Below are positions 1 through 32,333 of a DNA stretch of 32,333 nt, in pieces. Within the stretch, counting starts at the first letter, position 1; each line of letters begins with the position of its first letter. The notes beneath the pieces are model-generated. The model was not told the origin of the DNA, did not search any database, and saw only the letters and a list, made by a program, of their open reading frames with translations. The stretch covers positions 1 through 32,333 of the IMG/VR virus record IMGVR_UViG_3300037502_000839; one strand, given 5' to 3'. The translations under genes and the position numbers were made by a program. The stretch comes from a virus.

Positions 1-2
1 AG

Positions 3-23
3 GTTCTGTACACTTCTGTTGTG
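3..23 (+). promoter_or_regulatory. -10 element of a leaderless-type promoter at the left end
   Basis: GTTCTGTACA is followed directly by CTTCTGTTGT, a 10-base imperfect direct repeat. Within it TACACT (9-14) resembles a -10 hexamer and lies 6 bases before the GTG at 21, so transcription would start at or next to the start codon. The same layout occurs at 28204-28225 (GTTCTGTATA then GTTCTGTACA with TATAGT inside). The -35 region would lie outside the window, or at the right end if the molecule is circular. The match between the two sites is seen directly; promoter activity is inferred. Confidence 0.4.
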
Positions 24-572
24 GTCGGGTGGGGGCTGGACAAAAAAGAACACCAAAAAAATGTGAGGGTTTGTCAATGGTGCTTCAAAGATTTTGTTCC
101 GTATCAACTTTCGCAAAAGTCTTGTTCTCGGAGATGCAATAGCGCGTCATATCTGCATCAAAAGCGGTTCGGCTTTGTGAACCAAACCCCGATTCGATTC
201 TGTGCGTGTGGTTTGCCGGTCGCGCATGATGTTGGGGTGAGTCGGAAGCATCGACCGCGTGGTTTGTATTGTGCCGGGTGTCGGGTTGTCGCGGTGCGTG
301 AGGTTGATCGGCAGCGTGGTAGTCACAAGATGAAGGTGCGTCGGGATCGGTACAAAACTGGTGATCGGTTTTCTGTGGCTGATCTTCGGTTGCGTGATGG
401 TGATGCGTGTTGGTTGTGTGGTGATCTGATGGTGTTTGAGAAGGTGGGCGCGTTGGGGGATCGGGCAAGTATTGATCATGTGGTTCCGTTGTCGCGTGGT
501 GGCTTGCATGAGTTGGGGAACTGTAGGTTGGCGCATCATCGGTGCAATGCTGGCAGGGGGAACAAATGGTGA
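21..572 (+). CDS. HNH endonuclease (left end, next to terminase)
   Basis: The 183-residue protein carries a C-terminal HNH nuclease module: CWLC at about 130-133, Asp152-His153, Asn167, His172 and Cys175 just before the GRGNKW end. Further Cys pairs (CQWC at 18-21, Cys35/Cys39, and pairs near residues 60 and 80) suggest extra zinc sites in the N-terminal half. HNH proteins beside terminase genes are known to assist cos cleavage and packaging in HK97-like phages, and this one overlaps the small terminase start by 7 bases. GTG at 21 is chosen because a -10-like element precedes it; GTG at 63 is an alternative. The reading frame is open to the window edge, so an upstream start cannot be excluded. 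Confidence 0.8.
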   Translation: MVGWGLDKKEHQKNVRVCQWCFKDFVPYQLSQKSCSRRCNSASYLHQKRFGFVNQTPIRFCACGLPVAHDVGVSRKHRPRGLYCAGCRVVAVREVDRQRGSHKMKVRRDRYKTGDRFSVADLRLRDGDACWLCGDLMVFEKVGALGDRASIDHVVPLSRGGLHELGNCRLAHHRCNAGRGNKW

Positions 573-1111
573 CACCGAAGACTGGTGTTGGGCGTGGTTC
601 GCGTCCTGAACCGATTGAGAAGAAACGTAGGAAGGGGACTGCGCCGGGGGCTGGCCCGACTCCTGATGTGGCTTTGGCTGTTGTGGAGTTGGGGTCTTTG
701 CCTGTTGTGCCTGAGGGTTATGACGAGGTGGCTGCGTCGGCGTGGCTGGAGATTTGGGATGCAGGTCGTCGGCATTTGTCGGAGAAGCATGATCGCTTGT
801 TGATTGACCGGCTGTGTAAGAAACTGATGTTGATTCACCAGTTGGAGGATTGGTTGTCGGAGGATGTTTCTCGTAGGTGGTATACGACTGCGAATGGGCA
901 GACGGTGACGCACCCGGCGGTGAAGCAGTTGGAACAGGCTGACGCGCAGGTGACTGCGTGGTTGTCGATGCTCGGGTTTTCTCCTTCGGATCGTGCGCGT
1001 TTGGGGTTGGCTGAAGTGCGGATCGCAGATGCGTTGGATGAGTTCAGGAAGCGGAAGGAGGCGAAACGCAATGCCACAGTTATCGATGCCACGGTTGTCG
1101 GCGGTAACTGA
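566..1111 (+). CDS. terS: Terminase small subunit, P27 family
   Basis: A 181-residue protein with a basic, low-complexity N-terminus (about 1-33) and a helical body. The segment with HPAVKQLEQADAQV followed by LGFSPSDRARLGL is the typical C-terminal signature of P27-type small terminases, which recognise the packaging site and recruit the large subunit. The ATG at 566 is preferred over the GTG at 542 because GGCAGGGGG lies 7 bases upstream; it overlaps the end of the HNH gene. The 3' end overlaps the large terminase start by 41 bases, consistent with translational coupling. Family assignment is by recognised motif, not by a search. Confidence 0.82.
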   Translation: MVTPKTGVGRGSRPEPIEKKRRKGTAPGAGPTPDVALAVVELGSLPVVPEGYDEVAASAWLEIWDAGRRHLSEKHDRLLIDRLCKKLMLIHQLEDWLSEDVSRRWYTTANGQTVTHPAVKQLEQADAQVTAWLSMLGFSPSDRARLGLAEVRIADALDEFRKRKEAKRNATVIDATVVGGN

Positions 1112-2510
1112 CGGGGATTTGGTTGCTGATTTCGCTGAATCTTTTTTGCACGTTTCTAAGGGGAAGTTGGCTGGTGGGCCACTTGTCTTGACGGAATGGC
1201 AACGTCATCTTTTGGACGGGTTGTTTGAGCGTCGGGCTGATGGGCGTTTGCGGTTCCAGCGCAGCCTGATCGGGTTGCCCCGTAAGAACGGGAAAAGCCT
1301 GTTGGGGTCGGCTATCGCGTTGTATCAGTTGATTGAGGGTGAGGCCGGGGCTGAGGTTTACGCTGCTGCAGGTGACCGTCAGCAGGCGCGTGTGGTGTTC
1401 AACGAGGCCAAGTGGCAGGTGGTGAATAGCCCTGCCTTGTCGGGTATTTGCAAGGTGTACCGAGACTACATTGAGGTTCCGTCTACGGGTGCGATTTTCC
1501 GTGTGCTGTCGTCTGACGCGAAGTTGCAGCAGGGTCTGAACCCTTCGTGTGTGATCTTTGACGAGTTGCACGTGCAGCCGAACGATGATTTGTGGGATGC
1601 GTTGACGCTCGGATCGGGTGCGCGTAAAGACCCTCAGGTTGTTGCGATCACGACTGCCGGGTACGACTTGGAAAGCCTGTGTGGTCGTCTGTATTTGTAC
1701 GGCAAGAAGATTATGGGTGGGGAAGTTGATGATGATTCGTTTGGCTTTTGGTGGTGGGAAGCACCAGCGGATTGTGACCTGTGGGATAGGCAGGCGTGGT
1801 ACGAATCAAATCCCAATCTCCAGTTGGGGCTGTTGGACGAAACAGATTTTGAGACTTCGATTAAGCAGACTTCGGAAACATCTGTTCGCCGGTACAAGTT
1901 GAATCAGTGGACACGCTCGCAGGAGTCGTGGTTACCGGCTGGTGCGTGGGAAGCCTGCACCGATCACACGACTGCGATGCAGCCCGGTGCAGATACTTGG
2001 GTTGGTGTGGACATGGCTTTGAAGCATGACAGCATCGCTATTGTCACCGTACAAAAGCAGGGCGAACAGTTCGTGACGGGCTGTAGGATTTGGCATCCCG
2101 AATCTGCCGGGGTGGATGTGCAAGAGGTGGAACAGTATTTGCGTGAACTGCATCAGCGGTTCCGGTTGGTGGAGGTGGCGTTTGACCCGGCGTATTTTCA
2201 GCGGTCTGCGGAGATTCTGCACGATGATGGCATCCCGATGGTTGAGTTCCCACAGTCCGCAAATCGTATGGTTCCTGCCTGCGGTCAGGCCTACGAACTT
2301 ATTGTTGGAGGAAAGGTGCGCCATGACGGGTCACCGACGTTCACGGATCAGGTTTTGTCGGCTGCACAACGAATGACGGATAACGGGTGGCGATTGTCGA
2401 AGGGTAAGAGTCGGCGCAAGATTGACGCTGCGATTGCGTTGGTGATGGCGTTGGATCGTGCTTCGCGTCGCCCACCGGAGGAGATCGTGCCAATGTTTTT
2501 CAATGTTTAG
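1071..2510 (+). CDS. terL: Terminase large subunit (ATPase and nuclease)
   Basis: A 479-residue DNA-packaging motor. The Walker A-like motif GLPRKNGKS is at 68-76 and the Walker B CVIFDE at 160-165, with the catalytic Glu in the expected place. The C-terminal nuclease domain shows GVDMALKHD, FDPAYF and KIDAAIALVMA, giving the acidic residues of an RNase H-like fold. It would cut concatemers and pump DNA through the portal. The ATG at 1071 is chosen over upstream in-frame codons because GGAGGC lies about 8 bases before it. The gene is complete and of usual length for HK97-type (Terminase_1) large subunits. Confidence 0.95.
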   Translation: MPQLSMPRLSAVTDGDLVADFAESFLHVSKGKLAGGPLVLTEWQRHLLDGLFERRADGRLRFQRSLIGLPRKNGKSLLGSAIALYQLIEGEAGAEVYAAAGDRQQARVVFNEAKWQVVNSPALSGICKVYRDYIEVPSTGAIFRVLSSDAKLQQGLNPSCVIFDELHVQPNDDLWDALTLGSGARKDPQVVAITTAGYDLESLCGRLYLYGKKIMGGEVDDDSFGFWWWEAPADCDLWDRQAWYESNPNLQLGLLDETDFETSIKQTSETSVRRYKLNQWTRSQESWLPAGAWEACTDHTTAMQPGADTWVGVDMALKHDSIAIVTVQKQGEQFVTGCRIWHPESAGVDVQEVEQYLRELHQRFRLVEVAFDPAYFQRSAEILHDDGIPMVEFPQSANRMVPACGQAYELIVGGKVRHDGSPTFTDQVLSAAQRMTDNGWRLSKGKSRRKIDAAIALVMALDRASRRPPEEIVPMFFNV

Positions 2511-2519
2511 GAGGCTGAA

Positions 2520-2675
2520 ATGGAATGGTTGAAGCGTGTGAAGGCTCGTGACTGGTGCGAGTTCGGTGGTGTCGGCTCGCTGGTCGTGGGTGGGTTCCTG
2601 ATTGTCCCGGCTATGGGGTTCATCGTGTTGGGGATTTCTTTGCTACTTTTTAGTGTTGCGATCACCCGTAAATGA
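2520..2675 (+). CDS. Small membrane protein between terminase and portal
   Basis: A 51-residue protein. A charged N-terminus (about 1-15, MEWLKRVKARDW) precedes about 32 hydrophobic, glycine-rich residues (19-49), enough for one long or two short membrane helices, and a short basic tail. TAGGAGG overlaps the terminase stop region and lies a good distance before this ATG, so translation is well supported. Function is not recognised; the position between terL and the portal is not that of a usual holin. It could be a membrane-active moron or an assembly factor. Confidence 0.6.
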   Translation: MEWLKRVKARDWCEFGGVGSLVVGGFLIVPAMGFIVLGISLLLFSVAITRK

Positions 2676-2683
2676 GGACTTAG

Positions 2684-4036
2684 ATGCTGGAACGTTTGTT
2701 GCCCCAACCTACTGAAGCCCGTGCGTTGTCGTTCCAGTCGATTTGGGGTGCTGGTGATTCGTATGCGTTGACGACCACCGCAGGCACGGTGGTGACGCAG
2801 GACAACAGCCTGAAACTTGGCACGGTGTATGCGTGTGTGCGTCTGATCGCAGACAGCATCAGTACGTTGCCGGTCGATACCTATAGGCGGTTGAACGGTG
2901 AGCGCGTCCCGGTTCGTCCCCGTCCGGTGTGGCTGGACTACCCCGAGTCAAACATTACGAAGACTGATCATTTTCAGGAAGTGCTGGTATCGTTGCTGAT
3001 CGACGGTAACGCTTTCGTGCATATCATTCGTGACGAGCGTGGCGAGATTGACGGCCTGACCGTGTTGAATCCGCAGCACGTTTCTATTCACCGCGACGGC
3101 CTCGGGCGCATCTTTTACCGTGAAACCCACGCAGACAAGATGATCGAAAACGATGACATGATCCACATTGTTGAGATGCGTCGTCCGGGTCAGTTGCGTG
3201 GCGAGTCCCGTATTGAACTGATGAAAGAGAACTTGGGGCTGACGAAAGCGTTGGAAGAGTTCGCGTCACGGTTCTTCGGGCAGGGTTCCACCACAATGGG
3301 CGTGATTGAGTTCCCCGGCAACCTGACAAAAGAACAAGCCAAGAATGTCGTGGACGGGTTTGAGGAAGGCCACAAGGGTTTGCGTCGTGCGCACCGTCCG
3401 GGCATTCTTTCCGGTGGCGCAAAGTTCGTCAAGACCGGTGTTGATCCTGACTCGGCACAGATGCTGGAGTCGCGTCGGTTGCAGATTGAAGAGGTGGCAC
3501 GAATCTTCCGTTGTCCCCCATCAATGTTGGGTGTGACGACACCGGGTGCTATGTCGTATGCGTCGGTGGAAGCGAACCAAATCCATTTCACGACCCACAC
3601 GTTGCGTCCGTACATTGTGAAGATTGAGGATGCGTACAGCAAACTGTTGCCCGAGGGTGTGTTCATCAAGTTTACGGTGGATGGTTTGTTGCGTGGCGAT
3701 TCGCAGACCCGTGCAGCGGTCTACTCCACCGCGTTGCAGTCGGGCTATATGTCGATCAACGATGTGCGCCGGTTGGAGGATTTCACCCCGGTTGACGGTG
3801 GCGACGTTTACCGTGTGCCGTTGGCGAACGTCGATCTTGCTGCTGCGAACTTGACGGAAACGCAGACTCGGGTGGAGATCGCACAGCGGTTGATTCAGTC
3901 CGGGTTTGACCCGGCTGCTGTCCTGTCGTCTGTCGGCCTTGCCGATATCGCGCACACGGGTGTCCCATCTACGCAGTTGCAGGCCATCGCGCAGATCAAT
4001 CCTGACGACCCGGCTTCAGCCTACGAGGTTGGATAA
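2684..4036 (+). CDS. Portal protein, HK97 family
   Basis: A 450-residue protein with the family's N-terminal landmark VYACVRLIADSISTLPVDTY (about residues 48-67), then FQEVLVSLLIDGNAFVHI and the central segment with FFGQGST, RRLQIEEVARIFRCPP and SYASVEA typical of HK97-type portals. Twelve copies would form the ring at the capsid vertex through which DNA enters and to which the connector binds. GAGGA precedes the ATG. The gene follows terL after one small gene, in the normal packaging-portal-protease-capsid order. Confidence 0.95.
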   Translation: MLERLLPQPTEARALSFQSIWGAGDSYALTTTAGTVVTQDNSLKLGTVYACVRLIADSISTLPVDTYRRLNGERVPVRPRPVWLDYPESNITKTDHFQEVLVSLLIDGNAFVHIIRDERGEIDGLTVLNPQHVSIHRDGLGRIFYRETHADKMIENDDMIHIVEMRRPGQLRGESRIELMKENLGLTKALEEFASRFFGQGSTTMGVIEFPGNLTKEQAKNVVDGFEEGHKGLRRAHRPGILSGGAKFVKTGVDPDSAQMLESRRLQIEEVARIFRCPPSMLGVTTPGAMSYASVEANQIHFTTHTLRPYIVKIEDAYSKLLPEGVFIKFTVDGLLRGDSQTRAAVYSTALQSGYMSINDVRRLEDFTPVDGGDVYRVPLANVDLAAANLTETQTRVEIAQRLIQSGFDPAAVLSSVGLADIAHTGVPSTQLQAIAQINPDDPASAYEVG

Positions 4037-4297
4037 ATGTTGACTGCTGGCACAACGGTTGTCGGGCTGACACCGACGCTAATTGACGGGCTGGAAGTGA
4101 ACCCGTTTCGTTTGCGTATCCACAACAACGACAACACAGCCGGTGTGTATCTCGGCGGTTCAGCGGTCACTATCGGAACCGGCTACCTGTTGTTGAAGGA
4201 AGAATCGGTTGACCTGATTATCAATCCGCTAGAGGCGTTGTATGCGGTGTCAGACAAGGCAGGCCACGTTATTTCGTGGCTGAAACAGACGGAGTAG
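4037..4297 (+). CDS. Small beta-rich protein between portal and protease
   Basis: An 86-residue protein whose start directly abuts the portal stop, with GAGG about 8 bases upstream. Alternating hydrophobic residues (FRLRIHNND, AGVYLGG, GYLLLKEESVDLII, LYAVSDKAGHVISW) indicate a compact beta sandwich. Small proteins with the pattern 'value, position, default' in this location are often virion-associated, such as head decoration or fibre-base proteins, but I do not recognise this family firmly. No cysteine, signal peptide or membrane segment is present. Confidence 0.7.
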   Translation: MLTAGTTVVGLTPTLIDGLEVNPFRLRIHNNDNTAGVYLGGSAVTIGTGYLLLKEESVDLIINPLEALYAVSDKAGHVISWLKQTE

Positions 4298-4301
4298 ACG
4301 G

Positions 4302-5864
4302 ATGCCGTATTACATCAAGCAAGGCGTGGTCGGTTGCAACGGTTGGGCGACCATCAAAGATGATGGCGAGATCATGGGCTGTCACCAGTCCAAGGCTGAC
4401 GCAATCGCACAGATGGTTGCTATCTCTATTGAAGAAGGCATTGAACCCGGTGGGGAACGCGCACTTCCCGGTGAGACCGCCGAAGGTGGCTTCGTCGAAT
4501 GGTACGAGGATGAGGCAACGTACCGTGGGCAGATTGAATACCTGATGACCGAAGGCACGTTCGGTGTTGAGGGTGGCAAGTATTCATTGACCGCGACACC
4601 GGATGACCCGGTTGTGTTGGTGCGTCTGTGGAAGCCTGAACCTGAAGAGGGTTATTGGGAACCGGAAGAGGAACTGTACGGAAAGCGTCTGTCGGAAGTT
4701 GTGGTGATTGATCCGTTGCCGACTGAACCAAAATTGCCACCGCTGACGGGCGTTATGGAGGAAGAGGAAGGCCGTGCCGAAACCCGGCAGGTTGATTTGT
4801 CGCCCCCGGAATATATGCGTGACGCTGCCCGACGCGGTTTGGAACTGTACGCAGACGGCGAGGCCGGTGACGGTCTCCAGCCTGCGACAGTGCGCGAGGC
4901 GCGGGAGATGGCTTCAGGGAACGTGTCCGAGGATAAGTGGCGCAGGATCGGCCCGTGGATCGCACGGCACATCGGTGACCTTGACGCGGTGGACGAGGGC
5001 GAGATTACCCCCGGTCTTGTCGCCCATCTGTTGTGGGGGTCGGGGCCGAGTCGGGCAGACGCGCAACGCGCACAGGAGTACGCTGAAGGAGTGGTTGAAC
5101 GTATGGAAGCAGAACAAGATCGCAGTTGGCGTGTCCGTGAACTGGAGTCAATCCGTCGCGGAAACACCGAAGTGGAGACACGGCAGTTCCATCAGGAGTT
5201 TGAGGTTCGGCAGGCTGCGAACGGAACTTGGCAGTTCCGAGGGTATGCAGCGGTGTTCAACTCGGACAGCGAACCGTTGCCGTTCACGGAACGGATTTTG
5301 CCGGGTGCTTTCGATCGCACGTTGCGTTCCCGTAACAACGTCAAGATGTATCTGAACCACGATTCGACGCTGGTTCTCGGATCGACCCGCGCCAAGACCC
5401 TTCGGCTTTCAACGGATAGCAAGGGACTTTTGACCGATGCCGACCTGCCCGACACTTCGTATGCGCGTGATCTTGCGGTGGTGATGGAACGCGGTGACGT
5501 TGATTCAATGTCGTTCGGCTTTTCGGTTCCCCGGAATGGCGACCGCTGGAGTGAGGATGGCGCGGTGCGTGAACTGCGCGAGGTGCGTCTGCATGAGGTT
5601 TCGGTTGTTACCGGCTTCCCTGCCTACCGTGCTACGTCTGCCACGTTGCGTTCCATTGACGCGCTCGCGGAGATTGTCGGCGGTGACGCAGACAAGTTGG
5701 CTGAGGCGTTGACGTTGCTGGAGAACGGCAAACCGTTGGGCGACGATCACGCATCCATGCTTGCCGAGGCAGTCGGCAAACTTCGCACAACTTCAACTAG
5801 CGAACCTGTGTCGCTGTTGGCGTTGAAAGCGAAACATCTTGATCTTCTCAAGCAACAGTTCTAA
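4302..5864 (+). CDS. Prohead protease with two extra N-terminal domains
   Basis: A 520-residue protein, much longer than the roughly 200 residues of a stand-alone HK97 prohead protease. Residues 1-45 form a small module (CNGWATIKDDGEIMGCHQS, then KADAIAQM) also seen at the ends of other phage structural proteins. Residues about 168-268 form a helical domain with PPEYMRDAARRGL, EDKWRRIGPWIARH and GLVAHLLWGSGPS. The S78 protease domain spans about 290-475, with catalytic His353 in MYLNHD and Ser402 or Ser404 in DSMSFGFS, and GYAAVFNSD at its start. It would cleave the scaffold region of the capsid protein. Domain order is seen; the role of the two added domains is unknown. Confidence 0.9.
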   Translation: MPYYIKQGVVGCNGWATIKDDGEIMGCHQSKADAIAQMVAISIEEGIEPGGERALPGETAEGGFVEWYEDEATYRGQIEYLMTEGTFGVEGGKYSLTATPDDPVVLVRLWKPEPEEGYWEPEEELYGKRLSEVVVIDPLPTEPKLPPLTGVMEEEEGRAETRQVDLSPPEYMRDAARRGLELYADGEAGDGLQPATVREAREMASGNVSEDKWRRIGPWIARHIGDLDAVDEGEITPGLVAHLLWGSGPSRADAQRAQEYAEGVVERMEAEQDRSWRVRELESIRRGNTEVETRQFHQEFEVRQAANGTWQFRGYAAVFNSDSEPLPFTERILPGAFDRTLRSRNNVKMYLNHDSTLVLGSTRAKTLRLSTDSKGLLTDADLPDTSYARDLAVVMERGDVDSMSFGFSVPRNGDRWSEDGAVRELREVRLHEVSVVTGFPAYRATSATLRSIDALAEIVGGDADKLAEALTLLENGKPLGDDHASMLAEAVGKLRTTSTSEPVSLLALKAKHLDLLKQQF

Positions 5865-5899
5865 TCTGTTCACAAGACAGGCGTGTTGACCCCCTGTTG

Positions 5900-5923
5900 T
5901 TTGGTTTGCGGAACCGCACCAAA
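5900..5923 (+). promoter_or_regulatory. Hairpin in the leader of the capsid gene
   Basis: In the 100-base gap before the capsid gene, TTTGGT and GCGG can pair with CCGC and ACCAAA around a tight loop, with a 2-base bulge. No T tract follows, so it is not a clear terminator. It could be a processing or stabilising structure, or it could be chance. TTGACC at 5886 resembles a -35 box, but no convincing -10 lies at the right spacing. Confidence 0.25.
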
Positions 5924-5964
5924 ATCATCTGCGTATCCAATCCATTTCAACAACAGGAGAACAA

Positions 5965-7143
5965 ATGTCGTACATTGACCGACAGATTGAACTTCGCAAC
6001 CGTGCGTGGGAACAGGCTAAGTCCATTCTCGACGTTGCTGCTGCGGAGAAGCGTGATCTCTCTTCCGAGGAAGAGCAGGCTTACGCCCGTATCAACGAGG
6101 AACTGAACACCCGTTCCGAGACCATCAAGCAGTTGCAGGCTGACGAAGAGCGCGAGGCTCGCATTGCTGAGGCCACCCGTGACCTTCGCACCGTCAACCC
6201 CGGCTTCAAGGTTGTGGACGATGCTGAGACCATCCGTGCCCTTGCCCGTGGCGAAATCCGTGGCGCAGACTTTGAGAAGCGCGACGTTGTCAAGACCAGC
6301 ACGGGCGCACCGGTTCCCACCTCGTTCTACGATCAGATCGTTGAACACATGGTGGTTGTCGGCCCGATGCTTGAAACCTCCACGATGATCCGCACCGCTG
6401 GCGGTGAGGCACTTCAGGTTCCGCGCACGAACGCCTACTCGGGTTCGTCGGCGTTCGCTGAAGGTTCGGCCATCGGCGAGTCCGATCCGACCTTCCAAGC
6501 GTTCATCACCCTGAATGCCTACAAGTACGGCTTCCTCGTGCAGGTGTCGCGTGAAATGATTGAGGATTCGGGCGTTGACCTGCTCGGCTTCCTCGCACGT
6601 GAAGCCGGTATCTCCATCGGTGTTGCCGTCAACGCTGCACTCACCACGGGTACGGATTCGACCATGCCGAACGGTATTGCCGTCGCTGCAGGTTCGGGTG
6701 TCACGGGTGGAACCGGCGTTGCCGGTGCATTCACCGGAGACAACCTGATCGACCTGTCGTACAGCGTCAACAGCGCATACCGTCGTATGCCCGGAACCGG
6801 CTGGCAGATGAACGCAACCGCGCTCGCTGCAACCCGCAAGTTGAAGGACTCGTACGGTCAGTACCTGTTCCAGCCTTCGCTTCAGTTGGGTCAGCCCGAC
6901 ACGCTGCTCGGATTCCCGATCTACGAGAACCCCGATCTTGCAGCCCCCGGAACCGCAGCCAAGTCGGTGCTGTTCGGTCACCTGCCTTCGTACTTCGTGC
7001 GTATGGCTGGCCCGATCCGCTTCGACCGCTCGGACGACTACGCCTTCGCAAACGATCTCGTCACGTTCCGTGCCACGGTGCGTATCGACGGTGACCTTCC
7101 GCAGGCTCAGGCTGTCAAGTACTTCATCGGTGGTGCTTCCTGA
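5965..7143 (+). CDS. Major capsid protein, HK97 fold
   Basis: A 392-residue protein. Residues about 1-75 are charged and heptad-like (RQIELRNRAWEQAKSI onward), matching the coiled-coil delta domain that acts as an internal scaffold and is removed by the prohead protease. The rest shows capsid landmarks: ASTG-like GAPVPTSFYDQIVEHM, LETSTMIRTAGGEALQVPR, AFAEGSAIGESDPTF and the C-terminal FVRMAGPIRFDRSDDYAF and TFRATVRIDGD. Codon use is richer in C-ending codons than in neighbouring genes, as expected for the most highly expressed gene. GGAGAACAA precedes the ATG. A strong terminator follows. Confidence 0.96.
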   Translation: MSYIDRQIELRNRAWEQAKSILDVAAAEKRDLSSEEEQAYARINEELNTRSETIKQLQADEEREARIAEATRDLRTVNPGFKVVDDAETIRALARGEIRGADFEKRDVVKTSTGAPVPTSFYDQIVEHMVVVGPMLETSTMIRTAGGEALQVPRTNAYSGSSAFAEGSAIGESDPTFQAFITLNAYKYGFLVQVSREMIEDSGVDLLGFLAREAGISIGVAVNAALTTGTDSTMPNGIAVAAGSGVTGGTGVAGAFTGDNLIDLSYSVNSAYRRMPGTGWQMNATALAATRKLKDSYGQYLFQPSLQLGQPDTLLGFPIYENPDLAAPGTAAKSVLFGHLPSYFVRMAGPIRFDRSDDYAFANDLVTFRATVRIDGDLPQAQAVKYFIGGAS

Positions 7144-7166
7144 CCTAGTTAGGAACCAACAGATTC

Positions 7167-7200
7167 GGCGGTGGGTCAAAAGCCCACCGCCTTTTCTGTT
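7167..7200 (+). terminator. Rho-independent terminator after the capsid gene
   Basis: GGCGGTGGG (7167-7175) and CCCACCGCC (7183-7191) form a perfect 9-bp stem with a 7-base loop, followed by TTTTCTGTTT. This is the clearest intrinsic terminator in the window. It separates the capsid gene from the sugar cassette and would limit read-through. Confidence 0.9.
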
Positions 7201-7203
7201 TCT

Positions 7204-7263
7204 ATCCACTAATCTTTTCTGCCGTGGGTGGGTCAGATCGCGCAGGGCTGGCCCATCCACTAA
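7204..7263 (+). repeat. Two copies of ATCCACTAA between capsid and sugar cassette
   Basis: ATCCACTAA occurs at 7204-7212 and 7255-7263, and once more at 18915-18923. All three copies are in intergenic gaps at module borders. The bases after it (TAATCT, TAACCT, TAATAT) could serve as -10 elements. The repeat is seen directly; a regulatory role is inferred. Confidence 0.35.
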
Positions 7264-7302
7264 CCTGCCGATCATCCTGCGAACCTGCGAAAGAAGGGTG
7301 CA

Positions 7303-8535
7303 ATGTCAAATGCGCGTCGTTCTAAAAAACGTGCCGATAGAACTTCCCCCGGAGATAGCACAGCATCTGATCCGGTTGGGCGCAGCCCACGAAGAAGAAT
7401 CCTTTGGTACTCAAACGCACCGTGGTGCGCCACCGGCTACGGTACGCAAACCGCGCAAACCGTCCCCCGACTCCAAAAGCAAGGACACGAAGTTGCGATC
7501 CACGCAAACTACGGACTTGAAGGCTCGGGAACAAAGTGGCGTGGCACGGAAATCTACCCGAAAGGGCTAACGCCGTATTCGGATGATGTGATGGTTGCCC
7601 ACTATCAGCATTGGGCGCACGGCAATCCCGGTATGCAACCGTTGCTAATGACCCTGTTTGATGTGTGGGTTTTCAAGTCTCCGTCGCTGGAGTCGGTTCC
7701 GTCTATCGCGTCGTGGGTTCCGGTCGATCACACTCCGACCCCACCGGAGGTTTTGGCGTGGTGCAGCCGACCGAACGTCACCACCATTGCCATGTCACAG
7801 TTCGGGCAGAAGATGTTGCACAACGCCGGGGTTGACGCGCTGTACGTTCCGCACGGTATCGAACCGATCTTCAAACCGACCTCGAGCGTTCAGGGTGTTT
7901 CGGGTCGCAAGATCATGGGCGTTCCCGAGGATGCGTTCGTGGTGATGATGAACAGCGCAAACAAAGGCGCACACCCCCCGCGCAAGGCGTTCGGGGAAAA
8001 TCTGTTAGCGTTTGCAATCTTCGCCAAGTCGCACCCGGATGCGTACCTGTATCTGCACACGGAACAGCAGGGTTTCAACGGGGTGAACCTGCCGGTGCTA
8101 GCAAAAGCGTGTGGAATCCCCGAGAATCGGCTCGTGTTCGCGGATCAGTATGCTGTCCGTAATGGAATGCCACAAGAAGTTTTGCCTGCGTTGTACACGG
8201 CTGCTGATGTGCTTTTGGCTGTCTCAATGGGTGAAGGGTTTGGAATCCCGGTCGTGGAGGCGCAGGCGTGTGGGACTCGCGCTATTACGTCTAATCAGAC
8301 CGCGCAACCTGAACTGAACGGGCATGGCTGGCTGGTCGATTGTCAGCCTTCGTGGGATGTGGCGCAGAAATCATGGTTCCACACCCCGTATGTCCGGGAG
8401 ATCGTGTCTGCCCTAGAGATGGCGTATGAAGCCCGTCAGAGCGTCCACAAGCCTTCTGTAGAGTTTGCGAGCCAATATGGTGCGGATCAGGTTTTTAGAA
8501 ACTTTTGGGAACCTGTGATGGCGGTGCTTCCCTAA
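7303..8535 (+). CDS. Glycosyltransferase, GT4-like (GT-B fold)
   Basis: A 410-residue protein with a recognisable body from about residue 33 (ILWYSNAPWCATGYG, the N-terminal Rossmann strand and loop) to the C-terminus. EGFGIPVVE at 311-319, followed by AQACGT, is the E-x7-E nucleotide-sugar signature of GT4 retaining enzymes. It would transfer a sugar from an activated donor, probably to a virion protein or cell-wall component. The first 30 residues are basic, serine-rich and unlike the family; the other reading frame looks more gene-like there (see the overlapping ORF at 7310). GAAGGG precedes the ATG at 7303. It is the first gene of the sugar cassette. Confidence 0.88.
   Translation: MSNARRSKKRADRTSPGDSTASDPVGRSPRRRILWYSNAPWCATGYGTQTAQTVPRLQKQGHEVAIHANYGLEGSGTKWRGTEIYPKGLTPYSDDVMVAHYQHWAHGNPGMQPLLMTLFDVWVFKSPSLESVPSIASWVPVDHTPTPPEVLAWCSRPNVTTIAMSQFGQKMLHNAGVDALYVPHGIEPIFKPTSSVQGVSGRKIMGVPEDAFVVMMNSANKGAHPPRKAFGENLLAFAIFAKSHPDAYLYLHTEQQGFNGVNLPVLAKACGIPENRLVFADQYAVRNGMPQEVLPALYTAADVLLAVSMGEGFGIPVVEAQACGTRAITSNQTAQPELNGHGWLVDCQPSWDVAQKSWFHTPYVREIVSALEMAYEARQSVHKPSVEFASQYGADQVFRNFWEPVMAVLP
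7310..7570 (+). CDS. Candidate small protein overlapping the glycosyltransferase start
   Basis: An ATG at 7310, one frame away from the glycosyltransferase, opens an 86-codon frame. Its first 31 residues (MRVVLKNVPIELPPEIAQHL, then IRLGAAHEEES) look like an authentic small phage protein, with codon use like the rest of the genome. After about 7402 the translation looks like a shadow of the glycosyltransferase. The switch falls exactly where the glycosyltransferase begins to resemble its family. Possible explanations are a separate gene that lost its stop, a frameshift that split one protein, or ribosomal slippage at the A-rich run near 7323-7329. The start is shared with a weak ribosome site. 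Confidence 0.3.
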   Translation: MRVVLKNVPIELPPEIAQHLIRLGAAHEEESFGTQTHRGAPPATVRKPRKPSPDSKSKDTKLRSTQTTDLKAREQSGVARKSTRKG

Positions 8536-9341
8536 TGGGCGACGAGTTCCGGGTTGCGTGGGTCACCCACCATCTGCCGGTTGCCGACACGGGTGGTGGC
8601 AAGTGGTTGCCGGGGCATTTCCGGGGCGGTGCGGAACTGTCCGACGCTGCCTACCGTTCGCAAGCACCGGAGTGGGTGGATATTGATTTGATTGGCCCGG
8701 ACGAGTGGGAACGGGCATTGGGCTGTGATCGGATCGTGGTGACGGGAACCGATCTGCTTTCCGAGGAAGCCATGATTCGGTTGGCTGACGAGTCACCGAT
8801 GGTGTTCGTTCACCATGAGCAGACCGAATCACCGGGCAGGATGGTGCTGATAGAGAACGCTGACCCGTTTGTGGTGCATACCCCGGCGCACCTGCAACGG
8901 GAACTGGTGTGGACACAACCGAAACGGACAGAACTTGTCCTGTCCTACTTTGACACCGACGAATGCTACGAAGTCAAGAAGCAGCCTTTTGCGTTGTGGG
9001 CTGCTCGCAATCATCCGCAGAAGGGGCTGATGCAGGCTCGGGTATGGGCACACGCAGCCGGGTTTCCGCTGGTGATCATGTCGCAGTCTCCTCGGGAAGA
9101 GGTGCTGGAGATGATGAGTCGGGCGCAAGCGTTCGTGCATCTGCCGTTGACGTTTGAATCAGAATGTCGTTCGGTTATGGAGGCGGTGCTGTCAGGCTGT
9201 GTGGTGCAGACGAACAGGAATGTGGGGTTGACTTCTGTGGAAGGCTGGAACGACAAGAAGAAACTGCGCGACATGATTGACCGTGCAGGCCACGACTTTT
9301 GGAACCTTGTGTTGGGGGAACCATGCCGGTATCGGTACTAA
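8535..9341 (+). CDS. Glycosyltransferase-like protein (GT-B type)
   Basis: A 268-residue protein whose ATG overlaps the previous stop (TAATG), so it is translationally coupled. The N-terminus RVAWVTHHLPVADTGGGKWL (residues 6-25) and FRGGAELSD resemble the donor/acceptor groove start of GT-B enzymes. The C-terminal half has FALWAARNHPQKGL, FVHLPLTFESECRSVMEAVL and a glycine, matching the E...EA..G nucleotide-binding region in a shorter form. It is smaller than typical GT4 enzymes (350-400) and may act on the product of its neighbour. The acceptor is unknown. Alternative starts upstream lie inside the preceding gene. Confidence 0.75.
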   Translation: MGDEFRVAWVTHHLPVADTGGGKWLPGHFRGGAELSDAAYRSQAPEWVDIDLIGPDEWERALGCDRIVVTGTDLLSEEAMIRLADESPMVFVHHEQTESPGRMVLIENADPFVVHTPAHLQRELVWTQPKRTELVLSYFDTDECYEVKKQPFALWAARNHPQKGLMQARVWAHAAGFPLVIMSQSPREEVLEMMSRAQAFVHLPLTFESECRSVMEAVLSGCVVQTNRNVGLTSVEGWNDKKKLRDMIDRAGHDFWNLVLGEPCRYRY

Positions 9342-9976
9342 TCCCCACGGTTGGTCGGGCGCACCGTATCCCGATCATCACCGCGAATGTGCTGGAATCC
9401 ACCGACCACGCCAACGTCTATTTCATCTGTGAACGTGAGGATGAGCAGTCGATAAAGACGGTGGTGCAGACGGTCGGCGCGAACCTTATTGTGAACCGGC
9501 GCACCAAAAACTATGCCGGTGCGATCAACACGGGCGTGGCGGAAACCGACGAACCGTACCTGTTCACCGGGGCTGACGATCTCAACTTCCACCCCGGCTG
9601 GTTTGAAACAGCAGTCGCGCTGATGGACAAAAAGATTCAGGTTGTTGGCACGAACGATCTCGGCAACAGCGAGGTGCTAGCCGGTTTGCATTCGACGCAT
9701 TCGCTGGTGTCACGCAACTACGCAACGCAAGGGGTTGTGGATCAGTTGGGGATCATGTTGCATGAGGGGTATCACCACAACTGGTGCGACACAGAGTTTG
9801 TACGCACCGCGATGGCGCGTGGCAGGTTCGCCCCGTGCCTAGAAGCAAAGGTTGAACATCTGCACTATGTGTGGGGGAAAGCCCCGATGGACGACGGGTA
9901 TTCAAAGTCGTTCAGTCAAGAGCCACAGGATCGCGCATTGTTTAGAGAAAGGGAACAGTTGTGGATATCGCTATAA
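9323..9976 (+). CDS. Glycosyltransferase, GT2-like (GT-A fold)
   Basis: A 217-residue protein starting MPVSVLIPTVGR, the first beta strand of GT2 enzymes. NYAGAINTGVAET at about 63-75 and FTGADDLNFHPGWF, with Asp85-Asp86, give the N-acceptor-helix and metal/nucleotide-binding pair expected of GT-A enzymes. The His-rich segment GYHHNWCDTEF probably contributes to the active site. TGGGGGAACC provides the ribosome site for the ATG at 9323, which overlaps the previous gene by 19 bases. Together with its two neighbours it forms a three-enzyme glycan assembly set. Confidence 0.85.
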   Translation: MPVSVLIPTVGRAHRIPIITANVLESTDHANVYFICEREDEQSIKTVVQTVGANLIVNRRTKNYAGAINTGVAETDEPYLFTGADDLNFHPGWFETAVALMDKKIQVVGTNDLGNSEVLAGLHSTHSLVSRNYATQGVVDQLGIMLHEGYHHNWCDTEFVRTAMARGRFAPCLEAKVEHLHYVWGKAPMDDGYSKSFSQEPQDRALFREREQLWISL

Positions 9977-10902
9977 CCGGGGCGACCGGATTTATCGGTT
10001 CGCACATGGCGAAGTATCTGATGGATCAAGGCCACACCGTCACGGGGTTCGGGTACAACACGCCACGCGACCCGTGGCGCAAAGAGGTGTGGGACTCGCT
10101 TTCCTTTAGAAGGTTTGTACCGTTGCACCACGATGACCCGTTTCTGTACGGCTATGACCGGGTTTACCATTTCGCAGCCGACATGGGCGGTGTCGGATAC
10201 TTCAGCAAAAACGATTTCTACCCGTACATGATGAACAGTCAGATGACGTTCCATGTGTTGAAATCGATCGCGTTCTTTAAGGTTGAACGGGCGTTCTTGG
10301 CTTCGTCGGCTTGCGCGTATCCGATCAGGTTCCAGCAGACAATGGGTGTTGCTAAGAAACTGAACGAAACGATGCTTGAGCAGGGTGAACCTGATCAGAT
10401 GTATGGGCGTGAAAAGTTGATGGCGATTCGACTTGCGGAACGTCACCCTCAGGATGTTCGGGTGGGGATTCTGCACACGATCTACGGGGAAGGCCAAGAG
10501 TTTCTAGGTGACCGGGTGAAGTTCCCGATGGCTGCAGCCCGGAAAGCGTTGCAGGCTCGGGAGACCGGCACGGTCGAAATGTGGGGCAACGGGGAACAGA
10601 AGCGTTCCTATCTGCACATTCATGACGCTGTACGGATGATCGAAGCAGTAACAGAAGGCCGGTATGAGGGTGCGGTGAACATCGGCTATGAGGGTGCGGT
10701 GTCGTGCAACGAGATTCAGTTGCTGTGTTTGGAAGCAGCCGGGACACAAGCCGAAATGTTGTACAACAACGCCGAGCCAACCGGGGTATGGGGCAGGGAT
10801 TGTGACTCCACAAAGTTCCGCAACCTGTACGGCAATATGCAAACGGTGAACTATTCTGAAGGGTTTGGAAGGCTTGTGGACTGGTTGGATGGCAGGTTGT
10901 AG
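9961..10902 (+). CDS. GDP-mannose 3,5-epimerase-like sugar nucleotide epimerase
   Basis: A 313-residue extended short-chain dehydrogenase/reductase. GATGFIG at 7-13 binds NAD; MYGREK holds Tyr148 and Lys152 of the YxxxK pair. FAADMGGVGYF (71-81) and SSACAYP with Cys118 closely follow plant and bacterial GDP-mannose 3,5-epimerases, whose Cys and a later Lys are the epimerisation acid/base pair; Lys187 in RVKFPMAAARKA fits that Lys. The product would be GDP-L-galactose or GDP-L-gulose, a donor for the adjacent transferases. It starts with GTG, overlapping the previous gene by 16 bases. Other NDP-sugar epimerase or dehydratase activities remain possible. Confidence 0.85.
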   Translation: MDIAITGATGFIGSHMAKYLMDQGHTVTGFGYNTPRDPWRKEVWDSLSFRRFVPLHHDDPFLYGYDRVYHFAADMGGVGYFSKNDFYPYMMNSQMTFHVLKSIAFFKVERAFLASSACAYPIRFQQTMGVAKKLNETMLEQGEPDQMYGREKLMAIRLAERHPQDVRVGILHTIYGEGQEFLGDRVKFPMAAARKALQARETGTVEMWGNGEQKRSYLHIHDAVRMIEAVTEGRYEGAVNIGYEGAVSCNEIQLLCLEAAGTQAEMLYNNAEPTGVWGRDCDSTKFRNLYGNMQTVNYSEGFGRLVDWLDGRL

Positions 10903-11511
10903 ATGGCTTTGACGAATGCTTACACGACATTGAACGCGGTGAAGGCTGCGTTGCGTATCACGGACAGCGTGGACGACTCGCTGATTGAGATTGCCATTGA
11001 CTCGGCTTCCCGTGCTATCGACGGCTACTGCCAGCGCACGTTCTACAACGCAGGGACAGCCACCCGGTATTTCGCTGCCGCTTCTGAACTGCTGTGTCAG
11101 ATTGATGATCTTGCCGGGACAGCGGTCACCGTCGCCACCGACGAGGCTGCACAGGGCGACTATGACATTGTGTGGACTCCTGCCGATTACCAGTTGGAAC
11201 CGTTGAACGGGATGCTGGCAGGGCAGGCGTGGCCTTTCACCCGTATCCGGGCGCGACTCAACTACCTGTTCCCGGTGGAAAACGAACTGGCGTTGGTGAA
11301 GGTGACCGGCGTTTGGGGGTGGCCTACGATCCCGAAAGCGATTGAGTTTGCTTGCATCCTGCAATCGCAACGGTTCTTTAAACGGTTTGATTCGCCAACT
11401 GGCGTTATCGGTTTCGGTGACATGGGCGCGATCCGTGTTGCCCGGAACCTCGATCCCGATATCGCACAGTCGATTGATCAGTTCCGCAAGGAAGGTTACG
11501 GGGTAGCGTGA
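10903..11511 (+). CDS. Head-tail connector (gp6-like adaptor)
   Basis: A 202-residue protein. The N-terminal segment TLNAVKAALRITDSVDDSLIEIAIDSASRAIDGYCQRTF has the spacing of HK97 gp6/SPP1 gp15-type adaptor proteins, which form a ring below the portal. The middle is beta-rich and aromatic (YDIVWTPADYQLEP, RIRARLNYLFP, VKVTGVWGWPTIPKAIE), and the C-terminus is helical. It abuts the epimerase stop, so the sugar cassette and connector genes are physically continuous. The start ATG follows GGCAGG. Confidence 0.85.
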   Translation: MALTNAYTTLNAVKAALRITDSVDDSLIEIAIDSASRAIDGYCQRTFYNAGTATRYFAAASELLCQIDDLAGTAVTVATDEAAQGDYDIVWTPADYQLEPLNGMLAGQAWPFTRIRARLNYLFPVENELALVKVTGVWGWPTIPKAIEFACILQSQRFFKRFDSPTGVIGFGDMGAIRVARNLDPDIAQSIDQFRKEGYGVA

Positions 11512-11915
11512 CCGCGACCATTAGCGAGATCAAGCAGGGGTTGGCTACCCGGCTGGCGACAATCCCCGGCCTTCGCACGTTCGCCTATCAGCCCGACCAA
11601 CTCAACCCCCCGATCGCGTATGCGATGTTGGACAACATCACCTATAACCGGGCGTTCCAGTTGGGTGCGGTTGAGTACCAGTTCACGGTGACGGTCGTGG
11701 TGGCTCGGGCTACCGAACGACCGGCTGAGGCTGCGATTGACGCATACACCAGCCCAACGGGGACAAGTTCTGTACGCGCTGCGATTGAAGGTGACCGCAC
11801 CCTTGGGGGCAAGGTGGACACCTGCATTGTGGAAACCGCTACCGGCATCCAAACCCTGTCAGCAAACGACGCAGATTACCTATCCGTCGATTTCACCGTG
11901 CGCGTGTATTCTTGA
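11508..11915 (+). CDS. Tail terminator/tail completion-like protein
   Basis: A 135-residue protein with a helical start (ISEIKQGLATRLATIPGLRTF), then a beta-rich core (YQFTVTVVVAR, DYLSVDFTVRVYS). Length, order and layout match tail terminator or completion proteins of long-tailed actinophages, which cap the tail tube at the head end. It starts with GTG (GCGTGACC), overlapping the connector stop by 4 bases. The exact identity (head-closure or terminator) cannot be settled without structure comparison. Confidence 0.65.
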   Translation: MTATISEIKQGLATRLATIPGLRTFAYQPDQLNPPIAYAMLDNITYNRAFQLGAVEYQFTVTVVVARATERPAEAAIDAYTSPTGTSSVRAAIEGDRTLGGKVDTCIVETATGIQTLSANDADYLSVDFTVRVYS

Positions 11916-11920
11916 CAGCC

Positions 11921-12091
11921 ATGAGCAAGTATGTCGTCACTTCCACCACCACGGTGCATGACCATGCACCCGGCGAAGTAGTTGAACCTGAAGCGCATTG
12001 GAATGTAGATTTTCTTGTTGCAACGGGTCACCTGACTCCTGCCGAACCTGCGCCCAAATCCAAGCAATCTGAACCCGTTGAGGAGAAATAA
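11921..12091 (+). CDS. Small protein before the tail tube gene
   Basis: A 56-residue protein beginning MSKYVVTSTTTVHDHAPGEV and ending with a Pro/Glu/Lys-rich tail. Small proteins with this 'K-Y/V-x-V-T-S...GE' start are frequent between connector and tail-tube genes of actinophages; their role is not known to me. The HWNVDFLVATGHL segment fits a short domain that turns at a glycine. The next gene starts 2 bases after its stop, and its GAGGAG end serves as the ribosome site for the tail tube gene. Confidence 0.7.
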   Translation: MSKYVVTSTTTVHDHAPGEVVEPEAHWNVDFLVATGHLTPAEPAPKSKQSEPVEEK

Positions 12092-12093
12092 TC

Positions 12094-12504
12094 ATGGGCA
12101 AGCAAGTCGCAACCGCAGTTGTTTTCAAGGTGAACGGTGTTGATCTTTCGACGTATGTTGCGTCGGTCAACCTTTCTTCCAGCACCGCTGAAGTCACCAC
12201 CACCTCGTTCGGTTCCGGTGGCAATGTTGAGCGGGTCGGCGGTCTCAAGGACAACAGCGTGACGGTCTCGTTCATGCAGGACTTTGTTGGCGCGTCGGTT
12301 GAGAACACGATTTATCCGCTGATCGGTGGAACGGTTGCTTGCGAACTCTTGCCGAACGGCACGGCTGTCGGAACCGCCAACCCGAAGTACACCTTCTCCG
12401 CGCTGGTCACCGACTGGTCGCCCGTCAACGGTGCTGTGGGCGAACTGTTCACCGCCGATGTGACATGGCCCATCACGGGCGCAGTCGCTAAGGCCACCGC
12501 CTAA
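12094..12504 (+). CDS. Major tail (tube) protein
   Basis: A 136-residue, beta-rich, Ser/Thr/Val-rich protein without cysteine clusters: VVFKVNGVDLSTYVASVNLS, TTTSFGSGGNVERVGGLKDNSVTVSF and FTADVTWPITG. This is the usual pattern of short siphovirus tail-tube subunits, which stack as hexamers around the tape measure. Its position just before the tail assembly chaperones supports this. GAGGAG lies before the ATG. C-ending codon use is similar to the capsid gene, as expected for an abundant protein. Confidence 0.85.
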   Translation: MGKQVATAVVFKVNGVDLSTYVASVNLSSSTAEVTTTSFGSGGNVERVGGLKDNSVTVSFMQDFVGASVENTIYPLIGGTVACELLPNGTAVGTANPKYTFSALVTDWSPVNGAVGELFTADVTWPITGAVAKATA

Positions 12505-12539
12505 CTTCTACACAACCCCTACCTGCGAGGAAACACATA

Positions 12540-12848
12540 ATGCGTGAAGCATTGGAAGTCACATACATCGGTGGCAACGTCGAACAAGTCACAGCGTTCT
12601 ACCCGGACTATGTGAAGTTTGAAGAGAAGTTCGACCGCAACCCGATTGTGGTGACGTTTGAGGCGTACCGGATCACGAATCAAGGCTTCCTTGCTTGGGC
12701 TGCTTTGACCCGTGAAAAGCGCACCGAACTGCCGTGGGAAGAATGGTTGAACACGGTGGAGAACGTTCGCATCATGGATGAGGTGGAGACTGATCATGTC
12801 CCTTTGGAGAGCGATCAGCCCATTGGTTCATTGCCCGACTCGCAGTAG
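12540..12848 (+). CDS. Tail assembly chaperone, short form (gpG-like)
   Basis: A 102-residue protein between tail tube and tape measure, the standard position for the chaperone that binds the tape measure during tail assembly. The N-terminal half is beta-like (LEVTYIGGNVEQVTAFYPDY), followed by an acidic helical region (EEWLNTVENVRIMDEVETD). It ends at TAG 12846-12848 unless ribosomes shift frame at 12800-12806. GCGAGG precedes the ATG. Confidence 0.88.
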   Translation: MREALEVTYIGGNVEQVTAFYPDYVKFEEKFDRNPIVVTFEAYRITNQGFLAWAALTREKRTELPWEEWLNTVENVRIMDEVETDHVPLESDQPIGSLPDSQ

Positions 12849-12949
12849 AAACGGGTATTGCACCATCGGTGCTGATGCAAGAATCATCTAGGATGTTGTT
12901 CACGATGAATGCCTATCTGCGCTGGCGAAGGATTAAAGAAGGCAGATAG
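12540..12949 (+). CDS. Tail assembly chaperone, frameshifted long form (gpGT-like)
   Basis: A -1 shift at CCCTTTG joins codons 1-89 to 47 further codons read from 12806, giving a 136-residue fusion that ends at TAG 12947-12949, directly before the next ATG. The added part (RSAHWFIARLAVETGIAPSV, then LMQESSRMLFTMNAYLRWRR) is a well-formed helical segment with the family's typical 'ETGIxPSxL...R.L' pattern and has no ribosome site of its own. In the lambda G/GT system the long form is made in small amounts and bridges the tube and tape measure. Frame and lengths are read directly; expression is inferred. Confidence 0.85.
12800..12806 (+). promoter_or_regulatory. Programmed -1 frameshift site CCCTTTG
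   Basis: In the chaperone frame the bases read C CCT TTG, an X XXY YYZ slippery heptamer. After slipping back one base they read CCC TTT, and the -1 frame stays open to 12949. The site lies 14 codons before the zero-frame stop. It is the equivalent of GGGAAAG in lambda G/GT. Confidence 0.85.
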
Positions 12950-13630
12950 ATGGCAACGATGACAACCCGTGATCTTGGCGCAGTAATCAAGGCCGTCGGT
13001 GACACGGCTTTGGACGCGCAGAAGAAGGCGGTGTTCAACGCAGCGTTGCACATGAAGAAACAGATCGAATACGACCGAAACCGGGATCTGAAAGGCAAAG
13101 ACTATTTCAGTCAGATGCTGGAAAAGAAAACCCGTTCAGGGAAGTTCACGGGTGTTCGCCCGGAAACGCACCGGCTGACGGTCGGCTTTAACGTGAAGGG
13201 GAAGTTCAATCCGACTGCGTTGCTGGTGGCGCGTGGCCCGTGGGGTCTGCTGGAGTACGGTTCCCCGGCACATGAGATGACTTCCCGTGTGAACGAGTAC
13301 GGGTGGACAAAGGGGCAGCGTGGTGCGCGTAAACGGGCGCAGGCACAACGCAGGCTTGATATCGCGTTCGGTGCTGAGGGTTTGTTCACGGGGGCAAAGC
13401 CGATGGGGTCGCGTCGGCGTGGCTTCGGCCCACGTTATCGTGTCGCCAACCACCCCGGTTTCAAAGGCAAGGCCACGTTCTCCGAGGCTGTCAAGAAGGC
13501 AACCCCCCAGTCAACAAAGATCGCCACGAGCCTGATCCAAACCCGGATCATCAATGAACTACGAACCAACTTCGGTTCCACTATCTACCTGAAGGGTGAG
13601 GCTGGTTCTTTCCGTGAGGTGGCTGGCTGA
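12950..13630 (+). CDS. Tail protein with HK97 gp10-like features
   Basis: A 226-residue, strongly basic protein. The N-terminus (ALDAQKKAVFNAALHMKKQI) is helical; the middle has LLEYGSPAHEM and a very basic run (KGQRGARKRAQAQRRLD); then RYRVANHPGFKGKATFSEAV, which resembles the 'HPG...F' element of HK97 gp10/tail-completion proteins. Its ATG follows directly after the frameshifted chaperone stop and its stop overlaps the tape measure start (TGATG), so it is embedded in the tail operon. The location between chaperones and tape measure is unusual for this family; it may be a minor tail or tape-measure-binding protein. Confidence 0.6.
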   Translation: MATMTTRDLGAVIKAVGDTALDAQKKAVFNAALHMKKQIEYDRNRDLKGKDYFSQMLEKKTRSGKFTGVRPETHRLTVGFNVKGKFNPTALLVARGPWGLLEYGSPAHEMTSRVNEYGWTKGQRGARKRAQAQRRLDIAFGAEGLFTGAKPMGSRRRGFGPRYRVANHPGFKGKATFSEAVKKATPQSTKIATSLIQTRIINELRTNFGSTIYLKGEAGSFREVAG

Positions 13631-16338
13631 TGGCAACGATTACACAGCGACTTGCGTTCCTGATCTCGGCTAACGCTGACGGGGCCATTAAGGCTTTTGA
13701 CAAGACCGCGCAGCAGGCCGATAAGCAACTTGGCAAGGCACAGAAAAGCATTGACCAACTCGGGGTGAAGATGACCCGGTTTGGTGCGACCGGGTTGGCT
13801 GCTGCCGGTACGCTCGGCGCAGGCTTGTTCAAACTGGCGCAGGGTGCGATTGAGGATCAGAAGGCACAGGCGTTGCTTGCCGAACAGTTACGTTCCTCTA
13901 CCGGTGCTACTGAGGCGCAGATTGCTGCGGTGGAGAAAAGTATTGACGCGATGGCTCGTGCTACGGGTGTCGCGGATGACCAGTTGCGACCGGCGTTCGC
14001 CACCCTTGTCCGTGCGACCGGGGATGTAAGCAAGGCGCAACAGTTGTTGCAGACCAGCATGGATATCTCGGCTGCGACGGGTCGTGACTTGTCTGCGGTC
14101 ACTATTGCGATGGGTCGTGCTGCTAACGGGCAGATCGGCGCGTTGTCCCGGTTGGGTATTCCGCTGGATGAGAACGTTAAGAAGTCGAAGGACTTTGACG
14201 CTGCGTTGCAGGCGTTGAATACACAGTTCGGTGGGGCTGCTGCTACGGCTGCGGATACGTATGCAGGGAAGATGGCTCGGGCGCAGGTGTCGATTGGTGA
14301 GGCCGGTGAAGCGTTGGGGACAGCGTTTGTGCCGGTGATTGAGCAGGCCACACAGTTGATCACTAGCGGTATCGGCGCGTTCGATTCCTTTAACCGCACT
14401 ACCGATGGTCTTGCCGGGAAACTGTTGACTGTTGGCACGGTCGGGTTGGGTGCGATTTCTACCCTGTCGTTGATCGGCGGTCAGGCAATCAAACTGCGTG
14501 ACGCATTCTTTGTGCTGGACAGCGAAACAAAGAAGATGACCCGAAGCCTGACTGCGTTAGGAAAAATGTCGCTGATCAGTACGGCTGCTATTGGTGGTGC
14601 AGTCGTTGTTTATCAGGCGTATGCAAACAAAAAGAAAGAAGTTGAGGAACGTACACGGTCGTTGACTGAGGCGTTGAAGTTGGAAGGCGAAGCACAGCAG
14701 CAGGCGTTGAAGGATGTTGTCGCAGCCGATGAAACCCTGTTGGGATATGCCAAGAATTTGACGAACCTTGGGTTGACGTTCGATGACCTTGAGGCTGCTG
14801 CCAACGGCAACTCCGAGGCGTTCGCAAATATCCGTAAGGAATACGACCTGTATGTGAAGCGAGGCCAGTTCACTACGGATCGCGCACGGCAGTTGGGTGA
14901 CGCTATCGGCTATCAGGGCGAGATGACGGTTGGTGTTGCTAATCAGATCGGGGATTTGATTGGTGAGGTTGATCGTTTGTCGCAGGCGAATCTGACTGCT
15001 GCCGAGTCTGCGAAGTTGGCTGGTGACGCTATCGGCGCGTTGACTGGTGAAGAGAAGTCTGCAACTGAAGTCACGAAGGAGAAGATCAAGCAGTATTTCG
15101 GTCGGTTGCGTATTGAACGTCAGATTACTGAAGGTCAAAAGAAGATGGCTGAGGAAACCGCCAAGTCATCCAAGAAAACAAAAGAAGATACTGAAGCGAG
15201 CCGAAAGAATACGGAAGCAAAACAAAAGTTTGCTGCCAAAGTCAATGAGGCTGCTGAGGCTGTACGCGATCAGTTGAACACAGCGTTGGATAACGCCAAA
15301 CAGAAACTCAAGGATGTAACAGACGATTACAACAGTTATGTTTCTACTGTTTCGCAGGCGATCACAGGCACAATCAATCTAAGCGATGCCCAACGCACAG
15401 CGACGAGTAACGCAGAGGCATTAGCAGAAGCAACTCGTGAACAAGTCGAAGCACAAAATGCCTATGCCGACGCGCTTGCTAGTGCCGATCCTGATGCCAT
15501 TGCTACAGCGTTTGAACGGTTGACAAAGGCAAATGCGCGTCTGAATACTGAGGCGAGCAAACCACAAGGTTTCTTGGCGGTCTTGCGGAAGCAGGCTGGT
15601 GCAGCAGAAACGTTTGCCGGGAACATCCAGAAGTTGTTGGACGCTGGTTTGGATCAGGCTGCTATTGATCAGATTATTGGTAGTGGTGCGGAGGCCGGGA
15701 ACGCCATCGCGGAGTCGTTGTTGGGTGGTGTTGATCCGGCAGCAAATATTGATGAAGTGAACAAACTGATCAAGAGTACGCAGAAACTTGCGGATACGTT
15801 GGCGAAGGCTACGGCTGACAAGTTTAAGAAGGCTGGTGTTGATCAAGCCACATCGTTGTTGCAGGGTGTCCAGTCGGTCTTTGATACTTGGTATCCGATG
15901 TTGTCTGACGAAAACATTAAGGGTGTTGTCGATCCGTTGAAAACTATTTCGGGTTGGGCTGCAACTATTGAGGCGCAGTTGGCTGCAATTGGTTCAACCC
16001 CTGCACCATCTACTCCGGTCGCGGTTACGTCACCGATGGCTGGCGATTGGGCTGGTTTAACCGCTGATGAGGTGCGTGGAATTGCATCGTGGTTGGGTGG
16101 TTTTCCGGGGCTTGCTGATGGTGGGATTGTTCGTGCGCGTAACGGTGGCACGTTGGTGCGTGTGGGTGAAGGTGGACGCGATGAGGCTGTGATTCCTCTT
16201 CCGTCGAATATGGGCGGTCAGACGGTGAATGTGACTATCAATGTTAATGGTGGCGATCCGAACGCGGTGGTGGATGCTTTGAAACGGTATGTGCGTACAA
16301 ATGGCGCGTTGCCGAATGTGATTAAGGTGTCGCAGTAA
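13630..16338 (+). CDS. Tape measure protein
   Basis: A 902-residue protein, the longest in the window, directly after the chaperone region. It is largely helical and Ala/Gln/Lys-rich, with coiled-coil stretches around 1-60, 330-350 and 490-600. Hydrophobic segments at about 264-285 and 314-332 could insert in the host membrane during DNA ejection. The C-terminus carries LADGGIVRARNGGTLVRVGE and DEAVIPLPS, a signature at the ends of many tape measures. At about 0.15 nm per residue it predicts a tail near 135 nm. No peptidase or lysozyme motif is visible in it. Confidence 0.95.
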   Translation: MATITQRLAFLISANADGAIKAFDKTAQQADKQLGKAQKSIDQLGVKMTRFGATGLAAAGTLGAGLFKLAQGAIEDQKAQALLAEQLRSSTGATEAQIAAVEKSIDAMARATGVADDQLRPAFATLVRATGDVSKAQQLLQTSMDISAATGRDLSAVTIAMGRAANGQIGALSRLGIPLDENVKKSKDFDAALQALNTQFGGAAATAADTYAGKMARAQVSIGEAGEALGTAFVPVIEQATQLITSGIGAFDSFNRTTDGLAGKLLTVGTVGLGAISTLSLIGGQAIKLRDAFFVLDSETKKMTRSLTALGKMSLISTAAIGGAVVVYQAYANKKKEVEERTRSLTEALKLEGEAQQQALKDVVAADETLLGYAKNLTNLGLTFDDLEAAANGNSEAFANIRKEYDLYVKRGQFTTDRARQLGDAIGYQGEMTVGVANQIGDLIGEVDRLSQANLTAAESAKLAGDAIGALTGEEKSATEVTKEKIKQYFGRLRIERQITEGQKKMAEETAKSSKKTKEDTEASRKNTEAKQKFAAKVNEAAEAVRDQLNTALDNAKQKLKDVTDDYNSYVSTVSQAITGTINLSDAQRTATSNAEALAEATREQVEAQNAYADALASADPDAIATAFERLTKANARLNTEASKPQGFLAVLRKQAGAAETFAGNIQKLLDAGLDQAAIDQIIGSGAEAGNAIAESLLGGVDPAANIDEVNKLIKSTQKLADTLAKATADKFKKAGVDQATSLLQGVQSVFDTWYPMLSDENIKGVVDPLKTISGWAATIEAQLAAIGSTPAPSTPVAVTSPMAGDWAGLTADEVRGIASWLGGFPGLADGGIVRARNGGTLVRVGEGGRDEAVIPLPSNMGGQTVNVTINVNGGDPNAVVDALKRYVRTNGALPNVIKVSQ

Positions 16339-18075
16339 ATGGATGCTGTTGTTTGGTCTGCGCGTTACACGGATGAGGTGTTGACGTTACGCACTAACTT
16401 GTGTCCGTCTGCAACGTTCTTGTCGTTTCCGACCGACTATTGGGTTGTTGGTGGTGCGACCGGGGCTGTTTCTCAGTTTGTTGGTGAGGCGCGATTTGGT
16501 GTGTATTCGTTGCGTCGAACTGTGACTTCGACTGCTTCTGCCCGTATTGATTGGACTAACGGTACTGCGACGATCCCGGTGACTGTAGGTTTGTCTTATA
16601 CGGTGTCGGCTTATGTGAAGTCGTCTGTGGCTCGTACTTGCCGTGTAAATCTGCTGTGGCAAACGTCAGGCGGTGCGACAGTTTCTACTAGCAATGGGGC
16701 AACGGCAACATCAACAACAACCGGGTATACACGTGTTTCTTTGACTGCTACTGCACCGGCTACCGCTGCACAAGTCGTGATCCAAATGGAAGTGACTAAC
16801 GCGCAGAATGGTGACACGCATTATTGGAGTGCGGTTCTACTTGAACAGTCTGCTTCTTTGCAACCGTTCTTTGATGGCCTTGTGTTTGATGATGTGGCTT
16901 TACCACAAAGAGTAACGAAGGTTGAGTTCACCGGCACATACGGCAGATCAACCAGCCGGGAATACGTCTACACATGGTATGACTTCTCCAAAATCAACGA
17001 AGTATCTATCTTTAAAGGTCGGCGTAATCAGATTGATGATTATGCGATTGACAATGCAACGTTAGAGTTTTCGCAGGTTCCTTCGTGGTCGCCTGCACCG
17101 CAACGTGGTAATCGGGTGCAGATTTATACAAACCGGACAACTGTTACCCCTGCCGGTGAGTTTGTGGCTTTCTATGGGCGTATTACTGATATTGATGTTC
17201 AGCGTGGTTTGTTGCCTGTTTTGGATACTGCGTCTATCCAGTTGGAAGGTATCCAAGCGGAGTGGTCTCGCGCACAGTTGAATGAGGTTGCGTTTATTCA
17301 GCAAGATACAGATGCGACGGTTCTTGATCTTGCGACTTATACAACTTTAAGTGTCGGACAGTTTGGCGGTCGATCTACTGCTTCTGCGATCACGTTTACC
17401 GGGTCAGCGTTGGAGTTGTTGAATCTTGTTACCCGTACTGAGGAAGCACGGTTTTTTGCTGCTGCTTCCAATGGTTCGGATCAGCGTGGCAATCCGATCT
17501 TGTGGTGGTTTGGTCGAGATACGTTGGCGACTTACCCTGCGTACAGTTTTCAAGATGGTTCTGATGCGCGACCGTCGTATCTTGTCTATGACAAGGTGCG
17601 GTTTAGGTCATCGGCTGACGATTACTACAATCAGGTCACTATTGTCCCCAATAACACAGCGATTGCCGAGCAGACTGATTCGACTGGCGAGGAGCCGTTG
17701 TTTAGTTTGGTGAAGGATACGCTTGATTTTTCTGCAGATCAGGGGTTACAACACGCCAAGTATTTATTGCAAAACTTCCAGCAGTCGGATTTGTCGTTGG
17801 CTGAGATTTCGTTGACTGATCGTATGCAACGACCTGATTCATTGGGCGCGGATCAGTATTCGTTTTTCGGTTTGATGCAGAACAACATTGGTGGACGTTC
17901 TGAGATCAAGTTGCGTGGTACAACGTACGACGCGATCATGGAAGGTATACAGATCACGGGTCAACTTGATGAAACGCGAGTGACGATCTTTCTTTCCCCG
18001 GCTGACACCAACGCCTATCTTCGGTTGAATGATGCTTTATACGGTAAACTTGATTTCAATAAACTGAGTTTCTAG
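16339..18075 (+). CDS. Minor tail/baseplate protein with carbohydrate-binding-like domain
   Basis: A 578-residue protein abutting the tape measure gene. Residues about 19-180 form a jelly-roll carbohydrate-binding-like module: TNLCPSATF, RFGVYSLRRTVTS, LSYTVSAYVKSS and the closing HYWSAVLLEQSASLQPFFDG. The rest (RVTKVEFTGTYGRSTSREYV, NEVSIFKGRRNQIDDY, WSRAQLNEVAF, DYYNQVTIVPN) is beta-rich and looks like a distal tail or baseplate hub protein. It probably positions the tail tip and touches a host surface glycan. It would cover the roles of several separate minor tail genes, since the tail module is short. The glycan target is unknown. Confidence 0.75.
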   Translation: MDAVVWSARYTDEVLTLRTNLCPSATFLSFPTDYWVVGGATGAVSQFVGEARFGVYSLRRTVTSTASARIDWTNGTATIPVTVGLSYTVSAYVKSSVARTCRVNLLWQTSGGATVSTSNGATATSTTTGYTRVSLTATAPATAAQVVIQMEVTNAQNGDTHYWSAVLLEQSASLQPFFDGLVFDDVALPQRVTKVEFTGTYGRSTSREYVYTWYDFSKINEVSIFKGRRNQIDDYAIDNATLEFSQVPSWSPAPQRGNRVQIYTNRTTVTPAGEFVAFYGRITDIDVQRGLLPVLDTASIQLEGIQAEWSRAQLNEVAFIQQDTDATVLDLATYTTLSVGQFGGRSTASAITFTGSALELLNLVTRTEEARFFAAASNGSDQRGNPILWWFGRDTLATYPAYSFQDGSDARPSYLVYDKVRFRSSADDYYNQVTIVPNNTAIAEQTDSTGEEPLFSLVKDTLDFSADQGLQHAKYLLQNFQQSDLSLAEISLTDRMQRPDSLGADQYSFFGLMQNNIGGRSEIKLRGTTYDAIMEGIQITGQLDETRVTIFLSPADTNAYLRLNDALYGKLDFNKLSF

Positions 18076-18082
18076 GAGATAT

Positions 18083-18619
18083 ATGGCCACTCCAACAACG
18101 CTTCCAAGTTCATTCAATACTGGTGACGTATTAACCGCTGCACAGATGAACGATCTTCGTGGCGCGTTCCGTGTTTTGCAGGTCAAGCAAACAGTCAAAA
18201 ACGACACCACTAGCACAACATCAAGCACTCGTGCCGATGTCACAGGCTTGACAGTCGACATCACGCCTGGAGCCACTTCAAACAAGATTCTTGTGTGGGC
18301 AAACATGATGATCGGCTTTGACGGCACCGCCGACGACACGTTTTTCTATATGGTTCGAGGATCAACGCTGATTGGAAACGGCACGGGTGCAACTGTGGCT
18401 AACGCCTCGGCATTCCAACGCGGTAACTCGTACAGCAATCAAAACCTGCAACTCGTACCCGTGTCGTTTTGGTATTTGGACAGCCCTTCAACAACGTCGT
18501 CAACAACTTACAAACTGCAATGGTCAACCAGAGTAGGAACGATCTATCTGAACCGTCGCGGGAATGACACCAACGTTGTGGCATCAAGTTCGATCACAGT
18601 TATGGAGGTCTCAGCATGA
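18083..18619 (+). CDS. Tail tip/receptor-binding-like protein
   Basis: A 178-residue protein. The N-terminus ATPTTLPSSFNTGDVLTAAQMNDL is a common attachment segment of tail fibre or tip proteins. The rest is Ser/Thr-rich and beta-rich, with VQ/KQTVKNDTTSTTSSTRAD and ITPGATSNKILVWANMMIG followed by LQWSTRVGTIYLNRRGNDTN, a pattern seen in head-binding or receptor-binding domains of many marine and freshwater phages. TAGGAGATAT gives the ribosome site. It probably forms trimers and contacts the receptor; the receptor is unknown. The stop overlaps the next start. Confidence 0.72.
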   Translation: MATPTTLPSSFNTGDVLTAAQMNDLRGAFRVLQVKQTVKNDTTSTTSSTRADVTGLTVDITPGATSNKILVWANMMIGFDGTADDTFFYMVRGSTLIGNGTGATVANASAFQRGNSYSNQNLQLVPVSFWYLDSPSTTSSTTYKLQWSTRVGTIYLNRRGNDTNVVASSSITVMEVSA

Positions 18620-18912
18620 TCCAGCAGGCGCTTCAAAACTTGCGACCCGGCGCGCAATGGTCGCTTGACGGGGAAACCTACAACGGACTTATTTGGCACG
18701 ATGAAAGTGAACCACCAACACAAGAAGAGGTCGAGTCTGAGATTGAGCGCATTAGACCTATTTTTGAATATCAAGAGAAACGCAGGCGTGAATATCCTTC
18801 GGTTGTTGATCAACTAGATATGATTTTTCATGATTTTGATGGATGGAAAAAAATGATTCAAACTGTAAAGGATAAGTTTCCTAAACCAGCCGAACCGCTA
18901 GCAGAAGAATAA
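18616..18912 (+). CDS. Small tail-associated protein with YPSxxxQLDxIxHD motif
   Basis: A 98-residue, charged protein with REYPSVVDQLDMIFHDFDGW at about 58-77, then a helix and KFPKP near the end. This motif recurs in small proteins after tail-fibre genes of many tailed phages, where fibre assembly or virion roles have been suggested. The function is not known with certainty. It overlaps the upstream gene by 4 bases (ATGA) and is the last gene before a module border. Confidence 0.65.
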   Translation: MIQQALQNLRPGAQWSLDGETYNGLIWHDESEPPTQEEVESEIERIRPIFEYQEKRRREYPSVVDQLDMIFHDFDGWKKMIQTVKDKFPKPAEPLAEE

Positions 18913-18914
18913 GC

Positions 18915-18923
18915 ATCCACTAA
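18915..18923 (+). repeat. Third copy of intergenic ATCCACTAA
   Basis: This 9-base element recurs at 7204-7212 and 7255-7263. Here it lies in the gap between the tail module and the lysis genes, and is followed by TAATATCTG. It is a candidate regulatory element, possibly part of a phage promoter. Confidence 0.3.
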
Positions 18924-18962
18924 TATCTGTTCCACCTGCGCCCGATCAAAGGCAGATAAGTG

Positions 18963-19142
18963 ATGCGGATTCCCCCTGTAGTTGTGTCGTATGCGCGTGT
19001 GTTCGTGGCAGCGATGATCACTCTTTATCTTGCTGGTGAACGTGATTGGGGAATGTTGTGGCAGGCCGGTGTTGGTGCTGTCCTGCCTCCGGTGTTGCGC
19101 TGGTTGAATAAGGATGATCATGCGTTTGGGCGTGGCGCATGA
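18963..19142 (+). CDS. Candidate holin
   Basis: A 59-residue protein. Residues about 5-24 (PPVVVSYARVFVAAMITLYL) form one hydrophobic helix and residues about 30-45 (MLWQAGVGAVLPPVLRWL) a second, with a charged tail. The position directly before the endolysin gene, with which its stop overlaps, is typical of actinophage holins, which open the membrane so that the endolysin reaches the wall. ATG at 18963 is favoured over GTG at 18960 because of AAAGG about 10 bases upstream. Two other small membrane proteins follow the endolysin, so which one sets lysis timing is open. Confidence 0.65.
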   Translation: MRIPPVVVSYARVFVAAMITLYLAGERDWGMLWQAGVGAVLPPVLRWLNKDDHAFGRGA

Positions 19143-19738
19143 TGTTCCCGGTTCATAAGATCATCATGCCGTTGCGGTTGCGTGAGGTTCCGAACGGTGA
19201 GGTTCCTGCACGAGTGTTAGCGAATCTGAAACCGTATGGGCAGTTGTTCCGACCGGCAGCACGGGCATATGCGGAACTGGTGAAGGCTGGTGCGGAGGCA
19301 GGGTTCACGTTTTCCCATGTCGGCGCGTACCGTTCCCTATCTCAGCAGGTGTCGCTGTTCAAAACCCGTTACGCCAAGAAGCCGACCGGTAGGAAGCCTG
19401 AGGTGACACGGGTGTGGAACGGTGACGTTTGGTATCTGCGGAAGGGTATGGCCCCGGCTGCAACCCCCGGCAAATCGAATCACGGGTTCGGGTTGGCGAT
19501 TGACTTGTGCGAACTGGCAGGAAAGAAGCCGGTTCCGCTCGGCGCGAACGCTCGGAAGTGGTTGTTGTCGAACGCGGAGAAGTACGGCTGGTGTTGGGAG
19601 GTTGCTGATCCGCATAGCCCGAACTTTGAGGTGTGGCATCTTGTGTGTTGGGATGCCGGGGATTTGGACAAGGGAACGGAACCGGCTAGGCGTGTGAAGC
19701 GTTTGAACCGGGCGCAACGACGGGGGACGGGCGCATGA
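19139..19738 (+). CDS. Endolysin, M15-type peptidase (VanY-like)
   Basis: A 199-residue zinc peptidase. SNHGFGLAIDL places His115 and Asp122, and FEVWHL places Glu164 and His167, the metal ligands and catalytic Glu of M15 D-Ala-D-Ala carboxypeptidases and L-Ala-D-Glu endopeptidases. YRSLSQQVSLF at 64-74 is another family landmark. It would cleave peptidoglycan cross-link peptides at the end of infection. No signal peptide is visible, so release depends on a holin. The C-terminus is basic (ARRVKRLNRAQRRG) and may bind the wall. It is compact, with no separate cell-wall-binding repeats. Confidence 0.9.
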   Translation: MMFPVHKIIMPLRLREVPNGEVPARVLANLKPYGQLFRPAARAYAELVKAGAEAGFTFSHVGAYRSLSQQVSLFKTRYAKKPTGRKPEVTRVWNGDVWYLRKGMAPAATPGKSNHGFGLAIDLCELAGKKPVPLGANARKWLLSNAEKYGWCWEVADPHSPNFEVWHLVCWDAGDLDKGTEPARRVKRLNRAQRRGTGA

Positions 19739-19830
19739 TGTGGCTCGGCTTGTTCGTCTGTGGGTTCGTCATTGGGGTCTGTATTGCCGTGTACGGGCTT
19801 ATCAAGTTCTTTGAGGGTGCAGATGAGTGA
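19735..19830 (+). CDS. 31-residue membrane peptide
   Basis: The peptide starts MMWLGLFVCGFVIGVCIAVYG, a single hydrophobic helix, then LIKFFEGADE. It overlaps the endolysin stop (ATGATG) and its own end overlaps the next small membrane gene. It is translationally coupled to both neighbours, which supports reality despite its size. It could be a holin partner, an antiholin or a lysis helper; no function can be assigned from sequence alone. Confidence 0.5.
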   Translation: MMWLGLFVCGFVIGVCIAVYGLIKFFEGADE

Positions 19831-20002
19831 AGCAGTTTTAGTAGCGATGATCACCGGGGGATTCGGTGTCCTGATCGCGTTCATCCAAGTCCTCCGCAAA
19901 GAGAACAAATCTGATCACGGGTTTGTGGTGCGTACCCTTGACCGGATTGAAGGCAAGATTGATAACCATATTGACGGACACGCCAAAGGCGAGTTTGATT
20001 AG
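19823..20002 (+). CDS. Small membrane protein with DUF2746-like layout
   Basis: A 59-residue protein. Residues 4-22 (AVLVAMITGGFGVLIAFIQ) form one membrane helix, followed by a charged region with TLDRIEGKIDNHIDGHAKGE, which resembles the coiled-coil tail of small actinophage lysis-cassette membrane proteins. The ATG at 19823 overlaps the 31-residue peptide by 8 bases and follows GAGGGTGC. It is a second holin candidate, with N-out/C-in topology expected from the charge distribution. Confidence 0.65.
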   Translation: MSEAVLVAMITGGFGVLIAFIQVLRKENKSDHGFVVRTLDRIEGKIDNHIDGHAKGEFD

Positions 20003-20025
20003 ACGTACCGGAAAGGGGAAAACTG

Positions 20026-20259
20026 ATGGGACTGCTAGAAGAAATCAGACAGGTTGGCGCACCGCAGAAACCGTGCAAGGTTGCAAGGTATCTGTCAGCG
20101 ATGAACAAAGAGGATGCGAAGGATTTGCAGACTGCGTTGGATGATCCGACGATTGCCCCGGCGCACATCTCACAAGTATTGACACGCAACGGATTCCCGA
20201 TCGGGCATTCAAGCGTGGACAAACACCGGAAAGGTTTGTGTTGCTGTGTCTCTAGGTGA
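20026..20259 (+). CDS. Small protein, possibly DNA-binding
   Basis: A 77-residue protein with KPCKVARYLSAMNKEDAKDLQTAL, then ISQVLTRNGFPIGHSSVDKHRKG, a helix-turn-helix-like arrangement, and a Cys-rich end (CCCVSR). Small proteins with 'GFxIGxSSVxxHRxG' commonly precede a metallophosphoesterase in actinophages. GGAAAACTG lies upstream of the ATG. The role is inferred as DNA binding or as a partner of the next gene, with which it overlaps by 14 bases. Confidence 0.65.
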   Translation: MGLLEEIRQVGAPQKPCKVARYLSAMNKEDAKDLQTALDDPTIAPAHISQVLTRNGFPIGHSSVDKHRKGLCCCVSR

Positions 20260-21400
20260 AGAACTGAACACGCCACCGGCTGATGTTCGACGCAAGCAGG
20301 CGTTGGGGCAGATTCTTGAGATGCTGGAACGCAAGGGGATTGACCCTGCCGAGATTGGTTCTGTTAAACGGGTCAGCCTGTATCAGTCTTTGACAAAGAA
20401 CAAAGATGGCGAAGCGGAAACCCACGATCTGACTGCGATTCAGTTCAGTCCGGCGTTTGAGACCGGCCCCGAGTGGCCTGTTATCCAGCCGGGGCCAGCG
20501 ATCAAACTGCCTGCACGGAAACCGCAGGTCAAGCCCGACGCTGCGTGGCAAACCTGTGTGGTGCTACCCGATATGCAGATCGGCTACTTCCGTACACAGA
20601 CGGACACTTTAGAACCCACGCATGACGAGGCTGCGATATCGGTGGCGTTGCAGATCGTGAAGGCTGTGAAACCGGCGATGGTGGTGATGGTTGGCGACAA
20701 CCTAGACGCACCCGAGTTCGGCAAATACCGGCTCACACCGGCGTTCCAACGCACCATGCAGGCAGCAATCGACCGTGCCACAACCCTGTGCGCCGAGGTG
20801 CGTGACGCTGCACCTGACGCGGAGATCGTGTGGCTTGCCGGGAACCATGAGGAACGTATCCCGAACTACCTGCTCGACAACGCTTCGGCTGCGTTCGGCC
20901 TGCGTCGTGGCAACGTCCCTGATTCTTGGCCTGTTCTGTCGATCCCGTACCTGTGCCGTATGGACGAGTTCGGGGTTGATTACAGGTCGGGTTACCCGGC
21001 TGGTCATGTGTGGATCAACCAAAGGTTGAGGGTTATTCACGGCGACAAGGTGGCATCGGGTGGTAGCACCGCGCACAAGTATTTGGCCACAGAGAAAACC
21101 AGCGTCATCTATGGGCATATTCACCGGCGCGAGTGGGCGGAACGCACCCGTGAAGATTGGGACGGTGCGAAAACGGTGATGGCAGCATCACCCGGCTGTC
21201 TCGCACGGATCGACGGTGTCGTTCCTTCCACGAAACAGGGAACGGATTTGGATGGGCGACCGTTGAAGCGCACGGAAGATTGGCAGTCTGGATGCGCGGT
21301 TGTGACCTATGAACCGGGTGACGGGAGGTTTGTCTATGAACAAGTCGCAATCCATGACGGGTGGGCGCAGTACCGAGGCAAGGATTACTACGGTGGCTGA
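20246..21400 (+). CDS. Calcineurin-like metallophosphoesterase
   Basis: A 384-residue protein. Residues 1-100 form a helical and linker region not belonging to the enzyme fold. The catalytic fold follows with LPDMQIGY (Asp109), GDNLD 150-154, GNHEER 199-204, HGD 265-267 and GHIH 290-293, giving the metal-binding set of the family. The first motif has Gln111 where most members have His (D-x-H). It may act as a nuclease or phosphatase in DNA processing. It starts at GTG 20246, inside the preceding gene, with GGAAAGG upstream. The DxQ form is seen in the sequence; substrate is unknown. Confidence 0.85.
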   Translation: MSLGEELNTPPADVRRKQALGQILEMLERKGIDPAEIGSVKRVSLYQSLTKNKDGEAETHDLTAIQFSPAFETGPEWPVIQPGPAIKLPARKPQVKPDAAWQTCVVLPDMQIGYFRTQTDTLEPTHDEAAISVALQIVKAVKPAMVVMVGDNLDAPEFGKYRLTPAFQRTMQAAIDRATTLCAEVRDAAPDAEIVWLAGNHEERIPNYLLDNASAAFGLRRGNVPDSWPVLSIPYLCRMDEFGVDYRSGYPAGHVWINQRLRVIHGDKVASGGSTAHKYLATEKTSVIYGHIHRREWAERTREDWDGAKTVMAASPGCLARIDGVVPSTKQGTDLDGRPLKRTEDWQSGCAVVTYEPGDGRFVYEQVAIHDGWAQYRGKDYYGG

Positions 21401-21668
21401 TCCGTTTCAGCCGGTGCTGGTGCGTTGGATGGACGCGCACAGCGGTGAAGGTTCGTGGCATTCGCTGGACGAACATGAAGAGGGCGATCACATTGTTGCA
21501 ACGTGCGGTTGGCTTATCCCCGAGTCGGAGGGTGGCAAACCGGGTCATGTGACGGTGGCGCAGAATGTTGACCCGAACGAGTTGGTGGATCATGTGATCT
21601 ACATCCCGTCGAAGATGGTTGTTGGTTTGACGTTTTTGGAACCTTTCACTCCGCCCCTTCAGGGGTAG
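21336..21668 (+). CDS. Small conserved protein of unknown function
   Basis: A 110-residue protein when started at ATG 21336, which has GGGAGG 8 bases upstream; it overlaps the end of the metallophosphoesterase gene. GTG at 21393 is an alternative start (VADPFQPVLVRWMDAHSGEG) and begins where the sequence looks well-formed. The body has WMDAHSGEGSWHSLDEH, IVATCGWLIPE and HVIYIPSKMVVGLTFLEP, an acidic beta-rich fold seen in small phage proteins of unknown role. It is the last gene before a terminator. Confidence 0.65.
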   Translation: MNKSQSMTGGRSTEARITTVADPFQPVLVRWMDAHSGEGSWHSLDEHEEGDHIVATCGWLIPESEGGKPGHVTVAQNVDPNELVDHVIYIPSKMVVGLTFLEPFTPPLQG

Positions 21669-21680
21669 TATTCAGTTCGC

Positions 21681-21720
21681 CGGTCGGGAGGGTTTCCCCC
21701 TTTCCCCTCCCGACCGTGCT
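21681..21720 (+). terminator. Strong hairpin terminator after the middle region
   Basis: CGGTCGGGAGGG (21681-21692) pairs perfectly with CCCTCCCGACCG (21705-21716) in a 12-bp stem with a 12-base pyrimidine loop. The tail after it is only TGCTTTC, so termination may be partly factor-assisted. A second small hairpin, AAACCC/GGGTTT (21726-21748), lies just beyond. Confidence 0.8.
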
Positions 21721-21761
21721 TTCTCAAACCCGTACAAAATGGGGGTTTCGTGGGGGTCTTT

Positions 21762-21813
21762 GCATCGTGTAACACCCCTGTGGTAAACCCTCACTAGCAC
21801 CCATCGGGGGTGC
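21762..21813 (+). promoter_or_regulatory. Leader region of the recombination operon
   Basis: After the terminator, TTGCAT at 21760-21765 could be a -35 box, with a weak -10-like TAAACC about 18 bases on. Closer to the gene, GCACCC (21797-21802) and GGGTGC (21808-21813) form a 6-bp hairpin just upstream of the ribosome site AAGAGGG. It is likely that a promoter for the right-arm genes lies here, but the boxes are weak. Confidence 0.35.
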
Positions 21814-21828
21814 AGAAAGAGGGAAAAC

Positions 21829-22773
21829 ATGAAACGGATCAAGAAACCCGTCCACGGAAGCCTTGAGTGGTTGCAGGTACGTCACCGCGACGAGAACGGG
21901 CGCGTGATCTTCGGTGCGTCCGAAGCCGGTGCACTCATGGGCAAATCGGAATACACCACACTCGCAGATTTGTGCGTTGCGAAGTTGGGTGAACCCGAGG
22001 TGACCGAACCAACGCGGGCGATGCTGAAAGGCATCTACTTTGAACAGGGGCTGATTGACTTTGCAGCCGACGAACTTGGGTTGCCGTTGGTGACACCTGA
22101 CGAGATGTACGCGAAGGGTCGATTTATTGTGACCCTTGACGGTGCGTGGATGGTGAACGATCATCCTGAGCGAATCGTGGAATGCAAGGTGACTTCGTAC
22201 AGCGTGACAACGGAACAGGATTTGCCGGTGTCGTGGGTGTTGCAGGGTCACGTTCAGCAATGGGTGACGGGTGCGCCGGTCACGTTCGCGGTGTTTGACC
22301 GTCAACAAAACTTGTCGCTGATTGACATGACGTATGACCCGGTGTGGGCAGATCAGATCGTGACGATGGCAGAGTTTGTCGGCGCATCGTTGGACGAAGG
22401 CGTGATCCCCGAGAATGCGTGGGAAGTGATGACTGCCGGGTTGGTGCAGAAGGTGTACGCACCGGAACCGGGCAAGGCAATCGTTGCCGACGATGAGTTG
22501 ATCAACTACATCGTGGACTTGGAGAACACGAAGCGTCTGATCAAGGAACTGGAAGCGGATAAGGCGATCAGCGAGGATCAGATTGCGCGTCGAATGTTGG
22601 ACGCGGAAACCGTCACCGATGCCGAGGGTCACGTTCTTCTGTCGTGGAAGCAGCAGAAGGGTCGCACCTCGTTTGACTCCAAGCGGTTCGCGCAGGAACA
22701 TCCGGAACTGTTTAGCGAGTACAGCCGTGAGGGTTCACCGTTTCGTGTGATGCGATTCGGAAAGGCCAAGTGA
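21829..22773 (+). CDS. YqaJ-type recombination exonuclease
   Basis: A 314-residue protein with the YqaJ/lambda exonuclease layout: WLQVRH at the start, FGASEAGALMG (the G-x-S-E motif), LKGIYFEQGLIDF, LDGAWMVND and IVECKVTS (acidic residues and the ExK), then WVLQGHVQQWVTG. It would resect double-stranded DNA ends 5' to 3'. It is paired with an ERF-type annealing protein one gene downstream, forming a two-component recombination system. ATG follows AAAGAGGG after an intergenic leader. All motif residues of the PD-(D/E)xK core appear intact. Confidence 0.9.
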   Translation: MKRIKKPVHGSLEWLQVRHRDENGRVIFGASEAGALMGKSEYTTLADLCVAKLGEPEVTEPTRAMLKGIYFEQGLIDFAADELGLPLVTPDEMYAKGRFIVTLDGAWMVNDHPERIVECKVTSYSVTTEQDLPVSWVLQGHVQQWVTGAPVTFAVFDRQQNLSLIDMTYDPVWADQIVTMAEFVGASLDEGVIPENAWEVMTAGLVQKVYAPEPGKAIVADDELINYIVDLENTKRLIKELEADKAISEDQIARRMLDAETVTDAEGHVLLSWKQQKGRTSFDSKRFAQEHPELFSEYSREGSPFRVMRFGKAK

Positions 22774-22916
22774 TGACGAACGAAGAAAACATTGAACGGA
22801 TCGCTGATGCGCTGGAGGTGTTCGGGAACCTGTATCTCGTCTACCTGTACGCAGCGTTTGGCGCAGAACACATTGACGCATTGATCGACACGATTACAGA
22901 AGGGGAAACAGAATGA
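22773..22916 (+). CDS. 47-residue protein between exonuclease and ERF genes
   Basis: The protein is acidic and helical: MTNEENIERIADALEVFGNL, then YLVYLYAAFGAEHIDAL and an acidic end. The ATG shares its A with the exonuclease stop (TGATG), and its stop overlaps the next start (ATGA), so it is fully coupled on both sides. AAAGG lies about 10 bases upstream. Hydrophobic residues form an amphipathic helix rather than a membrane segment. It may modulate the flanking recombination proteins; no family is recognised. Confidence 0.6.
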   Translation: MTNEENIERIADALEVFGNLYLVYLYAAFGAEHIDALIDTITEGETE

Positions 22917-23620
22917 GCAGCATTGTCGGCCTGCTATCGCAGGTCATGGAAGAGGTCGGCGCGGTCAAAAAAGGAGACCGCAACGATCATCAGAAGTTCA
23001 ACTTCCGGGGCATTGACGCGGTGGTAAACGCTGTGTCACCGGCCTTGCGGAAGCACAACGTGGTGATCACGCCACAGGTGTTGGATTACCAGTACGAAAC
23101 TGTGCAGGTCGGGAATCCGAGCAAGAACATGGCAAGCGTTCGGGTGATGGTGCGCTACACCTTCCACGCCCCGGACGGTTCGACGCTGGAAACAGTTGTG
23201 CCAGCCGAATCGTTTGACTCGGGCGACAAGGCCACCGCAAAAGCGATGAGCGTGGCGTTCCGTACCTGCCTGCTACAAACCCTGTGTTTGCCCACAGACG
23301 ACGCAGACCCGGACAGCCAGTCCTACGAGCGTTCGGCGCATCCGACCGCACACAGGCCTGTACAGAGGCAGATGACGGGCGACAGGGAACCGGGCGCACC
23401 AGCACCAGTAGTGCCTATCGGTGGCAGCAAACCGGCATCGGAGAAGCAGGTGGGGATGGTGAAGAAACTGGTGCGCGAACTCGGGTTCGATCAGCAGACC
23501 GCCAAGAACTTCATCACCGCGACAATCAGTAGGGAGATCGGATCAACCACCGAACTGACCCTTGCCGAGGCTTCGGCGGTCATTCAGGCGTTGCAGGAAG
23601 CGAAAGGAGACAGCGAATGA
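22913..23620 (+). CDS. erf: ERF-type single-strand annealing protein
   Basis: A 235-residue recombinase. KFNFRGIDAVVNAVSPALRKH (about 25-45), the YTFHAPDGSTLETVVPAE strand pair and SGDKATAKAMSVAFRTCLLQ ending with LPTDDADPDSQ are characteristic of ERF proteins, which anneal complementary single strands during phage recombination and genome circularisation. The C-terminal part (about 170-235, EKQVGMVKKLVRELGFD) is a smaller helical domain. GAAGGGGAAACAG provides the ribosome site. It pairs functionally with the YqaJ-type exonuclease. Confidence 0.92.
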   Translation: MSSIVGLLSQVMEEVGAVKKGDRNDHQKFNFRGIDAVVNAVSPALRKHNVVITPQVLDYQYETVQVGNPSKNMASVRVMVRYTFHAPDGSTLETVVPAESFDSGDKATAKAMSVAFRTCLLQTLCLPTDDADPDSQSYERSAHPTAHRPVQRQMTGDREPGAPAPVVPIGGSKPASEKQVGMVKKLVRELGFDQQTAKNFITATISREIGSTTELTLAEASAVIQALQEAKGDSE

Positions 23621-23835
23621 AACACGGCACTTTGACCGCGTATACGCATGACGGTTGCCGGTGCGATCTGTGCCGACGCGCAAGGGCGCACTACAAACGG
23701 AAGTGGGTTGCTGCGAACGCGGAGAACTACTACGCGAAACGGGCATTGCAGGATCGGCTTGATCGCGCTGCACGAAACTGGCTGGCAGAAAATCACCCGG
23801 ATGTGTTGGAACAGTTGAAGGAGGCGGTGGCATGA
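23617..23835 (+). CDS. Small zinc-finger-like protein with HGTxxAY module (copy 1)
   Basis: A 72-residue protein starting MKHGTLTAYTHDGCRCDLCR, then a basic and acidic helical tail. The HGTxxAYxxxGCRCxxC module is repeated at the start of the next gene. Three closely spaced Cys plus His3 could bind zinc. Such short proteins are common in actinophages but their role is not established; RNA/DNA binding is inferred. Start and stop overlap the neighbours by 4 bases. Confidence 0.7.
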   Translation: MKHGTLTAYTHDGCRCDLCRRARAHYKRKWVAANAENYYAKRALQDRLDRAARNWLAENHPDVLEQLKEAVA

Positions 23836-24143
23836 ACCACGGCACAGTCAGGGCATATCGGGTTCACGGTTGCCGGTGCGAGGAGTGTTCACAGAACCAC
23901 TATTTTTGGGCGGTCGGTCGGGGCAAGATTCACCCCCGGCTCCCGGTCGAACCGATCATTGAAGTGATGACTGATACGCAACGGCATTTGCATCGGGCGT
24001 GGATTCTGCAACGACGCAAGTTCGGGGTCAGGTTGCATGAGGCCGACAAGATGTGTGTGAGTCTCGGGATGCACCCGTGGACTGTTTATGGTGATCTATG
24101 GTTTTCGGATACGTGGGGGAAGGATTTTGGTGATGCAGCCTGA
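23832..24143 (+). CDS. Small zinc-finger-like protein with HGTxxAY module (copy 2)
   Basis: A 103-residue protein starting MNHGTVRAYRVHGCRCEECS, sharing the module of the preceding gene, but its C-terminal part (IIEVMTDTQRHLHRAWILQR onward, and HPWTVYGDLWFSDTWG) is different, helical and probably DNA-binding. The pair may have arisen by module duplication. It is coupled to its neighbours by 4- and 11-base overlaps. Confidence 0.7.
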   Translation: MNHGTVRAYRVHGCRCEECSQNHYFWAVGRGKIHPRLPVEPIIEVMTDTQRHLHRAWILQRRKFGVRLHEADKMCVSLGMHPWTVYGDLWFSDTWGKDFGDAA

Positions 24144-24438
24144 AGTATTGTTTGAGTGCGCGAAACTGGTGCGCGAGGGTAGATATGAGCCGTCGCTGTT
24201 GGCGACGATGTTGGAGACCGCAGCGGATTACATTGACCATCTGCGTGATACGGCTGCTCGGGCGGTGACTGGTGCTGACCGCACCGGGTATCACCCCCAT
24301 GTTGCCGAGGCCGATGGAAAGCAGGTGCTGGTGTCGATCTTTACGGATGCTGACGGGTCTATTGACGGGGTTCAGTTGGCGTTCCGTGAGGATCGGTACG
24401 ATTCGTGGTCGCCACCTGTGGAGGCTGAACGGGCATGA
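24133..24438 (+). CDS. Hypothetical protein in the right-arm small-gene run
   Basis: A 101-residue protein: the N-terminal half is helical (EVLFECAKLVREGRYEPSLL, AADYIDHLRDTAARA) and the second half is strand-rich (KQVLVSIFTDADGSIDGVQL, EDRYDSWSPP). ATG 24133 lies inside the previous gene, with AAGGA upstream; GTG 24130 is also possible. No family is recognised. Confidence 0.6.
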   Translation: MQPEVLFECAKLVREGRYEPSLLATMLETAADYIDHLRDTAARAVTGADRTGYHPHVAEADGKQVLVSIFTDADGSIDGVQLAFREDRYDSWSPPVEAERA

Positions 24439-24668
24439 CGGTGAATATGCACCAGTTAGAGACCGAGTTAGCAACGTGGAAAAAGTTGTACTACATGGCT
24501 GACGAGGAGAACCGCAAACTGCGGTTAGTCCTTGACAATCTGCATCGGCACGTTCGCCATTCTGCAACGTGCGCCTCAATGTGGCGCGATGACGAAGATT
24601 GTTCATGTGGGGCAGGTGATGTCCGCGCAGAGGTTCGTGCAGTATTCGGGGATTTGGAAAACAAATGA
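24435..24668 (+). CDS. Small coiled-coil protein with CxC end
   Basis: A 77-residue protein. Residues 5-40 are heptad-like (HQLETELATWKKLYYMADEE, then NRKLRLVLDNL), followed by a Cys/His-bearing region with RHSATCASMWRDDEDCSCGA. It overlaps the previous stop (ATGA). The Cys/His group could hold a metal. No function can be assigned. Confidence 0.6.
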   Translation: MTVNMHQLETELATWKKLYYMADEENRKLRLVLDNLHRHVRHSATCASMWRDDEDCSCGAGDVRAEVRAVFGDLENK

Positions 24669-24691
24669 GAAACGAGAAAGGGGATCGGATC

Positions 24692-24850
24692 ATGTGGGTT
24701 TCTCAGTTGGAGATGCTGGACGATTTGTGGGAGGCGCGTGAGGAACGCGACCGGCTGCGAACCGAACTGAGGTGCTGGCAGGAACGGGCGTTTCTGTATG
24801 CACCGGCTGTAGTGAAGCAGGATTGGGTAGCGGAGGCCGACAATGACTGA
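24692..24850 (+). CDS. Small helical protein
   Basis: A 52-residue protein from ATG 24692 (WVSQLEMLDDLWEAREERDR), chosen because GAAAGGGG lies 8 bases upstream. An upstream in-frame ATG at 24665 gives 61 residues and overlaps the previous gene by 4 bases, so either start may be used. It is acidic and probably coiled-coil. Function unknown. Confidence 0.55.
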   Translation: MWVSQLEMLDDLWEAREERDRLRTELRCWQERAFLYAPAVVKQDWVAEADND

Positions 24851-25019
24851 TGACATTGTGACCCGACTACGGGAAAAGTATTCAGGTCAGTTGCCGATCT
24901 GCACGGAGGCTGCAGATGAGATTCAACGGCTACGAGATCAATACGAACATTGCCGTTTGCAAATGCTCGTTTACCAGCGCATTGCGGAACTAGGGCCACA
25001 GGCAGTTGGCGATGAGTGA
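24843..25019 (+). CDS. 58-residue protein of unknown function
   Basis: Starts MTDDIVTRLREKYSGQLPIC, then TEAADEIQRLRDQYEHCRLQ and ends MLVYQRIAELGPQAVGDE. It is helical and has two well-separated Cys (20 and 37). Overlaps of 8 bases with the genes on both sides and normal codon use support it as a real gene. The pattern 'DIVxRLRxxY...CxEAADEIxRLR' is frequent among small phage proteins that precede regulators. Confidence 0.6.
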   Translation: MTDDIVTRLREKYSGQLPICTEAADEIQRLRDQYEHCRLQMLVYQRIAELGPQAVGDE

Positions 25020-25470
25020 CGTTGTGCAACATCTGAAGGACGTTGATGCGATCCTTACTGACTACCAATGGTCGCACGTCACGTTGCAACCTTCGGTCGT
25101 AGCGATGATCTGCCGTATGGCAGCGAACGAAATAGAGAACCTACGGGCAGCACAGGCCTTGCCACGCATGACTGACCCGGCAACGTCGCGGAAGGCTGCA
25201 GAAAACATCAAGGTTCGATCCGGTTCGCAACGCCACACCCTGCTGGTTGCCTACGGTGATCACGGATCACTAACGGATGAGGAGGCAGGGGAGATCACCG
25301 GGCTTCGTCGTCCCGGTGTCTGCTACTGGAAGCGGTGCAGCGAACTACGCGCAGCCGGATACATCGAACCCACGGGGCAGACACGGCTTTCAAGTGTCGG
25401 GGAAGCACAGATGGTGTGCAGGCTCACCGAGTTGGGTAGGGGGGTGTTGGGTGTCAAACAACTGGCGTGA
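25012..25470 (+). CDS. Winged-helix DNA-binding protein
   Basis: A 152-residue protein. The C-terminal region (about 55-145) has TDPATSRKAAENIKVRSGSQ, then HTLLVAYGDHGSLTDEEAGE, ITGLRRPGVCYWKRCSELRA and GYIEPTGQTRLSSVGEAQMV, the layout of a winged helix that is shared by many phage and DpnI-type C-terminal domains. The N-terminal 50 residues form a separate helical part. ATG 25012 is inside the previous gene. It probably controls phage or host genes; the operator is unknown. It directly precedes whiB. Confidence 0.78.
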   Translation: MSDVVQHLKDVDAILTDYQWSHVTLQPSVVAMICRMAANEIENLRAAQALPRMTDPATSRKAAENIKVRSGSQRHTLLVAYGDHGSLTDEEAGEITGLRRPGVCYWKRCSELRAAGYIEPTGQTRLSSVGEAQMVCRLTELGRGVLGVKQLA

Positions 25471-25765
25471 CCGCGCAGCCTGCAAAGGTGTAAGCGTGGA
25501 AAACTACGATACGTTTTTTCCGAACACGAACGGCCCGAAGAAAGACAAGTGGGACGCTGCATATAGTTTCTGTCAGCGTTGCCCGGTGCGTCGGGAATGT
25601 TTGTTGTTGCAGTTGCGTTCGACGGATGCGATTGATGACAAGGCCGGTGTGTTCGGTGGGCTGACCCCGAGTGAACGGAAGTGGTTTCGTCGTGGTCGGA
25701 GGGATTTTGTGAAGGAGACTGTGGACGGGGAACTTGTGCCTGTTGGTAGGTTTGTTGGGCTATGA
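25451..25765 (+). CDS. whiB: WhiB-family iron-sulfur transcription regulator
   Basis: A 104-residue protein with the four Cys of the 4Fe-4S cluster (Cys11, Cys41, Cys44, Cys50: ACKG, FCQRCPVRREC), the GVFGG turn at 66-70 and a basic C-terminal region (RKWFRRGRRDF) that contacts DNA. WhiB proteins occur only in actinobacteria and their phages; they bind the host sigma factor region and change transcription, and phage members can block host functions such as septation. Start is GTG 25451 inside the upstream gene, which ends 20 bases later. This gene is the strongest host evidence in the window. Confidence 0.92.
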   Translation: MSNNWRDRAACKGVSVENYDTFFPNTNGPKKDKWDAAYSFCQRCPVRRECLLLQLRSTDAIDDKAGVFGGLTPSERKWFRRGRRDFVKETVDGELVPVGRFVGL

Positions 25766-26187
25766 CTGAACTGCTCGGCCCGACGAAAGGGTATTGCGCC
25801 TGCAACTGCGGTCTTTTTGGGACGCTCAGGAAACGTCCCGAGGGTCACATTCGTGGATGCAACTGCCCGAAATGCCGTGGCAAACGCAACCGTCAAAAAG
25901 GTGACAGCAAGGCGCGTCAGGCTCGAAAAGCGTTAGGCATTACCGGGGTGAACTCACGACACGAGGAGGTGTGGGGTGGTGATGTGCGTGTCGAAGTGAA
26001 AGCCGGGGCGCAAGTCAAACCTGTCGTCACCGCGTTTCTTCGTTGCGAGATACAAAGTGAACAGCATCGTCCGATTGGTGACAATCGTCCGTTCATGCTT
26101 GTTGTGATGCCTGACGGGTCGAAGGATGGTTTTGTGGTGATGCGTCTCGCTGATTATGTGAGGCATCACGGCATTGAACCGGTGTAG
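25762..26187 (+). CDS. Zinc-ribbon protein with possible nuclease core
   Basis: A 141-residue protein. The N-terminal part has CACNCG, then GCNCPKCRGKRNRQKGD (two Cys pairs, zinc-ribbon-like, with a basic patch). The later part has EVWGGDVRVEVKAGAQ, whose D..E.K pattern resembles a PD-(D/E)xK nuclease core, then CEIQSEQHRPIGDNRPFMLV and VMPDGSKDGFVVMR. Proteins of this type are common in actinophages, and some are annotated as resolvase-like; a Holliday-junction or replication-related role is only inferred. It overlaps whiB by 4 bases. Confidence 0.65.
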   Translation: MTELLGPTKGYCACNCGLFGTLRKRPEGHIRGCNCPKCRGKRNRQKGDSKARQARKALGITGVNSRHEEVWGGDVRVEVKAGAQVKPVVTAFLRCEIQSEQHRPIGDNRPFMLVVMPDGSKDGFVVMRLADYVRHHGIEPV

Positions 26188-26203
26188 TATTAGAGAAATA
26201 AAT

Positions 26204-26234
26204 GACCCCGGCACAGCGCAAACTGCCCGGGGTC
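26204..26234 (+). terminator. Hairpin between nuclease-like and initiator genes
   Basis: GACCCCGG-CA and TGCCCGGGGTC form a stem of about 10 pairs with one bulge and a loop of about 10 bases. No T tract follows, so it may be a weak terminator, a processing site, or a structure controlling the initiator region. A ribosome site, AGGAG, follows 15 bases downstream. Confidence 0.45.
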
Positions 26235-26259
26235 TGATCCAACTAGATAGGAGTTGAAT

Positions 26260-26307
26260 GTGCAGATTGTAACCGTTCCACGCATGATCGTGGTGCATTG
26301 TGTCTAG
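26260..26307 (+). CDS. 15-codon leader peptide candidate
   Basis: GTG 26260 has AGGAG about 6 bases upstream and encodes MQIVTVPRMIVVHCV before TAG 26305-26307, overlapping the initiator start by 8 bases. The initiator itself has no good ribosome site, so translation may be coupled to this peptide. An inverted repeat CCACG/CGTGG lies inside it at 26278-26293. Too short to prove. Confidence 0.3.
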   Translation: MQIVTVPRMIVVHCV

Positions 26308-27061
26308 GCGGTTGGCTGCTGATAACTACTTCAGCATGATCCCCGAGTGGGTGCTAGATGCCGAGATCAGCGCAAAAAGTGTTCGGCTGTATTGCGTTCT
26401 GCAACGGTATGCGAACAGTCACGGGGTCTGTTTTCCGTCACGCGCGACGCTGGCAGAACGGTGCAAGTGTTCGTTGCGCACGGTCGATCAGGCCGTTGAC
26501 GAACTGCAGGCCATCGGTGCGCTGCTTGTGAAGAAGGTGCGTTCGGATCGCGGTGATTGGGCTAACAACGAATACACGGTTGTTACTTCTGACCCGTTGG
26601 GGGTAGTGCAAAAAACGACACTACCTAGTGCAGAAAACGACACTACGGGTGGTGCAGAAAATGACACTACCGGTAGTGCAGAAAACGTCCCACTAACCAA
26701 AGCCATAGATAACGAAAGCCATACAAACCAAAAGGCAACTGCTAACGCGATTGCTCGGGAGTGGTGGGAAGCACAAACAGATCGACCACTCACTCCATTC
26801 ATGGCACTAGTCAAGATCGTGGAACGGGCATTGAAAGCCGGGTACGAGGCCGACCGGGTGCAACGAGCCTTAGCCTCATTCGCAGTTGTCCCCTCCGCTT
26901 CACAACTGGAGAAGCAGATGAAGGGGATCGTCTACGGTGCGAAACGCACCGATGATCGCACCGCCGAACTAGCACGACGGGCGTTCGCAGCAGCCGAAGA
27001 ATACCAACGTGAACAGCAAGCAATCCGCGACAACGAAGGGTGGGACAGCGATGAAGTATGA
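26300..27061 (+). CDS. Replication initiator-like protein (HTH, lambda O-like role)
   Basis: A 253-residue protein. Residues about 1-75 form a helix-turn-helix initiator domain (MIPEWVLDAEISAKSVRLYC, then PSRATLAERCKCSLRTVDQA and VDELQAIGAL). A Thr/Asn/Asp-rich linker at about 103-133 is encoded by four iteron-like DNA repeats. The C-terminal part is helical and charged (about 150-250) and may bind helicase or its loader. In lambda, the O gene contains the origin iterons that O protein binds; the same layout is seen here. GTG start. The HTH domain is common to phage replisome organisers. Confidence 0.8.
   Translation: MSRRLAADNYFSMIPEWVLDAEISAKSVRLYCVLQRYANSHGVCFPSRATLAERCKCSLRTVDQAVDELQAIGALLVKKVRSDRGDWANNEYTVVTSDPLGVVQKTTLPSAENDTTGGAENDTTGSAENVPLTKAIDNESHTNQKATANAIAREWWEAQTDRPLTPFMALVKIVERALKAGYEADRVQRALASFAVVPSASQLEKQMKGIVYGAKRTDDRTAELARRAFAAAEEYQREQQAIRDNEGWDSDEV
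26603..26698 (+). repeat. Four iteron-like dyad repeats, candidate replication origin
   Basis: Units of about 22-24 bases begin near 26605, 26627, 26651 and 26675. Each has AGTGCA(G/A)AAAACGACACTAC or a close variant; the first contains GTAGTG and CACTAC as inverted arms 10 bases apart. The first unit is in a different coding frame from the other three, so the DNA, not the protein, is conserved. An A-rich stretch follows (26700-26745), fitting an unwinding region. The repeat is read directly; origin function is inferred by analogy with lambda ori. Confidence 0.7.
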
Positions 27062-27554
27062 CGATGTTGAAGGCCTGCTGGCGATGATCCGTGCCTACGA
27101 TCAGCGGATCGGCAACACGCCCACGGTGGTGGATGCGTGGACAAAAGCGTTGAACCCTGAGATTACGTTGGCGTGGGCATCGCAGGTTGCTATCGACTTC
27201 TACGCCAAGTCGGGTGACCGTGCGATTGGCGTTGCGACGTTCAACGCACGGTGGAAAGAGAAGAAGCGTGAGCAGTCCATGTTGCGTGGCCTACCAGCAT
27301 TCTCCGGTACAAAAGTGGAGAAGGATCGTGCGCGTTGGTGGATGATGCAAGGCATCATTGAAGGCGTAGACGAATGCAACACGGCACACAGCCGTGACCC
27401 GTTGATCGCCGGGATACTTAGGTTGCGTGTCGATTATCACATCGCAGCCGGAATGCCCATCGCACAACGGGATCACAGGGTTTTGTTCCCTGCATTGGAT
27501 TGGGCATGGTTTGACGCGGTAGCACCGGAGTACGGGCAGGCGTTAGGGTACTGA
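27051..27554 (+). CDS. Possible helicase loader or replication partner
   Basis: A 167-residue protein. The N-terminal half (VEGLLAMIRAYDQRIGNTPT, DAWTKALNPEITLAWASQVA, YAKSGDRAIGVATFNARWKE) fits small actinophage proteins that follow the initiator gene, in the position of lambda P. It ends with DWAWFDAVAPEYGQALGY. ATG 27051 overlaps the initiator by 11 bases and follows GAAGGGTGGG. No ATPase motif is visible, so it would work as a loader or adaptor rather than a helicase. The role is inferred from position. Confidence 0.55.
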   Translation: MKYDDVEGLLAMIRAYDQRIGNTPTVVDAWTKALNPEITLAWASQVAIDFYAKSGDRAIGVATFNARWKEKKREQSMLRGLPAFSGTKVEKDRARWWMMQGIIEGVDECNTAHSRDPLIAGILRLRVDYHIAAGMPIAQRDHRVLFPALDWAWFDAVAPEYGQALGY

Positions 27555-27561
27555 TCATGGT

Positions 27562-27607
27562 GCGCGTCAGAAAGGTTCACCCCCTGCTGATTGTCGGCTA
27601 GACGCGC
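27562..27607 (+). promoter_or_regulatory. Inverted repeat before the secreted lytic enzyme
   Basis: GCGCGTC (27562-27568) and GACGCGC (27601-27607) are perfect 7-base arms 32 bases apart, in the 94-base gap after the loader-like gene. A 14-codon frame (27557-27601) lies between them but has no strong support. It could be an RNA structure or a protein binding site. Confidence 0.3.
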
Positions 27608-27648
27608 TGGATGTGTCGCCCCCGTGGGCTTGACTAAGGAGACTCAAA

Positions 27649-28086
27649 ATGTTGAAGCGTGTTTGCGCTGTTCTGTTTGCCATATCCCTGTTCGCTTCGC
27701 CGGTCGCCGCGAAGAAGGACGTAACCCCGGATTGGGTACGCCAGCGATACAAGGCCGGGGAGAACTGCAAGGAGTGGGAATACTTGTTCCGCCAATACAA
27801 ACTGCCCGTTGTATTGTTTTCGTACACGGCTTATCGGGAGTCGCGGTGTCGTGCGTCGGCGGTGAATGCACGGTGGGACAAGCACGGGAATCTTGTGTGG
27901 ACGTTGAACCGGAACGGTACGTTCGACAGCGGTTTGTTGCAAATCAACTCGTCGTGGCGAACGGTGACCCGGCAGGTATGCGGTGGCGATCTCACCGAAC
28001 TGTTCGACCCGGTGTGTAACGTGAAAGTCGCTGCCCACCTCTACCACGGGTCGGGCGCAGGACATTGGGGCTACAGAACCCCCTGA
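27649..28086 (+). CDS. Secreted lysozyme/transglycosylase-like enzyme
   Basis: A 145-residue protein. Residues 1-21 (MLKRVCAVLFAISLFASPVA, then A) form a Sec signal peptide with an A-x-A-like cut before KK. The mature part has YRESRCRASAVN with catalytic-type Glu64, DSGLLQINSSW and FDPVCNVKVAAHLYHGSGAG, the lysozyme-like/SLT layout. Four Cys (40, 67 and two later) suit two disulfide bonds outside the cell. AAGGAG gives a strong ribosome site. It is far from the lysis cassette; roles in wall modification, superinfection exclusion or lysis are possible. Signal and catalytic motif are seen; role is inferred. Confidence 0.85.
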   Translation: MLKRVCAVLFAISLFASPVAAKKDVTPDWVRQRYKAGENCKEWEYLFRQYKLPVVLFSYTAYRESRCRASAVNARWDKHGNLVWTLNRNGTFDSGLLQINSSWRTVTRQVCGGDLTELFDPVCNVKVAAHLYHGSGAGHWGYRTP

Positions 28087-28088
28087 GA

Positions 28089-28102
28089 GGCCCCTGTGGG
28101 CC
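28089..28102 (+). terminator. Short GC hairpin after the lytic enzyme
   Basis: GGCCC (28089-28093), CTGT loop, GGGCC (28098-28102). The stem is only 5 bp and no T tract follows, so termination is uncertain. It begins the 136-base gap ahead of the promoter at 28185. Confidence 0.35.
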
Positions 28103-28184
28103 GTTCTGACGGGCGTAGGGCTGGTTTTGGGGTGTTGGGGGCTGGCACGGGGTTTATGTAACAGTTCTGTGACAGGAACAAAAT

Positions 28185-28222
28185 GTGACACACGGGCTGG
28201 TTTGTTCTGTATAGTTCTGTAC
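28185..28222 (+). promoter_or_regulatory. Leaderless promoter with GTTCTGT direct repeats
   Basis: TATAGT (28210-28215) is a good -10 hexamer, followed by 7 bases and ATG 28223, so the transcript would start at the ATG. GTGACA at 28185-28190 is a possible -35 with a long 19-base spacer. GTTCTGTATA and GTTCTGTACA (28204-28223) are 10-base direct repeats flanking the -10, and GTTCTGT-G-ACAGGAAC (28164-28179) is a near-palindrome upstream, so a repressor or activator may bind here. The same layout occurs at the left end (3-23). Confidence 0.55.
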
Positions 28223-28654
28223 ATGGAACAGTTCACCAGCACCATCAAAGGCCACAAATCAGACGCATCCGTGGGCTGCCACGGCATGAACCACAGCGAC
28301 TTCGGATACAAGGCGATCTGCGACAACTGTGGCGCATCGGTCGTCCGATGGGTAGACGGCAACGACAAAGTCAAATGGCACACCAACGCAGGCGACCAGC
28401 ACTACTGCTTCAACAACCGCCACGAATGCGACCCGGCAGCAGTCGAGTTCCACCAGCGCAAAATGGAGTGCTACATCCGCAAAGGCATCGAGGTGCGCGT
28501 AATCCGGGGTCGCAAAGTCCCGAAGGGAACTACCGGCAAGGTGTTTTGGGTCGCGCTGGAGGCCGACGAGTGGGGCGTGAAGAAGGCCGGGTTCGTCACC
28601 GAATCGGGCGAAAAAATCTTCATCAACCACGCATATCTTGAGATCATCCGTTGA
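28223..28654 (+). CDS. Zinc-binding protein with KOW-like end, leaderless start
   Basis: A 143-residue protein with no ribosome site; the ATG lies 7 bases after a TATAGT -10. The N-terminal half has Cys/His groups (GCHGMNHSDFGYKAICDNCG and HYCFNNRHECDP) that could bind zinc. The C-terminal half (VRVIRGRKVPKGTTGKVFWV, then KAGFVTESGEKIFINHAYLE) matches the strand pattern of a KOW-like or small beta-barrel nucleic-acid-binding domain. It may be an early regulatory or host-takeover gene. Composition turns C/A-rich here compared with the gene before it. Confidence 0.65.
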   Translation: MEQFTSTIKGHKSDASVGCHGMNHSDFGYKAICDNCGASVVRWVDGNDKVKWHTNAGDQHYCFNNRHECDPAAVEFHQRKMECYIRKGIEVRVIRGRKVPKGTTGKVFWVALEADEWGVKKAGFVTESGEKIFINHAYLEIIR

Positions 28655-28686
28655 ACAGAACAGTTCAACCTGCTACAGTTTCATAC
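28651..28686 (+). promoter_or_regulatory. Second leaderless-type promoter with palindromic operator
   Basis: TTGAAC (28651-28656), 17 bases, then TACAGT (28674-28679) form a near-ideal promoter. Seven bases later lies ATG 28687. TTGAACAGAACAGTTCAA (28651-28668) has perfect 6-base inverted arms 6 bases apart and covers the -35, so it is a likely operator. Part of the box is also the end of the preceding gene. Confidence 0.65.
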
Positions 28687-28896
28687 ATGGACAAGGGGAA
28701 CAGAATGAACATCAACGACCAAATCAACTTCCGTTTTGACAACAACGCAAACAACATTGCTTATGGGTTTGTTGAGCGCGTCTACACCAAGAAGGTGCGC
28801 GGTCTGCAAATTAAGCAGTCCGATCTTCCGTGCGTAATGGTGCGTTGCGAAGATCAGCACCGCTACATCGTCCCGATGGCGTGGGTGGTGGCGTGA
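28687..28896 (+). CDS. Small beta-rich protein, leaderless or SD start
   Basis: A 69-residue protein if started at ATG 28687 (leaderless), or 63 residues from ATG 28705, which has AAGGGG upstream; the transcript would start near 28687 in either case. The sequence (INFRFDNNANNIAYGFVERV, KVRGLQIKQSDLPCVMVRCE, RYIVPMAWVVA) is strand-rich, fitting a small barrel domain. No family recognised. It is under the palindromic operator at 28651. Confidence 0.6.
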   Translation: MDKGNRMNINDQINFRFDNNANNIAYGFVERVYTKKVRGLQIKQSDLPCVMVRCEDQHRYIVPMAWVVA

Positions 28897-29192
28897 TGGG
28901 TGGCATCAAGGACGCAATCCACGTTCTGCAAGATCAGATTGAAACCGCGCTGGTGGAAGCACTACCCGAGCGCATCTACCGTCAACTACAGATCGGCACA
29001 GACGGTCACGCCATCATTGTCAGGTCACGCGACCTGATCACGGTGGTTGCTGAAGTGTCGGTCGAAACCGGAACAGTTGTTGTTTCTGACGTTCCGCAGT
29101 ACTCAATCTCAAACCGTGCGATCTTCATGGGTGCTGACGCATTGGGCGCAGCCGGAAACTACATGGCCTACTTGTTGAAGGTGGACGAATGA
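28896..29192 (+). CDS. Small alpha/beta protein of unknown function
   Basis: A 98-residue protein overlapping the previous stop (TGATG). It has a helical start (IKDAIHVLQDQIETALVEAL) and then alternating strands (HAIIVRSRDLITVVAEVSVE, TGTVVVSDVP). The end (NYMAYLLKVDE) is helical. No motif recognised. It overlaps the next gene by 4 bases. Confidence 0.6.
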   Translation: MGGIKDAIHVLQDQIETALVEALPERIYRQLQIGTDGHAIIVRSRDLITVVAEVSVETGTVVVSDVPQYSISNRAIFMGADALGAAGNYMAYLLKVDE

Positions 29193-29569
29193 ACCGCGAC
29201 CGCTGGACAGAACTAGAGATCGAACGGGCAACGCTATGCAGGCAAACCAGCCCGGGAATGACGGTGGCAGAACTAGCGTCGTACTACAACATCGAACGCG
29301 CAGTAGTCACCCAACTGTTCGGAGAAGTGGAAGAAACCTCATCCCGACGCAAACGGGATCAGCGCACCACCGCACTCACATGGGCTGCACAGAACGTCGG
29401 CGCAGAGATCGGCGCACAACAACTCGCCACCATCGCAAACTGTTCACTACCGACCGCGCATAGGATCATGGAATCCCGAGCGGATGTGTTCAGAAAGATT
29501 CGACGGGGAACGTGGGAAATCCGCGACCCGTATGCAGACCGCAAAGCGGAAAAACAAGGAGACAACTAA
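29189..29569 (+). CDS. Putative DNA-binding protein with two HTH-like segments
   Basis: A 126-residue protein. A first HTH-like segment is MTVAELASYYNIERAVVTQL at about 24-43; a second is IGAQQLATIANCSLPTAHRI followed by MESRADVFRKIRRGTWEIRD, where the last part looks like a wing. It is probably a small regulator; its target could be the GTTCTGT sites nearby, but this is speculation. It overlaps its upstream neighbour by 4 bases. Confidence 0.6.
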   Translation: MNRDRWTELEIERATLCRQTSPGMTVAELASYYNIERAVVTQLFGEVEETSSRRKRDQRTTALTWAAQNVGAEIGAQQLATIANCSLPTAHRIMESRADVFRKIRRGTWEIRDPYADRKAEKQGDN

Positions 29570-29571
29570 CC

Positions 29572-29793
29572 ATGCCCATCACTAGAACATTCTTTATCAC
29601 CTGCGACAAGTGTGGCAGGGCTTTCGACCGGAACAGTGCGAACGCTACCGAACTTCGCGCACAAGCGAAGGAAGCACGGTGGTCGATCTCGGGTAACCGT
29701 TTCACCTGCACGTTGTGCAATGGCCGTGAAGTGAACGCAATCTATGTGTGCGAGGAACCGCAGGCCGGTGATCTCGCATATCGTCCGGAATAG
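29572..29793 (+). CDS. Small zinc-ribbon protein
   Basis: A 73-residue protein with ITCDKCGRAFDR (Cys pair, about 11-14) and FTCTLCNGREV (second pair), a typical zinc ribbon, and a helical segment (ATELRAQAKEARW) between them. AAGGAGACAACTAACC precedes the ATG. Such proteins bind nucleic acid or regulate transcription. Role unknown. Confidence 0.65.
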   Translation: MPITRTFFITCDKCGRAFDRNSANATELRAQAKEARWSISGNRFTCTLCNGREVNAIYVCEEPQAGDLAYRPE

Positions 29794-29819
29794 AACACAA
29801 CACAAAAAGGGGAACACAA

Positions 29820-30131
29820 ATGAATGACTACTACAACCCGGAATGGGCATACGAGAAACTCCGTGCATACCGGCTCGACTTGGGTGCGCGACTCCAGCAC
29901 CGCGACGAATGGAAGCAACGCCATCCTGATTGGGCAAGCGCACGGTTTGAGGCTGATCGCATCGCCCATGATTATCGGGTCAGCGAGAATGCAACCTGGG
30001 AACCTTCCGGGGAATCCACCTTTGACCCCGACGACCGCGAACCGAACACTTCTGATCGTGTGTCGGCTGAGATGTGGCAGGCATTGTGTGTGCTTGCCGT
30101 CGCTGCCTATCAGAAAGCGAACAACCTGTGA
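29820..30131 (+). CDS. Hypothetical acidic protein
   Basis: A 103-residue protein rich in Trp/Tyr and charged residues (YYNPEWAYEKLRAYRLDLGA, EWKQRHPDWASARFEADRIA), with an acidic linker and a helical C-terminus (AEMWQALCVLAVAAYQKANN). AAAGGGG precedes the ATG. No family recognised. Confidence 0.6.
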   Translation: MNDYYNPEWAYEKLRAYRLDLGARLQHRDEWKQRHPDWASARFEADRIAHDYRVSENATWEPSGESTFDPDDREPNTSDRVSAEMWQALCVLAVAAYQKANNL

Positions 30132-30316
30132 TGTATGTGAAGGATCGTGACCGCTGGAACAAAGTCAAAGGCGTGGCAGCGTTCGGTTTCTTCCTGATTG
30201 GACTGTGGGCTGTCGGAGGGCTGGAGGAGACTGCGAAGGAACCTGATTATGCGCTCGGCTACATCATGCTTAGTTTTGTGGTCGGTCTGATGTGGAGTAT
30301 CTATCGACGCAGATAG
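30131..30316 (+). CDS. Small protein with two membrane helices
   Basis: A 61-residue protein: charged N-terminus (MYVKDRDRWNKVK), helix 1 about 14-28 (GVAAFGFFLIGLWAV), an acidic loop (EETAKEPDY), helix 2 about 41-56 (LGYIMLSFVVGLMWSI) and a basic end (YRRR). The layout is holin-like, but it is far from the endolysin; a membrane-active role in superinfection exclusion or host takeover is possible. It overlaps the previous stop (TGATG). Confidence 0.6.
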   Translation: MYVKDRDRWNKVKGVAAFGFFLIGLWAVGGLEETAKEPDYALGYIMLSFVVGLMWSIYRRR

Positions 30317-30345
30317 AATCCCTTGTTGGGAGACTCAGGGAAGAT

Positions 30346-30397
30346 AAACCCCGGTGTAAGGATTCTCGGCCTTGCATCGGGGTTTCTTCTTGTATTG
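30346..30397 (+). terminator. Long hairpin terminator
   Basis: AAACCCCGGTGTAAGG (30346-30361) pairs with CCTTGCATCGGGGTTT (30370-30385) in a 16-bp stem with two G-U wobbles and an 8-base loop, followed by CTTCTTGTATTG. It closes the run of small genes after the leaderless promoters. Confidence 0.8.
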
Positions 30398-30398
30398 T
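30371..30398 (+). promoter_or_regulatory. Weak promoter candidate overlapping the terminator
   Basis: CTTGCA (30371-30376) and TATTGT (30393-30398) are 16 bases apart, and the next ATG (30408) starts 9 bases after the -10. It could restart transcription for the methyltransferase group. Low confidence. Confidence 0.25.
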
Positions 30399-30407
30399 CA
30401 CGGGTCT

Positions 30408-30563
30408 ATGAAACGACATACCCTGCTGAACGCGATCCATTTCCTGCAGAAGGTTGTGGTGCGCGGTGACGATGAACAACTGCTGGTGCAAACAGTTGAG
30501 GAACTACAGACTGAAGTGAACAAACGAGCGAAGGGGAATCATCGTGAGGTTACTGAAGGGTGA
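30408..30563 (+). CDS. Small coiled-coil-like protein before the methyltransferase
   Basis: A 51-residue protein (MKRHTLLNAIHFLQKVVVRG, then DDEQLLVQTVEELQTEVNKR and a charged end). The start lies 9 bases after TATTGT and has no clear ribosome site; it may be nearly leaderless. It overlaps the methyltransferase start by 20 bases. Function unknown. Confidence 0.5.
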   Translation: MKRHTLLNAIHFLQKVVVRGDDEQLLVQTVEELQTEVNKRAKGNHREVTEG

Positions 30564-31737
30564 CTGCCGGGAACAACTAAAACTGCTACCGGACGAGTCG
30601 GTGGACAGCATCGTGACCGACCCACCATATGAACTTGGCTTCATGGGCAAATCGTGGGACGCATCAGGGATCGCATACAACGTCGAGGTGTGGCGAGAGT
30701 GTTTGCGTGTGTTGAAACCGGGCGGTCATCTGTTGGCGTTCGGCGGTTCGCGTACTTACCATCGGCTTGCGTGTGCGGTGGAAGATGCCGGGTTTGAGAT
30801 CAGGGATCAGATCATGTGGGTGTATGGCTCGGGGTTTCCGAAGTCGTTGGATGTTGGCAAAGCAATCGACAAGATGCACGGTGCAGAACGTGACACGCTG
30901 ACCGAAGAAGTGTCAGACATTTTCGGGAACAGAACTGAACGCTTGGAACGTCCTGCTTTTGGTATTGGTGCAAATGGCAGCGCGTTCAATGGTCATGCAG
31001 AAGGCGCGATGGCACGGGAAACTGCCCCGGCTACTGATGATGCTAAGAAATGGGATGGTTGGGGTACAGCCCTGAAACCGGCGCATGAACCTGTTGTGGT
31101 GGCACGGAAACCGCTGGCTGGTACGGTCGCACAGAACGTGTTGCGTTACGGCACAGGCGCAATCAACATCGACGGATGCCGGGTCGAAGGGAAACTTGAA
31201 GGCGATCCGAACAGATTTGCGAAAACTGATGGGGGTTCGTTCAATGCGTTTTCCCAATCTGCACCAGTTGTGAGGAGTGATGGTCGTTGGCCTGCGAACT
31301 TTATCCATGACGGTTCGGACGAGGTACTGGAACTGTTCCCCGAAACAAAACCCGAGACTTCGGCTGCAAGGTTTTTTTATTGTGCGAAAGCGTCTAAGGC
31401 TGAACGCAACGCAGGACTAGAACACCTGCCAAAACAAAGCGCAGGAATCGGAGACACTAGGCCAAGCGGAGATTTCAACCAGCGTCTAGGAACGAATGAC
31501 AAACCGGCACAACCTGTAGCCAATCATCACCCCACTGTAAAACCTATAGACCTGATGCGCTACCTGATACGTCTCGTCACACCACCCAACGGAACAGTTC
31601 TTGACCCGTTCGCAGGATCAGGAACAACCCTTGTCGCAGCAATACATGAACACATGAACCCGATAGGGATAGAACTAACCGAAGAGTATTGGCCGATCAT
31701 TGAAGCAAGAACAGATCACGCTAGAAACAAAACGTGA
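30544..31737 (+). CDS. DNA methyltransferase (DPPY, beta class)
   Basis: A 397-residue methyltransferase. DPPY at 26-29 and FAGSGTT at 356-362, with VKPIDLMRYLIRLVTPPNGT before it, give the beta-class order (catalytic motif first, SAM motif last) of N6-adenine or N4-cytosine DNA methyltransferases. The region of about 100-310 between them is long and probably includes the target recognition domain. It would protect phage DNA from host restriction; no restriction enzyme is beside it. GTG start with AAGGGG upstream. The recognised DNA sequence cannot be read from the protein. Confidence 0.92.
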   Translation: MRLLKGDCREQLKLLPDESVDSIVTDPPYELGFMGKSWDASGIAYNVEVWRECLRVLKPGGHLLAFGGSRTYHRLACAVEDAGFEIRDQIMWVYGSGFPKSLDVGKAIDKMHGAERDTLTEEVSDIFGNRTERLERPAFGIGANGSAFNGHAEGAMARETAPATDDAKKWDGWGTALKPAHEPVVVARKPLAGTVAQNVLRYGTGAINIDGCRVEGKLEGDPNRFAKTDGGSFNAFSQSAPVVRSDGRWPANFIHDGSDEVLELFPETKPETSAARFFYCAKASKAERNAGLEHLPKQSAGIGDTRPSGDFNQRLGTNDKPAQPVANHHPTVKPIDLMRYLIRLVTPPNGTVLDPFAGSGTTLVAAIHEHMNPIGIELTEEYWPIIEARTDHARNKT

Positions 31738-31937
31738 CTACCATTCTGAACATGGAACCATACGAAACAGACTTCTACCGTGAACGGGTAGACGAACTGA
31801 CTGTCGCCAACGAGATTCTGAGAACAGAACTTGAACAGGCACGGGGGCACATCACCCGACTAGAAACAGCCCTAGACAACAAACGTGGCGAGATTGACAG
31901 ACTCAACCTCATCGCCAACCACCTGTACAACGCATAG
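31734..31937 (+). CDS. Small coiled-coil protein
   Basis: A 67-residue protein. From about residue 15 it is heptad-rich (FYRERVDELTVANEILRTEL, then EQARGHITRLETALDNKRGE), a parallel coiled coil. GTG 31734 overlaps the methyltransferase stop by 4 bases; ATG 31752 would shorten it to 61 residues. Function unknown. Confidence 0.6.
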   Translation: MTTILNMEPYETDFYRERVDELTVANEILRTELEQARGHITRLETALDNKRGEIDRLNLIANHLYNA

Positions 31938-31949
31938 ACCGGGAAACCA

Positions 31950-32249
31950 ATGCCAATCCCCAAACCCTGCCTCACCTGCGGAGAACCCACAACCAACGGG
32001 TCACGCTGCACCGACTGCGAAGCAGAACGACAAGCAACACGCAACGCCAAACGCATCCACTACAAAGGCGACTACAAAAAGTTGGCTGCACAAGTCCGAG
32101 CGAACGCATACCAATGCTGGATATGCGGAGGCGTAGGCAAACCCGACGATCCGTGGCAAGCCGACCATGTACTACCCGGAGACCCCAACAGCCCACTCAG
32201 AGCAGCCCACCGATCCTGCAACGCACGACGCGGAAACGCAAGCCGATGA
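31950..32249 (+). CDS. HNH endonuclease (right end)
   Basis: A 99-residue HNH nuclease. The N-terminal CLTCG and CTDC pairs form a zinc ribbon; then CWICGG, WQADHVLPGD, SPLRAAHRSCNARRGN give the HNH core (Asp-His, Asn, His). A small single-domain HNH at the end opposite the terminase is a usual partner for cos cutting in actinophages. It is distinct from the left-end HNH, which has a longer N-terminus. Confidence 0.88.
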   Translation: MPIPKPCLTCGEPTTNGSRCTDCEAERQATRNAKRIHYKGDYKKLAAQVRANAYQCWICGGVGKPDDPWQADHVLPGDPNSPLRAAHRSCNARRGNASR

Positions 32250-32276
32250 CACCGCCAACCCCCACCACCACGCACC

Positions 32277-32302
32277 CCCACCCGTACAACTCCGGGGGTG
32301 GG
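32277..32302 (+). terminator. Possible hairpin at the right end
   Basis: CCCACCC (32277-32283) and GGGTGGG (32296-32302) can pair in a 7-bp GC stem with a 12-base loop, followed by TCTAATGTC and a run of six C. It may be a terminator for the last operon or part of a packaging site. Only 31 bases follow, and no gene is seen in 32250-32333. Confidence 0.35.
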
Positions 32303-32333
32303 TCTAATGTCCCCCCAAACGCTGAACGAGCAC

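Follow-up and report, generated by a model that had tools for sequence, protein, structure and literature searches.

Does the gene for a phage replication initiator also contain the DNA at which replication begins? This question is raised by a stretch of 32,333 nt, called the window below (IMG/VR record IMGVR_UViG_3300037502_000839, positions 1 to 32,333), for which an earlier note had claimed iteron-like dyad repeats inside an initiator gene and a candidate origin at that place. The repeats, their dyads, a second element next to them, conservation at the level of the DNA, covariation of the repeat arms and the gene neighbourhood were computed here. We conclude that the locus is very probably a theta-replication origin embedded in the phage's own initiator gene, with iterons, a candidate unwinding element and, in the next gene, a likely helicase loader.

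The initiator gene and its repeat units

The gene runs from 26300 to 27061 on the + strand, as do all features of the locus described below, starts with GTG and encodes a protein of 253 aa belonging to the HTH_36/phrog_270 family. Its identification as a replication initiator gene was upheld by family membership: Pfam HTH_36 matched the N-terminal part of the protein (E 1.2e-11, 44.6 bits against a cut-off of 25), and among the PHROG profiles phrog_270, 'replication initiation protein', gave E 9e-21 and the O-like phrog_391 gave E 2e-13. Relatives of the protein carry the annotation 'RepA-like replication initiator'; RepA_N itself was absent among the Pfam matches of the initiator up to E 1, and a PDB sequence search with the initiator profile yielded nothing significant. 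In the AF2 model, the DNA-binding winged helix at the N terminus (about residues 8-100, codons 26321-26599) was confidently predicted, with pLDDT mostly 79-97 per 10-residue block. The linker that follows (residues 100-138, codons 26597-26713) is the site of the DNA elements and was mostly predicted to be disordered, with pLDDT below 50 in segments 100-108, 113-118, 121-127, and 129-138. The C-terminal part (residues 139-249, codons 26714-27046) is helical and, if lambda O is a guide, may bind a partner. The best structural neighbours of the winged helix included the RepA N-domains of staphylococcal plasmids (4pt7, Z 10.6 over 98 residues), a match that is not set apart from generic winged helices, others of which scored Z 8-10.

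The repeats with inverted arms described for the linker region proved to be real, with four 24-bp units at 26602-26698 whose starts (26602, 26624, 26648, and 26672) are spaced by 22, 24, and 24 bp. Iteron 1 (26602-26625, GGTAGTGCAAAAAACGACACTACC) has perfect 7-bp arms in the arrangement GGTAGTG-N10-CACTACC; iteron 2 (26624-26647, CCTAGTGCAGAAAACGACACTACG) has TAGTG/CACTA arms; iteron 3 (26648-26671, GGTGGTGCAGAAAATGACACTACC) has a single arm mismatch; and iteron 4 (26672-26698, GGTAGTGCAGAAAACGTCCCACTAACC) is degenerate, retaining TAGTG/CACTA arms around a longer spacer. The 20-mer that the units were said to share occurs exactly in unit 2, and units 1, 3, and 4 differ from it by at least one base. 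When searched with up to 3 mismatches, a degenerate unit pattern matched units 1-3 alone in the 32 kb and nothing in 100 shuffles, and the exact 22-mer unit had no match anywhere in IMG/VR. Units 2-4 are mutually in frame and encode a SAENDTTG-like peptide; with its spacing of 22 bp, unit 1 is in another frame, as had been stated.

Conservation of DNA and of peptide

As a stricter null, synonymous codons were exchanged among positions of the gene, which leaves the protein unchanged. Of 1000 such permutations, 3 reached the dyad score of the window and 5 its repeat score. When the same permutation was applied to 24 non-redundant genes recruited through their proteins, a repeat excess at the 5% level or below was found in 17, and in 7 the repeat statistic was not above the peptide-fixed null.

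Searched with a profile of the N-domain, IMG/VR yielded 23 loci, the nearest of which (L014) is 70% identical to the window in that domain; scans of IMG/VR and GTDB genomes with the single protein gave no close relatives. In nearly all 23 loci, and likewise in Arthrobacter phages and more distant records, the corresponding linker contains its own set of repeats. Their unit sequences vary by lineage, and an exact geometry is common to one subgroup. In phage Kovu, which is 37% identical in the HTH region, four units of another sequence are spaced by 25, 24, and 23 bp and change frame. The pattern of the subgroup, GGTAG-N14-CYACCTAG-N19-GGTRG, was scanned over all of IMG/VR and gave 31 matches, 31/31 of them on the same strand in ORFs that encode the initiator domain (E < 3e-18), a number to which descent contributes since this subgroup keeps the site in one frame. 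As a control, 257 Gb of bacterial and archaeal genomes were scanned with the same pattern; the single match was in an unrelated Saprospirales protein. The argument from frames is drawn from unit 1 versus units 2-4, from Kovu, Laroye, and L019, and from the codon permutation. The motif definitions used in these comparisons were derived from overlapping data.

We compared the inner arm pairs 6-19, 7-18, and 8-17 in 76 distinct dyad units from 25 phages. Watson-Crick pairs occupied 139 of 228 cells, against 78.6±7.4 with the right halves shuffled, the cells not being independent because the units of one phage are related; controls slid by 1-3 bases gave at most 80 of 228. G.U pairs at the covarying positions numbered 5 against 15.2±2.8 in the shuffled sets, a deficit that is partly a by-product of the greater number of Watson-Crick pairs. 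Covariation of this kind would suit binding of a protein dimer to a symmetric site in duplex DNA. As for the protein that reads the units, Asp at the start of the recognition helix was found in 8/8 initiators with GCCG arms and 0/17 without them. On the tree Asp and GCCG each changed three times and three independent pairs were concordant, which is not significant by a sign test (p 0.25). The association was noticed after the fact and then checked on new sequences, in which Asp was present in 2/2 with GCCG and 0/10 without. These sequence comparisons point to the initiator itself as the reader of the units, without proving it.

The view that DNA rather than peptide is conserved thus gained support from codon permutation, frame changes and arm covariation in relatives. 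Loss of the repeats with retention of the peptide, which the earlier note had named as evidence against it, is unlike what was found in the relatives, in which the DNA layout is kept, frames and peptides differ, and arms change compensatingly. On the reading favoured here, the linker peptide encoded by the repeats would serve as a flexible tether and be free to absorb the constraint on the DNA.

The A-rich element, the neighbouring genes and a proposed mechanism

The A-rich stretch reported to follow the units was confirmed and is itself a tandem 11-mer, AACNANARCCA. Box 1 (26695-26705, AACCAAAGCCA) is a candidate unwinding element; box 2 (26711-26721, AACGAAAGCCA) lies 16 bp past it, so that the boxes occupy two frames. 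The window holds no sites beyond these two on either strand. On its top strand the stretch has A 0.39 and T 0.13, so it is rich in A with A+T amounting to only about half, and it carries the conserved tandem boxes. A looser form, AACNANA[AG]NCA, defined from the same sequences in which it was counted, occurred 28 times in the linker region of the protein-recruited genes, against 3.4±1.4 after codon permutation (maximum 9 in 2000 permutations); these boxes were in all three frames (13/8/7) with a period of 16, 15, or 14. The independent check was a blind scan of IMG/VR for the 16-bp tandem. It gave 64 matches, of which about 24 look like chance, 34 were in initiator ORFs in three frames, one more was in a truncated initiator (L109), and 5 (L080, L083, L088, L103, and L125) were in non-coding DNA directly 3' of a stand-alone HTH_36 gene, with a small ORF between gene and boxes in L080. 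Positions 2254-3932 of L088 contain the stand-alone HTH_36 gene, the non-coding boxes, a small gene and then an IstB/DnaC-like ATPase gene, an arrangement that could be read as an origin module with its repeats outside the gene.

It was predicted beforehand that the gap following each named relative of the stand-alone HTH_36 genes would contain boxes. Two AAC boxes with a distance of 17 bp were found there in Bacillus phage KLEB27-1; Paenibacillus phages Unity, Tripp, and C7Cdelta each carry a single strict box in that gap, accompanied by near-boxes at 15 bp. The occurrence of the boxes in coding and non-coding contexts indicates that the element follows the initiator whether it is translated or not. 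AAC-type boxes are present in Kovu and Laroye, and strict boxes are absent from several Arthrobacter phages (Bolt007, Altadena, and Bumble). Five Arthrobacter phage loci without strict boxes (L003, L004, L005, L012, and L013) have DnaA-box-like TTATCCACA and TGTGGA motifs about 80 bp after the repeats, inside the initiator genes, which is a possible alternative arrangement for strand opening. More tentatively, and with a little less than an even chance of being right, we suggest that tandem AACNANARCCA with a period of 14-17 bp is an undescribed sequence-specific code for strand opening in HTH_36-initiated phage replicons of Actinobacteria and Bacillales, with a conserved reader. The box would then be conserved while the neighbouring iterons turn over with the recognition helix of the initiator, and it would work in intragenic or non-coding positions; the reader might be a host factor or, within the initiator, an unvarying surface that binds ssDNA.

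The start of the next gene (27051-27554) overlaps the stop of the initiator gene. A homologue of its product is encoded beside the L014 initiator (E 1.7e-39), a weaker one is Laroye gp89 (E 2e-4), and the corresponding position is annotated 'helicase loader' in Arthrobacter phages Kovu and Bolt007. In the relative L015 a gene of the Inhibitor_G39P family occupies that position (E 3e-6, 28.1 bits against a cut-off of 22). The window protein itself matched neither Pfam nor the G39P model, and a fold search, in which G39P was outside the chains aligned, gave no useful match. The position and the distant homology fit a helicase loader, for which the product is a candidate. PolA, PolC, and DnaB were not detected above cut-off in the window or in 11 relatives; this is consistent with the claim that the phage has no DNA polymerase gene, in a record that may be a fragment. 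In L036 (2893-5350) the initiator gene has GCCG units, and the gene after it encodes, in place of a loader, a protein of 456 aa that, on a reading of its sequence, resembles a DnaB-type helicase.

The actinophage lineage claimed for the window was supported by a WhiB-family transcription factor at 25277-25765 (Pfam E 3e-14) and by WhiB in 6 of the 11 relatives tested; WhiB matches in the control were confined to Corynebacterium, and the combined occurrence indicates an actinobacterial host. The suggested peak in GC skew near 26.6 kb was absent: skew was positive throughout the window, with neither peak nor turn at that place, and is uninformative. DnaA boxes (TTWTNCACA) numbered 0 in the window against 2.3 expected, giving no sign of a DnaA-dependent origin.

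Several other genes were noted around the locus. Upstream of the replication genes, 21829-23620 holds a recombination module with a RecE-like exonuclease and an Erf-like annealing protein side by side. A small SLT/lysozyme-like protein is encoded immediately after the loader candidate (27649-28086), and small lysozyme-like ORFs, by sequence reading, appear to come after the initiator in L045, L048, and L053. An N6/N4 DNA methyltransferase gene lies at 30544-31737, and L019 has a methyltransferase-like ORF directly after its initiator; a glycosyltransferase gene (7303-8535) lies within the structural region. HNH endonuclease-like genes are found at both ends of the record (21-572, by Pfam HNH, and 31950-32249, by PHROG); in a circularly permuted genome these might be the HNH located beside the terminase.

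We propose that dimers of the HTH_36 initiator would bind the four dyad iterons of about 24 bp, which are roughly two helical turns apart, and that the resulting complex would strain the adjacent A-rich DNA, so that the tandem AACNANARCCA boxes open as an unwinding element. Host DnaB would then be brought to the single-stranded DNA by the protein encoded next, likely a helicase loader, and replication would pass to the replisome of the host. Binding, melting, loading, and use of the site as an origin are steps that we infer; iteron binding has indirect support, and opening of the boxes and delivery by the loader are suggested by analogy.

Other explanations of the repeats were weighed against the same results. 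An autoregulatory operator, through which the HTH protein would control its own transcription or copy number with no role in an origin, would account for dyads that suit a dimeric HTH protein and for a helix-arm association that fits binding by the initiator. However, the position of the units, about 300 bp into the gene, is not that of a promoter, no promoter-like site was found in 25700-27700 with a simple consensus, and the conserved A-rich tandem element and adjacent loader candidate better fit an origin. We therefore regard an operator in place of an origin as improbable; as the two are not exclusive, an added autoregulatory role alongside the origin is possible. The in-frame arrangement of units 2-4 could reflect repetition at the peptide level, or the linker may have undergone a recent tandem duplication, which would also account for the similarity of the units; in either case there would be no function at the DNA level. 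Yet the frame differs for unit 1 and for the second AAC box, the signal was not reproduced by peptide-fixed codon permutation, the geometry is kept between phages while arm sequences change compensatingly, and the boxes recur in non-coding DNA, all of which make this account highly improbable.

The region also folds well as RNA (z -3.3), as it would if the units formed hairpins in the initiator mRNA that acted in antitermination or translational control; but dyads of whatever origin fold as hairpins. The G.U pairs at the covarying positions, being fewer than in the shuffled sets, give no indication of the tolerance typical of an RNA stem, an Rfam search of the region gave no match, and the AAC element lies outside coding sequence in the Bacillus and Paenibacillus phages and in related contigs. 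Control through RNA hairpins thus seems very unlikely indeed, and we favour an origin within the initiator gene.

Significance and comparison with known systems

An origin within an initiator gene is already known from lambda, SPP1, and pSK41; the phage group described here and its shared tandem box appear to be undescribed in the open-access literature searched. The results would bring within that layout a large group of phages, most of them uncultured, for which we found no mapped origin in the literature searched; many carry WhiB and are therefore probably phages of Actinobacteria. Origins of this type could be found by DNA pattern alone, as the 31/31 matches in initiator genes illustrate, and the AAC box, which recurs in many distant phages, is a candidate unwinding element shared by origins inside and outside coding sequence. 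The group offers a natural data set for the coevolution of initiators and iterons, and bears on compatibility and exclusion between phage replicons and on the building of replicons for actinobacteria.

Plasmid pSK41 has four Rep boxes centrally in rep, and the linker is dispensable for function of the protein (PMC5703833). The window resembles RepA_N plasmids of this type in its four central repeats and in having their N-domain folds among its best structural neighbours; unlike theirs, its initiator has no RepA_N Pfam match, and the fold match is not clearly above other winged helices. In phage SPP1, oriL, with direct repeats and an AT-rich unwinding element, lies in gene 38, and the loader gp39 is encoded next (PMC6316719). 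The window similarly has repeats and a candidate unwinding element in the initiator gene, and a relative, L015, carries an Inhibitor_G39P-family gene after its initiator, whereas SPP1 encodes a DnaB-type helicase, gp40, and none was found in the window; this likeness is drawn from description rather than sequence. Likewise by description, the window resembles the RepA replicons of the cluster A mycobacteriophages Miko and Rachaly in having an actinophage initiator with an N-terminal HTH. For these an origin upstream of or within repA, in lambda-like fashion, has been suggested, by authors who found no repeats in the mycobacteriophage regions they examined (PMC7157519). Arthrobacter phages Kovu, Bolt007, and Laroye share with the window a homologous HTH domain and carry their own repeats in the corresponding linker, although the unit sequences differ and those records annotate no origin at the initiator.

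The comparison with lambda made in the earlier note holds. In lambda and Stx phages the middle of O contains iterons and an AT-rich region (PMC7466680), and in lambda O four iterons at 20, 24, and 23 bp are followed by an A-rich stretch. The two differ in several respects: the similarity of the window initiator to O is at the profile level only (phrog_391), the host of the window phage is probably actinobacterial, and the A-rich part of the window is a defined tandem 11-mer that is absent from the lambda stretch examined. The next gene in lambda is the loader gene P, and in the window it is the loader candidate, which is not recognisably P. Like lambda, nevertheless, the window has dyad iterons of similar spacing in the linker-coding middle of its initiator gene, with A-rich DNA directly after them.
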